Positions 1 through 64,000 of a stretch of 64,000 nt of DNA are shown piece by piece; positions within the stretch are counted from its first letter, which is position 1, and the number at the start of each line of letters is the position of its first letter. The notes under the pieces were generated by a model, which was not told the origin of the DNA, did no database searches, and was given only the letters and a program-made list of their open reading frames with translations. Source of the DNA: Bacteroidia bacterium (GTDB lineage: Bacteria; Bacteroidota; Bacteroidia; J057); assembly GCA_019695295.1 (NCBI GenBank), contig JAIBAH010000005.1, positions 1-64,000 on the forward strand, read 5' to 3'. The position numbers and the translations under genes are program-made.

Positions 1-1082
1 GCCACAAACGGAAACCCTTTTCTGAGGTCAATTCCGGCAATTTTAACCGGGTTTACATTCAAACAATCTGAGTATAAAATGCCTTCTTCTTCCAGTGTCT
101 GCTGTACAAGCGAGCCATTTTTATCAATCAGCAACATCCAACCGGAAGGATTTTCATTTTTCCCTGTACCGGAATTTCCATACACCCGAATCCCCGATTT
201 GGCATCGCCTGCTGCTATACCGCTCAGTTTTTCGGCCTTACTGCTTCCCGTATCCAAAGACCACTCCACCGTCCCCTGAGTATTGGTTTTGTATATCATT
301 CCATTCAGGTTTTCCCTTTGTACAGTACCGGCAAGAATAAGTGTGCTGTCCTCCATCTCGCAGATTTTATATATTATTTCGCTTGCGTCGGGTTTTCCAT
401 ATACCCTTGCCCAAAGCATTAATCCTTCTTTATCAATATTATACAAAATCATATCTTTCAGTCCTGCACCTTTGGAAGCGGTTGAGCCTCCCATCAGGAA
501 CGTCCCGTCTTTTCTTTGAATTATATCAAAGGCGTTTTCTTCTTTTTCCCACCCAAAACGGGATTGCCACAAAGCATTCAGCGACAAATCCGTCATTCCC
601 GCCCAGGCATCACTCCCTTTGGTTTCATTTTCACTTGTTCCGCCGAATACCAGAGCCCCATCGTCAGCAATAATAATTTTTTCGATTGCATCATATTTTT
701 CGCCTCCGAATACCGCCTTACCAAGTATTTCTCCTTTCTCATCGAGCTTGAGTAAAATACCGTCTATATTATTTTCCGGCTTAACCACTCCTTTTCCTCC
801 TACATAAAAATACCCCTCTTTAGCCACAAGCGCAGTCGGTACAAAGCTGAAACCGGGGTTCAGCGTTCTGCTATACAGCAAACTGACTCCCTCAGCATCA
901 AAAACATTCAGATAAACCGTACCGGATTCACTGCCTGACAAGGAAATCAGGTTTCCGCTTTCGGTAATTGTAATCACATGTGTGTTTACTCCGGAAGGAA
1001 CCTTCAGCAAAATACCACTTTTGTTCTGAGCAAAAACGGCCATGAAAAGTAAATGCAAAAACAACAGAGAGAAATATCGCAT
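1..1082 (-). CDS. Secreted beta-propeller-like protein, C-terminus beyond the window
   Basis: The reverse strand is open from an ATG at 1082 to the window edge, about 360 residues, so the C-terminus is missing. The N-terminus is a clear Sec signal peptide (MRYFSLLFLHLLFMAVFAQ, cleavage expected after AQ). The rest is a run of short beta-rich units with recurring phrases such as GGKGVV, GGTSEN, LMGGST and ILAGTV, alternating with lines like LLKLDEKGEIL and LYNIDKEGLMLWA. That pattern is typical of delta-60/PQQ-like propeller repeats found in large secreted Bacteroidota proteins, many of which end in a T9SS sorting domain. Whether this one does cannot be seen. Function unknown; an extracellular or cell-surface role is inferred from the signal peptide and fold only. 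Confidence 0.75.
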   Translation of the reverse strand, partial: MRYFSLLFLHLLFMAVFAQNKSGILLKVPSGVNTHVITITESGNLISLSGSESGTVYLNVFDAEGVSLLYSRTLNPGFSFVPTALVAKEGYFYVGGKGVVKPENNIDGILLKLDEKGEILGKAVFGGEKYDAIEKIIIADDGALVFGGTSENETKGSDAWAGMTDLSLNALWQSRFGWEKEENAFDIIQRKDGTFLMGGSTASKGAGLKDMILYNIDKEGLMLWARVYGKPDASEIIYKICEMEDSTLILAGTVQRENLNGMIYKTNTQGTVEWSLDTGSSKAEKLSGIAAGDAKSGIRVYGNSGTGKNENPSGWMLLIDKNGSLVQQTLEEEGILYSDCLNVNPVKIAGIDLRKGFPFV

Positions 1083-1344
1083 ATTTTCTAAATCATAATA
1101 CTTACAAATCAACGAAAAATAATTCCATTTCGTTTAAAAAAAATGCTTCAAATGCAAATATACAATGAATGTCAGGAAATTGGCAATCCGGAGTAAAAAA
1201 GACAATAAACATAATCTGTTTAATTAGTGTATAATATTATCTTAATCACAGCGGGGAACCCCGGGTTTTAGTCAGAAATTCAAATCAAGTCCGTTCATTA
1301 CTCATTTCACCCTGGGGCAAATGACTATCAATTATTCCGGAAAT

Positions 1345-1388
1345 AAAAAACCGGACCTGCGATAAAATTATCCCTGATCCGGCTCCTG
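1345..1388 (-). terminator. Putative intrinsic terminator downstream of the SprE/PorW-like gene
   Basis: On the reverse strand AGCCGGA pairs with TCCGGTT (one G-U pair), with a small inner hairpin (GATAA/TTATC), and is followed by a run of T. It lies about 65 bp past the stop of the TPR lipoprotein gene. The rest of the 1083-1452 gap shows no gene; it holds AT-rich sequence and presumably the promoter of the secreted protein to its left. Confidence 0.5.
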
Positions 1389-1452
1389 TCGTTATTTTAT
1401 AATAAATTTTATTAATGTATGGGATTGTATTTCTCCCTTTCAGCCACTCTCC

Positions 1453-4152
1453 TTAAAAAGTGATTACATTATCATAAAAGAACAGATAATCTTCCATCCG
1501 TTTTTTTCCGTAAGCAGTGGTAAAATTATCCTGAGTGATAAAGAGAATACGGTCCGCAGGGCCAAGAATCAGCTTATCAATTAACTGAGCCTCGGAAAGC
1601 TGATAGATATATTCCGAAGCTTCAAATTCATTATTAAAGCGGGTTACATATAAAATCTGAAATTTTTCTTTTTTGGTATTCTCATAATTAAAGGTAAACA
1701 CCTTTTTATCTTTGAACTTCTCTTTATTAAAGTTTGTGAGGGTAGTATTACTTTCCGTATCATTGACTCCGTTCCTGTCCAGAAACAGTAATACATAAAA
1801 CGGGCTGTTGGGCCTTGGGTCTTTGTTGAAGTCCTTGATTCTCGGGTCATTTGGGTCCACTTTTGGGCGGGTGTTTACCACAGGCGGAGTACCTGAAACC
1901 CCATCCTGAGTGTTTACGTCCTCAGAAGACCCTGGTGGCAAAGGGTTTCCAGGCAATCCGGGAACGGGCGGAGCACCGGTACCTGCTTTCCCATTGAGTG
2001 CGTCAAGGGTTCTTTGGGCAAGGGGTTTAACTGCAGATTCCGGAAAGTTTTTGACCACAAAAGTAAGCCCGCTTCTCAGAGAATCAGTATCACCCATAAA
2101 TCCGAAACACATAGCCCTGAGATAATATACCTGAGCGATATCCACATCATTATGATCGGCATAGGCAGAAAGCAGATAACTGCTGAATCCGAGTGCCGTT
2201 TCGTATTCTTTGTTTCTGTAGGAACGATACAGACCGTTATAGGCAAAATCAAAATCCCGGGTCAATTCGGCTATTTCTTCCGGAGAAACGCCCATAATCA
2301 GCATTGCATAAATACTTTTGGGGTACTCTTTCAGAATGAAATTTTTGGGTTTCTCGGAAGCAGGATTATTTTTACTTTTCCATAAACGATAGAGCGAATA
2401 TTTGGCCGGTAAAATATACTCAGTTTCCGGAAATCTTCTTAAAAGAACTTCAAAAGTAGCGATAGCGGAATCGGCCTGATTGAGTTTCTGGTCAAAGATA
2501 TTCCCCAGACGGTACAAAGCAGTTTCTATTTTTTCGCGGGCAATTACTTTATCTTTTTCTTCAAAAGGAATCTCCTTAAAATATTTATACCGGTCACCAA
2601 AAGCTTTGAGCAAAGCAGAATCCACCGGAGTAGTATCATTTTCCACTATTACCTCCTCTTCTACTACCGTCTGCTTATTTTTGCGCCTCCAGTTATCCTC
2701 ATTCTTACGGTTTCCCCACACCTGCTGAAACCGGAGCTTCCCTTCTGAAAGTTGTGCAGGGTCATCAAAAGCCCAGGTCATCCCTGAATTGGGGTTGGCA
2801 CCGGGCAGGTTAAGGATTGACTGATTTTCGATACTTTCGGCCTTTTCTGCGGCTTCTTTTTTACGTTTTTCTTCCGCTGCAATCGCATTATCCACGATTT
2901 TATCTAATTTCTCCTTGGGCATATCCGCCAGAGAAAGCATACTGTCCTGATAGGCAATTGTCTTTTTGTAGGTTACATAATCCTTGAGGGTAGATTGTAC
3001 CATTTTAATCTCCTTGTATTCCGCCGCAGCAATATCAATCGCCTGAGAAGCACTGTCAAAATAGGCGCCTGCTTTATCGTAATTCTTTTTATTATAGAAG
3101 TATATCTGTCCGAGTCGATAATAGGAAAGTGCTTTTTGGCGTGTATTACTGGTACTGGCAGCCACAGATTTTTTCAGGTAACCCATTGCGCCATTGAGGT
3201 TATTTTGTTTTTGTTCAAGGGTCGAAAGTTCATAATAAATCTGATCCAGATATTCTTTATTTTTCAAATCCTTTTCCAGTTTATACATATAATCAAATAC
3301 CGAAGCATACCCGGCGTCCGGCTTCATCTGAATCATCATTCTGGCTTTTTGCAGTTTGGATTTAAACACGATGGAATATTCATCGCTCAGTTTTTCCGTT
3401 TTATTATAATGAGAAATTGCCATGGGGAAATTATTTTGGGTTTCGTATAGTTGACCCAGTAAATAATGTGTTTTGGCAACTTTGTTTTTCCCTTTTATAT
3501 ATTTCAGGTTGTCTTCGAGAGAAACCGTAGCTTTGGTATAGTTTTTCTCTTCGATACTTACAGTACTCTGAAAGATAGCGAGTTCTCCTTTAAATTTCTT
3601 TTTAAACTTTATTTTTTCTTCCGGTTTTTCCACAAGATGTTCCTTCATAATGGTATAGGTCATTTCCTTATTATCCATATAGAAATAAGTTTTGGCCAGC
3701 CATAAATATACATCATTGGTGATTTTGGAAGCGGCGTATTTCGCAATGATTTCTTCATAATTGCGAAGCCCTCTGTCATATTGCCCTTTGTAGAAAAAAG
3801 CCTTTCCTTCCAGATGTCTTGCATTATCCACCCACCGGGAATTCGGGTGTTTATAAATCAGAACTTCATTTTTTTTGATGATTTTATCCAGATCCGCCTC
3901 ATACGTTTTCATTTCTTCCTCATTCCCTACATGATAAATTTCGATAAAACCGGTTGAGGGAAACTGATAGTTTTTGTTGATTTCATCCAGCTTCTCTTTA
4001 TACAGTTTATCGGCATTATAATAGTAGTTAAAATAGGCCGTAGTATTGTGATAAAGCCTTGCGAAAGGGTTTTTACTATTTTTATTACAGGAAAATAGTG
4101 AAAAGATTAGGATTATAAAAAAATATTTACTTGCTTTGTGAACTGAAAACAT
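1453..4152 (-). CDS. TPR-repeat lipoprotein, SprE/PorW-like (T9SS/gliding)
   Basis: 899 residues. The N-terminus (MFSVHKASKYFFIILIFSLFSC) is a signal peptide ending in a lipobox (LFSC), so the mature protein is lipidated. Residues about 25-130 contain the phrases ARLYHNTTAYFNYYYNADK and YKHPNSRWVDNARHLEGKAFF, as in SprE of Flavobacterium and PorW of Porphyromonas. Several TPR units follow (about 130-400), then a charged, coiled middle (about 430-540), a second helical block, a Pro/Gly-rich linker (about 760-800) and a conserved C-terminal domain. In the family these lipoproteins are needed for type IX secretion and gliding. The assignment rests on overall architecture and N-terminal motifs. 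The several T9SS-sorted proteins further right fit it. A generic TPR lipoprotein is the alternative. Confidence 0.7.
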   Translation of the reverse strand: MFSVHKASKYFFIILIFSLFSCNKNSKNPFARLYHNTTAYFNYYYNADKLYKEKLDEINKNYQFPSTGFIEIYHVGNEEEMKTYEADLDKIIKKNEVLIYKHPNSRWVDNARHLEGKAFFYKGQYDRGLRNYEEIIAKYAASKITNDVYLWLAKTYFYMDNKEMTYTIMKEHLVEKPEEKIKFKKKFKGELAIFQSTVSIEEKNYTKATVSLEDNLKYIKGKNKVAKTHYLLGQLYETQNNFPMAISHYNKTEKLSDEYSIVFKSKLQKARMMIQMKPDAGYASVFDYMYKLEKDLKNKEYLDQIYYELSTLEQKQNNLNGAMGYLKKSVAASTSNTRQKALSYYRLGQIYFYNKKNYDKAGAYFDSASQAIDIAAAEYKEIKMVQSTLKDYVTYKKTIAYQDSMLSLADMPKEKLDKIVDNAIAAEEKRKKEAAEKAESIENQSILNLPGANPNSGMTWAFDDPAQLSEGKLRFQQVWGNRKNEDNWRRKNKQTVVEEEVIVENDTTPVDSALLKAFGDRYKYFKEIPFEEKDKVIAREKIETALYRLGNIFDQKLNQADSAIATFEVLLRRFPETEYILPAKYSLYRLWKSKNNPASEKPKNFILKEYPKSIYAMLIMGVSPEEIAELTRDFDFAYNGLYRSYRNKEYETALGFSSYLLSAYADHNDVDIAQVYYLRAMCFGFMGDTDSLRSGLTFVVKNFPESAVKPLAQRTLDALNGKAGTGAPPVPGLPGNPLPPGSSEDVNTQDGVSGTPPVVNTRPKVDPNDPRIKDFNKDPRPNSPFYVLLFLDRNGVNDTESNTTLTNFNKEKFKDKKVFTFNYENTKKEKFQILYVTRFNNEFEASEYIYQLSEAQLIDKLILGPADRILFITQDNFTTAYGKKRMEDYLFFYDNVITF

Positions 4153-4268
4153 ATTTATGTGGTTTTCGTATATATTTTAATGAGTGAAGTTGTAGAAAAT
4201 AAATCAATCAAAGAAGAAACTAAAAATTGATGAAAAATATTTTATTTTTTGAATTTCTTAACATTTTC

Positions 4269-4298
4269 TTTGTTTTTATTTTATTTTATGTAATTTTA
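4269..4298 (+). promoter_or_regulatory. Possible Bacteroidota-type promoter for the M23/bactofilin unit
   Basis: TTTG at 4269-4272 and TAATTTTA at 4291-4298 are separated by 18 bp, approximating the TTTG-N17-23-TAnnTTTG pattern; the -7 box deviates in its last base. It lies in the divergent gap between the SprE-like gene and the peptidase. Confidence 0.3.
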
Positions 4299-4346
4299 CG
4301 GTCTGAATGCAAAGTTAGTTATTTATTTTGAAACATCTGTAAGGAT

Positions 4347-5240
4347 ATGATAAAAAAGTTTATCCAAAAAATTATACACAGTCTAAAAAGACAATACAGA
4401 CTGGAGTTTATCGATGAAGAAACCTTGTCCTCCTCCCGTCAGTTTGCTTTTCGCCCTATCCTTTGGGTTTCCGGAGGAGTTTTGCTTTTGCTAAGTATCA
4501 TTGGCGGTACCGCCTCTACTATATGGTACACGCCCTCGATTCGTGAAAAAATTCCGGGCTATACCAATCCTGAAAATACTACTCAGCTGATTAGTATGAA
4601 AGATCAGATTGAAAACCTTGAATCTGAGGTAAAAAACAAGGATGAGTATATTAAATCGCTGCAGAATGTACTCAAAACGGGAAGTATTCCTGCGATTCCT
4701 TCTTCCAAAGAAGAAAATAAAAAAGAACTTACTCCTGTAAAACAGGAAGATAAAAAAGAAACTGCCGGAACGAATCAGAAAGCACAGGAAGTAAGTCCGC
4801 AGGTAGTACAACCGGTCACAGGAGATGCTCCTTCCAATACCAAAAAGGGCGTTAAGGTAGAGCTAAAAATCAAAACAATTCTCAGACCGGTAATCGGATA
4901 CATCAGAGAAGGATTCAGCCCGTCCAAAGGACATTACGGTATTGATATCGCTACCAATGAAGGAGAAACCGTACTTGCCGCTACTGAGGGATATGTTCAG
5001 ATTTCTGACTACACCGAAGCGGACGGATACATGATTGCCATCACCAATCCTTCAGGAGTAACGACAATCTATAAACACAACAGCATGCTTCTCAAGAAAA
5101 AAGGAAGTTATGTGCATACAGGCGAGCCGATTGCAAAGGTTGGCAATACAGGGGAAAATTCCAGTGGTCACCATCTTCATTTTGAAATCTGGTACAATGG
5201 AGAGCCTCTTAATCCCAAAGATTATTTAAATTACAAATAA
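4347..5240 (+). CDS. Membrane-anchored M23 (LytM-type) peptidoglycan metallopeptidase
   Basis: 297 residues. A short basic cytoplasmic tail is followed by one membrane span (about 36-58, FRPILWVSGGVLLLLSIIGG), a coiled coil (about 78-105), a Lys/Glu/Pro linker and a C-terminal M23 domain (about 170-297). The zinc ligands are visible as H196-xxx-D200 (in GHYGIDIAT) and H276-L-H278 (in HHLHFEIW), so the domain looks catalytically competent. The predicted role is cleavage of peptidoglycan cross-links in the periplasm. The next gene, 23 bp downstream, is a bactofilin; this pairing is widespread and is linked to localised cell-wall remodelling and cell shape, with the bactofilin scaffold positioning the hydrolase. 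Confidence 0.9.
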   Translation: MIKKFIQKIIHSLKRQYRLEFIDEETLSSSRQFAFRPILWVSGGVLLLLSIIGGTASTIWYTPSIREKIPGYTNPENTTQLISMKDQIENLESEVKNKDEYIKSLQNVLKTGSIPAIPSSKEENKKELTPVKQEDKKETAGTNQKAQEVSPQVVQPVTGDAPSNTKKGVKVELKIKTILRPVIGYIREGFSPSKGHYGIDIATNEGETVLAATEGYVQISDYTEADGYMIAITNPSGVTTIYKHNSMLLKKKGSYVHTGEPIAKVGNTGENSSGHHLHFEIWYNGEPLNPKDYLNYK

Positions 5241-5263
5241 TTAATTAATTATCATTTTAATAT

Positions 5264-5713
5264 ATGTTCGGAACGAAAAACGAAAATTCTACAGGTAAAC
5301 CAAGCGTTCAACAAAACAGCAGCTCAGGAGGGGGACTTAATACTATTTCTAACGGAACAGTGATTGTCGGTACGATTAATGCCGAGGGAGATATGAGGGT
5401 GGAAGGAAAAATTATCGGAACCGTAACCTGCTCTTCCCGATTGGTGGTCAGTGCTTCAGGCTATATAGAAGGAACAATTGACGCAAAAAATGCCATTGTT
5501 GAGGGAGAAATCAAAGGAAACGTTGTCGCAAGAGAGGTGCTTCAGATTGATAAAACCGGCAAAATCACCGGAGATATCTTCACCTCAAAATTAGTCATTC
5601 AGTTAGGGGCTTTATTTACAGGAAACTGTAAAATGGGAGACGCCGCCAAAGATGCTTTGTCCAAAACCCCTGTTAAACCGAAAGAACTGCTGGAGTCTAA
5701 ATCTATAAAATAA
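5264..5713 (+). CDS. Bactofilin (polymer-forming cytoskeletal protein)
   Basis: 149 residues. A disordered, Ser/Gly/Asn-rich N-terminal tail (about 1-30) precedes a bactofilin core (about 31-130) made of short beta-helix rungs: GTVIVGTINAEGDMRVEGKI, GTVTCSSRLVVSASGYIEG, TIDAKNAIVEGEIKGNV. A short Lys-rich tail closes it. Bactofilins polymerise without nucleotide into filaments at the inner face of the membrane. It follows the M23 peptidase by 23 bp and ends just before a hairpin terminator, so the two form a compact two-gene unit that probably acts in cell-wall shaping. Confidence 0.92.
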   Translation: MFGTKNENSTGKPSVQQNSSSGGGLNTISNGTVIVGTINAEGDMRVEGKIIGTVTCSSRLVVSASGYIEGTIDAKNAIVEGEIKGNVVAREVLQIDKTGKITGDIFTSKLVIQLGALFTGNCKMGDAAKDALSKTPVKPKELLESKSIK

Positions 5714-5750
5714 TTCCGGTCTTTTCCGGTCTGTTATTTATATTATAATA

Positions 5751-5782
5751 AAAAAGGAAACCCAAAACGGTTTCCTTTTTTT
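5751..5782 (+). terminator. Intrinsic terminator after the bactofilin gene
   Basis: AAAAAGGAAACC pairs with GGTTTCCTTTTT across a short CAAAAC loop and runs into a T tract. It sits 38 bp past the bactofilin stop. Confidence 0.8.
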
Positions 5783-5925
5783 ATGGTTCTCTTTGAGTGA
5801 ATGACATGCATTTACACAAATATATGCATTTTACACTAAAAGCAAACAATTTGATAAAAATAAACGCATTTTACAGGTATTTTTGTACAAAAAATTAAAT
5901 AATTACTCATTTTATTTACAAACCC

Positions 5926-5956
5926 TTGTTTTTATTATTTTTTTATTCTATCTTTG
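5926..5956 (+). promoter_or_regulatory. Bacteroidota-type promoter of parE
   Basis: TTG at 5926-5928 and a perfect TAnnTTTG box (TATCTTTG, 5949-5956) are separated by 20 bp, the spacing expected for the Bacteroidota primary sigma factor. The parE ATG is 23 bp further on, implying a very short leader. Confidence 0.65.
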
Positions 5957-5979
5957 TGCTTTAAAAAGCAACGAAGTGT

Positions 5980-7863
5980 ATGGCAGAAAAGCAACCTGTT
6001 TATAATGAGGATAGTATAAAATCCCTTGACTGGAGAGAACATATCCGCCTGCGTCCGGGGATGTATATCGGAAAGCTCGGGGATGGGTCCTCAGTGGATG
6101 ATGGTATTTATGTACTGGTCAAAGAGGTGATTGACAACTCTATTGATGAGTATGTCATGGGAAATGGCAGTAAAATCGAAATCCGTATTGCCGGCGGAGA
6201 AGTAGTGGTCAAAGATTACGGACGCGGAATTCCTCTGGGAAAAGTAATTGATTGCGTATCAAAAATCAATACGGGGGGGAAATATGATTCCGAAGCTTTC
6301 AAAAAATCGGTTGGATTAAACGGGGTAGGTACAAAAGCAGTGAATGCGCTTTCCAGTCATTTCCGGGTAGAATCCGTAAGGGAAGGAGAAAAAAAGGTAG
6401 CCGAATTTGAGAAGGGTTTGCTCATTCAGGACTATCCTGTAACGAAAACCACAGAAGCAAACGGAGTAACCGTTACCTTCAGGCCGGATAGTACCATTTT
6501 TAAAAACTATCACTTCATCCCTGAATACCTTCATAATCAGATATGGTATTACGCTTATCTGAATGCCGGACTCACCATTCACTTCAATAACGAAAAATTC
6601 GTATCCAAAAACGGGCTGCTGGATTTATTAACCCGCAAAACAGAATCCGAAAATCTCCGTTACCCGATTATTCATCTCAAAGGCCATGATATCGAAGTGG
6701 CAATTACTCACTCCAACCGGTATGGAGAAGAGTATTATTCCTTTGTCAATGGTCAATATACATCTCAGGGTGGGACTCACTTACAGGCTTTCCGGGAAGC
6801 ATTTGTAAAAGTAATAAGAGAGTTTTTTGATAAAAGTTTTGATGTGGCAGATATCCGTTCTGCTGTCATTGCCGCAGTTTCTGTAAGGATTCAGGAACCC
6901 GTTTTTGAGTCGCAGACCAAAACCAAACTCGGTTCCAATACTATTTCTCCTGATCCGAATTCTACTTCTATCCGCTCCTTTGTCACAGATTTTCTAAAGA
7001 AAGAACTGGATGACTATCTCCACAAAAATCCGGAAACTGTAAAAGAAATTCTCAAAAGAATTCAGCAGTCTGAAAGAGAAAGGAAAGAAATCGCAGGAAT
7101 AAAAAAACTGGCAAACGAAAGGGCAAAAAAAGCGAATCTCCATAATAAAAAACTCAGGGACTGCAGATTGCATTTTAATAATGAAGAAAAGAAAGTCACT
7201 GAGGAACAAAGACTTGCCTCCACCTTATTTATTACTGAGGGCGACTCTGCAAGTGGGTCAATTACGAAATCCAGAAGGGTAGAATCTCAGGCAGTATTTA
7301 GTTTAAGGGGAAAACCGCTGAACTGCTTTGGGCTTACCAAAAAAATCGTTTACGAAAACGAAGAATTTAATCTGCTTCAGCATGCGCTGAATATCGAAGA
7401 CGGTATGGAAGGCCTCCGTTATAATAATGTAGTCATCGCTACGGATGCCGACGTGGACGGAATGCACATCCGCCTGCTTTTACTGACGTTTTTTTTACAG
7501 TTTTTCCCTGACCTCGTAAGAGCCGGACACCTCTATATCCTCGAAACTCCGCTTTTCCGGGTACGAAACAAACAAAAAACCTATTACTGTTATTCTGAGG
7601 ATGAAAAGCAAAAGGCAATGACTGCGCTGGGAGGGAAACCAGAAATCACGCGATTCAAGGGACTGGGGGAAATCTCTCCGGAAGAATTTGGAATGTTTAT
7701 AGGAGATGATATTCGTTTACAACCGGTTATGATACAGATGTCCACTTCTATCGAACAGTTACTGGGATATTATATGGGCAAAAATACTCCTGACAGACAA
7801 AAGTTTATCATCGAAAACCTCAGGGTAGAAAATGAAGCCGAACTTCTGGCTGCCATTGTATAA
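5980..7863 (+). CDS. parE: DNA topoisomerase IV subunit B
   Basis: 627 residues, the usual length of Bacteroidota ParE. The GHKL ATPase domain shows [19 protein letters not shown] (catalytic Glu and Mg-binding Asn), DYGRGIPLG and the ATP lid [14 protein letters not shown]. The transducer domain follows. The Toprim domain has EGDSAS (420-425) and DADVDG (489-494), with IRLLLLTFF after it. The GyrB-specific insert is absent and the Toprim motif reads SASGS rather than SAGGS, which favours ParE over GyrB. The enzyme decatenates replicated chromosomes together with ParC. A parC gene would often be near but is not in the window; tilS follows instead, 28 bp downstream. The start is supported by the promoter just upstream. 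Confidence 0.88.
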
Positions 7864-7891
7864 CATTTTTGGATTTCAGCAGAAAAAAGCC

Positions 7892-9238
7892 ATGAATGCT
7901 TTTCGTCATATTACATCGGTTGTACAAAAAACGCTCGGAGAATTTCAAATGATTCCCGAAAACTGCCGGGTGCTGGCTGCCGTAAGCGGTGGGGCTGACT
8001 CTGTATTGATGGCATTGGTAATGAATGAGTTAGGAGTTCTTCACGGAATTGCCCACTGTAATTATCAGCTCAGAGGGGAAGAATCTGACAGAGAAGCGTT
8101 TTTTGTAAAATCCTTTGCGGAATCCCTTTCCGTTCCTTTTTATAACATTGAATTTCAAACCCGGTCGCATACAGAAGCAAGTGGTGATTCCTTGCAGGTA
8201 GTTGCCCGTAATCTAAGATACGATTTTTTTGAACGGATTATGGACGCTGAGAATTTCCATGTGTGCGCTACTGCCCATCATCAGAATGACCAGGCGGAAA
8301 CGATTCTGATGTCTTTTGTCAAAGGGTTTTCACCGGAAATCATCAAAGGAATACCCTGGAAAAGAGAGCGGTATATCCGTCCTTTATTGAAAACAACCCG
8401 TATTGAAATTGAGAATGCCTTAAAAGAGAAAAATCAGCCGTATTGTATTGACAGCTCCAACCTGAAAGAAGATTATTACAGAAACAAACTGAGAAACAGT
8501 GTTTTCCCGCATTTAACCGAACTCAACCCTTCAGTAGGGCAAACCCTTGAAAACAAACTGACTCAGTATCAGCTTCAGACAAAACTCATCCGTTCTGTTT
8601 TATCTCCTTACTTAAACGAGGGGAAGGAGCTGAATTTCGTCCGTTTTCTCACCGGTTTTGGTGCTGAATTTTTGCCTTTACTGATACAGAATTTTCTGGA
8701 AAAACATCATATTTACGGGCAGATTACAACCCAGATTACCGAACTTGCAGACAAGGAAACCGGGAAATTTGTTCCGTTGGATGGTTACAGAAAAATAGTA
8801 AGAAGCCGGACGGGATTGTCGCTGATAGAAGAAAATCTCTCCTTTGAAACGCATGTTTCTGTATCCGGATTCAGTGGAGAAAAAATCATCCTCATTGACA
8901 ATCACAGGATTATAATTACAAATCCCTGCAATGAAACCCCTGTTTTCGGAAGAAAAAATGTATTTTACCTTGATGCTGAAAAAATTGGTTATCCAATGAT
9001 AATCCGCAGAAAAAAAACAGGAGATACGATGACTCCCTTTGGGATGAAAGGAGAAAAAAAACTGAGTGACATTATCACCGATGAGAAATTTACTCCTGCC
9101 CAAAAACAAAACCTTCTCGTTTTTGCGGATAAAAATGAAAAAATCATTGCTCTGTCGGACTTTAGGATTTCGGACTCTGTGGCAATCACACAACACACCC
9201 GCACTATTCTTAAAATCGAAATCATGCACAAAAATTGA
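7892..9238 (+). CDS. tilS: tRNA(Ile)-lysidine synthetase
   Basis: 448 residues from the ATG at 7892; an earlier in-frame start would overlap parE and adds no conserved sequence. The N-terminal PP-loop ATPase domain carries SGGADS (32-37), HCNYQLRGEESDREA and ATAHHQNDQAETI. The C-terminal TilS domain is present (MIIRRKKTGDTMTPFGMKG, KLSDIITDEKF). The enzyme attaches lysine to C34 of the tRNA-Ile CAU anticodon, converting it to lysidine so that it reads AUA; it is essential in nearly all bacteria. It is spaced 28 bp after parE and is probably co-transcribed with it. It ends in TGA, which shows that TGA is a normal stop codon here. Confidence 0.92.
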   Translation: MNAFRHITSVVQKTLGEFQMIPENCRVLAAVSGGADSVLMALVMNELGVLHGIAHCNYQLRGEESDREAFFVKSFAESLSVPFYNIEFQTRSHTEASGDSLQVVARNLRYDFFERIMDAENFHVCATAHHQNDQAETILMSFVKGFSPEIIKGIPWKRERYIRPLLKTTRIEIENALKEKNQPYCIDSSNLKEDYYRNKLRNSVFPHLTELNPSVGQTLENKLTQYQLQTKLIRSVLSPYLNEGKELNFVRFLTGFGAEFLPLLIQNFLEKHHIYGQITTQITELADKETGKFVPLDGYRKIVRSRTGLSLIEENLSFETHVSVSGFSGEKIILIDNHRIIITNPCNETPVFGRKNVFYLDAEKIGYPMIIRRKKTGDTMTPFGMKGEKKLSDIITDEKFTPAQKQNLLVFADKNEKIIALSDFRISDSVAITQHTRTILKIEIMHKN

Positions 9239-9382
9239 TTTTCCGGCTTTTTTTCTGAGCAAAACTCACCTTATCCAACGTTTTCAATCCCAAAATTCAG
9301 CTCCTGCCGGACATAAATCATTGACTTATCACAAACTTTCCTTTATAATAAGTGAAAACGAAAATCATTCCATAAAAATGAT

Positions 9383-9390
9383 TAACTTTG
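9383..9390 (+). promoter_or_regulatory. Possible -7 box of the prolyl oligopeptidase gene
   Basis: TAACTTTG matches TAnnTTTG exactly and lies 40 bp before the ATG at 9431. No good TTG box is seen at the expected distance, so support is partial. Confidence 0.4.
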
Positions 9391-9430
9391 CGGCGAATTG
9401 TAAAACATAAATTTCATCCGTTCGATAAAC

Positions 9431-11557
9431 ATGAATAATCTGTATTTCTCTGTTTTGATTCTCGCAGTAGTAGTGGCTTTTACCGGTTGCAAAAGTGAAA
9501 GTGCAGAAAGTATAAACTACCCCGCAAGCCATCGTGGCACAGTAGCTGACCAGTACTTTGGAAAAATGGTGGAAGACCCCTACCGGTGGCTTGAATACGA
9601 AAACAATGAGGAAGTAAAAAAATGGATAGATGATGAGAACGCAATAACTCAAAACTATCTTAATCAAATCCCCTTTCGTCCAAACCTTGCAGAAAGACTA
9701 AAAACCCTTTGGAACTATACCCGTCAAACGGCTCCCAATAAAGAAGGAGAAAATTATTTCTTCTATAAAAATGACGGACTTCAGAATCAAAGCGTACTTT
9801 ATATTCAGAAAGGCGAAAGCGGAAAACCCGAAGTATTTCTGGATCCCAACGCCTTATCAAAGGATGGAACGACATCCATTACTACAACGAGTGTATCCAA
9901 AGACGGAAAATGGTTTGCATACGGACTTTCCAAAGCAGGCTCCGACTGGAATGAATTTTTTGTAAGAGACATTGCTACCGGCAAAGACAATCCCGAAAAA
10001 CTCGAATGGGTGAAATTTTCCGGTGCTGCCTGGTGGGGCAATGGATTTTTCTATACCCGTTTTCCGGAACCCAAAAAAGGCACTGCCCTTTCCGCTTCCA
10101 ATACCAATTCCAGAATTTACTATCACAAAGCAGGCACACCTCAATCTCAGGACAGCCTTGTCTTTGAATATCCTCAGGACCCGCTCATCGGATTAGGTGC
10201 AAGTACAAGCGAGGATGAAAAGTACCTTTTTGTAGATTTGAGTAAAGGTGCTTCCGATAATTCCGCGATTTACTATAAAAACCTCACCAAAAAAGACACA
10301 AAACTGCAGCCGCTGATTAGCAATTATGACAACGCTTACAATTTTCTGGGCAATGACGGAGACAACATGATATTCCTTACCGACAAAGGGGCTCCCAAAA
10401 GAAGAATCATCCTTATAAATCCGGCAAAACCTGACGAAAAAAACTGGAAAGTAATCGTTCCTGAACAGGAAAACACAATTCAGTCCGCAAAAATATTTGG
10501 AGATAAACTCTTCTGTACCATGATGGTGGACGCAAAACATCAGATTAAGGTATTTTCCATGAAAGGAAATGAAAGCTATGATGTACAGATTCCCGGAATC
10601 GGCTCAGTGGGAGGGTTTACCGGAAAAAGAGAAGACACTGTTACTTATTTTACTTTTACTTCCTTCACTCAGCCTACTGCAATCTATAAATACAATATCC
10701 TCCGGAATACTTCTTCCCTTCACTGGAAACCTGAAACCAAATTCGCTTCTTCCGAGTATGAAACCAAACAGGTATTCTATCAAAGTAAAGACGGAACAAA
10801 AATCCCGATGTTTATCACTCATAAAAAAGGAATTACCCTTAACGGCGATAACCCAACCTACCTCTACGGTTACGGTGGCTTCAATATCAGCATTTTACCT
10901 TCTTATGCTACTCATATGCTTCCTTTTCTGGAAAAAGGCGGAGTCTATGCGGTTGTGACACTGAGAGGCGGCGGAGAATATGGAGAAGAATGGCACGCTG
11001 CAGGTATGAGGGATAAAAAACAAAATGTATTTGATGACTTTATCGGAGCAGCAGAATTCCTGATTAAAGAGAAATATACCTCAAACAAAAAATTATGTAT
11101 TTCCGGCCGCTCCAACGGGGGCTTGCTCGTAGGTGCATGTATGACCCAAAGACCCGATTTGTTTGGCGTAGCTCTGCCGGCAGTTGGCGTAATGGATATG
11201 CTTCGTTTCCACCGGTTTACGATTGGACATGCCTGGACAGTAGAGTACGGCTGTGCAGACTCTTCCGTAAAGCAGTTTGAAACACTCTATAAGTATTCTC
11301 CATATCATAACCTTAAAAAAGATACGCACTATCCGGCCACTATGGTCACTACGGCAGACCATGATGACAGGGTTGTACCAGCTCATTCCTTTAAATTTGC
11401 TGCAAATCTTCAGCATAATCACAAAGGTGAAAACCCGGTTCTTATCAGAATTGAAACCTCTGCAGGTCATGGTAGCGGAAAATCCACTACAAAACAAATC
11501 GAGGAATGGGCCGATGTGTGGGCATTTGTATTGCATAATATGGGGGTAAACTATTAG
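9431..11557 (+). CDS. Prolyl oligopeptidase family S9A lipoprotein
   Basis: 708 residues. The signal peptide ends in a lipobox (FTGC, Cys20), predicting an exported lipid-anchored enzyme. An N-terminal beta-propeller (about 90-430) follows the family's PYRWLEYENNEEV-type opening, and the C-terminal alpha/beta-hydrolase domain carries Ser561 (SGRSNGG), Asp646 (ADHDDRV) and His680 (AGHGSG), a complete catalytic triad with the same spacing as other S9A enzymes. Predicted activity is cleavage after proline in short peptides in the periplasm or at the surface. It has its own apparent promoter box and stands alone between tilS and ftsH. Confidence 0.93.
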   Translation: MNNLYFSVLILAVVVAFTGCKSESAESINYPASHRGTVADQYFGKMVEDPYRWLEYENNEEVKKWIDDENAITQNYLNQIPFRPNLAERLKTLWNYTRQTAPNKEGENYFFYKNDGLQNQSVLYIQKGESGKPEVFLDPNALSKDGTTSITTTSVSKDGKWFAYGLSKAGSDWNEFFVRDIATGKDNPEKLEWVKFSGAAWWGNGFFYTRFPEPKKGTALSASNTNSRIYYHKAGTPQSQDSLVFEYPQDPLIGLGASTSEDEKYLFVDLSKGASDNSAIYYKNLTKKDTKLQPLISNYDNAYNFLGNDGDNMIFLTDKGAPKRRIILINPAKPDEKNWKVIVPEQENTIQSAKIFGDKLFCTMMVDAKHQIKVFSMKGNESYDVQIPGIGSVGGFTGKREDTVTYFTFTSFTQPTAIYKYNILRNTSSLHWKPETKFASSEYETKQVFYQSKDGTKIPMFITHKKGITLNGDNPTYLYGYGGFNISILPSYATHMLPFLEKGGVYAVVTLRGGGEYGEEWHAAGMRDKKQNVFDDFIGAAEFLIKEKYTSNKKLCISGRSNGGLLVGACMTQRPDLFGVALPAVGVMDMLRFHRFTIGHAWTVEYGCADSSVKQFETLYKYSPYHNLKKDTHYPATMVTTADHDDRVVPAHSFKFAANLQHNHKGENPVLIRIETSAGHGSGKSTTKQIEEWADVWAFVLHNMGVNY

Positions 11558-11645
11558 TGAATCCTGCACTTTTGCTTTTCCAAAACTCCTTTCACAAGTT
11601 TGCTCTTTTCAATTTTATTCCTTAGAGTCAGCAAATTTGTGTATT

Positions 11646-11679
11646 TTTGTCATACATTTGACAAAAACAGGTAACTTTG
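11646..11679 (+). promoter_or_regulatory. Possible ftsH promoter
   Basis: TTTG (11646-11649) and TAACTTTG (11672-11679) are separated by 22 bp. This leaves a leader of about 130 nt before ftsH that includes an A-rich stretch just before the ATG. A second TAnnTTTG match (11642-11649) overlaps the upstream box, so the exact promoter is uncertain. Confidence 0.4.
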
Positions 11680-11814
11680 TCCATTTGTATGAGGACTGGC
11701 ATTATTCTTAGGGATTAAAAGTTAAAACAATTTAGCCGGTTTTGAGTATAAGTGATATAAAAAAGAGTGCTAATCAAAAAAAAATAAAAAAAAACGAATC
11801 CTAAATAGTAAAAA

Positions 11815-13716
11815 ATGGCAGATTTTCAAGATTTTGATAACAATAAATCCAATAAATCCGGAAATAATAATATTTACTGGATATACATTCTGATATTGGC
11901 CGTAGTAATTTTTGTAGCCATATTCATGAAGGAGCCCGGACAAACCCTGAGGATAACCCCGACCAATTTACAATACCTTTACTCCAACGAAATGGTGGAC
12001 AAAGTATTGATATACCAGAATGCAAACAAGGTTGAAGCGATGCTGAATGATAAAGGCAAAGCCTATATGAAAGGCATTGTGGATAAAAATGATTATGCAA
12101 TTCTGGATAAATTAGGGAAAGTGAGTACGGAAGTAGGTGACCCTTCTGTGTACGAAAAGCAACTGATTGATAAAGGAGTGGTATATGAAACCCGTAAAGA
12201 AATTGAATTCGGATATATTCTGAACTTCCTTCTTCCGATTATTATACTCGTGGTTTTATGGGTAGTATTTATGAGAAGAATGGGCGGAGGCGGAGGCCAG
12301 ATTTTTAATATCGGCAAAAGCCGGGCTTCTTTGTATGACAAGGAAAATAAAGTAAATGTTACTTTTAACGACGTAGCGGGCATAGAAGAGGCAAAAGAAG
12401 AAGTACAGGAAGTAGTAGAATTTCTGAAAAACCCGGGCAAATTCACCAAACTGGGTGGTCATATCCCTAAAGGTGTACTTCTCGTAGGCCCTCCGGGTAC
12501 CGGAAAAACCCTGCTTGCCAAAGCGGTTGCAGGGGAAGCAAAAGTGCCTTTTTTCTCTCTGAGCGGTTCTGATTTCGTTGAGATGTTTGTGGGAGTAGGA
12601 GCGGCAAGGGTAAGGGATTTATTCAAACAGGCAAAAGAAAAAGCTCCCTGTATCATTTTTATAGATGAAATTGATGCTGTCGGAAGAAGCCGCGGCAAAG
12701 GCAATTTTACCGGCGCAAACGACGAAAGGGAAAATACCCTGAATCAGTTACTCGTAGAAATGGACGGCTTTGATACTGACTCTGGTGTAATCATTATGGC
12801 TGCGACAAACCGCCCGGACGTGCTCGACAGTGCCTTATTGCGTGCAGGTCGTTTTGACAGACAAATTGCAGTGGATAAGCCGGATATCAAAGCAAGAGAA
12901 GCGATTTTCAAAGTGCATTTAGGAAAAATCGCGCTGGGTAAGGACGTAAGCGTAGAAAGATTAGCAGAGCAAACCCCGGGTTTTGTAGGGGCAGATATCA
13001 TGAATGTATGTAATGAGGCAGCCCTGATTGCTGCAAGAAGAAATAAAGAGAGCGTGGAAATGGTGGATTTCCAGTATGCAATTGACCGTGTAATTCTCGG
13101 ACTGGAAAGAAAAAGTAAAATTATTTCTCCCGAAGAAAAGAAAATTATTGCCTATCACGAAGCCGGACACGCTGTGGTTTCATGGTTTCTCAAACATGCA
13201 AGTCCCCTCGTTAAGGTATCTATCATTCCAAGAGGAATCGGGGCTTTGGGATATGCTCAGTATCTCCCCAAAGAACACAATCTGTACTCTACCGGAAAAC
13301 TACTGGACTTCATGTGTTCTACCCTGGGCGGAAGGGCTGCTGAAGACTTAACCTTCGGGGAAATTACCAACGGAGCCTCGGATGATTTGGATAAAGTAAC
13401 CAAAATGGCCTATGCAATGGTTACTGTATGGGGAATGAATAAAACTGTGGGAAATGTATCTTTTCAGGAAAACGGGGAGTACAATTTCACCAAACCTTAT
13501 TCCGACGCTACGGCTCAGATTATAGATCAGGAAGTAAAATCTATCATTGATAATGCTTACATGAGAACCCGTAATCTACTGATTGAAAAGAAAGAACAAC
13601 TCGAAGCGGTAGCGCAGGAATTGCTTCAGAAAGAAGTGATTTTCCGGGAGGATCTGGAAAGACTGATTGGAAAAAGACCTTTTGAAGAAGAAGAACATAC
13701 CGCTTTACTCGTATAA
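11815..13716 (+). CDS. ftsH: ATP-dependent zinc metalloprotease FtsH
   Basis: 633 residues. Two membrane spans (about 22-42 and 133-153) flank a periplasmic loop. The AAA+ domain has Walker A GPPGTGKT (225-232), Walker [12 protein letters not shown] and the second region of homology [20 protein letters not shown]. The peptidase domain has the zinc motif HEAGH (448-452) and a downstream Asp in the expected helix. FtsH is a membrane-anchored hexamer that degrades misfolded membrane proteins and regulatory proteins. A hairpin terminator follows directly, so it is probably transcribed alone. Confidence 0.97.
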
Positions 13717-13728
13717 TAATTCAACCGG

Positions 13729-13763
13729 AAAAAGGTCATTTCTCAACAGAAAATGACCTTTTT
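13729..13763 (+). terminator. Intrinsic terminator after ftsH
   Basis: AAAAAGGTCATTT pairs perfectly with AAATGACCTTTTT over a 9-nt loop, beginning 12 bp after the stop codon. Confidence 0.85.
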
Positions 13764-13786
13764 CATTTATAATATATGTTTTTGTC

Positions 13787-13987
13787 ATGAATCTTTTCGT
13801 AAACAAAATTCCGGTTCAGACCAGTGTTCAGTTTCTGGGGCAATTAATGACTGAACTGGGCAAGGCTCAGCTTTCAGGAATCGCCGTTGCGGTAAATCAG
13901 AGGGTAATTCCCCGTTCCAAATGGAATGAATATACCCTTCAGGAAAACGACATGATTACGATTATTTCGGCCACTCAGGGCGGATAA
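13787..13987 (+). CDS. thiS: ThiS sulfur-carrier protein
   Basis: 66 residues, the normal size for ThiS, with the beta-grasp pattern (NLFVNKIPVQ, GIAVAVNQRVIPRSKW, NDMITIISATQGG) and the required C-terminal Gly-Gly. In thiamine biosynthesis the C-terminal glycine is adenylated by ThiF and converted to a thiocarboxylate that donates sulfur to the thiazole ring. It is isolated here: none of thiF, thiG, thiH or thiC is adjacent, although a ThiE-like gene lies about 40 kb away in the window. It starts 24 bp beyond the ftsH terminator. MoaD is less likely because of the length and the QGG ending. Confidence 0.88.
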   Translation: MNLFVNKIPVQTSVQFLGQLMTELGKAQLSGIAVAVNQRVIPRSKWNEYTLQENDMITIISATQGG

Positions 13988-13998
13988 ACCTTTCCGAA

Positions 13999-15693
13999 CT
14001 AATGGATTCCTGTAGCAATCTGAAATGCACTGAGAAACTGTATCGAAGAAATACCCGCATACAAATTTCCATCTACTCCGAGTGTCTCCATATTTTCCGG
14101 TTTTCCGGCAAGATACAAAGGAATTCCCGGAAACGAAGCCCGGCATTGCTGAATGTGCTGCATTCCCTCTGTAAAATACGTTTCGTCACTACTGCATAAT
14201 ACGACAGCAACCGGACTTCCCGCTATCTCCTCCCCTTCCGTTATTTCAAAGCCACCACATCCAATGAGGTTTCTGCAAAATAATGCTCTTGCATTCCGCA
14301 TTCCGATATCCCCAAAAGTAAGCAGGTGTACGGAAGGTCTTTTGCCTTGTTTCAGGGTGTAGTTCTCGGTTTTTTTTCGGATTGCTTCAAATTCCATAAA
14401 AACAGTTTCAGCAGAAAGTGTCTCTTTCTCAAGTACTTCTCCTGTATCCGGATACTGATTGACTCCGATAAATACTTTTTTGCGTTTATCAGTATCTGTT
14501 CTTGCCGCATTTTTATACAGGGTGATTTTTTCATTGAGCCAGCCGGACTCTTTCACCGCCCAAAACCCTCCCTGACGTTCTATTTCCTGAAACATTTCCC
14601 AGCTTTTTTCTGCAAGAGTCTGAGTCAGGGCTTCGATATAATATGCGCCACCGGCAGCGTCCGCTACTTTGTCGAGATAGGATTCATGTTTTAATAAGTG
14701 ATGAATATTTCTGCTTACTCTGTGGGAAAAGGCATTGGTTTCTTTAATATTTTGAGTAAAAGGAGAAGCGATTACGCCATTTGCCCCGCCCATAATGCCT
14801 GACATCACCTCCGTAGTAATCCTGAGAATGTTTGTATAGGCGTCATAATGAGCAAGATTCAGTGAAGAAGTTCCTGCCATAAGAAAAGGGCTGCAATCCT
14901 TCACCCCATAGATTTCTGCAATCCGCCCGAATCCCTTCCTGAATGCTCTGAGTTTGGCTACTTCTGCGAAGAAACTACCGCCTGAGGGAAAAGTAAAAGC
15001 GTATTGATGAAAAACAGTTTTGCTGTCAAGCCCTTCTTTTTTCAGGATTTCTACCCAATCCACTGCCTGGGCAAATCCCGCTGCAAGCTGGAGAACAATG
15101 CTCCAGGAGTATTCTTCCAGATTGATTCCCAACGTTTTCAGATAGGGTAAGGTAAGGGTATTTTTCTGAATGATTGCCGCAATCGTGCTTGCCTGAGAAG
15201 GTTGAAGAGACGAAGTAAAAGTACCGGTCAGGTTTGTACTTTTCTGTCCGGATTCTCCCAGAAAATTAAACAATGCAGAGAAAAAATCAACGGATAATTC
15301 AGGATACTGAATATGAACCGCATTTTTGTCCACAGGAATTTCTCTCATGGCCTGCATATAGTCCGAAATCTCAGGATTTGGAGAAAAAAGTAAAAAAGCA
15401 TGAATATCCGCTTCCATATCTTCCCTGATTCGGGAAAAAGTCCCTTCTTCTGCCAAATTGACAGGTTGAATAGCCTGCCAACCCTGCTGCGTTGTATGAA
15501 AAAGGTTTGCTCTGCTCAGGGGCAATGCAGAAGGCTCGTGCGGAGCCTGAACCTCTGTAGCCCATGGCGCAATGGTAAGGCCATTTTCAATATTCCACAA
15601 CAAACTTTCCAAAGGCTTGCCTTTCAGGTCTTTTGTAATTACGTTCAACCAGTCTTCCAGTGTATGCTGCGGAAATTCCGAAAATAAATTCAT
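13999..15693 (-). CDS. mutA: Methylmalonyl-CoA mutase small (beta) subunit
   Basis: 564 residues. The TIM-barrel domain shows family phrases such as DWLNVITKDLKGKPLESLLW, AFRKGFGRIAEIYG and DAAGGAYYIEALTQTLAEK. The C-terminal Rossmann domain (about 430-564) lacks the B12-binding DxHxxG motif: LLTFGDIGMRNARALF stands where the large subunit has its cobalamin histidine. This is typical of the non-catalytic small subunit, which supports the large subunit in succinyl-CoA/methylmalonyl-CoA interconversion. The large-subunit gene usually adjoins it, but here thiS follows convergently (11 bp gap) and an Fe-S carrier gene is divergent upstream, so mutB must be elsewhere or absent. Confidence 0.85.
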   Translation of the reverse strand: MNLFSEFPQHTLEDWLNVITKDLKGKPLESLLWNIENGLTIAPWATEVQAPHEPSALPLSRANLFHTTQQGWQAIQPVNLAEEGTFSRIREDMEADIHAFLLFSPNPEISDYMQAMREIPVDKNAVHIQYPELSVDFFSALFNFLGESGQKSTNLTGTFTSSLQPSQASTIAAIIQKNTLTLPYLKTLGINLEEYSWSIVLQLAAGFAQAVDWVEILKKEGLDSKTVFHQYAFTFPSGGSFFAEVAKLRAFRKGFGRIAEIYGVKDCSPFLMAGTSSLNLAHYDAYTNILRITTEVMSGIMGGANGVIASPFTQNIKETNAFSHRVSRNIHHLLKHESYLDKVADAAGGAYYIEALTQTLAEKSWEMFQEIERQGGFWAVKESGWLNEKITLYKNAARTDTDKRKKVFIGVNQYPDTGEVLEKETLSAETVFMEFEAIRKKTENYTLKQGKRPSVHLLTFGDIGMRNARALFCRNLIGCGGFEITEGEEIAGSPVAVVLCSSDETYFTEGMQHIQQCRASFPGIPLYLAGKPENMETLGVDGNLYAGISSIQFLSAFQIATGIH

Positions 15694-15840
15694 GGTTATG
15701 CTATTTTTTTTCTGATGAAAAAAAGATTATTTCACTTTGCAAAATTCTTTCTTTTTTTTCTATTTCCCAAATTTCACAGAAAGATTCACAACAGAAGAAC
15801 ATTTTCTCTCTTTTTTTCGTTTAAAACAATAAAAAGCACA

Positions 15841-16182
15841 ATGACAGAAACAATATTCAAAATAGCAATCACTGAAAGTGCGGCAGCCGAAATCCGCAAC
15901 ATCATTCAGGAAGAAAACATTCCCGATACCCGTTTTTTACGGCTCGGGGTCAAAGGAGGAGGCTGCTCCGGATTAAGTTATATTCTGGAGTTTGAGGAAA
16001 AATCAGCCTTTGATGATTTAATGGAGCTCAGTGGAATCAAGGTTATAATTGATAAAAGACATCAGTTGTATCTTGATGGAATAGAATTGGATTATCAATA
16101 CGGACTAAACAACAGAGGATTTATCTTTAATAATCCCAACGCCAAAAACTCCTGTGGGTGTGGCACTTCATTCTCTACATAA
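15841..16182 (+). CDS. A-type iron-sulfur carrier (IscA/ErpA/HesB family)
   Basis: 113 residues from the ATG at 15841. An upstream in-frame start at 15715 would add a Phe/Lys-rich stretch with no family resemblance, and 107-115 residues is the usual size. The three conserved cysteines are present: Cys42 (GGGCSG) and Cys105/Cys107 (SCGCG). These proteins receive and deliver Fe-S clusters to apo-enzymes in the cytoplasm. The msrB gene begins only 3 bp after the stop, suggesting co-transcription; both cluster carriers and methionine sulfoxide reductases are linked to oxidative stress. Other isc/suf genes are not nearby. Confidence 0.9.
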   Translation: MTETIFKIAITESAAAEIRNIIQEENIPDTRFLRLGVKGGGCSGLSYILEFEEKSAFDDLMELSGIKVIIDKRHQLYLDGIELDYQYGLNNRGFIFNNPNAKNSCGCGTSFST

Positions 16183-16185
16183 AAA

Positions 16186-16692
16186 ATGAAATGGATTATA
16201 TTTTCTGCATTTATATGCCTTGTAATCGCAGGGTGTGCGCAGCTTAAATCCGGAAAAAATAGTTCTGAAAAACCTAAAAGTATTGAAAATATGAAAAATA
16301 AAATCGTAAAATCTGAGGAAGAGTGGAAAAACGAACTCTCTCCGGAAGAATACCGGGTGCTGCGCGAAAAAGGAACGGAAAGGGCTTTTACCGGAGCTTA
16401 CTGGAATAATCATGAAGATGGGGTGTACCTCTGTGCTGCCTGCGGTCAGGAGTTGTTTGATTCAGAAACCAAATTTGAGTCCGGAACAGGATGGCCGAGT
16501 TTTTTTGCCCCTTTAAGCAAGGAAGCAGTCGAAGAAGAAACCGATATTTCCTTTGGAATGGTGAGAACAGAGGTAATGTGCGGCAAATGCGGTGGTCATC
16601 TTGGGCATGTGTTCAATGACGGCCCAAAGCCTACAAAAATGCGCTACTGTATCAATTCTGTTTCCCTGAAATTTCAGAAAGAGAAGGAATAA
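16186..16692 (+). CDS. msrB: Peptide-methionine (R)-S-oxide reductase, lipoprotein form
   Basis: 168 residues. A signal peptide with lipobox (IAGC, Cys17) precedes a linker and a full MsrB domain. The zinc-binding pairs are Cys83/Cys86 (CAAC) and Cys132/Cys135 (CGKC), and the catalytic cysteine is Cys155 in [10 protein letters not shown]. The SGTGWPSF motif is present. MsrB reduces the R epimer of methionine sulfoxide in proteins; the lipobox places this copy in the periplasm or on a membrane, so it probably repairs exported proteins. It is tightly spaced after the Fe-S carrier gene and ends before a strong bidirectional hairpin. Confidence 0.94.
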
Positions 16693-16745
16693 TTTCATTC
16701 TCCCCATCATTGAGCCCAGGCAACTTATTCAGCAAACATAAATAC

Positions 16746-16781
16746 AAAAAACCGCTATCCTGTAAGAGAAAGCGGTTTTTT
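16746..16781. terminator. Bidirectional intrinsic terminator between msrB and the Skp-like gene
   Basis: AAAAAACCGCT pairs with AGCGGTTTTTT over a 14-nt loop; the A run before and the T run after allow it to act on both convergent transcripts. Confidence 0.85.
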
Positions 16782-16804
16782 GTTTATAGAAGGTTTCCCT
16801 TCGT

Positions 16805-17482
16805 TTATTTTTTTAATCCTAATTTTGCTTTTACCAAAGGAAGCAGGTCACGGGTGGTATCTGCATACACCACGCCACCCAAACTGGGGTCGAGCACAAA
16901 AGTATATCCATTGTCTTTGGCTACTTGTTTTACCGCCTTATCCAGACGTTTCAAAAGCGGAGCGAGCATTTCCTGTCTTTTCTTTTCCATCTCACTGGAA
17001 GACTCGTATTGCATTTTCTGAAGCTGCTGATCTAGGCTCATCAATTCTTCTTCCCGGGATTTTCTTTCTGTTTCGTTCAAGAGGTGGCCGTTTTCCTGAT
17101 AGGTCTGCAATTTGGTTTGAGCGGTTTTGGACAGACTCGAAAACTCCGCTTCTTTTCCTTTATACATTTCCTCTAATTTTTTTTCGATAGCCCGGGCTTC
17201 CGGTACAGCCTCCAGCAAAAGGGCGGAGTTCAGATACCCGATTTTTTCTTTCCCTACAGCAATATTATCCAGAACAGGCGTAGAAATCATCGTAGTTTCA
17301 GACGTTTTCCCCTCTTCAACATCAGGGATTGTAGTAGTAGTGGTAGATTCTTCTTTTTTATTGGAATCGTTTGCGGTTACCGTTTCCTTATTGTCTCCGG
17401 TTCCTGTTTTTTTATTATCACAGGCAGAAATAGAAACTCCGGTGACAATACACATTAACAAAATGATTTTATTTATTTTCAT
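16805..17482 (-). CDS. OmpH/Skp-family periplasmic chaperone with lipobox and linker
   Basis: About 225 residues from the start of MKINKIILLMCIVTGVSISAC; a longer reading frame begins with a TTG and adds sequence ahead of the signal peptide, so the internal ATG is preferred. A lipobox (SISAC) is followed by a polar Thr/Glu/Asn-rich linker of roughly 50 residues. The OmpH domain opens with the classic IGYLNSALLLEAVPEA and continues as a long coiled coil (YKGKEAEFSSLSKTAQTKL to MEKKRQEMLAPLLKRLDKAV) with a beta end (GYTFVLDPS). Skp holds unfolded outer-membrane proteins in the periplasm. Most homologues are soluble; the apparent lipid anchor and long linker make this copy unusual. It is not beside bamA, where Skp genes often sit. 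Confidence 0.82.
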   Translation of the reverse strand: MKINKIILLMCIVTGVSISACDNKKTGTGDNKETVTANDSNKKEESTTTTTIPDVEEGKTSETTMISTPVLDNIAVGKEKIGYLNSALLLEAVPEARAIEKKLEEMYKGKEAEFSSLSKTAQTKLQTYQENGHLLNETERKSREEELMSLDQQLQKMQYESSSEMEKKRQEMLAPLLKRLDKAVKQVAKDNGYTFVLDPSLGGVVYADTTRDLLPLVKAKLGLKK

Positions 17483-17634
17483 GAAATTAAAAAAAATTGA
17501 TGAACACACTTTGTATAAAACATTCAAAAGCAATGAAAAGCAGACCCGTTCATTTTTTTGAAAACTTTGCTACTTATACGGAACTTTTCATACTTCGTTG
17601 AAAAATCGTGCAAATATACTACTTTTTTTGTTTA

Positions 17635-17665
17635 TTTGTTTCCGGATTTAAGGAATTAACTTTTG
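17635..17665 (+). promoter_or_regulatory. Possible promoter of the sugar-lactone oxidase gene
   Basis: TTTG (17635-17638) and TAACTTTTG (from 17657) are 18 bp apart. The -7 box has one extra T compared with TAnnTTTG. The ATG at 17695 lies 30 bp downstream. Confidence 0.35.
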
Positions 17666-17694
17666 ATAATCGTACAAATATTCAATTTTCAGGC

Positions 17695-18984
17695 ATGAAA
17701 ACTTTTCAAAACTGGTCAGGAGACGTTAAATCATCCCCCAAAGAGTGGTTATTTCCGGCGGAAGAAGCGGAGATTATACAAATTGTACATTCTGCAAGAG
17801 AGAAAGGAAATAAAATCCGGGTTATTGGCTCCGGTCATTCTTTCACCGCACTGGTTCATTCTGATAGCATTCTGGTTTCTCTCGACCGGTTTTCGGGTGT
17901 AGTGTCTGTCGATAAAGAGAAACTTCAGGCTACGGTAAAAGCCGGTACGAAAATCCATGAACTCGGGAAACTCCTTTGGGCAGAAGGAATGGCCCTTGAA
18001 AATCAGGGGGATATCGATCAGCAGTCTGTAGCGGGTGCGCTTTCTACGGGCACGCATGGCTCCGGCATTACCTTCGGTAGTCTTGCCACTCAAATCAGGG
18101 GCATACGGATGATTACCGCAAGCGGAGAGCCACTGGAGTGCTCCGAAACCCTTAATGCAGATATCTTTAAAGCTGCCCAGGTGTCCATGGGAATGCTTGG
18201 GATTATTACTCATTTCACCCTTCAGCTTGTCCCCGCTTACAAACTGCATTATCATGCATCTAAAACTACCGTAAAAGAATGTATGTCTCAACTGACTACC
18301 CTGAAACAAAACAACCGGAATTTTGAATTTTATTATTTTCCCTATACCGAAATCGCTCAGGTCAAAATCATGAATGAAACACAGGAAGCACCTCAGCCTT
18401 ACGGTTTAGCGAACTATCTGTCGGATATGGTGCTGGAAAACGGGCTGTTTCAAATCATGAGCACAATTTCAAAATATGTACCCGGCACAACGACAGGCAT
18501 CAGCAAACTTGCCGGACTGGGAGCAAGTTCGGCTTCGCGTAAATGCTGGAGCCATAACGCTTATCCTACCGCAAGGCTCGTCCGTTTTCATGAAATGGAA
18601 TACAATATCCCCGCAGAAAATTTTGAGGAAGTATTCAGGGAAGTAAAAAAATGTATCGAAAAAAACCGTTTCAGGGTACATTTTCCGCTGGAGTGCCGGT
18701 TTGTAAAATCCGATGATATATGGTTAAGTCCTGCTTATCAGCGGGAAAGCGCTTACATTGCAGCACACGCTTATCAGGGAATGCCCTACAAAGAATATTT
18801 TGGGGCACTGGAGCAAATCTATCATCGTTATGGCGGACGGCCACACTGGGGCAAGCTTCATACCTGTAAAAGTGAGTACTTATCTCAAAATTATCCGATG
18901 TGGGAATCGTTTCTGAAAATCAGAAGAAGGCTGGATTCCGGCAATATTTTTCTGAATGGATATCTTGAATCCCTCTTTCTGTAA
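17695..18984 (+). CDS. FAD-linked D-arabinono/L-gulono-1,4-lactone oxidase-like enzyme
   Basis: 429 residues from the ATG at 17695, chosen because conserved sequence (NWSGDVKSSPKEW) begins there. The FAD-binding PCMH domain contains GSGHSF (45-50; His48 is the usual covalent FAD site), LSTGTHGSG and SMGMLGIITHFTL. The C-terminal ALO domain ends with the conserved HWGKLH (384-389). Related enzymes oxidise aldono-lactones or alditols to keto products using O2 or another acceptor. The exact sugar substrate cannot be read from sequence. There is no signal peptide, so it is cytoplasmic. Monocistronic context. Confidence 0.85.
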   Translation: MKTFQNWSGDVKSSPKEWLFPAEEAEIIQIVHSAREKGNKIRVIGSGHSFTALVHSDSILVSLDRFSGVVSVDKEKLQATVKAGTKIHELGKLLWAEGMALENQGDIDQQSVAGALSTGTHGSGITFGSLATQIRGIRMITASGEPLECSETLNADIFKAAQVSMGMLGIITHFTLQLVPAYKLHYHASKTTVKECMSQLTTLKQNNRNFEFYYFPYTEIAQVKIMNETQEAPQPYGLANYLSDMVLENGLFQIMSTISKYVPGTTTGISKLAGLGASSASRKCWSHNAYPTARLVRFHEMEYNIPAENFEEVFREVKKCIEKNRFRVHFPLECRFVKSDDIWLSPAYQRESAYIAAHAYQGMPYKEYFGALEQIYHRYGGRPHWGKLHTCKSEYLSQNYPMWESFLKIRRRLDSGNIFLNGYLESLFL

Positions 18985-19042
18985 ATATTGATTTTTTGTA
19001 TTTTTCTTTATAAAATCATCTTTTTCAATCCTTTACAAAGAT

Positions 19043-20128
19043 ATGCTTCCAATAATTATAGGCCTGATACTGGCAATTAATCTGTCTGTGCTCATTCAGT
19101 ATTTCCGATTTATAAGACGCAAAGAGGATATTCTTTCGTTTTACAATCTGAAAATTCTGGAAATCATCATTGTAATGGGTTATCCGGTTTTGTTTTTAAG
19201 TATATATGATTTCAACGTGCCCAATGATTGCTGTCTGTCAGACTCCGCATTTTTTTCCCCTGTTCACCGGCCTACAGTGTACACATTATTGATTTTGAGC
19301 ACTGTAGCTTTTATTTACAGTGCGTTCCGGCAAAACCTCTCCCCTCCCCTTCTGGAGCTGCTGATTAACTGCGGGCTGATTACGGGCCTTGGGCTGATTA
19401 TTGCAGTTTCACTCCATGTAAAAGAAAAAATAATCTATATCCCGCTTACGCTTTTGCCCCTGTTGCTGCTTTATTTATTTCAGTTGTACAGGAGCTATCG
19501 TTTTTTTGAAGAAGAAAAAGAAACTTATTATTTTGACCCGGAGAAATGGGTGGTAAAAGCCGGATTCAGGCTGCTGAATTTACCTGTATGGGGGAAATAT
19601 CCGCTTTTGATGATTTTATGCCTTCCTTTATTATTACTCTTTACGGGTTTTATGCTACTCTTCGGTCAAAAACCGGATAGCCTGATTACTGCTTTTACGG
19701 ATACCTACGGTTTTGGGCTATCTCAGTTGATTTGTACAGACGACTGCCCCGATCAGCACTTTTTATGTACAATTGCAGCCAAAGGCCACAAAGAGGTTGT
19801 GAAACCGGTAAGAAACGGAGCAAGAAGGGGTTATCTCATTACAGTCAACCGTCAGTTGCTGATTGCCAACGCCTTTGAAGAACTAATGGAAGAGAAAGTA
19901 CCTTATATTCACAAACCGGTCAGGATTATATATAACAAAATCGGGGGCAATAGCCTTAAACTTTACAGAATCATCGGAAACCGCTGGATTTCTGACCTTA
20001 TCTATTTCATGATGAAGCCCCTTGAATACTTCTTTTGGATAACCCTTTCCCTTACCGTAAAAAAGCCTGAGAACAAAATTGCTTCTCAGTATATTTTATA
20101 CAATGACAAAGCAAAAATAATCGCCTGA
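19043..20128 (+). CDS. Multi-span membrane protein with conserved C-terminal cytosolic domain
   Basis: 361 residues. About five hydrophobic spans are visible (near 2-22, 38-56, 80-97, 105-125, 130-146) and another near 183-207, followed by a soluble region (about 210-330). That region contains CTDDCPDQHFLCTIAAKGHK, a basic patch (VKPVRNGARRGY) and ITVNRQLLIANAFEELME, which look conserved and resemble, from memory, the DUF6688-type family of unknown function. The Cys/His content (CTDDC, HFLC, GHK) could bind metal, but no known site is recognised. It lies 58 bp after the oxidase gene and may be read through from it. No function is proposed. Confidence 0.75.
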   Translation: MLPIIIGLILAINLSVLIQYFRFIRRKEDILSFYNLKILEIIIVMGYPVLFLSIYDFNVPNDCCLSDSAFFSPVHRPTVYTLLILSTVAFIYSAFRQNLSPPLLELLINCGLITGLGLIIAVSLHVKEKIIYIPLTLLPLLLLYLFQLYRSYRFFEEEKETYYFDPEKWVVKAGFRLLNLPVWGKYPLLMILCLPLLLLFTGFMLLFGQKPDSLITAFTDTYGFGLSQLICTDDCPDQHFLCTIAAKGHKEVVKPVRNGARRGYLITVNRQLLIANAFEELMEEKVPYIHKPVRIIYNKIGGNSLKLYRIIGNRWISDLIYFMMKPLEYFFWITLSLTVKKPENKIASQYILYNDKAKIIA

Positions 20129-20255
20129 TTAAAAAATTTTTCAGAATAATAGTAATTCTTTTATAAAAAAATTGTAATTTGGTACTTTAATTGTATTTGA
20201 TTATTACAATTAAGATATTTTTTTTGTTTAATTTATTCCAATCTGTCAACCGTAT

Positions 20256-21875
20256 ATGAAAAGAAAATTACTATTAATTCTTTTAGGGATATTATTGTTA
20301 ATCATTCAAGGAGGAGTTTTAGCACAGGATGATTATTTAATTGCACTGAATACTAACGGAATCACCTATTTACAAAACGGAGAGAAATGCACCATCACAC
20401 TTGATGAGCAACCTTTCCCACAGGATTTTACCTGGCATTATCAGTTTTCTGATTTCAACAAGCTTTATAAACATGAAGAATATCAGAACAAATCACAGCG
20501 TACTTTTGTGTTTAAAGCAATCGAGCCTGGCGAAGTAAGGATTATTTTTGAGATTTATAATCCCAAATTAGGAAAAGCTTCTACCAAACAAAGGAAAGAA
20601 TTTTTACTTTTAATCAGAAATAAAGGAGAAGCAGAGTTTGCGGACAATAAAGTAATCATCCCCTCTGACGTTCACAATCAAAATCTTATTTCGGACAGAC
20701 CTGTTTCCAAACCTGTAGCTTCCGCTTATTATGACGCAACTTTGAAAACGGAAAAACCCGTAAGTAAAACAGTAGTGATAAAACCATCGGTTCCGCCAGC
20801 TTCTGCAACTGTAGCGGAAAACTCAACTCCGGAATCCGGGGAGCAGCTCACCTACAAAAGGACAGTGACTCCCGGAAAACCTGCTGTAAAAAGAAGTGAG
20901 TCCTATACCGAGTCCCGGGTCAGCGCACCTGTAGCAATTCCGCGCCCCGGCAGCTCTGAATCGGCTGAAGGTTCTACGCCCGGTAAACCCATTAAAAGTA
21001 AAACCTCTGCTTCGGAAGCCACAGAAGAGAAAGCCTCCGGTCAAAGTGCTACCCGGATAAAACCTCAGGTCAAAAACACAGGCAATCCTCCGGCTCCCAA
21101 CCAAAGGAAACTCACCCCTGTCAATTCAGTTACTGAAACGCCTTCAGACGAAAGTATCCCTGAAACCCAGCCGGAAGAAATCGTAACGAATGAAGAAACG
21201 GCTGTGATAAAAGAGAAAAAAAATCGCAGGGAAAAATCTGCCAGACCTGAAAAAAGCAAAAAGAACAAAAATACTGAACTCGCCGAAAAACCGGAAATCA
21301 GGACTAAATCCCGTAAAACAGAAAGCGATGAGCAGGAAATCCAGACTCAGGAAAGTAAAGTAGTAAAAAGAATGGTTACCCCTAAATCCTCTCTGGAAAA
21401 GCCTGAAAAACCAACCCCTGCCTCTCCTGTCCGCCCTGTAAGTCCGATTTCGGCAAAAGAAGATAAAATCGACAAATTCAGTGATAAAAATGAACTGAAA
21501 ACACCTGCAAAACCCCAAAAGAAAGCGACTAAAGTGGTTAGCGGTAAAGAAGCCTACTCCAGTTTTCATAACGGTGCCAAAACTTTTTCGGTAAACAGAT
21601 TAAATGTGGTAAACAGCGGTGAAGAGTTTTGCATAGATTTTAACAATAATATCCCTGCGGATTGTAGCTGGGTCTTTGACTTCAATACTTTTCATTTTAC
21701 CTATAACGATGACCAGATTATCAGGGGTAGCAGTATTGCCCCCGGTACACCGGATATTCACAGTTTTCGGTTTAAAGCAAATCAGCCCGGTACTTTTACG
21801 CTTATTTTTCGTTTATTTAACCCCAATGACCCTTCAGTCACCCAGTCTGTTTCGTATGAAATTATGATTCGGTAA
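20256..21875 (+). CDS. Secreted protein with two chagasin-like beta domains and a long charged linker
   Basis: 539 residues. Signal peptide MKRKLLLILLGILLLIIQGGVLAQ. Domain 1 (about 28-125) reads CTITLDEQPFPQDFTWHY, then FVFKAIEPGEVRIIFEIYNP; domain 2 (about 445-539) reads FCIDFNNNIPADCSWVFDF, then FRFKANQPGTFTLIFRLFNP. Both follow the order of an I42/chagasin-like immunoglobulin fold: a first loop ending in xxW, then F-x-x-x-x-PG-x-x-x-x-x-F. The roughly 300 residues between are low-complexity and rich in Lys, Glu, Ser, Thr and Pro, so probably disordered. The next gene encodes a related protein without the linker. Classical chagasins inhibit papain-like proteases, but the inhibitory loop residues are only partly kept here, so inhibition is not claimed. 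Confidence 0.75.
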   Translation: MKRKLLLILLGILLLIIQGGVLAQDDYLIALNTNGITYLQNGEKCTITLDEQPFPQDFTWHYQFSDFNKLYKHEEYQNKSQRTFVFKAIEPGEVRIIFEIYNPKLGKASTKQRKEFLLLIRNKGEAEFADNKVIIPSDVHNQNLISDRPVSKPVASAYYDATLKTEKPVSKTVVIKPSVPPASATVAENSTPESGEQLTYKRTVTPGKPAVKRSESYTESRVSAPVAIPRPGSSESAEGSTPGKPIKSKTSASEATEEKASGQSATRIKPQVKNTGNPPAPNQRKLTPVNSVTETPSDESIPETQPEEIVTNEETAVIKEKKNRREKSARPEKSKKNKNTELAEKPEIRTKSRKTESDEQEIQTQESKVVKRMVTPKSSLEKPEKPTPASPVRPVSPISAKEDKIDKFSDKNELKTPAKPQKKATKVVSGKEAYSSFHNGAKTFSVNRLNVVNSGEEFCIDFNNNIPADCSWVFDFNTFHFTYNDDQIIRGSSIAPGTPDIHSFRFKANQPGTFTLIFRLFNPNDPSVTQSVSYEIMIR

Positions 21876-22064
21876 AAGGTAGAATTCGGGTAGTTTTGTA
21901 CATTTTTTGGTAATATTTAAAAAAATATAATTAATTTTGATGGGTAATATCTGATAAAGGTATTGCCCATTCTTTATAACTTCAAGTGTTGGAAATACGT
22001 ATAAATATTAATTAATTCAGAAAAACCAGTAGCCAAATGGGCATTAATATTATTCAAAAAAAAA

Positions 22065-22853
22065 ATGAAAAATAAATTACCTGTAATAATACTATCCCTT
22101 TTTATATCCTGCTTAAAAATATCCTTTGCTCAAACAAGTCACTTTATTGGCCCTGATAGTCTTAACCTTACAAAGTCTGGAGAAGTAATCTCTGTTTCTT
22201 TGGAAGAAAATACCGGACACGGATACTACTGGCACTACGTCTATCTGGATAGTACCTATCAGGAATCCGTGGATAAGATATCTGAAATAATCGTTAATAA
22301 AGAAGGGAAAACCTTCAGAAACTTTGATTTTTCTTTAAAGAAACCCGGTAAAGTCATACTTTTTTTCGAGCTGTACAGAGATTGGGAAGGCAGTACCGAA
22401 AGTGTAGGTCAAAAATCATATCCGGTTCTCATTCAGGAGGGCGCTCAGGGTTGTGAAGAAGTTGCCTACCGGGGAATGGGTGCCAGAAGCGCTGCTCAAT
22501 ATTCCAAAATATATACAAAGCTAAGTGATTCAGAGGCTATTGAAAGCTATCAGAAAAAAACTTATGTATTTACAGAAGGACAGTCTTTCATGATAGATCT
22601 GGAATGTGACGTTACAGGAGTAAGCTGGATTCCCGAAATCAGTGATAAGGAAATGATTAGACTCATGAATGATCAGATACGTCCGCTGGAAAGCTCCACC
22701 CTTCATACATTTAAGTTTCTGGCCTTGAGCACGGGTCAATGCGAAATCCGGTTCAGAATGATGCTTCACTCCGGAGATATCTCTGAAAAACCACCAGTTA
22801 AGTACGGTATCCTGATTGAACCGTTTAAACCGGTAACGGCAAATCACGATTAA
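22065..22853 (+). CDS. Secreted tandem chagasin-like (I42-type) domain protein
   Basis: 262 residues with a signal peptide (to about AQ23). The first domain (about 30-125) retains two chagasin hallmarks: SLEENTGHGYYWHYV, close to the NPTTGYxW loop, and FSLKKPGKVILFFELYRDWE, close to the F-x5-G-x7-Y-RPWE strand and loop. The second domain (about 155-255) is more divergent (FMIDLECDVTGVSWIPEI, FKFLALSTGQCEIRFRMM). I42 inhibitors block papain-like cysteine proteases by inserting these loops into the active site. It is a paralogue of the preceding gene and starts 189 bp after it. An exported protease-inhibitor or ligand-binding role is possible but inferred. Confidence 0.75.
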   Translation: MKNKLPVIILSLFISCLKISFAQTSHFIGPDSLNLTKSGEVISVSLEENTGHGYYWHYVYLDSTYQESVDKISEIIVNKEGKTFRNFDFSLKKPGKVILFFELYRDWEGSTESVGQKSYPVLIQEGAQGCEEVAYRGMGARSAAQYSKIYTKLSDSEAIESYQKKTYVFTEGQSFMIDLECDVTGVSWIPEISDKEMIRLMNDQIRPLESSTLHTFKFLALSTGQCEIRFRMMLHSGDISEKPPVKYGILIEPFKPVTANHD

Positions 22854-22876
22854 TTTTCCGGAAAATTTATCTTTCT

Positions 22877-22910
22877 TTTGTCCATAATCAGGTAAAACCC
22901 CATATATTTG
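22877..22910 (+). promoter_or_regulatory. Bacteroidota-type promoter of the ABC binding-protein gene
   Basis: TTTG (22877-22880) and a perfect TAnnTTTG box (TATATTTG, 22903-22910) are 22 bp apart, with the ATG 20 bp downstream. Confidence 0.55.
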
Positions 22911-22929
22911 CCAAAAGATGTGATAAAAA

Positions 22930-24600
22930 ATGCAGAATCCGGTTCTTAAATTCCTCCTGACGGGAGGTTTATGCTTAATCCTGAATGCTTGCAGCCTCCC
23001 CAAAGAAGAGGAAAAAAACGTATTCCGGATGAATCTGGAGGATGGGCTGAGTACCCTTGACCCGGCTTACGCAAGAGATCAGCGTACAATCTGGATGACA
23101 AGTCAACTCTTCAACGGACTTGTGGCACTGGACAGCAACCTCAATGTCACACCTGCAATCGCACATACCTGGGAAATTTCCGATGACGGAAAAGTATATA
23201 CCTTTCATCTGAGAGAGGATATTTATTTTCACAAACACCCTGTTTTTGGAAAAGACAGTACCCGGAAAGTTACCGCTGAAGATGTTTTATACAGCCTTTC
23301 AAGAATCTGTAACCCCAAAACAGCTTCTACCGGAACATGGATTTTTCAGAAAAAAATACGGGGATGGGATGAATTTTCAAAAAATCCTGACCAGAAACTC
23401 TCTGGTTTTGAGGCACTGAACGACTCCACTTTCCGCATTACTTTATCGGAAGTATTCCCTCCGTTTCTGAGCCTGCTCGCCATGCCTTATGCATTCGTGG
23501 TACCGAAAGAAGCCATTGATTTTTATGACAAGGATTTCAGCAGGAATCCCGTGGGAACAGGACCCTTCCGGTTTTTCAAATGGAAAGAAGGGGAAGTGCT
23601 GCTCCTGCACAAAAATCCGCTTTATTTTGAAAAAAAGGACGGACAAAACCTGCCTTATATTGACGCAGTGAAAGTACAGTTTATCGCTTCCCGACTTACC
23701 GCTTTTATTTCTTTTTTACAGGGAAACCTCGATTTTATCAATGGAGTGACCGATACCTACAAGGATGAGATTCTGACACCGGAGGGGAATATTCAGCCGG
23801 CTTACAGGGACAAATATAATTTTTCCTTTTCCCCTCAGTTATTTACCTACTATATCGGGATAATGAATGACAGTACGAAATACCGGGACAACCCCAGTCA
23901 TCCGCTACTGAAAGCCTCCTTCCGAAAAGCGCTGAGTGCCGCAATTGACCGGGAAAAGTTCGTAAAATACTTATTGAATAATATTGGATACCCCGCAAAC
24001 AACGGAATTATGCCTTTGCCGGCAAGAGGATTTAATACCCAAAAAGTAAAAGGCAATCTCTATAATCCGGATTATGCAAAAAAAGTAATTCAGGAATTTA
24101 CCCAAAAGGAAGGAAAACCCATTACTTTAACCCTGAATGCGACTCCTCAATATGCATTTATCGCTCAGTTTTTGCAGAAAGAATGGGAAAATGCCGGCCT
24201 GATTGTAAAAACAGAAATTAAAGAAGGCGGAGCCTTGCGAAAATCGGTCTATGATGGAAGTTTGCAGTTATGGCAGGCAAACTGGATAGGAGATTATCCG
24301 GAAGGAGAAAATTATCTCGGATTGCTTTATTCTGAAAATTTTGCACCCAAGGGAACCAACACTACACATTATAAAAATGAGCGGTACGACGCACTTTACC
24401 AAAAAGCCATGAAAGAGACTGCTGACTCGCTCCGCTGGAATTACTATGCCGAAATGGAGAATATCATGCTTCAGGACCAGCCACTGATTCCTTTATATTA
24501 CGGACGAATTCTCAGAATGTCCCGAAAAAATATCCGGGGGATAGTGACTAACCCTATGAATGAACTGACTTTAAAATATATTCAGAAATCAGATAGATGA
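22930..24600 (+). CDS. Peptide-type ABC transporter substrate-binding lipoprotein (SBP family 5)
   Basis: 556 residues with a lipobox (LNAC, Cys21). Family 5 motifs are clear: LEDGLSTLDPAYARDQRTIW, FNGLVALDSNLNVTPAIAHTW, YTFHLREDIYFHKHPVF, NPVGTGPFRFFKW, and a C-terminal lobe with YTSE-like LLYSENFAPKGTNTTHYKN. Such proteins capture di- or oligopeptides (sometimes nickel or other ligands) for an ATP-driven importer. No permease or ATPase gene is adjacent; the next gene, mfd, is convergent and only 6 bp away. Orphan binding proteins of this kind are common in Bacteroidota, where the permease genes lie elsewhere. Confidence 0.88.
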   Translation: MQNPVLKFLLTGGLCLILNACSLPKEEEKNVFRMNLEDGLSTLDPAYARDQRTIWMTSQLFNGLVALDSNLNVTPAIAHTWEISDDGKVYTFHLREDIYFHKHPVFGKDSTRKVTAEDVLYSLSRICNPKTASTGTWIFQKKIRGWDEFSKNPDQKLSGFEALNDSTFRITLSEVFPPFLSLLAMPYAFVVPKEAIDFYDKDFSRNPVGTGPFRFFKWKEGEVLLLHKNPLYFEKKDGQNLPYIDAVKVQFIASRLTAFISFLQGNLDFINGVTDTYKDEILTPEGNIQPAYRDKYNFSFSPQLFTYYIGIMNDSTKYRDNPSHPLLKASFRKALSAAIDREKFVKYLLNNIGYPANNGIMPLPARGFNTQKVKGNLYNPDYAKKVIQEFTQKEGKPITLTLNATPQYAFIAQFLQKEWENAGLIVKTEIKEGGALRKSVYDGSLQLWQANWIGDYPEGENYLGLLYSENFAPKGTNTTHYKNERYDALYQKAMKETADSLRWNYYAEMENIMLQDQPLIPLYYGRILRMSRKNIRGIVTNPMNELTLKYIQKSDR

Positions 24601-24606
24601 GCATTT

Positions 24607-27600
24607 TCAGCCTTTAACCTTATCCCTGGAAATTACAAAATCCTTTAATTCTTCAATTGCAAAAAGCACCTGCTTTATGCTTGATACATCCTCTTTGACA
24701 AGATAGGTTCCTTTGGGCGTTTGTTTCATCTGGACTTTTCCTGCGAAAATCGTCAGATATTCAATCACTTTTGAAGGAATATCCGTTTGATAAAAAGCGG
24801 AATTCTGGTCTGCGACAAAATACATTCTAAGGGATTTCCCTTTCAGAACGATTTTTTCCAGTCCGCAACGCTTTGCTGCTTCTCTTACCCGAGTAGCGTC
24901 AAACAGGCTTAATACCGGTTGAGGTAATGGCCCAAAGCGGTCTAGGAGTTCTACCTGAATATTTTTAAATTCCTCCTCTTTACTGGAGAATGCTATCTTT
25001 CTGTAAAAATTCAGCCTTTCAGAAATAGAAGGAATATAGACCTCCGGAATTTTGATATCCAAATCCAGGTCAATATGAACGTCTTCTACCAGAATTGCTT
25101 TGCGCTTTTTGATTTCATCCTGGAATAAATCGGCAAAATGCTCCTCTTTCAGCTCCTGAATTGCTTCGCTCAGAATCCGGTTATACATTTCATATCCAAT
25201 ATCTCCGATAAATCCGGATTGCTCCCCTCCCAGTAAATCTCCTGCTCCGCGAATATCCAGGTCTTTGAGTGCTATATGAAATCCGCTCCCCAAATCGGAA
25301 AACTCTTCCATTGCCTTGAGTCGCTTTTTGGCATCCGTTGTAAGGGAAATATCCGGGGGCGCAATCAGATAACAAAAAGCTTTACGATTGGAACGCCCTA
25401 CCCTTCCCCGCATCTGATGTAACTCTGAAAGCCCGTATTTATTGGCTTCATTGATGATAATCGTATTGGAGTTGGGAATATCCAGTCCCGATTCTACGAT
25501 AGTGGTGGAAACCAGAATGTCGAATTTCCCTTCGATAAAATCGGTCATTACCTCCTCTAATTTATCCCCGTTCATCTGCCCGTGCGCAATCCGGATTTTG
25601 GCGTCAGGAACGAGTTTCAGAATACCGGAAGCTACTTCCAGAATATCTTTGACCCTTGGGTGAATAAAAAACACCTGCCCTCCCCTTTTCAGTTCGTAGC
25701 TGATAGCATCCCGGATTCTTACTGCGTCAAAAGTAGTTACGATGGTCTCTATCGGCTGACGGTTAGGGGGCGGAGTACTGATTGTAGATAAGTCCCGGAT
25801 ACCCGAAAGCGAAAACTGCAGCGTTCTGGGAATCGGTGTAGCGGTAAGGGTAAGGGTATCCACCGTGGTTTTCATGGTTTTGAGTTTGTCTTTTACATTC
25901 ACACCAAATCGTTGCTCTTCATCTATAATTAACAAACCCAGGTCTTTAAAAACAACATCTTTGGAAACAAGCCTGTGCGTTCCGATTAAGATATCTACTT
26001 TTCCCTCCGCTACTCTCTGAAGCACCTCCTTAATTTCTTTGTCACTTCTGAAGCGGTTCACATAATCCACATTGGCAGGAAAGCCCCTGAGCCTCGAAGC
26101 AAACGTTTTGTAATGCTGAAGAGCAAGAATCGTTGTAGGTACAAGAACAGCAACCTGTTTACTGTCAGCCACTGCCTTAAAAGCTGCTCGGATAGCGACT
26201 TCCGTTTTCCCGAATCCTACATCCCCGCAAATCAGCCTGTCCATAGGATGAGGCGTTTCCATATCCGTTTTGATTTCTTCCGTAGCCTTTACCTGGTCCG
26301 GCGTATCCTCGTACATAAAGGAAGCCTCCAGTTCCTGCTGAAGATAACTATCCTGAGTAAAGGCAAATCCCGGCTGAGCTTTCCGCATTGCATACAGATT
26401 CACGAGGTCAAAAGCCAGCAATTTTACCCTCGCCTTGGTTTTAGCCTTGGCTTTTTCCCACACACCGGAACCTAATTTGGAAAGCTTGGGGACATCTCCG
26501 TCTTTCCCTATATATTTGGATACTTTATGCAGGGAATTTACATTTACCAGCACTTCATCTCCTCCCGAAAAAATGATTTTAATCCCTTCCTGAAGGTGTT
26601 CTCCTACCTTTACCTTATGAAGCCCCGCAAACTGACCGATTCCATGATTAATATGCGTTACAAAATCTCCGGATTTTAAATCCCTCAATTCCTTAAGCGT
26701 CAGTGCCTGAGATTTTTTTACATTGGATTTTGCCTTGTATTTATGGTACCGGTCAAATACCTGATGGTCTGTAAAACAGGCTATTTTAAGATTTTGATCA
26801 ATAAAACCATGATGAATTTCGCCTTCTACATCCACAAATAATTCATCGTGATGAAAAGCATGAAAAATCTCTCTCAGGCGGATAAACTGATTGGGGTTTT
26901 CAGAGAAGAAGAAGTTCCGAAAATCATTTTGCTGTTCTTTCAGGAGAAAATCACAGAGGAACTCAAAATTCTTATGAAACTCCGGCTGAGCATTTCCCGG
27001 CCATTCCATCGAGTGAACATGTCTTTTGTAATAGTTTTTATTCCCCATTTCCACTACCCCAAACCCTCCGATATCTTCCAGAAACTGATCACCGTTAAGA
27101 TAAAGCACCTCAGGTTTCAGCGTAAGTGAACTTCCTCCGGTATTTTTATACATGGTTTCATAATACAATTGCCCTTTTTCAAACATTCTGTCGAGGTCTG
27201 TTCTGACAAAGTCAATATTCTGGGTAAATATCAGAGTATCCGGATGAATATACTCCAGAAAAGACACTTTTTCCTCTTTGAGAATATTGGTCTGAATATT
27301 GGGAATCAGGGAAATACGGGGCACTTCCACTTCTGTAATCTGTGAAACAACATCAAAGGTTTTGATACTTTCCACTTCCTGACCCAAAAATTCAATGCGG
27401 TAAGGAATATCGGAAGCAAAGGAAAATACATCCAGAAGTCCGCCCCGGATAGAAAACTGACCGGGCTCATAGACAAACTCCTCTCTTTCAAATCCGTATT
27501 CGTCCAGTAAATCCACCAGAAAATCCATTCCGAAAGTATCTCCTTTCTGAATTTCAAAAGTATATTTAATCAGAGAACGGCGGTTCACCACCTTTTCATA

Positions 27601-27990
27601 AATCGCCTCTGCAAACGTCACAATCACCGGACGATGGGTAATAGAATGATTCAACCCGTTGAGTACTTCCGCCCGCTGCACCACATTCGCATTGTCCACC
27701 TCTTCCATCTGATAGGGTTTTTTATAGGAAGTGGGATACCAGTATAGTTCTGCTTCCGGAAGAATCAGGGACAAATCTGAGTGAGCATATAATCCGTCCT
27801 CTTTCTCATTCATAATAATCAGTACCGGACGTTTAAGGATTTTGGCTACCGCCCCAATCCAGAAAGAAAACTGACTGCCCGCCCCTCCCCTGATATTAAA
27901 TTTACCATACTTCTCCTTCTCAATCTCTTTGGAAAATGATTGAAAATCAGGATGACCTGTATATAAACCCAGAATATCAGCTACTTTCAC
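24607..27990 (-). CDS. mfd: Transcription-repair coupling factor
   Basis: 1127 residues, full length for Mfd. The UvrB-like N-terminal part (GGAGSQFSFWIGAVAKIL, REEFVYEPGQFSIRGGLLDVF) is followed by the RNA polymerase-interacting domain (LKSGDFVTHINHGIGQFAGL) and the RecG-like translocase. Walker A is GDVGFGKTE (about residue 590) and the DEAD-type box is DEEQRFG (about 690); the TRG region and the C-terminal TRCF domain are also present. Mfd removes RNA polymerase stalled at lesions and recruits UvrA. It is probably transcribed with hutI and the MmcQ gene upstream (123 bp gap). Confidence 0.96.
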   Translation of the reverse strand: MKVADILGLYTGHPDFQSFSKEIEKEKYGKFNIRGGAGSQFSFWIGAVAKILKRPVLIIMNEKEDGLYAHSDLSLILPEAELYWYPTSYKKPYQMEEVDNANVVQRAEVLNGLNHSITHRPVIVTFAEAIYEKVVNRRSLIKYTFEIQKGDTFGMDFLVDLLDEYGFEREEFVYEPGQFSIRGGLLDVFSFASDIPYRIEFLGQEVESIKTFDVVSQITEVEVPRISLIPNIQTNILKEEKVSFLEYIHPDTLIFTQNIDFVRTDLDRMFEKGQLYYETMYKNTGGSSLTLKPEVLYLNGDQFLEDIGGFGVVEMGNKNYYKRHVHSMEWPGNAQPEFHKNFEFLCDFLLKEQQNDFRNFFFSENPNQFIRLREIFHAFHHDELFVDVEGEIHHGFIDQNLKIACFTDHQVFDRYHKYKAKSNVKKSQALTLKELRDLKSGDFVTHINHGIGQFAGLHKVKVGEHLQEGIKIIFSGGDEVLVNVNSLHKVSKYIGKDGDVPKLSKLGSGVWEKAKAKTKARVKLLAFDLVNLYAMRKAQPGFAFTQDSYLQQELEASFMYEDTPDQVKATEEIKTDMETPHPMDRLICGDVGFGKTEVAIRAAFKAVADSKQVAVLVPTTILALQHYKTFASRLRGFPANVDYVNRFRSDKEIKEVLQRVAEGKVDILIGTHRLVSKDVVFKDLGLLIIDEEQRFGVNVKDKLKTMKTTVDTLTLTATPIPRTLQFSLSGIRDLSTISTPPPNRQPIETIVTTFDAVRIRDAISYELKRGGQVFFIHPRVKDILEVASGILKLVPDAKIRIAHGQMNGDKLEEVMTDFIEGKFDILVSTTIVESGLDIPNSNTIIINEANKYGLSELHQMRGRVGRSNRKAFCYLIAPPDISLTTDAKKRLKAMEEFSDLGSGFHIALKDLDIRGAGDLLGGEQSGFIGDIGYEMYNRILSEAIQELKEEHFADLFQDEIKKRKAILVEDVHIDLDLDIKIPEVYIPSISERLNFYRKIAFSSKEEEFKNIQVELLDRFGPLPQPVLSLFDATRVREAAKRCGLEKIVLKGKSLRMYFVADQNSAFYQTDIPSKVIEYLTIFAGKVQMKQTPKGTYLVKEDVSSIKQVLFAIEELKDFVISRDKVKG

Positions 27991-28113
27991 AGAGAAAAAA
28001 TTAATTTAATGAATGACACATTCCCGAAAAGACCGGAAAGCGAAGAATAACCCGGAAATAATCAAAAAGTTTAGGAATCAGACGAAAACCCCCTTTTCCT
28101 GAAACGGAAAAAA

Positions 28114-29403
28114 TCAGGAAATACCCTTTTTTTCTACTGATTGGAAAAACGCCGGATTGAAAACTGCTTTCCGGCCATTTATCCAGGTTTCTGCAATGAG
28201 ATTTTCCGTAAAGGAATAGGCAAGCCGGGAGAGATTTTCGATGGGTTTTGTAATGAGAAAATCAGCCCGCTTTCCGGCCTCTAACGAGCCACATTCATTC
28301 CCGGCACCCAATGCATTGGCGCCGTTCAGCGTACAGGCTACAAGGGCTTCTTCCGGCAGCAGCCGCATATAAATACAACCCAGTGATATAACAAACTGCA
28401 TATCTCCGGAAGGAGAAGAACCCGGATTAAAATCGGTCGCAAGGCAAAGCGGCAGGCCGGCTTCAATCAACTTGCGGGCAGGGCCATAAGGCTCCCTCAG
28501 GAAAAAAGAACACGAAGGCAGGAGCGTAGGAACGGTTTCTCCGGATTGCAAAGCCTGAATATCGTCATCGGTAATTCTTTCCAGATGGTCCACCGATAAG
28601 GCATTCATCCTTACTCCCAGTTTTACCCCTCCCGAAAAGTCCAGCTGATTGGCGTGAATTTTGGGAATAAGCCCGTATTCAGCCCCTTTCAGTAATATTC
28701 TTTCGGTTTCTGATTCCGTAAAAAATCCGGTTTCACAAAACACATCTATATAATCCGCGAGATTTTCTGATGCCACAGCAGGAATCATCTCTTCACACAC
28801 CAAATCTATATATGCGTTTCGGTTTTCTTTGTACTCCGTTGGGATAGCATGGGCTCCCAGAAAAGTAGTTTTAATGGTTTGAGGGGTATGAGCCTTTAAT
28901 TCCCTTGCAACCCGCAGCAACTTGAGCTCTCCTTCCAGAGAAAGGCCGTATCCGCTTTTGATTTCTAGCGTAGTGGTCCCTTTTTCCACCAATTGCCGGC
29001 ATCTTTCCAGGGACTCTGTCAATAATTCCTCCTCAGAAATATGGGTCAGTGCACGGGCAGAGTTTAAAATACCACCTCCTCTCCGGGCAATTTCCTCATA
29101 GCTCATGCCTTTGATTTTATATACAAACTCTTCCTCCCTTGTACGGGGAAAAACAAGGTGAGTATGACTATCCACAAATCCGGGTACGACAATCCGGCCT
29201 TCGCAGTCATGATATTCCGCCTGAGGGTAATCCGTTTCGGAGTACGTGTTCATACTTCCTGTTTTCACTACCTTTTCTTCGCTGATAATCAAAAAGGCGT
29301 TTTCTATCAGGCCGGCGTCCTGCATTTCCTGTCCTTTTTTACAAGGCTTTCCATTGGCAGAAACAGTATAAAGTTTTGCAATATTTTTGAAAATTTTAAC
29401 CAT
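28114..29403 (-). CDS. hutI: Imidazolonepropionase
   Basis: 429 residues. The amidohydrolase metal motif is DSHTH (His80, His82), with VFPRTREEEFVYKIKGMSYEEIARRGG and KSGYGLSLEGELK typical of HutI, then KIHANQLDF and ATDFNPGSSPSGDMQFV near the C-terminus. It hydrolyses imidazolone-5-propionate to N-formimino-glutamate in histidine breakdown. hutH, hutU and hutG are not adjacent in the window, so the pathway genes are scattered. It lies between the MmcQ/YjbR gene (63 bp upstream) and mfd on the same strand. Confidence 0.92.
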   Translation of the reverse strand: MVKIFKNIAKLYTVSANGKPCKKGQEMQDAGLIENAFLIISEEKVVKTGSMNTYSETDYPQAEYHDCEGRIVVPGFVDSHTHLVFPRTREEEFVYKIKGMSYEEIARRGGGILNSARALTHISEEELLTESLERCRQLVEKGTTTLEIKSGYGLSLEGELKLLRVARELKAHTPQTIKTTFLGAHAIPTEYKENRNAYIDLVCEEMIPAVASENLADYIDVFCETGFFTESETERILLKGAEYGLIPKIHANQLDFSGGVKLGVRMNALSVDHLERITDDDIQALQSGETVPTLLPSCSFFLREPYGPARKLIEAGLPLCLATDFNPGSSPSGDMQFVISLGCIYMRLLPEEALVACTLNGANALGAGNECGSLEAGKRADFLITKPIENLSRLAYSFTENLIAETWINGRKAVFNPAFFQSVEKKGIS

Positions 29404-29466
29404 AGATTCTTTTTTTTATTCCATCAGAATATTTTCCTTTATCCCGGAAACATTCTCCGGAAAACA

Positions 29467-29832
29467 TCATTTCAATTGTGATTCAATTCTTTCTCTTTCC
29501 GCTTTTTTCAGCCCTTTGACCACTTCAAGATAGGAATGATCGATGAGTGAAAAAATCAGTTCATCAGTGAGATTTCCTTTCAGGGAAACCGTATTCCAGT
29601 ATTTTTTATTCATATGATAACCGCCGGTAATTTCGTTCTCGTGTTCCTCCCGTAACCGGATAGCGTATTCAGGTTCGCATTTAAGGTTTACGGATTCGCC
29701 GAGGTCAATGTCTATCAGTGCAAACATTTTTCCGGCTACTTTAAATACAAGCGTAACCTGGTCAAAAGGAAGGCCTTCTGAAGTCTCCGGCTTGGAAAGA
29801 CAATATTCTCTTATCTGATCAACGTACAACAT
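29467..29832 (-). CDS. MmcQ/YjbR family protein
   Basis: 121 residues, the usual size. The family pattern is present: an opening REYCLSKPETSEGLPFDQVTLVFKVAGKMFAL, then VNLKCEPEYAIRLREEHENEI, GGYHMNKKYWNTVSL and a final helix with DHSYLEVVKGL. The fold resembles a DNA-binding CyaY-like module, but the molecular role is unsettled. It heads a same-strand group with hutI and mfd. Confidence 0.85.
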   Translation of the reverse strand: MLYVDQIREYCLSKPETSEGLPFDQVTLVFKVAGKMFALIDIDLGESVNLKCEPEYAIRLREEHENEITGGYHMNKKYWNTVSLKGNLTDELIFSLIDHSYLEVVKGLKKAERERIESQLK

Positions 29833-29942
29833 ACATTATGATTTAAACTTAATATTCTACAAAATAAATAAAAAAAAGGAAGTTTTTTAAATTATAATGA
29901 GAAAACAGCGTTATTTTGTAGTCTTGATAAATATCGCTTATT

Positions 29943-31058
29943 ATGTTTCAAAACAGAAAAGATTCATTTTTTTATGCTTCATCAATCCTTCAACGAATAA
30001 ATTCCTTCCCGGAATTCAGTACGTTTTTCCGGACTGCCACAACTTCAATCCTGACCGGGGCTTTGATGCTTGCCGGAATTTTGTCCGGTTGCAAGTCCGG
30101 AGAGCGAAAAATCATTCCTGCATATTATCACTGGAAAACCATATTTAATCCTACCGCCAGGGCGATGAAATATCTCGATACCCTGCAAACCGAAAAACTC
30201 TATGTCAGGGTTTTTGATGTGGACTGGGACGAGAATCTCAATACTTTTGCTCCCAAAGCCATCGTAAAATGGGAATATGAGCCTCCTGTAAAAGCGGGAG
30301 TTTGCCCTTCGGTATTTATTACAAATAAAACTTTTGAGAAAATCCCTGATTCTTTGATACAGGTTATGGCAGAAAAAGTATGGAAAAAAATTTTTATTCT
30401 CATGGATTCAACGCCTGAGTTACAGGTCCCTGAAATTATGATGGACTGCGACTGGAGCACTCAGACAAGAGAGAAGTATTTTTCGTTTTTGAAATTCCTG
30501 AAAGAAAAAATACCCAAAAGCTGCCGGTTGAATGTAACTATCCGGCTTCATCAGGTGAAATATTACAAAATGACCGGAGTGCCTCCTGGAGATATGGGGA
30601 CATTGATGTTTTATAATATGACCAATATACGGGACGAAAAAACCCGGAATTCCATTCTGGATATTGAAACCGCCAAAAAATATTTTGTAAATTTTGATCA
30701 ATATCCGCTGCCACTCAACCTGATCTTACCGGTATTTTCGTGGGGAGTTGTCAGGCGCAATGGAATAGTAGTAGATATGCTGAACGACTTCAGGCCTGAC
30801 AGTGCTCATTTTGAGTTAAGTGGTTCACATGAGTTAAAAGTAAAAGAGAGTTTTTATTACAATGGCACTTATCTCTATCAGGGAGATGTAATCCGTCAGG
30901 AATCTCCTTCCTATTCGGATTTGATGACTTCCGCAGAACTATTATCCCCTTTGCTGCAAAATCCGGAATTAACGCTGGGTTTCTATCATTTATCAGAAGA
31001 AAACCGGGAGGCATTTCCGGCGGTAAAACTGATATCGGTAATGGATTTATTCCGGTAG
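29943..31058 (+). CDS. Unknown lipoprotein, possible TIM-barrel fold
   Basis: 371 residues. A hydrophobic stretch ends in LSGC (about residue 50), a good lipobox, but the N-terminal region before it is unusually long; no better ATG exists. The mature part begins IIPAYYHWKTIFNPTARAM and contains LYVRVFDVDWDEN and PEIMMDCDWSTQTREKYFSFL, where acidic residues end strands as in glycoside-hydrolase-like TIM barrels. The spacing YYHW, DVDWD, MDCDW, VTIRLHQVKY, GTLMFYNM, LILPVFSWG looks like successive barrel strands. I do not recognise a characterised family. It is convergent with the DUF1015 gene (2 bp between stops). Confidence 0.7.
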   Translation: MFQNRKDSFFYASSILQRINSFPEFSTFFRTATTSILTGALMLAGILSGCKSGERKIIPAYYHWKTIFNPTARAMKYLDTLQTEKLYVRVFDVDWDENLNTFAPKAIVKWEYEPPVKAGVCPSVFITNKTFEKIPDSLIQVMAEKVWKKIFILMDSTPELQVPEIMMDCDWSTQTREKYFSFLKFLKEKIPKSCRLNVTIRLHQVKYYKMTGVPPGDMGTLMFYNMTNIRDEKTRNSILDIETAKKYFVNFDQYPLPLNLILPVFSWGVVRRNGIVVDMLNDFRPDSAHFELSGSHELKVKESFYYNGTYLYQGDVIRQESPSYSDLMTSAELLSPLLQNPELTLGFYHLSEENREAFPAVKLISVMDLFR

Positions 31059-31060
31059 TG

Positions 31061-32347
31061 CTATTTTTGCTTTTGGGTTTCGGAGGCTACTCCTTCTATC
31101 GAGGCAAACACCATTCCGCATACGACCTTGGGGTAGAAGAAAGTAGTTTTGGGGGGCATAATCGCACCTGCATTACACACCGACATCATCTCAGCAAGTG
31201 AAACTTCTCTGCAAATGAAAGAATAAGCCCCTTTTCCTGCAGCCTTGATTGCCTGAGAATAGCTTTTTTCATATACAATCTGAGGAGAAACGTTCTGGCG
31301 GTTATAAGGAATGCAAGCCACTTTTTCAAAGAAAAAATAATGCAGTACCGTGTAATCCAGTACTTTTACTTCCGGCGGAATCGGAAGGGAAATATGAAAA
31401 CGGGGCTGAATTTCTTTTCGTAACTCCAGGAGAATTTCAAAATCCTTATACAAAAGCCCGAAAGAAAATGGTTTATCCCTCAGATATTCATACAAAGGAG
31501 TAGGAGATCCGGATATATCCGAAACGGAAAAATAATGTTCTATCTGATTGAGGTATTTTTCGATTCCGGCATCAATCGGGGGTTTCCATATCCTGTGAGT
31601 AGGCAAAATCCGCAGGTCGTCGGAGCTCATATTGGAAAGATACATGAGATGATAATTAATCATTGAATCTTCCGGAAGTTCGCCTTTTTCCATCATCTGT
31701 TTCTGAAGCATACGGGAACTTTCCAGGCGGTGATGACCATCTGCCAGATAGATGGCCTGGGGTTTCAGCACTTCCCTGAATTTGTCAATTACTTCCGGGG
31801 CCGTGATTAATGCAAACTTATTTTTCACATTCTGAATATCATCGTATTCATAAATCACTGACTTTTCTATATACAAATCCATGATTTCTTCCAGCAAAAA
31901 CGAGTTATCTTCATAGAGACCATGAGTAGGCACTACATTCATGAGGGACTCCTCAAGATAATGCGCTCTGGACTGAACGGAAGCGGTAATGGTATTTTCA
32001 TGAATGATGATATCCTCTTCATTGGGAGTAAGCCTAACCATTGCCATGAACCCTTTCCTTACAAACCATTTATTGTCATTGGGCAGTCGGAAATACTGAT
32101 ACAAAATGTATATCGCTGCGATATTTTCCTGTACAATGATGTTTTCTGTTTTCCATTCCTTCAGTTTTTTTACGGCTTCTTTCTGAGACTGAGGGATAGA
32201 AATATGGACAGAATTATGGGGATTTTTATATAAAGTCTGCAAAAGAGACGGATTTAAGACATCCGATAACGGAGAAAAAAACTCCGAAACATTTTCCGTC
32301 TTAGCGGGATTGTACCTCCACCCTTTAAAAGGGATAATTTCTGCCAT
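31061..32347 (-). CDS. DUF1015 family protein
   Basis: 428 residues. The family's opening (IIPFKGWRYNPAKTENVSEFFSPLSDV) and the signature ADGHHRLESS are present, with DYTVLHYFFFEKV and a C-terminal block ending in GAIMPPKTTFFYPKVVCGMVF. DUF1015 proteins are cytoplasmic, widespread and functionally uncharacterised; some genomes place them by amino-acid dehydrogenase genes. Here the neighbour upstream on the same strand is a 3-hydroxyacyl-CoA dehydrogenase, separated by a stem-loop. Confidence 0.87.
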   Translation of the reverse strand: MAEIIPFKGWRYNPAKTENVSEFFSPLSDVLNPSLLQTLYKNPHNSVHISIPQSQKEAVKKLKEWKTENIIVQENIAAIYILYQYFRLPNDNKWFVRKGFMAMVRLTPNEEDIIIHENTITASVQSRAHYLEESLMNVVPTHGLYEDNSFLLEEIMDLYIEKSVIYEYDDIQNVKNKFALITAPEVIDKFREVLKPQAIYLADGHHRLESSRMLQKQMMEKGELPEDSMINYHLMYLSNMSSDDLRILPTHRIWKPPIDAGIEKYLNQIEHYFSVSDISGSPTPLYEYLRDKPFSFGLLYKDFEILLELRKEIQPRFHISLPIPPEVKVLDYTVLHYFFFEKVACIPYNRQNVSPQIVYEKSYSQAIKAAGKGAYSFICREVSLAEMMSVCNAGAIMPPKTTFFYPKVVCGMVFASIEGVASETQKQK

Positions 32348-32370
32348 AATTTAGATGAATCTTATTGAGA

Positions 32371-32408
32371 ACCTTCTGCTTCCCGAAGGATATCAGAACG
32401 CAGAAGGT
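32371..32408 (-). terminator. Stem-loop between the dehydrogenase and DUF1015 genes
   Basis: ACCTTCTGC pairs perfectly with GCAGAAGGT over a 20-nt loop, 13 bp past the dehydrogenase stop. The T tract after it on the reverse strand is weak (TTCTC), so it may be an attenuating or mRNA-processing hairpin rather than a strong terminator. Confidence 0.45.
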
Positions 32409-32420
32409 TTTCAAACTTAT

Positions 32421-33575
32421 TTAGTAGAAATTTTTATTTTCTGCTGCCATTTTCCGGAGTAAAGCCGAGCAGCGGTAACGGTCTTCCCGGTATAAATCAT
32501 ACAGCGCATCCAGTTCAGCGACTACCGAAGCGACTCCCATTTCATCCGCCCACCGGAGCAGTCCTTTGGGGTAATTTACGCCTTTGGTCATGGCTAAATC
32601 TATGGCATGCGGCGTCCCAATCTGAAACAATACAGCCTCAGCCGCTTCATTGATGAGCATCACAATAATTCTCCGGAATATATTACTTGCCAGGGCTTTG
32701 TCCGGATTTGCTTCAGGCTGAATTGCCCCTTCGGAATAGTCATAAAACCCTTTTCCGGACTTTCTTCCAAAATACCCGGCTTCAAACAATCTTTTCTGGG
32801 AAAAAGAAGGCTTGAATCTGGGTTCGTAGAAAAACTGCTGCCAAACAGATTCCGTAACCCGGTAATTTACGTCAGCACCGATAAAATCCATCAGTGTAAA
32901 AGGTCCCATTTTAAACCCTCCGGTTTCGGTCATGGCTTTATCAATTGTAGCGCAGTCAGCGATGCCTTCTTCCATAATCCGGATTGCTTCGCCATAATAA
33001 GGCCTTGCGACTCTGTTTACGATAAATCCGGGGGTATCTTTGGCCAGTACACCGTCTTTTTTCAGGAAAGCAACCCACTCAATCGCTTTTTCAGTAATTG
33101 ATTTTTCGGTTTGAATTGCCGGGATAATCTCCACAAGGCTCATGAGCGGAACGGGATTGAAAAAGTGAATTCCAATCACTCTGCCAGGGATTTTGCAGGC
33201 TGCTGCAATAGAGGCTATCGAAAGAGAGGAGGTATTGGTAGCCAGAATACAATGAGGAGAAACCACTTCTTCTATCTCCTGAAATACCTTTTGTTTTACG
33301 CCAAGGTCTTCCACAATTGCCTCCACCACAATATTACAATCGGTAAAAGAATGTAACGAAGTTCCGAAAAAAATCCGTCCGAAAATATGACCGGCTTCAT
33401 TCAGGGTGATTTTTCCTTTTTCCGCCAGCTTATTCAAGGTCGCATGCAACTGATTTTTCGCTTTTTCGAGTGCTGCGGGGTTTGAATCATAAATTACGGC
33501 TTCGTTTCCGGCAGTAGCCGCAACCTGAGCAATACCGGTACCCATTGCACCGCTTCCGATAATCCCTATCTTCAT
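32421..33575 (-). CDS. 3-hydroxyacyl-CoA dehydrogenase (3-hydroxybutyryl-CoA type)
   Basis: 384 residues. The NAD-binding Rossmann motif is IIGSGAMGTGIAQ at the N-terminus; VVEAIVEDLGVKQKVF, ATNTSSLSI and IGIHFFNPVPLM (with the catalytic His) complete the first domain. A first 3HCDH C-terminal domain (DTPGFIVNRVARPYY, GPFTLMDFIGADVN) is followed by a second, shorter 3HCDH-like repeat (about 290-384, INEAAEAVLFQIG, GVNYPKGLLRWADEMG). This two-repeat layout is that of PaaH/Hbd-type enzymes that oxidise 3-hydroxyacyl-CoA in fatty-acid or phenylacetate breakdown. No partner hydratase or thiolase gene lies nearby, so the pathway is not fixed by context. Confidence 0.9.
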   Translation of the reverse strand: MKIGIIGSGAMGTGIAQVAATAGNEAVIYDSNPAALEKAKNQLHATLNKLAEKGKITLNEAGHIFGRIFFGTSLHSFTDCNIVVEAIVEDLGVKQKVFQEIEEVVSPHCILATNTSSLSIASIAAACKIPGRVIGIHFFNPVPLMSLVEIIPAIQTEKSITEKAIEWVAFLKKDGVLAKDTPGFIVNRVARPYYGEAIRIMEEGIADCATIDKAMTETGGFKMGPFTLMDFIGADVNYRVTESVWQQFFYEPRFKPSFSQKRLFEAGYFGRKSGKGFYDYSEGAIQPEANPDKALASNIFRRIIVMLINEAAEAVLFQIGTPHAIDLAMTKGVNYPKGLLRWADEMGVASVVAELDALYDLYREDRYRCSALLRKMAAENKNFY

Positions 33576-33651
33576 ATATCTTTTTATTTAATAAATACAT
33601 TTAGTTCAGGGCACAAAACTAAGGATTTTATTTCATCCTGAAAAGATGAAG

Positions 33652-33659
33652 CAAAGATA
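33652..33659 (-). promoter_or_regulatory. Possible -7 box of the 3-hydroxyacyl-CoA dehydrogenase gene
   Basis: The reverse strand reads TATCTTTG, a perfect TAnnTTTG match, about 75 bp before the start codon; no strong TTTG box is visible at the matching distance. Confidence 0.3.
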
Positions 33660-33767
33660 AAGTTATGACGAATCATTAACGGAGCGGTATTTCCGTTTTC
33701 CGGCCTTTGTCAATCCATCAAATCCTACCCGCAAAGGTATCCGGTTTATATCCCGGACTCCGGGTAA

Positions 33768-35222
33768 TTATAGCTCAATGGAATAAGAAGCCGTAAAAAT
33801 CTTTCCGTTTACAAAATAATTCGGGATAAAACCGTACAGTTTTACAGTCCCTTTTGCCTTATCAAGGATATCTGCCACCTCTTCCGGTGTAGCCACTTTC
33901 TCTTCGTTAATCTCAAGAATAACGAATCCTTCCTGCATATCTGTACTTTGTCTTACCTTTCCGGCATATAAACGGCTTACCTTTACGCCATTGTCAATTT
34001 TATACTGAGCCCTTGTGCGGTCGTCAAGGCTGATTAAATCAATTCCCAGCGCCTGAAGTTTGGGGTTTTTACGGACAATGGAAGTAGTCCCTTTCTGATT
34101 TCTGAGCAAAACATCGAGAGTTTTCTCTTTACCGTCTCTAACAATCTGGAATTTTACGGTTTCACCCGGACTGTGTCTTGCAATCACTTCCATGAGCTTT
34201 GCCTCATTTTTAATCGTAATTCCATCAATTTTGGTAATTACATCGCCTACTTCCACTCCTGCCTTTGCCGCAGAACCGGCAGTATTGACCGATTGTATCA
34301 AAATTCCTTCCTGAACTTTGAGTTCATTTTTATCGGCTTCGAGATTATTCAGGACTGTAATCTTGCCCAGCCCCAGATACACCCGCTGCACAGTACCATA
34401 AGCAATCAAATCATCTACTATTTTCTGCACAATATTGGAAGGAATCGCAAATGCATATCCTGCATAAGCCCCTGTAGGAGAAGAAATTGCCGTATTTACC
34501 CCCACTAATTTTCCCTCTAAGTCCACCAAAGCGCCTCCGCTGTTTCCGGGGTTTACCGCAGCGTCTGTCTGAATAAATGACTCTATAGCATACTGATCTT
34601 TGATGATTTCCAGGTTCCTTCCGATAGCACTGACAATCCCGGCGGTAACAGTAGAAGACAGATTGAAAGGATTTCCCACCGCAATCACCCACTGACCCAC
34701 TTTGGCATCATCGGAGTTGGATAACTGAATCGGAGTGAGGTGTTCTGCATTGATTTTGATAACGCCAAGGTCTGAGGATGGGTCTGTACCAATGACCTCC
34801 GCAGTAAAAGTTCTGTTGTCATAAAGCGTAACCGTAATTTTATCCGCATCACTTATGACATGATTATTGGTTACAATATATCCGGACTCATTGAGGATTA
34901 CTCCTGACCCGGAAGACTCAGCCGAACGGGATGCGCCTCCTCTGCCCCAGCCCCAGAAATCCATCCATGGATCATAAGTCTGAACCGTCTGAACAGATTT
35001 AATGTGTACGACAGCGGGCATCGATTTTTCTGCCGCATTGCTGAAATCTCCTCCGGGCAACTCCTGAATGCCCTGATGATTGTGTAAAGAGGTAAAACTC
35101 ACCGGTATTTTTTCTTCATTCCCGGACTTTTGCTTCCCGGAACGAAAAGAAAAGTGATAGCCAGCGATTAAGATAACCGTTACTAATGAAGATGTTAATA
35201 GATTAAACCATTTGTTTTGCAT
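33768..35222 (-). CDS. DegP/HtrA-type periplasmic serine protease
   Basis: 484 residues. One N-terminal hydrophobic segment (about 7-24) acts as signal or anchor. The trypsin-like domain has the full triad: His121 (NNHVISDAD), Asp151 (SSDLGVIKI) and Ser228 (NPGNSGGALVD). Two PDZ domains follow (about 300-385 and 395-470). Do-family proteases degrade or refold damaged envelope proteins, and are induced by envelope stress in many bacteria. The second PDZ is divergent, as usual in Bacteroidota. The long AT-rich gap upstream probably holds its promoter. Confidence 0.93.
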   Translation of the reverse strand: MQNKWFNLLTSSLVTVILIAGYHFSFRSGKQKSGNEEKIPVSFTSLHNHQGIQELPGGDFSNAAEKSMPAVVHIKSVQTVQTYDPWMDFWGWGRGGASRSAESSGSGVILNESGYIVTNNHVISDADKITVTLYDNRTFTAEVIGTDPSSDLGVIKINAEHLTPIQLSNSDDAKVGQWVIAVGNPFNLSSTVTAGIVSAIGRNLEIIKDQYAIESFIQTDAAVNPGNSGGALVDLEGKLVGVNTAISSPTGAYAGYAFAIPSNIVQKIVDDLIAYGTVQRVYLGLGKITVLNNLEADKNELKVQEGILIQSVNTAGSAAKAGVEVGDVITKIDGITIKNEAKLMEVIARHSPGETVKFQIVRDGKEKTLDVLLRNQKGTTSIVRKNPKLQALGIDLISLDDRTRAQYKIDNGVKVSRLYAGKVRQSTDMQEGFVILEINEEKVATPEEVADILDKAKGTVKLYGFIPNYFVNGKIFTASYSIEL

Positions 35223-35955
35223 AACTCATCATGAATTAATTAGACAGGTAAATAAAATATTAAGATAGGTTTTCTACGTAATTGGATGCATCAGGGTTAA
35301 AGATATTATAAAAAAAATATCAGGGCCGGCTGCTGATTGCAGTAATATAAGGATTTACTTTTTTACCCTCATTCCAAAAGAAGCCCCCAAAGGAACATTC
35401 CCTGAAACCCCGACCCGTTCAATAAAGGGTTTTTCCTGATTAATTTTTATCACAATTTATATATTTTTATAAAATTGTAATATATAATCACATAATCATT
35501 CATGAAAGAAAAATGATAAAAAAAATAATATGATAAAGTGGCTATTTTTTTATAAGTGTTTAAAAAAAATATATTTTATGTTTATTTTTTTATACATCAC
35601 CCAAAAACAAATTACATAAAAAGTAAAACAATTTTTAAAAAAAACAAAACTAATAAACTGATTAACAGCAATATAATTTCATTCTAATTACCAAAAAACA
35701 GAATCCGGAAAAATATTACGAATTACCGTAATAAATATATTAATTCTGTTTATTACACTACCAAAACTGTTTAAAAATTAAAAAAATTAAAAAAAAAATT
35801 TGCAAAAACAAAAAATACCATGTAAGTTTACACTCGATTTAGAAAAAAATATGGTTGAGGTTTTTAATTTTAATTATTCTACCAATTATTCAAAATGTAT
35901 GGCAATTAATTTCTACTTACAAAAACAAAAGTTAGTTCTATCAGCCTGTACCCTT
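35223..35955. other. Long AT-rich intergenic region, divergent promoters expected
   Basis: About 730 bp between the divergent degP-like and adhesin genes. It is strongly AT-rich, with long A and T runs from about 35450 to 35800. No gene, tRNA or clear consensus promoter was seen. The regulatory sequences for both large exported products must lie here. Confidence 0.6.
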
Positions 35956-38900
35956 ATGACATTCCCTAAAAAGGCATTTTCCGGTAAGAGTTTATTGCTC
36001 CTCGGAGGCATCTTTATTTCTTTTTTGTCATTTGGTCAGGTAAATGTTGGGAACTATGTATTCGCAGACGTAAATAGCAATGGATTACAGGACGACGGTG
36101 CCGCTAATGGTATCAATAATGTAACTGTTCAATTATGGTCTGCAGGGCCTGACGGTACAATCAACGGAGGCGATGACATTTTTATCTCCAGTGAAGTTAC
36201 CGCAAACGATGTATCCGGAGATCCGGGATATTTTAATTTTACTGCCGTTTCAGATGGTAACTATTATTTAAAATTTCCGCTTCAGGTAAAAAACTTCTTT
36301 TTAACCCGCCAATCTGCAGGAGACAAGAATCTTGATTCAGACGTAAACCGGTTTTCAGGAGAATCCATCCTTTTTACCATTTCCGGACTGGACAAAACAG
36401 ACCTTGATGCAGGTTATTCTACTTCTTTCCCTGTTTGTCCGAGCGTTTGTGAAAAACAGTTTATTTCACAGCACATTGTAAGTAAACCGGAAGTCATTTT
36501 TGATATTGAAAATGACACTTTCCGTTTACCTAAATTTGATGCAAGTCTTGGTGAGCTGCTCAAAACCGAGATAGAAGGAAAAGCCGATATCCGGATGGTC
36601 TATCAGTTTGAGAACAGAGGTTCAACTCCCCGTTCGATTTTTTTAGCTTATTTTGATACCACAACGACTACCGGACCGGGATTAGGTAGCGGGCTGCGTT
36701 TCACGGCTCAGGATACCGTGGTAAATACCACACTTCCTCCAACAGACGGTGTGAATTTTTCCGGCCCTGACTTTATCTCTGACTCTTTATTTATTGGATC
36801 ATTCGCAAAAGATACTTCCCTGACGAATCCTGTGGATTTGGCCGGATTTACGGGGAATGATTCTCTCACTTATTTATTTAATGCAAAATCTTCCACTATC
36901 TCTACTTCTTCAGGAACCCTTTACCGTTTGATTCTTACATATGCGAAAGTAGAGGTTACGGTCAGATATACTTATTGCAGAAAAGTTTGTGGTTCTATCG
37001 GCAACTTTGTATGGAATGATTTGAATAAAGACGGAATTCAGGACCCAAGAGAGCCTGGTATTGCTAATGTTACCGTTACCCTTTTTGACAGTAATGGAAA
37101 TATCGCAGGCGTAACTCAAACTGACGCATTCGGATTTTATACATTTAATAATGTTTTACCCGGAGATTATTCTGTAAGCTTTTCTTTACCGGCTGATTAC
37201 ACCTTTACTTCTGCACTTGCAGGCGGTAATACCAACACAGACAGCGACCCTGACCCTTTTACCGGACGCACTGCTGTATTTACGCTGCTGGATCAGGAAA
37301 ATAAAACGGATATTGATGCGGGGATGTATTTTCAGGAGAAAAACACCGCAAGTCTGGGCAACAGAGTGTGGTTTGACAGAGATGATAACGGTATTCAGGA
37401 CGCAGGAGAAGTAGGGGTAGCCAATGTTACTGTTACGCTCTATGATGGAACAGGGACTGTGCCTGCCGGTACTGCGATTACCAATACAGACGGAGAATAT
37501 TATTTCAGAAATCTGGCTCCGGGTACCTACAGAGTGGGTATTACTCAGCCTCAGGGATATACACTTGCACAATATAATCAGGGTGGAGACGATGCTTCCG
37601 ACAGCGATATTAATCCGGCAACGGGTCTTACTGACCTGATTACGCTTGCTTCCGGGCAAATGGATTATACATGGGACGCAGGTATTATTCTTTCTTCTGC
37701 CAATACGGCAAGTGTGGGGGATTTTGTATGGAATGATCTGAACAAAAACGGAATTCAGGAAGAAGGCGAACCCGGAGTACCCGGAATAACCGTTACTTTG
37801 TTTGATACGACCAATACAGTAGTTGCGACTACAATTACGGACGCTTTTGGAAAATACATTTTCAATAATGTAGCAATTGATATAAGCCCTGTTTTTTACA
37901 GAAGTAATTATTATATCGTATTTACTATCCCTTCCAACTATAGTACTACGATTCAGAATACCGGAGATGACAATACCGACAGCGATATTAATCCTTCCGG
38001 CACTACTGCTAAATTCATTTTAAATCCCGGAGATGATATTGTAAACATAGACGCGGGGATTTACAGAAATGACCTCGTAAATGCTACCGCTTCAATCGGC
38101 GATTTTGTATGGCTTGACGAAAATAAAAACGGGATTCAGGATGCAGACGAAAAAGGAGTTGCAGGAATCACTGTTACTCTTCTGGATAATCTCGGGAATA
38201 TAGTGGCATTTACCGTTACAGATGCAAACGGTGCCTATATTTTCACTGATTTACCTGCCGGTGATTACAGAGTAGTATTCTCCAACCTGCCTTTCGGTAC
38301 TGAATTTACCCCCCCCGGACAAGGTACAACGCTCACAGACAGCGACCCCAATCCGCTTACAGGAGCAACCGGCCTCATCTCTCTGGCTGACGGAGAAGCA
38401 AACACCTCCGTGGACGCAGGGATTATCAGCGGCGTTTCTGATAACGGAAATGCAAGTCTGGGAGACTACGTCTGGTACGACCTTAATTTTAACGGCTCTC
38501 AGGATCCGAATGAGCCCGGTGTACAAGGCGTAACGGTAACCCTTACCAATATTGCCAGTACGCTTACCCTTGTAACCAAAACCGACGGAGAAGGAAGGTA
38601 TCTTTTCAACGGATTAAATCCGGACCAGTACATCCTTACTTTCTCCGGAATTCCTGCAGGATATAATGTAACAACTCTTAATGCAGACAGTAATGACGAA
38701 AAAGACAGTGACGCAGATCCGCTTACGCTTCAGACGGTTACAATTACGCTGGGAGATGGTCAAAATGACTTATCATGGGATATGGGTATTTTCAATCCTG
38801 TGCCTTCCAGTTCAATCGGCGACTTCGTATGGCTGGATGTCAATCAGAATGGAATTCAGGAGCCGGGAGAAAACGGAGTTCCGGGTGTAACAGTTACGCT

Positions 38901-40869
38901 GTATGACGCGCTGAACAATCCGGTTGCGGTAGCGCTTACCAACGACGCCGGTTACTATATCTTTACTGATGTTCCTCCGGGTGATTATATTATCGTATTT
39001 TCCAATCTTCCGGCCGGATTCAACTTCTCTCCATCCAATAACCCTGCCGCTACCGAGGCTACTGACAGCGATGCAGATCCGGTTACAGGTCAGACACTGG
39101 TATTTACCTTACCTGCTGCTACCTTCCTTCAGAATGTTGACGCGGGAGTCTTCAATACAAGGGCAACAATCGGAGATTTTGTATGGGAAGATGTAAATAA
39201 TAATGGTATTCAGGATACAGGAGAGAAAGGCGTTTCAGGAATTACCGTTTATTTGCTTAGTGCTGCAGGAGATACTTTAGCTTCGGCAGTAACGAATGGC
39301 GAAGGATTATATCTGTTCCCGAATATCTCCCCTGATCAGTATCAGCTTGCTTTTGGGGACATTCCGGCGAATACGCTATTCACGATTCAGGACGCTACCG
39401 GTAATGCACCCGATGATACTGACAGCGATACAGACCCGGCAAACGGTACAATTCCTGTGTTCAGTGTTTCCGCAGGCGAGTACAACCTGACCTATGACGC
39501 CGGACTTTATGGCGCACCAAGGGCTTCCCTGAATGGTATTGTATGGTATGATAACGGCGACGGTATCAGACAGGACAACGAACTTCCGGTTTCAGGAGTT
39601 ACAGTTACCTTGTTTGATGTAAACACAGGAAATCCGGTTTCTGTAACCGTTACAGGCTCTGATGGGTATTATTTCTTTGAAAACATCCTTCCGGGTACAT
39701 ATGAAGTGGTCTTCTCTGTTTTCCCTGAAGGCCTGGGGTTAACGATTACTGACGCAAACGGAAACGCAAACGACGACAGGGACAGCGATGCTACTGCAGT
39801 CTCTCCTCCAGGTACTTTCCCGCTGATTGCTACCGGCGGAACCGTTACTGTAAATGCAGGCGATAATATTGCCGGTCCGGATGCAGGAATTCTGCCGTCA
39901 GCAGGATTGCAGGGTAAAGCATGGACTGATAATAACAGAGATGGAATCAGACAAATCAATGATCTTGGAATCAGCAGGGTAAAAGTAAAACTGTGTACTT
40001 CCGATGCACCCAATACCGTCATCAGAAGCACTGTTACCGGCGAAGAAGGATTCTATCAGTTCCTGAACCTGACTCCGGGCGTATCTTATATTGTGAAGTT
40101 CGATTCTGTTCCTTCCCGTTCATGGACAGAGCAGTTTGTCGGCTCAGATTCAACCATAGACAGCGATGTATATAACTGGGTAACTGCCCCTGACAGCAAT
40201 GAAAGAGGAAAAACCCCGGTTCTTTCACCCCTGAGGGTAGGAGAGTTGCGTCCAAACATTGATGCAGGCTATCTGCGCCCCGGTGAAGGACTGCCTGTAG
40301 TACTTACTACTTTTGACGGTATCCTCATTGGAAGTGATGTCCTCCTCAACTGGAAAACCGTTACTGAGGTAAACAGCAGTTATTTCGTGATTCAACGTTC
40401 TTTGGATGGATTTGCGAACAAATCAGAAGGAGAAGATATTGGAGTTGTAGAAGCGAAAGGAAACTCGAATGAAACGGAAAACTATAAGTTTAAAGATAAT
40501 AATGTAACTGCACTGAATGTAAACACAATATGGTATCGCTTAAAAATGATTGATATTGATGGTACATTTGAGTACAGCAAAGAAATCGTAGAAGTAAGAA
40601 TGGATGAAGGCATTCAGGATATTTACATGAGTCAGTATCCCAATCCTGCAACTAATCAGATTTCTATTGATTATCAGCTATTCGAAGCTAAATACGGAGA
40701 ATTAAGCATTGTAAATGCCCTTGGTCAGGTTGTATATCAGTCCAACCTCAGTGCAGATGACAATATTCAGTTATTGAGTATTGATGTGAAAGACTGGGCA
40801 AGAGGCGCCTACATGATTCGTATCGCTACCGAGAATAGTGTATTAACCAGAAGATTATTGTTAGAATAG
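35956..40869 (+). CDS. Giant T9SS-secreted adhesin with ten SdrD-B-like repeats
   Basis: About 1637 residues from the ATG at 35956, which gives a normal signal peptide (MTFPKKAFSGKSLLLLGGIF to FGQ); ATGs at 35899 and 35851 and a TTG at 35800 are alternatives. Ten SdrD-B-type modules of about 115-130 residues are seen, each opening with a form of GDFVWNDLNKNGIQEEGEPG, a calcium-type loop, and VTVTLFD. Between modules 1 and 2 is a roughly 190-residue domain (LPKFDASLGELLKTEIEG onward) like the choice-of-anchor E domain. After module 10 come a fibronectin-like segment (LLNWKTVTEVNSSYFVIQRS) and a type A T9SS sorting domain (YPNPATNQISIDYQL, ending RRLLLE). Such proteins are exported through the outer membrane and act as surface or matrix adhesins; the ligand is unknown. 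Confidence 0.9.
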   Translation: MTFPKKAFSGKSLLLLGGIFISFLSFGQVNVGNYVFADVNSNGLQDDGAANGINNVTVQLWSAGPDGTINGGDDIFISSEVTANDVSGDPGYFNFTAVSDGNYYLKFPLQVKNFFLTRQSAGDKNLDSDVNRFSGESILFTISGLDKTDLDAGYSTSFPVCPSVCEKQFISQHIVSKPEVIFDIENDTFRLPKFDASLGELLKTEIEGKADIRMVYQFENRGSTPRSIFLAYFDTTTTTGPGLGSGLRFTAQDTVVNTTLPPTDGVNFSGPDFISDSLFIGSFAKDTSLTNPVDLAGFTGNDSLTYLFNAKSSTISTSSGTLYRLILTYAKVEVTVRYTYCRKVCGSIGNFVWNDLNKDGIQDPREPGIANVTVTLFDSNGNIAGVTQTDAFGFYTFNNVLPGDYSVSFSLPADYTFTSALAGGNTNTDSDPDPFTGRTAVFTLLDQENKTDIDAGMYFQEKNTASLGNRVWFDRDDNGIQDAGEVGVANVTVTLYDGTGTVPAGTAITNTDGEYYFRNLAPGTYRVGITQPQGYTLAQYNQGGDDASDSDINPATGLTDLITLASGQMDYTWDAGIILSSANTASVGDFVWNDLNKNGIQEEGEPGVPGITVTLFDTTNTVVATTITDAFGKYIFNNVAIDISPVFYRSNYYIVFTIPSNYSTTIQNTGDDNTDSDINPSGTTAKFILNPGDDIVNIDAGIYRNDLVNATASIGDFVWLDENKNGIQDADEKGVAGITVTLLDNLGNIVAFTVTDANGAYIFTDLPAGDYRVVFSNLPFGTEFTPPGQGTTLTDSDPNPLTGATGLISLADGEANTSVDAGIISGVSDNGNASLGDYVWYDLNFNGSQDPNEPGVQGVTVTLTNIASTLTLVTKTDGEGRYLFNGLNPDQYILTFSGIPAGYNVTTLNADSNDEKDSDADPLTLQTVTITLGDGQNDLSWDMGIFNPVPSSSIGDFVWLDVNQNGIQEPGENGVPGVTVTLYDALNNPVAVALTNDAGYYIFTDVPPGDYIIVFSNLPAGFNFSPSNNPAATEATDSDADPVTGQTLVFTLPAATFLQNVDAGVFNTRATIGDFVWEDVNNNGIQDTGEKGVSGITVYLLSAAGDTLASAVTNGEGLYLFPNISPDQYQLAFGDIPANTLFTIQDATGNAPDDTDSDTDPANGTIPVFSVSAGEYNLTYDAGLYGAPRASLNGIVWYDNGDGIRQDNELPVSGVTVTLFDVNTGNPVSVTVTGSDGYYFFENILPGTYEVVFSVFPEGLGLTITDANGNANDDRDSDATAVSPPGTFPLIATGGTVTVNAGDNIAGPDAGILPSAGLQGKAWTDNNRDGIRQINDLGISRVKVKLCTSDAPNTVIRSTVTGEEGFYQFLNLTPGVSYIVKFDSVPSRSWTEQFVGSDSTIDSDVYNWVTAPDSNERGKTPVLSPLRVGELRPNIDAGYLRPGEGLPVVLTTFDGILIGSDVLLNWKTVTEVNSSYFVIQRSLDGFANKSEGEDIGVVEAKGNSNETENYKFKDNNVTALNVNTIWYRLKMIDIDGTFEYSKEIVEVRMDEGIQDIYMSQYPNPATNQISIDYQLFEAKYGELSIVNALGQVVYQSNLSADDNIQLLSIDVKDWARGAYMIRIATENSVLTRRLLLE

Positions 40870-40887
40870 TCTTACTTCCCTCAACCC

Positions 40888-40928
40888 GACCCACTATGGA
40901 TGTGAATTCATTGTGGGTCTTTTTTTTA
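40888..40928 (+). terminator. Intrinsic terminator after the adhesin gene
   Basis: GACCCAC pairs with GTGGGTC over an 18-nt loop and is followed by eight T. It begins 19 bp beyond the stop. Confidence 0.85.
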
Positions 40929-40933
40929 TAAAA

Positions 40934-40960
40934 AAGCCGTTCCGAGGATTGGAAACCACA
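40934..40960 (+). repeat. Palindromic repeat, copy A (short, degenerate)
   Basis: AAGCCGTTCCGAGGATTGG with AAACCACA following is a shortened copy of the repeat found complete at 40982-41034 and 42723-42774. It lacks the CTCG-AAGGCT right arm. Confidence 0.6.
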
Positions 40961-40981
40961 GGGGGGTAAAGCCGTTTTGCT

Positions 40982-41034
40982 AAAGCCGTTTCGAGGGCTG
41001 GAAACCACTCGCAAGGCTGGGCTTAGCCGCTTCG
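40982..41034 (+). repeat. Palindromic repeat, copy B (left of the SUMF1-fold gene)
   Basis: The unit AGCC-GTTT-CGAG-GGC-TGG-AAA-CCA-CTCG-CAA-GGCT can fold on itself (AGCC/GGCT, CGAG/CTCG, TGG/CCA). It is nearly identical, over about 50 bp and in the same orientation, to copy C on the other side of the SUMF1-fold gene. It resembles REP-like elements in size and symmetry; no transposase is nearby. Confidence 0.75.
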
Positions 41035-41054
41035 TTTATCCTTTGTGGTGACCG

Positions 41055-41087
41055 CCTGCCGGTTGTTAGGACACAAACGGCGGCAGG
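41055..41087. repeat. Inverted repeat CCTGCCG/CGGCAGG
   Basis: Seven-base perfect arms (41055-41061 and 41081-41087) enclose a 19-nt loop that contains GGACACAAAC, the reverse complement of GTTTGTGTCC in the right-hand repeat block (42786-42795). Confidence 0.6.
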
Positions 41088-41109
41088 AGAATGACTGTTT
41101 TTTTACTTT

Positions 41110-41171
41110 CCGCCTACGTATGAGAGGACACCATAGCCGCCAATGGTGTCCTCTCATACGTATCATGGCGG
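41110..41171. repeat. Long perfect palindrome upstream of the SUMF1-fold gene
   Basis: Arms of 20 perfectly matched bases (41115-41134 and 41143-41162, starting TACGTATGAGAGG) flank an 8-nt loop. An outer CCGCC/GGCGG pair (41110-41114, 41167-41171) extends the stem past a 4-nt bulge, and a run of T follows (TGCTTTTTT). It could act as a terminator or a cruciform-forming element. No other structure in the window has comparable perfect arms. Confidence 0.85.
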
Positions 41172-41244
41172 TGCTTTTTTCCTGCAAGGCCTCACGTTTC
41201 CGTTAAAAAATTGCCTGATTACCCCCTTATTAAAAAAATCTCCT

Positions 41245-41252
41245 TATTTTTG
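41245..41252 (+). promoter_or_regulatory. Possible -7 box of the SUMF1-fold gene
   Basis: TATTTTTG matches TAnnTTTG and lies 37 bp before the ATG at 41290. The upstream box is not clear. Confidence 0.4.
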
Positions 41253-41289
41253 TCATCCATACAAATACCATCAAACCAACACAGAAAAA

Positions 41290-42459
41290 ATGAAACCAAT
41301 TCTACTTTTCTTCTTCCTGACCTGTCTGTTTTGTATTGAAATAAAAGCGCAGGGGTATTGCTGCAATGATTACAAATCAGATATTGAGGGGTTATACAAT
41401 GATTGTGAGTACTCGCTTGCCTTGACAAAATTAAACAATATGCTAAAATATTGCGACCAATGCCAAGGCATCGCCAACAGCTGGCGCAGCAGAATACAGC
41501 AATGCCTGAACGATGCCAATGCTTCAGGCTGCCCTTGCCGGAGCAGTGGGAGTACCGATACCGACGGAGACGGAATCCTGGATATAGATGACCAGTGTGA
41601 TACACAACAGGGACCCGCCTCCAATTACGGATGCCCCGTAGTGGAGGTGGAGCAGGACTTCTGTCCGATGGTCTATGTACAGGGGGGTACTTTTACGATG
41701 GGTGACCTTTTTGGGGATGGTGAAGCCGATGAACAACCCACACATTCTGTCACTTTATCGGCTTTTTATATGGGTAAATATGAAGTCACGGTGTCGGAAT
41801 TTGAGGTATTTGTAAATGAAACAGGGTACAAAACCGATGCGGAGAAAGAGGGCTGGAGTTATTATTGGGATGGAGATTCGTGGAAAAAAAAGAACGGGGT
41901 TTACTGGAAACACGACGAAGAGGGCAATTTACGGGAAAGAAGCAAATACAACTATCCTGTGATACATGTTTCCTGGAATGATGCCGAAGCTTTCTGCGAA
42001 TGGATGAGCCGTAAATACGGAAAGACCTACAGCCTTCCTACCGAGGCGCAATGGGAATATGCAGCGAGAAGTGGGGGTAAAAAAAATAAATACGCATGGG
42101 GAAACGGGCTTACGGCAACAAACGGAGCAAATGTAGCAACCAAGAATCACTATAACTGAGAGATATTTGAAGGGAGAGATTCCTACAAATACGCTTGCCC
42201 GGTATCACAATCCGGAGTGAATGATATTGGCTTATACGGGATGACGGGTAACGTTTGGGAGTGGTGCAGTGATTGGTACGGAACCTACAGCAGTGGCTCT
42301 CAAACGAATCCTACGGGGATCTCAAACGGATCGCTTCGGGTGTATCGGGGCGGCGGTTGGCGCGGCGACGCAGGGTATTGCCGCGCCTCCTACCGCAACT
42401 ACAACTCCCCGTCCTACCGCAACTACCACCTCGGCTTCCGCCTCTCCAGGACAGAGTAA
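41290..42459 (+). pseudogene. Secreted SUMF1/FGE-fold protein gene interrupted by an in-frame TGA
   Basis: A continuous frame of 389 codons from ATG 41290 to TAA 42457-42459, broken only by TGA at 42157-42159 (codon 290). The first part has a signal peptide (MKPILLFFFLTCLFCIEIKAQ), a Cys-rich segment, a thrombospondin-type-3 calcium loop (DTDGDGILDIDDQC) and the SUMF1 domain from MVYVQGGTFTMGD through LPTEAQWEYAARSGG. After the TGA, the same frame continues the domain without loss (GLYGMTGNVWEWCSDWYG to GFRLSRTE). TGG (Trp) to TGA is the simplest origin, giving a pseudogene, a phase-variable or read-through gene, or a sequence error. TGA is a normal stop elsewhere in this window. The C-terminal end looks like a DGR variable region. 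Annotators may record two CDS: 41290-42159 and 42217-42459. Confidence 0.8.
42346..42447 (+). other. Candidate DGR variable region at the 3' end of the SUMF1-fold gene
   Basis: By my count 71 of 102 bases are G or C, against a visibly AT-rich background. It encodes RGGGWRGDAGYCRASYRN and continues to GFRLS. At the positions where DGR targets of this fold vary, the codons are cgc ggc gac, tat, tcc tac, aac tac aac tcc, tcc tac, aac tac cac ctc: all NNC except one NNT, as expected from AAY codons in a template repeat mutated at their adenines. SUMF1/C-type-lectin folds are the standard DGR target scaffold. No template repeat or reverse transcriptase is in the window, so this is an inference. 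Confidence 0.5.
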
Positions 42460-42491
42460 GTTTTTAGATTTTTTACCTTTTATCTTTGCAA

Positions 42492-42577
42492 GAAATGACA
42501 TCTTATAATAAAAAAGATGTCATTTCCTTCTTACCTTTTGCAAGAAATGACATCTTCTAATAAAAAGATGTCATTTC
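42492..42577. repeat. Two tandem copies of a 13-bp-stem hairpin after the variable region
   Basis: GAAATGACATCTT pairs with AAGATGTCATTTC in both copies (42492-42526 and 42544-42577). Each is preceded by TTTGCAA or TTTTGCAA and by TTACCTTT, so the unit is a direct duplication of roughly 50 bp. Neither copy is followed by a good T tract. The first begins 33 bp after the SUMF1-fold stop codon. Confidence 0.8.
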
Positions 42578-42595
42578 ATTTCCATAAGAGAAAAA

Positions 42596-42689
42596 CGGAT
42601 ATATCCGTAGGAAGAAACCGAAGGTATATCAAAATTTCCGGATATACGGTTAGATATATCTGAAAACACGCATAAATTTTCAGATATAT
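42596..42689. repeat. Cluster of small palindromes (CGGATATATCCG and others)
   Basis: CGGATATATCCG (42596-42607) is a perfect 12-bp palindrome; a related CCGGATATACGG follows at about 42638-42649. ATATATCTGAAAA (42654-42666) and TTTTCAGATATAT (42677-42689) are perfect 13-base arms with a 10-nt loop. No gene is present in this stretch. Confidence 0.65.
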
Positions 42690-42722
42690 GCAAAAAACTT
42701 CCGCCTGCGTTTTTAAGGGTGG

Positions 42723-42774
42723 GAGCCGTTTCGAGGGTTGGAAACCACTCGAAAGGCTGGGCTTTCGCCACTTC
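42723..42774 (+). repeat. Palindromic repeat, copy C (right of the SUMF1-fold gene)
   Basis: Same orientation and near-identical to copy B: GAGCCGTTTCGAGGGTTGG, AAACCACTCG, AAAGGCTGGGCTTTCGCC. It is followed by CCGCCTACGTTTGTG and CACAAACGTATCAAAGACGG, which mirrors the layout CCGCCTACGTATGAG...CATACGTATCATGGCGG beside copy B, so a composite element of about 100 bp or more seems to occur on both sides of the gene. Confidence 0.75.
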
Positions 42775-42818
42775 ATTCCGCCTACGTTTGTGTCCCACAA
42801 ACGTATCAAAGACGGAAT
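42775..42818. repeat. Nested inverted repeat in the right-hand block
   Basis: ATTCCG (42775-42780) pairs with CGGAAT (42813-42818), enclosing TACGTTTGTG (42783-42792) paired with CACAAACGTA (42796-42805). GCCACTT/AAGTGGC (42767-42773, 42829-42835) can extend it outward into the neighbouring terminator. Confidence 0.65.
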
Positions 42819-42819
42819 A

Positions 42820-42861
42820 CAAAAAAGAAAGTGGCTATTCTGAGCAGAATATACCACTTTC
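42820..42861 (-). terminator. Intrinsic terminator of the first giant paralogue
   Basis: On the reverse strand GAAAGTGG pairs with CCACTTTC, with an inner ATTCTG/CAGAAT stem, followed by six T. It lies 28 bp past the stop codon at 42889. Confidence 0.85.
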
Positions 42862-42888
42862 CCGAATAACTTACTTCCCTGTATTAGA

Positions 42889-45800
42889 TTATTCTGTTTT
42901 AATAAATTTCTGATTTGTTCTTTTACCGTCTTGTGAGATTACCGTAAGGACGTAAGTCCCGGAGGGTAATGATGCAATATCAATGGATAGTTTCCGGTTA
43001 TATAAATCTGAGGGGGTTACCGGAAAACTTCTTCCCATATTATCTGAAATGAATAATGTAAGGTCATTTACGGAGACGTTATTATTTTCGAGTTCCAGAT
43101 TCAGTTGCGTGCTTGCCGGATTTGGATACAGATAATAGCCGATGTTTAGATTGTCAGGTGCGATTTTCACTTCAATGAAGGGGGTGAAAAATTCTGCTCC
43201 GTCGGTATCAATCTCCCGGATTCTGTAATAAATCGTTTGCTCTCCGGTTACAGGTCTCAGATTATCATCCTGATACTGGTAACGGGTTTCGCCTTCATTG
43301 CCCAAAGCGTTAACCTGCGCAATTCTTTGAAAACCGGTTTCGTCAGGATAACGTCTCTGAATTTCATAAGAAGCAGTTTTTTGCTCATTTTGAGTAACCC
43401 AGTCCAGCTCCACAAAATAGGACTCTTCTTTACGCAGAGAAGCAGTCAGCGCAAGTTCATCTGCCGGAAGAATACAGTTTTCTACATTGATTTCGACATT
43501 ATCAGTACCGGAACACACTCCATTTGAAACTGTTACGGTATAAACAATACTGCCATTCGGAGTAGAGACGGGATTGGCAATTGTCGGGTCGTTCAAATCA
43601 GTAGCCGGGCTCCACGCATAAGTTAAAGCAGAACTGAGCGTACAGCATGTAAATCTTATATTCGGGCGGATATTGGTTGCAGTTCCGGTGCTCATAGTAC
43701 ATCCCGTAACGCCGTCATTTGCAGCGTAATAGGTTGAGAGAAAAGTCGTATTGGAAGCATACAGAAAATCGTCGTCAGAATAAGCTGTATTATTATAGCA
43801 AATCTGAACAATCAGATTACTTGTACCATCCCATCCGTATCCGGTTGAGAAGGGGAAAGTTTTCCACCCTGTTGTGCCGCCCATAGTATAGTTACCGGAA
43901 TACACCGTAGTCAAACCGGATTGAAAACCGCTCAAAGAAGTGAGGTTTGTACATCCTATACTGATAGTAAGCCCGGAATAAGGAATTGTACTATTGGCAG
44001 CCTGCACCAGTAAAGCGATAGCGGTAAGTTTACCTCCGGTTAACCCCAAAGCGGTCAACTCCCCTGCCCTGAACAACATCTGAGTTCTTCCATCCTCATA
44101 TAATCCTGAAAACGGATATCCTGCCGAGGAGGTAGCACTGCCTAATGTATAATCTACGGCGGAAGACCCACAGGCGGTAGAATTGGCGCCACAGGCCGGA
44201 GGGGTAGTTACAGGAGTGATAAAAGTACTTACATTCAGGTTGATGGTCATTCCTGATCCGTTACAAGCACCGGTAGAATCCGGGGATGCATTCACAAGAT
44301 TGGAGGTTCTTAGTTCCACAGTATCTCTCAGCAGGCACCCTCCACCGGCTACTTCAACGAAATACATTCTGTTGGAAGCACCTGCGGTTGCAACCGGGTT
44401 AGGGATATTCGATGCACTCAGCCCTAACGCCGGTGTCCAGGTATAAGTGACCGGAGGTAAATTAGTACAATGATTGATTCGGATATTGGCTCTCGAAGCA
44501 GAGGCAGTTCCTGAAGTAAGGCTACACCCTACAACATTATCCTGATACCTGAAATAGGCCCGGTTGGAAGGAGTTGTGGTATAAGCCACAAAGTCATAAT
44601 TGGAATAGGTAGAATTATCGTAGCAAATTTCCACTACAAGACTGCTCGTACCGTCCCACTGATAGGGAGTGGGCAGGGTAAAAGTATTCCAGCCAACCAC
44701 AGTACTCATGGAGGGAACAGAATAGACAGAAGTCATCCCTGCTACATAGCCTGTTAAAGCAGTAGCAGCTGTACACCCTAATTTTATCGTAAAACCACTG
44801 TAAGGAAGCGTACTACCTTTAGTAATAACGTTAAATCCAATCTGATTAATATTGCCTGCGGTAATGCCTGCTGCGGCTAATTCGGCAGCCGTATATAACA
44901 GTTGTGTTCTGCCGTCGTGCCAGTACCCCGAAAAAGGATAAGCTACGGTCGAAGCACCTGTGCCGATTGTATAATTTGAAGCAGCCCCTGCACAGGTGGT
45001 ACTACTTAATCCACAACCCGTACCGGAAGCAGCAAAAGGCATTACGGCATTGGCAGCAAGCTGTACTGTCTGACCCGGGCAAATATTGGATAATGGAGGA
45101 GTGGCATTGATTGTTCCTCCCGGATAAACGGTAAAATCATCCGTTGAATTACATCCTCCGTAGGAGTAGTTGACGGAATAAGTTTGTGGCAGACTTACAG
45201 GAGTTGCAGTAGGAGAAGCGATATTCGTCGCACTCAATCCCTGACCACTCCAGGTATAGGTTCCTGATGCATTTCCGAATATGCTGGCATTCAGCTGAAG
45301 TTGTTCTCCTGCGCAAACAGAGTCTCTGGGGGCGGTAATCTTCACTCCGGTTATGTAGATGACAATATTTGCAGTGGCAACACTGGGAATAGGGCAAAAA
45401 TGGTCGCTTGCCAGTATATAAAACGAGTTATATCCTACGGAAGAAGCAGGGGGCGTCCAGGTAAAGGACAAGGTTTTGGGATTTGTCCCTGAATAGGTTA
45501 TTGCTGCCCCTCCGTCAAGTATTACGGAAGCATTATCTGAGACTACGGGCACCCCTCCTGTAATGTCATTAACCTGAATATCAAAACTGATTGGCACCCC
45601 TGAGCATGCCGTCATAACATAAGATTGCCCCGGATTCATGGTGGCTCCTGTCAAGTTGTTGATTGGGCCAATAGCTACTCCCCCGTTTAAACCATTAATC
45701 ACAATAATCTGAATGTCCCGTAAAACAGAACCAATCAGTACCCCATTTCTGAATTCCTCAACCAAAACTGCAGTTACACTATTTTGAACCAAAATGGGCG

Positions 45801-46557
45801 TAAACTGAATTTGGCCGGTGGCACTGTTAATACTATAAGTTCCGGAAGCGGTCGTAACTGGATAAGTATAGCTCCAGGGAGCATTGTATGTCACAGGGGT
45901 ACCCACGTTCTGCCTTGGAGTGACTATAGAATAAACGAGTACATCCCCGTCAGATTCATTGGTTGCGTGAGAATAATTCTGGGGCTGACCTACACCAAAG
46001 AAAGGAATCGGTTTTGTATAAAAATCGGGGGAATTATTTCCGGGAGCCAGAACGCTGTTCAGTTTTGCTTCAAAATAAAAAGACTGAGCAGCCGGACCTG
46101 TTGTAATTCCGTAATTACGGCAGCAATTTGTATAACTGAAAGTCCAGTCGGTACAGGCAGTTGGTAATGTATAAACTACTGAATATACATACTCCTGCAC
46201 TCCGAGTAAAGTTCCTCCATTACAGGTACTGTTTCCAAGCTGAGCGGGACATAAGGAAGACAACTCTATCGGGTATCCGGGTTCGAGTAGTGCAACAGCA
46301 GAAGTAGAAACAGAACAATTCGTAGAACTGATGGCAATTACCTCGGAAGGGTCCATCGCAACTCCGGAACAATCCCGGTAAAGTGTAAGTTTAATCCGGT
46401 ATGAGTTCCCTCCAACACTTACGTAAGTAAGGTCTCCTCCCATAAGGTGAGAGGCCTTCATTGAATTGGAAAAAAAAGTAAATAAAACAAAAAGCAAGGC
46501 AACAGAGTAAAAGTTCTTCCTGTAGATTGTTGAAATATTCAAGTAATTATACCACAT
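42889..46557 (-). CDS. Giant T9SS-secreted protein, paralogue 1 (ASHLMGGDL family)
   Basis: 1222 residues. Signal peptide to about residue 34, then the family opening ASHLMGGDLTYVSVGG and a Cys-rich N-terminal domain (to about 290; CCRNYG, NYSHATNESDGDVLVYSI). PKD/Ig-like segments follow (about 300-490). A module of about 180 residues occurs twice (near 520-700 and 800-970): each has YPFSGYWHDGRTQLLY or a variant, a GCT-containing strand, WDGTSSLVVEICYDN and a final Arg-x-Asn-Ile-Arg strand before Cys. The C-terminus has a fibronectin-like segment and a type A T9SS sorting domain (YLYPNPASTQLNLELENN, ending FIKTE). Expected at the cell surface or in the medium; ligand unknown. Next gene on the strand upstream is a close paralogue. 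Confidence 0.88.
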   Translation of the reverse strand: MWYNYLNISTIYRKNFYSVALLFVLFTFFSNSMKASHLMGGDLTYVSVGGNSYRIKLTLYRDCSGVAMDPSEVIAISSTNCSVSTSAVALLEPGYPIELSSLCPAQLGNSTCNGGTLLGVQEYVYSVVYTLPTACTDWTFSYTNCCRNYGITTGPAAQSFYFEAKLNSVLAPGNNSPDFYTKPIPFFGVGQPQNYSHATNESDGDVLVYSIVTPRQNVGTPVTYNAPWSYTYPVTTASGTYSINSATGQIQFTPILVQNSVTAVLVEEFRNGVLIGSVLRDIQIIVINGLNGGVAIGPINNLTGATMNPGQSYVMTACSGVPISFDIQVNDITGGVPVVSDNASVILDGGAAITYSGTNPKTLSFTWTPPASSVGYNSFYILASDHFCPIPSVATANIVIYITGVKITAPRDSVCAGEQLQLNASIFGNASGTYTWSGQGLSATNIASPTATPVSLPQTYSVNYSYGGCNSTDDFTVYPGGTINATPPLSNICPGQTVQLAANAVMPFAASGTGCGLSSTTCAGAASNYTIGTGASTVAYPFSGYWHDGRTQLLYTAAELAAAGITAGNINQIGFNVITKGSTLPYSGFTIKLGCTAATALTGYVAGMTSVYSVPSMSTVVGWNTFTLPTPYQWDGTSSLVVEICYDNSTYSNYDFVAYTTTPSNRAYFRYQDNVVGCSLTSGTASASRANIRINHCTNLPPVTYTWTPALGLSASNIPNPVATAGASNRMYFVEVAGGGCLLRDTVELRTSNLVNASPDSTGACNGSGMTINLNVSTFITPVTTPPACGANSTACGSSAVDYTLGSATSSAGYPFSGLYEDGRTQMLFRAGELTALGLTGGKLTAIALLVQAANSTIPYSGLTISIGCTNLTSLSGFQSGLTTVYSGNYTMGGTTGWKTFPFSTGYGWDGTSNLIVQICYNNTAYSDDDFLYASNTTFLSTYYAANDGVTGCTMSTGTATNIRPNIRFTCCTLSSALTYAWSPATDLNDPTIANPVSTPNGSIVYTVTVSNGVCSGTDNVEINVENCILPADELALTASLRKEESYFVELDWVTQNEQKTASYEIQRRYPDETGFQRIAQVNALGNEGETRYQYQDDNLRPVTGEQTIYYRIREIDTDGAEFFTPFIEVKIAPDNLNIGYYLYPNPASTQLNLELENNNVSVNDLTLFISDNMGRSFPVTPSDLYNRKLSIDIASLPSGTYVLTVISQDGKRTNQKFIKTE

Positions 46558-46944
46558 AATTTAATAGTTAAAGATTCTGGCAATTTTTTATTCAGCTTAA
46601 ATAGTATTTTATTTAGAAATATTATAAATTTAGTAATAAAAAACGATTTGTTTTCATATTTAAAAAAAAAGATTTTTTCTGAAAATTATTACATCACTCT
46701 TTAGTAAATCAACTTTAGCTTCTGAATCATTGTACAAAAAAGAAACAATGATTTTCTCATTAAATGGACATATATTTATTGAAAAGCAAAGCATATCATT
46801 GTAAATTCTGATATTTATATATTTACAAAATACACTTATCGTTTTTTTTCTTACACACATATTTCTATGCAAAAAAAATGCCAATTAACTTTTTTTATAC
46901 AAAGACGAAACATCATCCAAAGGATTTTCGGGTAAAAAAAAGAA

Positions 46945-46979
46945 AAAACGGTTCACCATTCTGAATGATGAACCGTTTA
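46945..46979 (-). terminator. Intrinsic terminator of the second giant paralogue
   Basis: On the reverse strand AAACGGTTCA and CATT pair with AATG and TGAACCGTTT (one mismatch), followed by TTTTC and further T. It sits about 28 bp past the stop at 47008. The remaining gap to 46558 holds AT-rich sequence with no convincing gene; a 74-codon reverse frame at 46660-46884 has no recognisable features. Confidence 0.75.
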
Positions 46980-47007
46980 TATTTTGATAAAAATTATTGC
47001 TGAAAAA

Positions 47008-50000
47008 CTACTCTGATTTTACGAATTTCTTAAATGAGCGTTTACCATCAGGAGTAAGAATCGACATTACATAAGCGCCGTAGGGTAACCCGGAAATATC
47101 AAAAATCATTTTTCGGTTATTGACAGATACAGGAGCGAAAGGCATCACTCTGCCTAGATTATCCGTTACAGAAACCTGAACCTCCGATACATCCACATTA
47201 TTATTATCCATTTCCAGATTCAGCGTTTTGGAAGCAGGATTAGGATATAAGCTAAACTGCATAGTAGCGTCAGGGGATATTTTCACTTCGATTACAGGAG
47301 TATAAAACTCTCTGCCGTCAGTATCTAACTCTCTCAGACGATAATAAATGGTTTGTTCACCGGAAACAGGCCTGAGATTATTATCATGATATTTGTAGTA
47401 AGTTGTATTACTGGTATTTCCCATTGCATTTACTGAACCTATTTTTTCAAAAGAAACTTCATCAGGATATCTTCTTTGCAATTCAAAGACATCCGTGTTG
47501 GACTCATTTTGCGTATTCCAGTTCAGTTGTACATAATAATCGTCTTCTTTGTGGAGAGAAGCGGTAAATTCAAGCTCTTCTACAGGTAAAATACAATTAT
47601 CTACCGTAATCTCAACATTATCCGTCGCACTACAAACGCCGTTTGAAACAGTTACAGAATAGGTAGTACTTGAAGCGGGAGTAGCAACCGGAGACTGAGC
47701 AGAAGCATCATTTAAACCAGAAGGGGGACTCCACGTAAAGGTCAGCGGAGCAGAAAGAGAGCAATTTGAGAACTGTACAATAGGTCTGTTATTACTTGCC
47801 GTTCCGGTCGCTATAGTACAGCCCGTCACACCATCAGTATAAGAATAATAAACGGACTGAAAAGGAGTTGTAGTAGAATATACGAAGTCATAATCTGAAT
47901 AACTGGTATTATTGAAACAGATTTGTACGACAATATTATTGGTACCGTCCCACCCGTATCCGTTGGTAAAGGCGAAGTTTTTCCATCCTGTAGTCCCTCC
48001 TACTGAATAATTACCTGAATAGACACTTGTGAGACCGCTCAGGTAAGAAGAGAGGGAAGTAGCATTGGTACAACCAATACTAATCGTAAATCCGGTATAA
48101 GCCTGTGTACTATTGGCTGACTGGACATTGAGAGCCATAGAGGTAATTTTACCGGGTACAAGTCCAGCACTTAACAACTCGGATGCCCCAAATAACATCT
48201 GCATTCTGCCATCTTCCCAATATCCGGAGAAGGGATAATCCGCAGTCTGTGAGGCTGCCCCGACTGAGTAACTGCTCAGCAACCCACCACAAGGGCTGTT
48301 GGTTGTGCCGCATACAGGAGTAGAAGCAATCGGGGTCAGGGAAGTAGCGGCATTGAGGTTTACCGTAAATCCATAGCCTCCGCAGTATCCGCTTGAATCC
48401 GGAGTAGCATCTACAATATTGGAAGAGATTAGCACAATAGTATCTCTTAATGTACATCCACCACCAGTTACCTGCACATAATAAGTAGTATTGGATGCAC
48501 CTGCAGTAGCCACAGGGTTAGCAATATTGGTTGCACTCAGGCCGGATGCCGGAGTCCATGTATAATTTATCGGCGGCTGAATCGGACAGTGCGTAAAACG
48601 CATATTCGGACGGGAAGTTGTTGCTGTTCCGGTTGTAAAATTACAGCCAACCGCATTATCCTGATAACGATAATACACGGTATTGGTACTTGTGGTTGTA
48701 TAGGCGACATAGTCATACTGGCTATATGATGTATTATTGAAACAAATTTCTACTACAATATTACTTGTCCCGTCCCACTGATAGGGAGTAGAGAAAGTAT
48801 AGGTATTCCATCCGTTAGTGGTAGAAACAGCTCCCGGAGCATATACCGTTGTAAGCCCTGCGGTGTATCCCGTTAAAGCAGAAGCATTGGTACATCCCAT
48901 TTTTACTGTCAGTCCATTATAAGGAATTGTACTGCCTTTGGTCGCTACATTCAGTGCAATTGCGCTGATATTCCCCGCCGTTAACCCTGAAGCGGATAAC
49001 TCAGCGGCCATGTAGAGCATTTGAGTTCTGCCGTCATGCCAGTATCCTGAATATGGGTATTGAATGGAAGCAGTTCCGCTTCCGATTGTATATACAGTAG
49101 GAGGTGTAGCACAGGCACTCGTGCCCAATCCACAGGTAGCACCGCTTATGGTATAAGGAAGGTATGCATTTGCATTAAACTGTACTGTCTGACCGGGACA
49201 AACGCTTGCCGTAGGAGGCACAGCATTGATAGCCCCTCCCTGATAAATCGAAAGATTATCGGATGAAGTACACCCCGCAAAACTATAGGTTACATTATAT
49301 GACTGAGGCAGGGTAGGCGGTGTGGCTGTCGGATTCGGAATATTAGTGGAACTTAATCCCGGTCCCGTCCATGCGTATGTACCGGAAGCGTTTCCGTAAA
49401 CATAAGCGTTCAACTGTACCTGCTGCCCCGAACATATCGAGTCACTGGATGCTACAAGCTCAACCCCGGCCACATATATCACAATATTTACGTTTGCAAG
49501 GCTCGGAATCGGGCAAAAATTATCCGATACATTAATATAAAAAGCATTGTAACCAACAGAAGAAGCTGGTGGTGTCCAGTTAAAAGTAAGCGTTCTGGGA
49601 TTAGTACCGCTCGAAAGCAGGGTAGCACCCGGCAGTGCAGAAGCAGCATTATTGGTGACGTTTGGACTTGCTCCGTTAGGGTCTGATGCCTGAATCTGGA
49701 AGGTCATCGGAACCCCTGCACACGCCGTAAATACATTGGTCTGACCTGGATTAGCAGTAGCCCCGTTAAGATTATACACAGGGCTAATATTTACTGCTCC
49801 ATTCCCTCCATTAATAATAATGAGCTGAATATCCCTTCGTACAGAACCGATTAACTGCCCGTTTCTGAACTCCTGAACCAATACAGCAGTTACGCTATTC
49901 TGTACCAGAGTTGGGGTAAAAGTCATCTGTCCGGTAGTACTGTTTATCGGGAAAGTACCCGTTGAAGTAGTAATCGGATAAGTAAAACTCCAGGGAGCAT

Positions 50001-50721
50001 TATACGTTACATTCGTTCCTGCACTTTGCTTGGGAATGGTAAGAGAATATAAAAGGTTGTCTCCGTCCAGCTCGGTAGTTGCATGAGAATAAGTCTGAGG
50101 CTGATTTACCCCGAAGTAAGGTACCGGCTTTGTAAAAAAGTCCGGAGAATTATTGCAGGGAGCAAGAATATTATTCAGGGTGGCCTCAAAATAGAAAGAC
50201 TGACCACCGGGGCCAGTAGTAATTGCATAGTTTCTGCAACAGTTCGAATAACTGAAGACCCAGTCAGAACAAGCCGATGGGAGGGTATATATTACTGAAT
50301 ACACATACTCCTGCACCCCCTGAAGCGTACCCCCGTTACAAGTACTGTTTCCCAACTGAGAGGAACACAAAGCGGTCACCTCAACCGGATAGCCAGGCTC
50401 AAGTGGTGCGCTTAAGTTGGTAGAGAAGGAACAGGAGGATGAGTTTACTGCTATTGTTTCAGTAGCATTCATATTAATCCCCGCACAATCCCTGTAGAGC
50501 GTAAGACGAATACGGAAGGTATTACCTCCGATACATGAGTAGGTCAAATCTCCCCCCATAAGATGTGATGCCTTTACTTCACTTATACCCGATATCACAC
50601 TAAAAATAAACAGAAAAGGAACAAGAACACTTCCAAGAACAAAGTTTGATAACCTGAAATTAACCATCATAAAATTAGTAATTTTTTTTTCAATATTAAC
50701 CTTAGCAATTTTGAGAAACAT
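47008..50721 (-). CDS. Giant T9SS-secreted protein, paralogue 2 (ASHLMGGDL family)
   Basis: 1237 residues from the first ATG; an ATG at 50670 would give a more typical signal peptide (MMVNFRLSNFVLGSVLVPF onward) and is a good alternative. Domain order matches paralogue 1: ASHLMGGDLTYSCIGG opening, Cys-rich domain, PKD/Ig-like segments, two copies of the GYWHDGRTQMLY-type module, a fibronectin-like segment (FELQRRYPDEVSFEKIGSV) and a type A T9SS sorting domain (LYPNPASKTLNLEMDNN, ending FVKSE). Side by side the proteins agree at most positions, with conserved Cys residues, so they arose by tandem duplication. Each has its own terminator, so they may be expressed separately. Confidence 0.88.
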   Translation of the reverse strand: MFLKIAKVNIEKKITNFMMVNFRLSNFVLGSVLVPFLFIFSVISGISEVKASHLMGGDLTYSCIGGNTFRIRLTLYRDCAGINMNATETIAVNSSSCSFSTNLSAPLEPGYPVEVTALCSSQLGNSTCNGGTLQGVQEYVYSVIYTLPSACSDWVFSYSNCCRNYAITTGPGGQSFYFEATLNNILAPCNNSPDFFTKPVPYFGVNQPQTYSHATTELDGDNLLYSLTIPKQSAGTNVTYNAPWSFTYPITTSTGTFPINSTTGQMTFTPTLVQNSVTAVLVQEFRNGQLIGSVRRDIQLIIINGGNGAVNISPVYNLNGATANPGQTNVFTACAGVPMTFQIQASDPNGASPNVTNNAASALPGATLLSSGTNPRTLTFNWTPPASSVGYNAFYINVSDNFCPIPSLANVNIVIYVAGVELVASSDSICSGQQVQLNAYVYGNASGTYAWTGPGLSSTNIPNPTATPPTLPQSYNVTYSFAGCTSSDNLSIYQGGAINAVPPTASVCPGQTVQFNANAYLPYTISGATCGLGTSACATPPTVYTIGSGTASIQYPYSGYWHDGRTQMLYMAAELSASGLTAGNISAIALNVATKGSTIPYNGLTVKMGCTNASALTGYTAGLTTVYAPGAVSTTNGWNTYTFSTPYQWDGTSNIVVEICFNNTSYSQYDYVAYTTTSTNTVYYRYQDNAVGCNFTTGTATTSRPNMRFTHCPIQPPINYTWTPASGLSATNIANPVATAGASNTTYYVQVTGGGCTLRDTIVLISSNIVDATPDSSGYCGGYGFTVNLNAATSLTPIASTPVCGTTNSPCGGLLSSYSVGAASQTADYPFSGYWEDGRMQMLFGASELLSAGLVPGKITSMALNVQSANSTQAYTGFTISIGCTNATSLSSYLSGLTSVYSGNYSVGGTTGWKNFAFTNGYGWDGTNNIVVQICFNNTSYSDYDFVYSTTTPFQSVYYSYTDGVTGCTIATGTASNNRPIVQFSNCSLSAPLTFTWSPPSGLNDASAQSPVATPASSTTYSVTVSNGVCSATDNVEITVDNCILPVEELEFTASLHKEDDYYVQLNWNTQNESNTDVFELQRRYPDEVSFEKIGSVNAMGNTSNTTYYKYHDNNLRPVSGEQTIYYRLRELDTDGREFYTPVIEVKISPDATMQFSLYPNPASKTLNLEMDNNNVDVSEVQVSVTDNLGRVMPFAPVSVNNRKMIFDISGLPYGAYVMSILTPDGKRSFKKFVKSE

Positions 50722-51793
50722 TTTATTATTTTACAAAACTATGAATTATCTGAATCAATAACAATTTTTTTTTGATATTTTTATGACATAATTTTGATAT
50801 TTTCAGCCATATAATGTAAGAAATATTAACTTTTAACAATAAATAATGTCTGATATATAAAATAGTTTAAAGAACCTTATTTTAAACACAACCTATTATT
50901 TAACAATTAATTAAGTATATACTACTTTAAAACAGCAAATAAATATATATTTTTCATGAATTATTATTAATTTAATTAATACAATATATGTAATACTAAT
51001 CAGTATTGCATGTATATTTTAAACTGTTTTAATTATACAATTTATTTATATTTGAATTAACAATAATAAACGGAACAGAAACATCAAACATTTTCATTAG
51101 AATCACTATTTTTAAAAGGTGTCTCAATTCTACTTAATACAAATTTTTAACCTGAAGAATAGAATTATATGCGTAACAGAACAAATTCCGTACCAAATTC
51201 AGATACCAAACATTATACTGAATCAAATAATTATTTTTTTTATTTTTTGACATCATTAAATATTTAGAATATGACATGTAATAATTTCCCTTTATTGGAA
51301 GTAATCCCCTGCATTGTAAAAAAATAATTCGGTTAAGTACGCCCAAAACTTGCTTTACTGCCCATAATTCAGGGATATTTTTAGTAATAAGTCATTATTC
51401 TATCTTTATCAATCCTCCCCTGTGAAAAAACAATTCTGTTTATCAGAAATAAAATTATAATTCTGAAGAGGAGTATCTTAAAAAAGTCGCAAAAGCCATA
51501 AAAATCTTTACTTTATATATAAAATAAAATTCCGGCCTGAATATATATCCTTAATTTTAAAACAATAATTTTTCACCCTGATCTTTATTTTTTTTGTATT
51601 CAAAAGACTACATTCCCTGTTTTTATCTCCAAAACCTACTCTGATAAGACCGGCTTTACTTCTCAATCAGACTTTTTGGTTCTATACAAAATACAATTCA
51701 CTAATTTTAGGTATATAAAATTTCATACGAAAAACAGATTTGTGCGTATAGATTAGAAAAACAGTTCATTCATTTATTTTTAAAATCAATTCT
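50722..51793. other. Long AT-rich intergenic region between surface-protein genes
   Basis: About 1070 bp, very AT-rich, between the divergent giant-paralogue and CARDB-protein genes. A 70-codon reverse frame (51134-51346) is Asn/Lys/Tyr-rich and looks like chance. No RNA gene, repeat array or consensus promoter was recognised. It is unusually long for this gene-dense window. Confidence 0.6.
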
Positions 51794-52942
51794 ATGAAGT
51801 CTCTCTCGTTTTTAAAATCCTATTCCTTGCTGTTCATCGCTCTTTTATTAAGCAGTACTTTCCTGAAAGCGCAGGTAGATTGCAGTACGCCCAACGGTAT
51901 CCTTGCTTTAATGATGGCAGGAGCTATTACCGGAACCCCTCAGGATGTAGATAATACTGGTAGCTCCACCTTAACCTGTACTGCAAGTTCCAAACTTTTT
52001 GCTGCTGCACAAACCACCCGGAATACCGGATGCGAAAGCAGAATTAAAATGCATATCTATTACTCTACCGTTCAGAATGCATTATCTAATCTGCCGAACC
52101 TTTCCACCGTTTCCAACTGGGCTATGCCGGCAAATGTAAAAAAGGTAAGTGCTACCTTTGTATTCAACAGTAATAATATCAATGTTTATTCCTGTTCCGG
52201 CACTATACCCAGAACCGGGCTTACTCAGGGACAAACGGTTTATTACCGCTGGGCAAAGGAAATCGCCAAAGACAATGATGTTGACCCCTGGGTATGGAGT
52301 TCTACGCTTACTTTTGTCGTAACTCCTGCTGTTGCACCTCCCCCTCCCCCGCCTGCCCTGCCCGACTTGCGTGCTTCCGGTATGAATCAGCTTTTATACT
52401 GTAAAGATGGAGGCAATGTAGGGGACGGAACCTTTACTTATCATGCACTCAGTCAGAATTTTTGCAGTAGTTTGCCACAGGCCGGTTTTACCGCATCCGG
52501 TGCTTTACCGGCTACCTTTGGGAGTGCCTCCGGAACGCCCATCATGAAACTGGATTTTCCTTTACCCAATATTGCTTTTGGAATTAAAAACTTCGGGACT
52601 GCCAACGCAGGTGCATCACAGGTACAGATATTCAAGGGCTCTTCCAATACTCCGGTATCTACTCAGGCAGTGGGTGCACTGGCGGCAGGTGCTTCTACCA
52701 CCGTTACTTTAACCGGACGGGGAGTCGCTACTGTTTACCGCTTTCCGGGATTTGATGGAACTGACAGCAGATTCTGCTATGTAAAAGAAGAACTGAATCA
52801 CACCTTTCCGGCTACCCTCGAAACCGGAGGCTATAAGGTCAAAGTGGACTCCGGCAATGCCGTCACTGAAGGAACTACGGGTGAATCCAACAATCAACGT
52901 ACTTATAATTGCGGAACCAGCGTAATTATCATCGGAAACTAA
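51794..52942 (+). CDS. Secreted protein with C-terminal CARDB-like domain
   Basis: 382 residues. Signal peptide MKSLSFLKSYSLLFIALLLSSTFLKAQ. The N-terminal domain (about 28-175) has several Cys residues and the phrases VYYRWAKEIAKDNDVDPWVW. A polyproline linker (APPPPPPALPD) leads to a region with IAFGIKNFGTANAGASQVQIF, VGALAAGASTTVTL and VKVDSGNAVTEGTTGESNN, the pattern of a CARDB (Ig-like adhesion) domain. There is no T9SS sorting domain or lipobox, so it may stay in the periplasm or leave by another route. A hairpin terminator follows. Confidence 0.75.
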   Translation: MKSLSFLKSYSLLFIALLLSSTFLKAQVDCSTPNGILALMMAGAITGTPQDVDNTGSSTLTCTASSKLFAAAQTTRNTGCESRIKMHIYYSTVQNALSNLPNLSTVSNWAMPANVKKVSATFVFNSNNINVYSCSGTIPRTGLTQGQTVYYRWAKEIAKDNDVDPWVWSSTLTFVVTPAVAPPPPPPALPDLRASGMNQLLYCKDGGNVGDGTFTYHALSQNFCSSLPQAGFTASGALPATFGSASGTPIMKLDFPLPNIAFGIKNFGTANAGASQVQIFKGSSNTPVSTQAVGALAAGASTTVTLTGRGVATVYRFPGFDGTDSRFCYVKEELNHTFPATLETGGYKVKVDSGNAVTEGTTGESNNQRTYNCGTSVIIIGN

Positions 52943-52960
52943 AAATCGTTTTTTTTCTCA

Positions 52961-52999
52961 CCCTCCGTAAATTTACCGAAAGTTTACGGAGGGTTTTTT
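52961..52999 (+). terminator. Intrinsic terminator after the CARDB-protein gene
   Basis: CCCTCCGTAAA pairs perfectly with TTTACGGAGGG over an 11-nt loop and is followed by six T. Confidence 0.9.
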
Positions 53000-53119
53000 A
53001 ATTAACACCTGTCTTTATTATTTTTTTAATATATTTTTATTAAAATTGTATAAAAAAGGGAAACAAACCCTATAAAATTAATCCCGTAAAACATTATTTA
53101 TCAAACTAATAATTAAAAA

Positions 53120-53452
53120 ATGAAGACGTATTACAATCCTGAGGATTTAAAAAAATTTAGTAAAATCGGTAATTTCCAGAAAAAACTGGCAGATAAATTT
53201 TTTGATTATTACGGGGAGGTTTTTGCGGAAGGCGAACTGAGCGCAAGAGAAAAATCCCTGATTGCACTTGCGGTTGCACATGCAATTCAGTGTCCTTACT
53301 GTATCGATGCCTATACGTCTGATTCTCTGGAAAAAGGCTGGACCGAAGGACAAATGATGGAGGCAGTCCATGTAGCGGGCGCAATCAGAGGCGGGGCTTC
53401 TCTTGTACACGGAGTACAAATGATGAATAAAGTAAATGATCTTACGATGTAA
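53120..53452 (+). CDS. Arsenosugar-associated AhpD/CMD-fold protein
   Basis: 110 residues of the carboxymuconolactone decarboxylase/AhpD fold. The redox motif CPYC (Cys58, Cys61) lies in AVAHAIQCPYCIDAYT, and the helix ending in GAIRGGASLVHGVQMMN is typical of the small peroxidase-like proteins that sit next to arsS. ArsS begins 3 bp after the stop, so they are co-transcribed. The proposed role is a thiol-redox partner in arsenosugar formation, but its biochemistry is not established. Confidence 0.88.
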   Translation: MKTYYNPEDLKKFSKIGNFQKKLADKFFDYYGEVFAEGELSAREKSLIALAVAHAIQCPYCIDAYTSDSLEKGWTEGQMMEAVHVAGAIRGGASLVHGVQMMNKVNDLTM

Positions 53453-53455
53453 TTC

Positions 53456-54493
53456 ATGAAGTCTTTATTAGCACAAAAACATAAATTTTCAGACAGCAAG
53501 GCTCAGATTGAATTTCTGGAAGAAAACAGAGGTTTCCCGCTCTTCGCAGATAGTCTTAAATCCTGTGGAATTTTTCCGCTGAAGCCTGCGGGGATAGATA
53601 TTTTTCAGATGAATATCGGTAAAATGTGTAATCAGGTTTGTAAGCACTGCCATGTGGATGCAGGCCCTGACCGTAAGGAAATCATGACGCGGGAGACGAT
53701 GGAAATCTGCCTGTCTGTCATACGCAATAATCCTGAAATACAAACGGTAGATTTAACGGGAGGAGCGCCTGAAATGAATCCGGAGTTTTTCTGGTTTGTA
53801 GAGGAAGTAAGCAAACTGAACCGTAAAATCATTGTAAGATGTAATCTTACCATTATTCTCGCCAATAAAAAATACCATATTTTACCTGAATTTTTCAAAG
53901 AGCATAAAGTGGAAGTAGTCAGCTCTCTTCCCTTTTACAATGCGCAGAGAACCGATAGCCAAAGAGGGGAAGGGGTATTTGAAAAATCAATCCGGGCCAT
54001 TCAAATGCTCAATGAAGTGGGGTATGGAAAAGAAAACTCCGGGTTAATGCTGAACTTGGTCTATAATCCTGCCGGGGCTTTTCTGCCTGCAGCTCAGGCT
54101 ATTCTTGAGGGACAGTTCAAACAGCAATTATCCCGTCAGTTTGGGATTGTATTCAATCATTTGTTTACCATCACCAATATGCCCATCAGCCGTTTTCTCG
54201 AATATCTGATACAAACAGAGAATTATGAGGATTATATGGATAAGCTCATCAGTGCATTCAATCCCGCTGCTGCAACAGGGGTAATGTGCAGAAACACGCT
54301 TTCCATCGGGTGGGACGGTCAGATATACGACTGTGACTTTAATCAGATGCTGGAGTTGAATGTAAGCGGAGCTTCAAAGCATATCAGGGACTTTGATAAA
54401 CAGTCTTTGCTGACACGAGAGATTGTGCTTAATCAGCATTGTTTCGGATGCACTGCCGGCTCAGGCTCAAGTTGCGGAGGGGCTACCACATAA
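53456..54493 (+). CDS. arsS: Arsenosugar biosynthesis radical SAM protein
   Basis: 345 residues. The radical-SAM 4Fe-4S motif is CNQVCKHC (Cys58, Cys62, Cys65), followed by DLTGGAPEMNPEFFWF. The C-terminal domain has MCRNTLSIGWDGQIYDCDFNQML and a Cys-rich end (CFGCTAGSGSSCGGATT), as in ArsS. The family is thought to supply the 5'-deoxyadenosyl-derived step in making arsenosugars from methylated arsenic. No arsM methyltransferase or arsenite exporter gene is in the window, so the remaining genes must be elsewhere. A ThiE-like gene follows 23 bp later. Confidence 0.9.
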   Translation: MKSLLAQKHKFSDSKAQIEFLEENRGFPLFADSLKSCGIFPLKPAGIDIFQMNIGKMCNQVCKHCHVDAGPDRKEIMTRETMEICLSVIRNNPEIQTVDLTGGAPEMNPEFFWFVEEVSKLNRKIIVRCNLTIILANKKYHILPEFFKEHKVEVVSSLPFYNAQRTDSQRGEGVFEKSIRAIQMLNEVGYGKENSGLMLNLVYNPAGAFLPAAQAILEGQFKQQLSRQFGIVFNHLFTITNMPISRFLEYLIQTENYEDYMDKLISAFNPAAATGVMCRNTLSIGWDGQIYDCDFNQMLELNVSGASKHIRDFDKQSLLTREIVLNQHCFGCTAGSGSSCGGATT

Positions 54494-54516
54494 TTTTCTT
54501 CCTTTAATTTCAGAGT

Positions 54517-55158
54517 ATGAACAATCCTATTTCCCGGTTTCATTATCTTACGCAGGACTTGCCTCATTTTTCTCATGAGCAGCAAGCCGAAGAAGCATGC
54601 CGGGGAGGAATCCGGTGGGTTCAGCTCAGGGTAAAAAACCAGCTCCCTGAAGTATGGGAAATTACCGCCCTGAAGGTTCAGGAAATCTGCAGAAAATACA
54701 ACGCTATATTTATAATGAATGACAATGTCATACTCGCACATAAAATCAATGCTGACGGAGTACATCTGGGAAAAACCGATATGCACCCTTCAGAGGCAAG
54801 AAAAATACTGGGAGATGACAAAATCATCGGGGGAACGGCAAATACACCGGAGGATATCATAATGCTTGCCGGGGCAAAAGTGAACTATATCGGATTAGGG
54901 CCTTTTCGCTTTACCCAAACCAAGCAAAAACTCAGCCCCGTACTAAGTACAGAAGGATACTACACTATCCTCTCAGAGATAAAAAACAGCGGGCTAAATA
55001 TACCTGTAATTGCTATCGGAGGGATTAAGGCAGAGGACATTCCCGTACTGATGAAAACAGGAATCCATGGAATTGCCGCCTCTTCTGCTATTAATTTATC
55101 CCCAAACCCCACAGAAACTGCAAAAGACTGGGTTTTCAGACTAAAAAATTATGAGTAG
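54517..55158 (+). CDS. thiE: Thiamine-phosphate synthase-like protein
   Basis: 213 residues, normal for ThiE. The TIM-barrel motifs are GGIRWVQLRVKN, FIMNDNVILAHKINADGVHLG (with the Mg-binding Asp), IGLGPFRFTQTK and IPVIAIGGIKAEDIPVL. The enzyme joins HMP-pyrophosphate and the thiazole phosphate to give thiamine phosphate. Close relatives include TenI, which lacks this activity, but the LRxK and DGVHLG motifs favour ThiE. It overlaps the following hydrolase gene by 8 bp. The other thiamine genes are not adjacent. Confidence 0.85.
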   Translation: MNNPISRFHYLTQDLPHFSHEQQAEEACRGGIRWVQLRVKNQLPEVWEITALKVQEICRKYNAIFIMNDNVILAHKINADGVHLGKTDMHPSEARKILGDDKIIGGTANTPEDIIMLAGAKVNYIGLGPFRFTQTKQKLSPVLSTEGYYTILSEIKNSGLNIPVIAIGGIKAEDIPVLMKTGIHGIAASSAINLSPNPTETAKDWVFRLKNYE

Positions 55159-56110
55159 TTCCAAACTTATCCCCCAGGGATACATACAATGCTTTTGTCT
55201 TCTTATCTTTTATTTTATCCAATACTCGATGATAGCTTTCCCTTCCGATACATTAAAAAACGATACACTTCCTTTTCCCGAAAGCAGATTTATAAATGCA
55301 GAAAATATCCGGACTCATTGCAGGGTGTGGTTAGCGCAGGGAGAAGAAAAGGGAAATATCCTGTTTATTCATGGTTTCAGTGGCTCTACCTTTTCATGGA
55401 GAAAAAACGCCACTGCACTTGCGGAGGAAGGATACAACGTCATTGCCCTGGATTTACCGCCTTTTGGATTTAGTGAAAAGCCCTCAAAACATAATTATTC
55501 AGTGTCTGCCAATGCCGTCCTTATCTGGAAGGTGCTGGAAATCTTATTTCCTGATAAAAAAGAATGGATTTTTGCCGGACATTCGATGGGAGCCAATACC
55601 GCTTTTGCAGCCAACGCTTTGCATCCAGAGAGAGTAAAAGCGTTGATTTGTATAGACGGAGGGGGAATAATGACCCGGAACCCCAAGTGGTTTAGCCGGG
55701 TACTACTGAAAAATCCCATTACTTTTTATACTGCCGAACTTGCAGGGAGACTCTATTTTTTCAAATACAAAAAAATAGAAAAGCTACTACTCTCCGCATA
55801 CGGGCAACCGCCGGACAAAGATGCTGTCGAAGGATATTTAAGGGGGTTAAACCAAAAAGGAACCGCCGGCAGAATCATGTATGCTTCTGCTTCCAGAGAG
55901 ATTTTTGTTCCAACAGATAAAGACCTGCCTTCAAAATTACTGTTTATCTGGGGTGAAAAAGACCAGTGGATTCCGGTAAAAAGCGGATATGCACTGCATG
56001 AGCGATACCCCCAATCAGAATTATTAATCATAAAGGACGCGGGGCATTGTCCGATGGAAACCCATCCGAATGAAGTAAATGATAAAATCAGGGAGTTTCT
56101 GAAAAATTAA
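55151..56110 (+). CDS. Alpha/beta-hydrolase fold protein
   Basis: 319 residues. A hydrophobic N-terminal segment (about 12-30) suggests export or membrane attachment. The hydrolase core has an oxyanion motif (FIHGFSGSTFSW), the nucleophile Ser145 in GHSMGAN, Asp271 (WGEKDQW) and His299 (AGHCPMETHP), a complete triad. Esterase, lipase or C-C hydrolase activity is possible; the substrate cannot be inferred. The start overlaps thiE by 8 bp, so the two are translationally close. Its stop overlaps the stop of the convergent gene by 4 bp. Confidence 0.85.
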   Translation: MSSSKLIPQGYIQCFCLLIFYFIQYSMIAFPSDTLKNDTLPFPESRFINAENIRTHCRVWLAQGEEKGNILFIHGFSGSTFSWRKNATALAEEGYNVIALDLPPFGFSEKPSKHNYSVSANAVLIWKVLEILFPDKKEWIFAGHSMGANTAFAANALHPERVKALICIDGGGIMTRNPKWFSRVLLKNPITFYTAELAGRLYFFKYKKIEKLLLSAYGQPPDKDAVEGYLRGLNQKGTAGRIMYASASREIFVPTDKDLPSKLLFIWGEKDQWIPVKSGYALHERYPQSELLIIKDAGHCPMETHPNEVNDKIREFLKN

Positions 56111-56736
56111 ATCAGGGATTTTAATTCTTTTAATATCGCACTCAAAGCCGTTTGTAAGGTTGGTTTTGCGACGATACTCATCAAATCCGGGGCAGGAAAA
56201 ATCCAGTTTTCTCCTGTTTTTTCCGGAGATTCTGTAAATGACAATGTATCAGAGAAAATAAGGCCTGCTTTCAGTGGCATTGACTCTGTTTCCCAGTCAT
56301 TTGCGCCGTCGGGATATACCCCAAAACTAATCCACTCCAAAGGAATTTCGTTTTCCTTAATAAATTCTCTCAGTACAATCATCAGCATCCTGTTGGAAAA
56401 AGCAACTTTCGGGACAATGACAAAGAAGCGGGCTGTTGCCCTTTTTTTCCAATCAATACTTACTCCCTTTGAAAACACATTTTTGGGCTTCACGGGCTCT
56501 TTTTCGGGGAAAACAACGGGAGGAATTTCCATTTCTGCCGGCTTCTCAGCGATGGGCCGGGATACTTCGGCTACCGGTTCAGACTCTGCGGGTATCTCAG
56601 GCACTTCAGGGAGAATGCTTTCTGAAGACAACACCATTTTTTTACCTCCTTCTTCTTTGGTAAGAGGAGGTAAAAACAAGAATTGGGAGCCGTATAATAA
56701 ACGGACATTTTGGCTGTTTTTCAGAAACATATACAA
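56107..56736 (-). CDS. Unknown protein with Pro/Glu-rich linker
   Basis: 209 residues, no signal peptide. A short N-terminal segment (LLYGSQFLFLPPLTKEEGG) is followed by a Pro/Glu-rich linker (about 45-85) and a compact C-terminal domain of about 115 residues (RFFVIVPKVAFSNRMLMIVL onward). The alternating beta-alpha pattern suggests a Rossmann-like fold. It probably follows the MMPL gene, 41 bp upstream on the same strand. I do not recognise a family and give no function. Confidence 0.6.
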   Translation of the reverse strand: MYMFLKNSQNVRLLYGSQFLFLPPLTKEEGGKKMVLSSESILPEVPEIPAESEPVAEVSRPIAEKPAEMEIPPVVFPEKEPVKPKNVFSKGVSIDWKKRATARFFVIVPKVAFSNRMLMIVLREFIKENEIPLEWISFGVYPDGANDWETESMPLKAGLIFSDTLSFTESPEKTGENWIFPAPDLMSIVAKPTLQTALSAILKELKSLI

Positions 56737-56777
56737 AAATACTTTTTTCTCCGAAAGATTCCAAATAAAACACGGAT

Positions 56778-59078
56778 TTATATTTTTTCTTTTCCGAATG
56801 AAATCACCATTGCCGGAAGGAAAAGTAAGTTACTGAAAAGCGCAATCAGCAACGTTCCGCCAATCAGATAGCCTAAAGCCTGAGTTCCGCCAAAAGAAGA
56901 CGCCACAAATATTATAAATCCGAAAAACAAAATCGAAGAAGTATAAATCATACTAAGCCCGGTATTGTCATAAGTGGCAGTTACCGCTTCTGTGATTCCC
57001 AGCCCGTTTTTCCGGTGATTCCGGTAGGCGGCGAGAAAGTGAATCGTATTATCAATTGAAATTCCAAATACTGTACTGAATATCAATGCAGTAGAAGGCT
57101 TAAGGGTAATCCCTGCAAATCCCATGAATCCTGCCACCATCAAGAGCGGCAAAACATTGGGAATGATACTGAGCATAAGTCCCCCGAAGGTACGGAACAG
57201 CAACCACATCAGAATCCCAATCAACAAAAGCGTAATCAAAAGGCTTTGGATAAGATTGGAGATAAGGTATTCATTTCCTTTAATATAAATCCGGGTAGTG
57301 CCGGTAATTGCTATATTGTAGTCACTACCGCTGAATACAGAATCGATATCCGTCTGAAGTTTCGCCACAATTTCTTTCATTCTCTTGGAGCCTACATCCC
57401 TGATATTTCCGGAAATCCGGGTTTTTTGCCCTATGGAATCCGTCAGTGCTTTGGAAAAAGAGCCTGCATTGAGTTTTGCGTTATTGACATAAATCCCGAT
57501 AAAGTTAAATTCGCTTTTGGAAGGCAAATCATATTCCTCCGGATTGCCGTCATTGAAAGCCTGACGGGCAAATTTGGCAAAGTCTGCCACGCTCAGGGTT
57601 CTGGAGATTTCGGGATACTTTTTCATGGAATCCTGAAGTGCAGAAATATTATCAATGAGTTTTAGTTTTTGTACACCCTTCTTCTTTTTCGTATCAATGA
57701 CTATCTCAAAGGGCATTACTCCTTTGAACTGACTCTCCATATAGTTCATATCCTGCATCATACGGGTACCCTGAGGAATATCATCCGCCATTTTGGAAAC
57801 GACTTCAATTTTGGACATACCCCAAAAAGAAAATACCAGAATAAGCCCCACGATTGAATAAATCATCCATCTTTTATTCTGAACCAGATAATCTACTTTG
57901 GAAAGCATCCAGTTGGTTTGTTTATTATCAAGATGTTTTAACTCTTTATCAGTAGGTTCAGGCAGATAACTGAAAATAATCGTAATCAGAAAAAGAGAAA
58001 TGAAGAATGCTGCGGTGATTGTCAGCCCTGCTACGACACCAAACTCTCTGAGCACTGCGATGTCGGTTACTCCGGTTGCTCCGAGTCCTATCATGGTTGT
58101 GGCATTTACCATCACCGTAACCACCCCGATTCTGACTACCATATTGGTCAGTGCTTCGATTTTGTTTCGGCAAAGGGAAAATTCGTAGTGATATTTTGTG
58201 ATAAAATAAACACAGTTAGGGATTCCCACTACCGTAATCAGGGCAGGAATAATCCCCGTAATCATTGTCATTTTATAGCCCAGCATTCCCTGAATCCCCA
58301 GTGCCCAGGCAATGATTACTCCCACTACAATCAAAGGATAAACCACTGAAACCCATGAGCGGAAAATGAACATCAGAATAAGGGCTGTAACCAGAATGGC
58401 AAGCCCCAGAAAAAGAATAATTTCATTAAACAGAATATGAAAGAGCGTTGCACGCAATACCGGAAGGCCTGCGTAATATAAATGAGTGTTGTGTTTTTTT
58501 TCAAACTCTGCTCCGATTTTCTGTATTTTATCAAAAATCACCAATCTTTGTTTTGAGTCTAACGCTTTTGAAGTGAGGCTTACCGCAACGATTGACGTTT
58601 TAGCATCATCCGTAAGAATCAGTCCCTTATAAAAAGGCAGGTTCTCCAAAATATTCGCAAGACTATCCGTTTCAGCCTGAGTACCGGGCTTGTTTTTCAC
58701 GATTCTTTCCACCTCAAACTTTTCAGTACTATCATTTCTGATGATGTTAATCAGGTGAGTCATACTTAAAACCCCTTCAATCCCTTCTATTTTTTTACAA
58801 TCCTCCGTAAAATCATATAAATCATTGAAAAATGCCTGATTATGTAAATCGCCGTTTACTCCTATAATCACTACATTTCCATCCTCCCCAAACTCTTCCT
58901 TAAATTTCAGGTAGATTTTATAATCTTTATCCGAGGGCGGAACAATTTTCCCGTAGTCCATTGCAAAATCAATCTTCGCAAAACTAATCATAATCGCAGT
59001 AAGTATTGCGAAAACGGACAGAATGACTACTCTGTTTTTAAGGATAAAACTCACCAGATTATACCAAAAATTTCTCAT
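56778..59078 (-). CDS. MMPL/RND-family exporter (HAE3-like)
   Basis: 766 residues with two repeats of one span, a periplasmic domain and five spans, the RND pattern in one chain. The first span (about 14-33) precedes ISFAKIDFAMDYGKIVPPSDKDY; spans 2-6 lie about 217-375 and spans 8-12 about 625-760. The loops GATGVTDIAVLREFG and FGISIDNTIHFLAAY (with the proton-relay Asp) match the HAE3/MMPL group. These proteins use the proton gradient to export lipids, hopanoids or other hydrophobic compounds. No membrane-fusion or outer-membrane partner gene is adjacent, as usual for this subgroup. Confidence 0.9.
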   Translation of the reverse strand: MRNFWYNLVSFILKNRVVILSVFAILTAIMISFAKIDFAMDYGKIVPPSDKDYKIYLKFKEEFGEDGNVVIIGVNGDLHNQAFFNDLYDFTEDCKKIEGIEGVLSMTHLINIIRNDSTEKFEVERIVKNKPGTQAETDSLANILENLPFYKGLILTDDAKTSIVAVSLTSKALDSKQRLVIFDKIQKIGAEFEKKHNTHLYYAGLPVLRATLFHILFNEIILFLGLAILVTALILMFIFRSWVSVVYPLIVVGVIIAWALGIQGMLGYKMTMITGIIPALITVVGIPNCVYFITKYHYEFSLCRNKIEALTNMVVRIGVVTVMVNATTMIGLGATGVTDIAVLREFGVVAGLTITAAFFISLFLITIIFSYLPEPTDKELKHLDNKQTNWMLSKVDYLVQNKRWMIYSIVGLILVFSFWGMSKIEVVSKMADDIPQGTRMMQDMNYMESQFKGVMPFEIVIDTKKKKGVQKLKLIDNISALQDSMKKYPEISRTLSVADFAKFARQAFNDGNPEEYDLPSKSEFNFIGIYVNNAKLNAGSFSKALTDSIGQKTRISGNIRDVGSKRMKEIVAKLQTDIDSVFSGSDYNIAITGTTRIYIKGNEYLISNLIQSLLITLLLIGILMWLLFRTFGGLMLSIIPNVLPLLMVAGFMGFAGITLKPSTALIFSTVFGISIDNTIHFLAAYRNHRKNGLGITEAVTATYDNTGLSMIYTSSILFFGFIIFVASSFGGTQALGYLIGGTLLIALFSNLLFLPAMVISFGKEKI

Positions 59079-59195
59079 TCATTTAATTTCATTTATTGAG
59101 CTAAAACATTAGACCTGAACTTACCCGGAATGTTTAATATCTGTTCTAAAACGGGGAAATACAGATAAAACCTCATTTCAAAAACCATTTTTCTC

Positions 59196-59795
59196 TCACT
59201 CAAGAATATATTCTTTGCCGTCGGGAAAACTAAAGTCAATAATACCGTACGCTGCATTATAATACAATCTTACTTCATTTACAGAGTCAGCAACCGGAAC
59301 CTGCACTTTGGATAATACTACATTCTGATACACTTTTCCGCCCAGTTCTATTTCCGGGAAGCACTCATAATCACTGCCGGAGCAGGTTCCGAAAGGAGAA
59401 GGAAACGCATGTAATATTCCGTTAATATAAACGCCGGGTCTTGCCCTGTAGTCAGGAGTATTCACTACCTCAAAAGTTCCCGGCATAGACAAGCCTACAA
59501 TCAGATTGAGGGGCGGTTCCGGACAAATAATTTCTGCATTAATTCTTTCTGTTTCAAAATACTGACACCCCTTCTGATCAACAGGCACCTGAATATACTC
59601 ATTGAGCACGCTGACTACCGTACACTTTGCAAGGGCAAAAGCTTCATCCCTGAATCTCACTATCTGATCTTTGCTATAGGGAACTACTGCTTTGTCTTCT
59701 GTTTTCAGAGAAAATTTCCCTAAATTTTCCTTAGTACAGCAGCCGCAAAGCCCCGAAGCGATAAGAACAACAAGAAAAAGCCTGATTAAATTCAT
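59196..59795 (-). CDS. Unknown small lipoprotein
   Basis: 199 residues. Signal peptide MNLIRLFLVVLIASGLCGC with a slightly unusual lipobox (LCGC). The mature part is beta-rich with several Cys residues, including TCSGSDYECFP, and no recognised domain. It has its own well-formed promoter and lies downstream of metK on the same strand but beyond the metK terminator. Function unknown. Confidence 0.7.
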   Translation of the reverse strand: MNLIRLFLVVLIASGLCGCCTKENLGKFSLKTEDKAVVPYSKDQIVRFRDEAFALAKCTVVSVLNEYIQVPVDQKGCQYFETERINAEIICPEPPLNLIVGLSMPGTFEVVNTPDYRARPGVYINGILHAFPSPFGTCSGSDYECFPEIELGGKVYQNVVLSKVQVPVADSVNEVRLYYNAAYGIIDFSFPDGKEYILE

Positions 59796-59827
59796 ATTTT
59801 ATTCAACTTTTGCTTTCAATAAGCGGG

Positions 59828-59857
59828 CAAAATTACTTTTTTTTTGATAAATATCAA
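59828..59857 (-). promoter_or_regulatory. Bacteroidota-type promoter of the small lipoprotein gene
   Basis: On the reverse strand TTG (59855-59857) and a perfect TAATTTTG (59828-59835) are 19 bp apart; the start codon lies 33 bp downstream. The sequence after the -7 box (CCCGC) also follows the metK promoter. Confidence 0.6.
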
Positions 59858-59954
59858 GAAAATTAATAAAATGAGGTTCTCAGTAATATATTAATTCTAT
59901 TATTTTCAGGATTTTGGGAGGAGAAAATTGTTTTTTTCGGGTTGAGTGTTTTTA

Positions 59955-59993
59955 CAAAAAGAAAACACGCTTCCGTATTGAAACAGAAGCGTG
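59955..59993 (-). terminator. Intrinsic terminator after metK
   Basis: On the reverse strand CACGCTTC pairs with GAAGCGTG over a 12-nt loop, followed by TTTTCTTTTT. It starts 29 bp past the metK stop. Confidence 0.85.
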
Positions 59994-60021
59994 CTCAGCG
60001 GTTTATTTTTTCTCTGCTAAA

Positions 60022-61350
60022 TTAGATATTAAATACGGAACGCAGTTTATCTACATAGTCCAGTTTTTCCCATCCAAAGAAAGTAACTTTTTTCGTCTGA
60101 TTGGTTCTCACTTCCTCTTTTACTCCATTTTCTTCTCTGATAGAGACATAACTTACATTCACCTCTTTTTCTGTACAGGCCCGTCCCATATGTCCGTAAG
60201 CAGCCGTTACAGAATAAATCGGGTTTTTAAGCTGAAATCTGTCAATAATGGCTTTGGGTTTGAAATCGTTTTTGAAATGAGTGGAAATCAGTTCAGAAAT
60301 TTCACCATCGGTAAGGTTAATTTTTGCTGTACCGTAAGTATTTACGTTAATAGAAACCGGCTCAGCGACTCCGATAGCGTAGGATACCTGAACCAAAGCC
60401 TGATTTGAAATACCTGCGGCCACCAGGTTTTTGGCAAGGTGACGGGCAGCATAAGCCGCAGAACGGTCCACTTTGGAGGGGTCTTTTCCGGAGAATGCAC
60501 CCCCACCGTGAGCTCCTCTCCCGCCAAAGGTATCAACGATGATTTTTCTTCCGGTCAATCCGGAATCCCCGTGAGGGCCACCGATGATGAATACTCCGGT
60601 AGGATTAATAAAGTATTTAATCGCTTCATTGAATAACAAATGAAGTCTTGAAGGAAGTTTTGCTTTTACTGCAGGAATGAGATAATGAAGAATATCTTCC
60701 TGAATTTTGGCCTGCATTTTCGCTTCTGCTTCTTTTTTGGCTTTAACAGAGTCATCCGCAGGTTTTACGAAATCATCATGCTGAGTAGAAACCACGATAG
60801 CGTCTATCCTCACAGGCAGGTGATTATCGTCATACTCAATAGTAACCTGAGATTTGGAATCCGGGCGAAGGTAAGTCATTACTTTTCCGGCTTTACGGAT
60901 AGCGGCGAGTTCGTGTACGAGAAGATGGGCAATTTCCAGCGTAAGGGGCATAAAGTTATCCGTTTCGCTGGTTGCATATCCAAACATCATACCCTGATCT
61001 CCTGCTCCCTGCTCTTTGGAGTTATCTTCATCTACTCCCTGTGCAATATCAGGAGACTGACTGTGAAGACTCGAAATCACGGCACAGGATTTAGAGGAAA
61101 ACTGATATTCATCTCTTGTGTACCCAATTTCATCAATGGTTTTACGGGCAATATCCTGAACATCAATGTAGGCGTTGGTAGTGATTTCACCCGCCAGAAC
61201 TACCAGACCGGTAGTTACGAGTGTTTCACAGGCTACACGGGAATCAGGGTCCTGAGAAAGCATTGCGTCAAGGATAGCATCAGAAATTTGATCAGCCACC
61301 TTGTCAGGATGACCTTCTGATACAGATTCAGATGTGAATAAATACGGCAT
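60022..61350 (-). CDS. metK: S-adenosylmethionine synthetase
   Basis: 442 residues. Signature motifs are present: [32 protein letters not shown] (the ATP-binding hexapeptide region) and [20 protein letters not shown]. The enzyme makes S-adenosylmethionine from methionine and ATP. It is longer than the roughly 385 residues of many bacterial MetK because of a Lys/Ala-rich insertion near 190-235 ([19 protein letters not shown]), common in Bacteroidota versions. SAM is the substrate of ArsS about 6 kb away, though the genes are not linked in an operon. No SAM riboswitch was seen in the 5' leader. Confidence 0.97.
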
Positions 61351-61422
61351 ATTCTTTAGATTATTAAATAAATATCAATACAAGATTAAAAATAGTTTAT
61401 CCTGATTTTTACAAATCGCGGG

Positions 61423-61454
61423 CAAAATTGCACTTTTTTATTTATATAGACAAA
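61423..61454 (-). promoter_or_regulatory. Probable metK promoter
   Basis: On the reverse strand TTTG (61451-61454) and CAATTTTG (61423-61430) are 20 bp apart; the -7 box differs from TAnnTTTG only in the first base. It precedes the metK start by about 70 bp. Confidence 0.5.
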
Positions 61455-61618
61455 CACACTTATAAAATATCTGTGCACATTTTTGAGCTTTTATTACATT
61501 CTTTATACAATTTTCAATAACTCTATACAATAAAATCCGTACAACTTAAGCAAACAAAGTGAGTTTTTGATAGTTGGAATATATTTTGTAAGGTTCGGCA
61601 TAAATATTTTAAATTGAA

Positions 61619-62260
61619 ATGAAAAAGCAGAATTGGTTATTTTTAATTTTTATCATCAGCAATATTACCCTGTTCGCACAGTTTGGGGAGTGGGAAATCC
61701 GAATGGTCGTCATGGAATGGCAGGGCGAAACTATCGGAACGGGCGAAATCAACGAAGTGGTAATTACTGCGGCAAAACCGACTGCCAAAGAATATAAAGC
61801 CGCTCAGAAAAAACTGGAAAAATACGATAAAATCCGCTGGAATGTACATAAAGTGTATCCTTATGCGGTTGGCCTTTCGGATTTATTAAAGCAGGTAGAA
61901 AAAGAAACGGCTCATATGTCCGATGAAACTGCCAAAAAACGTTACCTTGACCAAAAACAGAAAATTCTTTTTGACGAATACGAAGACGATATCCGCCGTA
62001 TGACCACTCAGCAGGGAAAAGTGCTGCTGAAACTGATTTCACGTCAAACCGGAGAAAATGCATTTTCTTTGATTAAAGACACCAAAAATGGAGCAACTGC
62101 GGTTTTCTGGAGCGGAGTAGGCTCTCTGTTTGGAATCAATCTTAAGGCCGAATTTAACCCTGAAGAAGATGGGATTATCGAAGATTTTGCAAGAGAACTG
62201 GACTCCGGATGCTACAATATCTTCTGGAAAGAAAGCAATTATCACTTTAAGCCGCTTTAA
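61619..62260 (+). CDS. DUF4294 domain exported protein
   Basis: 213 residues. A signal peptide (to about FAQ) is followed by a conserved region: TAAKPTAKEYKAAQKKLEKYDKIRWNVHKVYPYAV, then MSDETAKKRYLDQKQKILFDEYEDDIRRMT and GKVLLKLISRQTG, matching DUF4294. The family is largely restricted to Bacteroidota, and its function is unknown. It precedes the two-component pair by 113 bp, but a separate promoter lies between them. Confidence 0.87.
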   Translation: MKKQNWLFLIFIISNITLFAQFGEWEIRMVVMEWQGETIGTGEINEVVITAAKPTAKEYKAAQKKLEKYDKIRWNVHKVYPYAVGLSDLLKQVEKETAHMSDETAKKRYLDQKQKILFDEYEDDIRRMTTQQGKVLLKLISRQTGENAFSLIKDTKNGATAVFWSGVGSLFGINLKAEFNPEEDGIIEDFARELDSGCYNIFWKESNYHFKPL

Positions 62261-62317
62261 TTTACCTTCTGAACGGCATTCATTCTATAATAACTGATAT
62301 CCTTTAACGTTTTTAAA

Positions 62318-62349
62318 TTTGTTTTTGTTAAAAATTAACCGTACTTTTG
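62318..62349 (+). promoter_or_regulatory. Bacteroidota-type promoter of the two-component pair
   Basis: TTTG (62318-62321) and a perfect TACTTTTG (62342-62349) are 20 bp apart, with the kinase ATG 25 bp downstream. Confidence 0.6.
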
Positions 62350-62373
62350 CAACTTATAGTTTAAACATAAATC

Positions 62374-63042
62374 ATGGAGGAAGTAAGTCAGCTGGAACGT
62401 CAGTCATATCTTTATAAGTTAGAAGCACTCAGGTCTCAGATAGACAGGCATTTTATTTTTAATGCAATGACCGCAATTCAGCATTATATTCTGGAAAATG
62501 AAAGACGTCTTGCCGTTGAGTATCTTGACGAATTTTCAGAACTGATTCGTACTATTCTGGATCAATCCCGAAAAACCCATGTTTCTCTGAATGAAGAAAT
62601 GAAATTGCTGGTTTCCTATATCAATCTGGAGTCTATGCGTTTCAGTAATAAGTTCGGATACAATTTTGTCATTGGGGATGATGTGGATACAGAAAGTCCT
62701 TATATTCCTTCCCTTTTGATTCAGCCTTATGTAGAAAATGCCATTAAACATGGTTTGATGCATAAAGAATCTTACGGAATCCTGGAAATCAATATTCAGA
62801 AAACTCAGCCTGATCTACTCAGTGTTTGTATCAAGGATGACGGAATCGGTAGGGAAAATCATAAATCCATCAATGAATGGAAAAAGAAAAATGAAGCACT
62901 CGGCCAAAAAATCACTGAGGAGCGGATGGAAATATACAGTAAATTATTCGGAAGTAAATTCAGTGTAAACATTACTGATTTATATGACGACAATAATTCA
63001 CCCGCAGGCACAAAAGTGGATATTTTAATTCCAATAATGTAA
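62374..63042 (+). CDS. LytS-type sensor histidine kinase lacking a sensor domain
   Basis: 222 residues. The His-kinase domain has the phospho-acceptor His26 in RSQIDRHFIFNAM, and the HATPase domain shows SLLIQPYVENAIKHGL (N box) and CIKDDGIGREN (G1 box). There are no membrane spans and no input domain; only about 15 residues precede the kinase core. The signal must come through a partner protein or a cytoplasmic ligand. The response regulator follows 6 bp later, so the pair is an operon. A longer gene with an upstream start is unlikely because the promoter lies directly before this ATG. Confidence 0.88.
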   Translation: MEEVSQLERQSYLYKLEALRSQIDRHFIFNAMTAIQHYILENERRLAVEYLDEFSELIRTILDQSRKTHVSLNEEMKLLVSYINLESMRFSNKFGYNFVIGDDVDTESPYIPSLLIQPYVENAIKHGLMHKESYGILEINIQKTQPDLLSVCIKDDGIGRENHKSINEWKKKNEALGQKITEERMEIYSKLFGSKFSVNITDLYDDNNSPAGTKVDILIPIM

Positions 63043-63048
63043 TAATCA

Positions 63049-63813
63049 ATGATTCCAATAGTACTTAAAGTAATAATAATAGAAGACGAAAAAAGGAATG
63101 CAGACGCACTGATTACGCTTATCAATGAGTTTTGCGAGGATGTGATAGTGGTAGCAACTGCAGAAAATGTAAAAGATGGCTACAAAGCCATTAAAACCCA
63201 TCTTCCTGACCTTGTATTTCTGGATGTAGAGTTACCCGGAGGAAATGGGTTTACTTTATTTGATTACTATGACAACCCTCCTGAATTTTCTGTAATTTTC
63301 ACTACTGCGTACAGTGAATATGCAATTCAGGCATTTGATGTGGATGCGGTAGATTATCTTACCAAACCCATCGGTATTCAAAAGCTGAAAAGAGCCATCA
63401 AAAGAGTCAGAGACGCGAAAGAGAAAGACCTTGCAACAAAAAATCTCCCGCCGGAAAAAAAGACTACCGTTGATAATACAGAATCCCGTATCCCAATCTC
63501 GACCGGAAACACGATTATTTATCAAAAAATCAATAACATAATCCGTTGTCATGGAGATAATAATTATACCACTATCTATTTTGACAACAAATCCAAAATT
63601 GTGATTTCCAAAACGCTGAAGCATTACGACGATGAGCTGATAAAGCATAATTTCTTCCGTTGTCATAAATCCCATCTTATCAATCTTAATAAGGTCAAAA
63701 AATTCTATCATACTGAACGGATTTTGCTGATGGAAGATGATAGTAAAGTGGAAGTATCTACCAGGAAAAAAGAAATTCTTATGAAAATTCTAAAAGGAGA
63801 TGACGTTTTATAA
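63049..63813 (+). CDS. LytTR-family response regulator
   Basis: 254 residues. The receiver domain has Asp59 (LVFLDVELPGG) as phospho-acceptor, acidic residues near 12-14 and Lys106 (DYLTKP). After a linker (about 120-150) comes a LytTR DNA-binding domain (GDNNYTTIYFDNKSKIVISKTL to FFRCHKSHLINLNKVKKFY). Such regulators bind direct repeats upstream of target genes. It is partner to the kinase immediately upstream. Targets are unknown; the inverted repeat after the gene is not of LytTR-site type. Confidence 0.92.
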   Translation: MIPIVLKVIIIEDEKRNADALITLINEFCEDVIVVATAENVKDGYKAIKTHLPDLVFLDVELPGGNGFTLFDYYDNPPEFSVIFTTAYSEYAIQAFDVDAVDYLTKPIGIQKLKRAIKRVRDAKEKDLATKNLPPEKKTTVDNTESRIPISTGNTIIYQKINNIIRCHGDNNYTTIYFDNKSKIVISKTLKHYDDELIKHNFFRCHKSHLINLNKVKKFYHTERILLMEDDSKVEVSTRKKEILMKILKGDDVL

Positions 63814-63888
63814 GTAAATCCTTGCGTTTGTTAAGTTTTTCATTCAAAAATTTGGATTTTTGTTATTTTTGCTTTACCTTATGCGCTC

Positions 63889-63928
63889 ATAATATAAACT
63901 ATTATTAAACAAAAATCGTTTATATTAT
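63889..63928. repeat. Inverted repeat after the response-regulator gene
   Basis: ATAATATAAAC (63889-63899) and GTTTATATTAT (63918-63928) are perfect 11-base arms with an 18-nt loop. There is no T tract after it. It could be an operator for the next gene beyond the window, or chance in an AT-rich region. Confidence 0.4.
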
Positions 63929-64000
63929 AGAAATCAGGGGAAATTAAAACAAAGTATTCATCATAAATTCGCTATCTATTAAAACAACAGAGATTGTTAG

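Follow-up and report, generated by a model that had tools for sequence, protein, structure and literature searches.

Paired hairpins in a 3′ module behind the variable region of a candidate DGR target gene, and a covarying hairpin in related DGRs of Bacteroidota

The DNA behind the variable region (VR) of a secreted FGE-sulfatase/SUMF1-fold gene from a Bacteroidia bacterium forms a 3′ module that either moves together with the VR of a target gene of the diversity-generating retroelement (DGR) type or is kept in place beside it, and this module carries two tandem hairpins. The window analyzed here comprised 64,000 nucleotides of contig C113 (JAIBAH010000005.1, positions 1 to 64,000, forward strand), which belongs to a 4.9-Mb draft assembly of 223 contigs. 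We tentatively read the two hairpins as the stem-loop of a DGR target site, with or without a role in termination; this reading, drawn from the comparisons below, falls slightly short of an even chance. Judged from the sequence, a role of the hairpins in retrohoming would be plausible.

The preliminary description of this DNA had reported two tandem, near-identical units with 13-bp perfect stems at 33 to 118 bp after the stop codon, and both the coordinates and the pairing were confirmed. The arms (42492-42504/42514-42526 and 42544-42556/42565-42577) are 100% complementary and identical in both units (GAAATGACATCTT and AAGATGTCATTTC), the repeat distance of the units is 52 bp, and 29 of 30 bases are identical between them. 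G-C pairs occupy 4 of the 13 positions, making the stems AT-rich. The last base of the stop codon is 42459 and the first hairpin begins 33 bp past this codon, which stands in for a VR end that only the template repeat (TR) would fix exactly. As for the tails, CTTCTTAC and ATTTCCAT contain no T run, and neither was terminator-like in the terminator scan. Single-stranded DNA folding gave −11.5 and −11.7 kcal/mol with z of −7.5 and −6.9. Chance palindromes might be expected in AT-rich intergenic DNA; however, 0 of 200 shuffles folded as well, seven perfect stems of at least 13 bp (loop 3-14) were counted in the window against none in five Markov-random windows, and the stem is kept at a second locus while the loops differ. 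These counts refuted chance, whose probability we regard as practically nil.

Table 1. Features of the target gene and its 3′ flank in the window
Feature	Position	Strand	Basis or remark
Secreted FGE-sulfatase/SUMF1-fold gene	41290..42459	+	3′ end is the VR
VR, ...RVYRGGGW...NYHLGFRLSRTE	42331..42456	+	Codon-position comparison with the VR on contig C134
Pyrimidine-rich spacer, stop codon to hairpin 1	42460..42491	+	Common to C134; weaker in two FGE gene ends of genome G004
Hairpin 1, perfect stem of 13 bp with a loop of 9 nt	42492..42526	+	Inverted-repeat scan, folding
Hairpin 2, repeats hairpin 1 in tandem; perfect stem of 13 bp with a loop of 8 nt	42544..42577	+	Inverted-repeat scan, folding
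Third hairpin of the flank (ATATATCTGAAAA stem)	42654..42689	+	Present in C134 too
3′ module common to the window and C134	42460..42698	+	91% over 67 bp, 92% over 115 bp

A profile search matched PF03781 to the target gene with 207.5 bits across a TGA, with one internal stop, and both halves of the gene matched this profile. The fold reaches the C-terminus, and the VR thus lies in the 3′ end of a gene of the C-lectin/SUMF1 fold. The in-frame TGA, at positions 42157-42159, breaks the gene; thereafter, the frame reopens through the end of the VR. Upstream of the gene, a 20-bp perfect palindrome with an 8-nt loop was also observed (41115-41162). Direct repeats of ~53 bp (40984-41036 and 42724-42777) bracket the gene, its VR, and the hairpin flank, and no further copy of their 25-base core was found in the window. 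The material between these repeats may have moved as a block.

The exact stem has three copies in the assembly, two in the window and one on contig C134, and a looser DNA search of the assembly gave no further match above noise. A second FGE gene has the C134 hairpin (15-bp stem, loop 8) ~32 nt past its stop codon; the stem sequence is the same in all three copies, and the loops vary. The fronts of the window gene and the C134 gene are unrelated, the latter being presumably serine/threonine-kinase-like, as named by sequence resemblance, while their VRs are of the same kind and both proteins end in ...GFRLSRTE. Between the two VRs, codon positions 1, 2, and 3 were identical in 28, 35, and 37 of 42 codons, and upstream of the VR in 101, 116, and 59 of 170, where 80 of 170 amino acids were identical. 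The differences within the VR thus fell mostly at codon positions 1 and 2, and this is the pattern expected from the rewriting of NNY codons from one common DGR template. Past the stop codon, the window aligned with C134 at ~92% over 239 bp of window sequence, C134 having one hairpin unit fewer, and nowhere else in the genome did the flank match above noise. Because this ~240-bp flank is ~92% alike while the upstream third positions are saturated (59/170), the hairpins are part of a VR-linked 3′ module. That the non-coding flank is more alike than the coding DNA before the VR indicates that the VR end and flank were exchanged as a unit, constrained, or both. The entire flank is conserved, not the hairpin alone, and recent copying of the module is therefore enough to account for the identity, with no need to invoke stem selection; as identical stems with differing loops come from two loci only, selection and recent copying are not separable. 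Standing behind two genes with different fronts, the module looks like a natural counterpart of the engineered target transplant in BPP-1.

Within the genome, the hairpin was found behind 2 of 14 FGE matches, namely the window gene and the C134 gene. The preliminary description had suggested a search behind other SUMF1-fold or lectin-fold genes and a test for co-occurrence with VRs, and the exact hairpin indeed co-occurred only with VR-type FGE genes (three copies, two genes). At one further gene end, on contig C193 (...GFRLSLTK), the flank is weakly similar and includes a 7-bp hairpin. Scans of viral contigs gave no match for the exact stem and none for the spacer pattern, and no match of the flank to phages and plasmids was obtained. 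An exact-stem match in one Gammaproteobacterial MAG was set aside; its core sits within a far longer palindrome, and it looks unrelated. The spacer may resemble the Bacteroidota promoter box TAnnTTTG; a sigma-70 scan of the C134 flank gave no promoter-like site.

Because the 4.9-Mb assembly has only three copies, each behind a VR, rather than many dispersed ones, another reading was weakened, namely that a miniature palindromic repeat (MITE/REP-like) landed by accident downstream of a VR gene, with which it was then copied. All Rfam matches stayed below the gathering score of their family, and most of them were miRNA models that match any hairpin. We regard this reading as very improbable, even though the units are short inverted repeats, the window gene and its flank lie between two direct repeats, and MITE-like arrays are described at Thiohalocapsa DGR loci in PMC10907252. 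A Y1 transposase with REP-like repeats ~0.6 kb downstream of the C134 copy would also fit it, except that the repeat there differs in sequence from the hairpin. This Y1 (IS200-like) transposase gene (L004 7822-8283, contig C134) is convergent with the C134 VR gene and is ringed by its own repeated GGGGCGTTAGCCCTGAAATCTTCGTA units.

A strong rival explanation is that the hairpins are ordinary terminators of FGE genes, duplicated in the window, facing a convergent gene, and copied along with the VR end, with no part in homing. In a sampled 0.18 Mb of the genome, 11 of 84 gene ends have a hairpin scoring at least 30, the score of the window hairpin; their stems are 12-24 bp, their loops 6-12, and they start 5-51 nt past the stop codon. 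The C134 VR gene is among the 11. Because so many gene ends carry equal hairpins, position and stem perfection alone are no argument for a DGR role, and the case for retrohoming that the preliminary description had built on them is not supported. Its refuting outcome, a spread of the hairpin over the 3′ ends of many unrelated genes, did not occur for the exact sequence; hairpins of similar size and position, in contrast, are common at unrelated gene ends. Intrinsic terminators of this genome resemble the window hairpins in how long the stem is, how large the loop is, and how far both lie from the stop codon, whereas the window copies lack a proper T tract and their exact sequence is confined to VR genes. 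The reported absence of a T tract held for both window copies and failed for the C134 sister copy, whose 15-bp stem with a T-rich tail (TTTTATAAAT) was scored as terminator-like by the scan. Further terminator-like sites in the C134 flank, on the opposite strand, face and would serve the convergent gene. Two FGE gene ends of genome G004 with a similar spacer had hairpin scores of 16 and 13, none of them strong. Related DGRs have a non-terminator hairpin at the same spot and only behind VRs, as given below, which speaks against termination as the whole account. Overall, we hold the terminator explanation to be quite possible while leaning away from it.

The published DGR hairpins were then compared. 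According to Guo et al. (2011; PMC3240598), they consist of a 7-10-bp GC-rich stem and a 4-nt GRNA loop, lie 4-34 bp from the VR, and are noted to resemble terminators; AT-rich stems or loops enlarged by 2 nt cost most of the activity in BPP-1 assays. The window hairpins are similar to this phage type in being perfect inverted repeats just downstream of the VR, and their 33 nt falls within the 4-34 bp. In contrast, the window and C134 stems are 13-15 bp and AT-rich, the loops are 8-9 nt and AT-rich, the window hairpin is duplicated, and TR and RT were not found. Efficient homing in BPP-1 requires that an inverted repeat follow the VR, according to PMC3240598 and PMC12875486, the latter, a 2026 reconstitution paper, calling it important though not strictly required and the integration step still incompletely understood. 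On the target-site reading, a foldback shortly behind the VR might help the complex of RT, accessory protein, and template RNA, or its cDNA, to engage the 3′ end of the VR. The window would then hold a non-canonical target site with a long AT-rich stem, an 8-9-nt loop, a ~33-nt spacer, and a duplication. The same stem-loop may plausibly end the transcript of the gene too, the C134 copy being terminator-like.

A template for the window VR, expected to end in GGCTTCCGCCTCTCCAGGACAG, was sought. A DNA search of the same genome with the 3′ end of the VR matched only the two VRs, and no template repeat was obtained. Matches of 17 bases on contig C177 were rejected as the template, being low-complexity coding repeats. 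The single RVT_1 match in the genome, on contig C61, is part of a complete DGR, which consists of an HRDC-domain accessory gene, an RT with IGNLTSQ in its translation, a template, and a target FGE gene; the motif IGxxxSQ marks DGR RTs. The C61 template differs from its target by 22 adenine-only mismatches and no others. This TR belongs to other VRs, and it was rejected as the template of the window VR by its different 3′ end (GGGTTTCGGTTCTGTCTTGC). RT searches covering 13 family genomes gave no second DGR RT in genome G000, and no RT or TR for the window VR was found in the 97.4%-complete assembly of 223 contigs. Given this result together with the in-frame TGA, the window VR may now be an orphan target.

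The contig of the C61 DGR (L039, 7.7 kb) has a 53-bp exact overlap of its ends within its VR-flank hairpin, indicating either a circular contig or a hairpin on each side of the RT-template-target unit. Beside this DGR lie genes for a Roc-COR-LRR protein with a caspase domain (L039 2495-5929) and for a protein with the effector-associated domain EAD11 (981-2498); such neighbours are as in putative bacterial conflict systems.

Next, we used the C61 RT as a query, which gave 3 matches in 13 family genomes and 45 in 395 genomes of the phylum. Loci around these RTs (41 in total) were scanned, and TR/VR pairs were called by adenine-only mismatch. From 58 TR/VR rows, 52 were kept, namely 38 of HRDC type and 14 others; the six dropped were three false TR fragments (L099), opposite-strand artefacts (L105 and L108), and one VR that runs off its contig (L101). 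Of the 38 HRDC pairs, 28 had their best hairpin, sought over the 150 nt that follow the VR, at a start 42-54 nt past the VR end and with a score of at least 23, whereas the flank of the TR had a hairpin score of at most 19 in all 38. In an alignment of 22 sequences from these pairs (A1), 94.4% of the cells pair and 12 of 17 pairs are compensatory; covariation was 0.458 compared to 0.164 after shuffling (0 of 500 reached it) and at most 0.126 when slid. A model of this hairpin (R1) matched 35 genomes out of 395, and 34 of these 35 belong to a single genus; an RT was present in 28 of the 35 genomes with a match compared to 17 of the 360 without. All 30 R1 matches examined, one per genome out of 123, lay directly behind the 3′ end of a VR, which was recognized by regular expression in 27 cases and by eye in 3. 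Thus, the general statement that DGRs have a hairpin shortly after the VR was borne out in related DGRs, where a conserved, VR-specific hairpin occupies a like distance.

The HRDC-type hairpin is similar to that of the window in its long stem, its 9-11-nt loop, its position 40-50 nt behind the VR, and its FGE-type targets; a long stem and a large loop also set both apart from the phage type. It is unlike the window hairpin in its two-part GC/AT stem, its conserved loop GAGGGACGA, and a preceding stretch complementary to the TR flank, and R1 gave no match in the window or the C134 flank. VR-specificity holds for the HRDC sister system and is no proof for the window.

Over ~27 nt, the 3′ flanks of template and VR in the HRDC type are reverse complements of each other. 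Complementarity within the same locus scored 21-39 in all 38 HRDC pairs, compared to shuffled means of 10.8-13.6; 36 pairs beat all 100 of their own shuffles and 2 tied with the best one. None of the 14 pairs of other RT types beat its own 100 shuffles, and a wider look around the TR in five of these loci (L118, L124, and L126-L128) gave complementarity at chance level only. A second alignment (A2) combined 9 of the loci with L132 into 10 distinct loci, in which 82.2% of the cells pair compared to 76.4% when shuffled and 32-50% when slid; L115 pairs over part of the stretch only, and gap placement lowers some others. Ten pairs changed on both sides, and covariation was 0.210 compared to 0.117 (0 of 500). 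In each of four genomes with two HRDC DGRs, the mean cognate score was higher than the mean non-cognate score, the exceptions among single scores being a tie of 29 and 29 (G153) and a cognate 24 below one non-cognate 27 (G272). In L132 (contig C51 of G004; seen in L058), the template and VR are adjacent, and no RVT_1 match was found on the contig; the one HRDC-type RT that the search turned up in G004 sits on contig C60.

This covarying flank complementarity suggests that the target is chosen by base pairing, and G-U pairs in both structures fit the participation of RNA. On the simplest reading, the 3′ flank of the template RNA would have as its pairing partner either one of the DNA strands behind the VR or the target mRNA. 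We found no report of flank complementarity in the accessible text of PMC10907252, PMC12875486, PMC4372165, PMC3521204, PMC4891356, PMC10053308, PMC7517822, and PMC8144416; most subscription journals lay outside this search, and the complementarity may already be known. What lets a DGR home to the VR rather than to its own template is a standing question in the field, and with covarying flank pairing in a DGR class that is common among Bacteroidota, a base-pairing model of targeting becomes directly testable. A broader proposal is that this DGR branch picks its target by pairing outside the TR and VR, plus a long hairpin, giving every DGR a flank code of its own; the window VR would then be an orphan target with another code, with the spacer and paired hairpins as its address. 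We consider this proposal rather unlikely. If it were true for the window type, the missing template would be predicted to have the purine-rich complement of the window spacer (42460-42491) directly behind it. In L118 (genome G308), whose RT is more distant, the pyrimidine spacer CTTTTACCCTTTTACCTTTTGCAGGAAA behind the VR resembles that of the window and is followed by GC-rich foldbacks.
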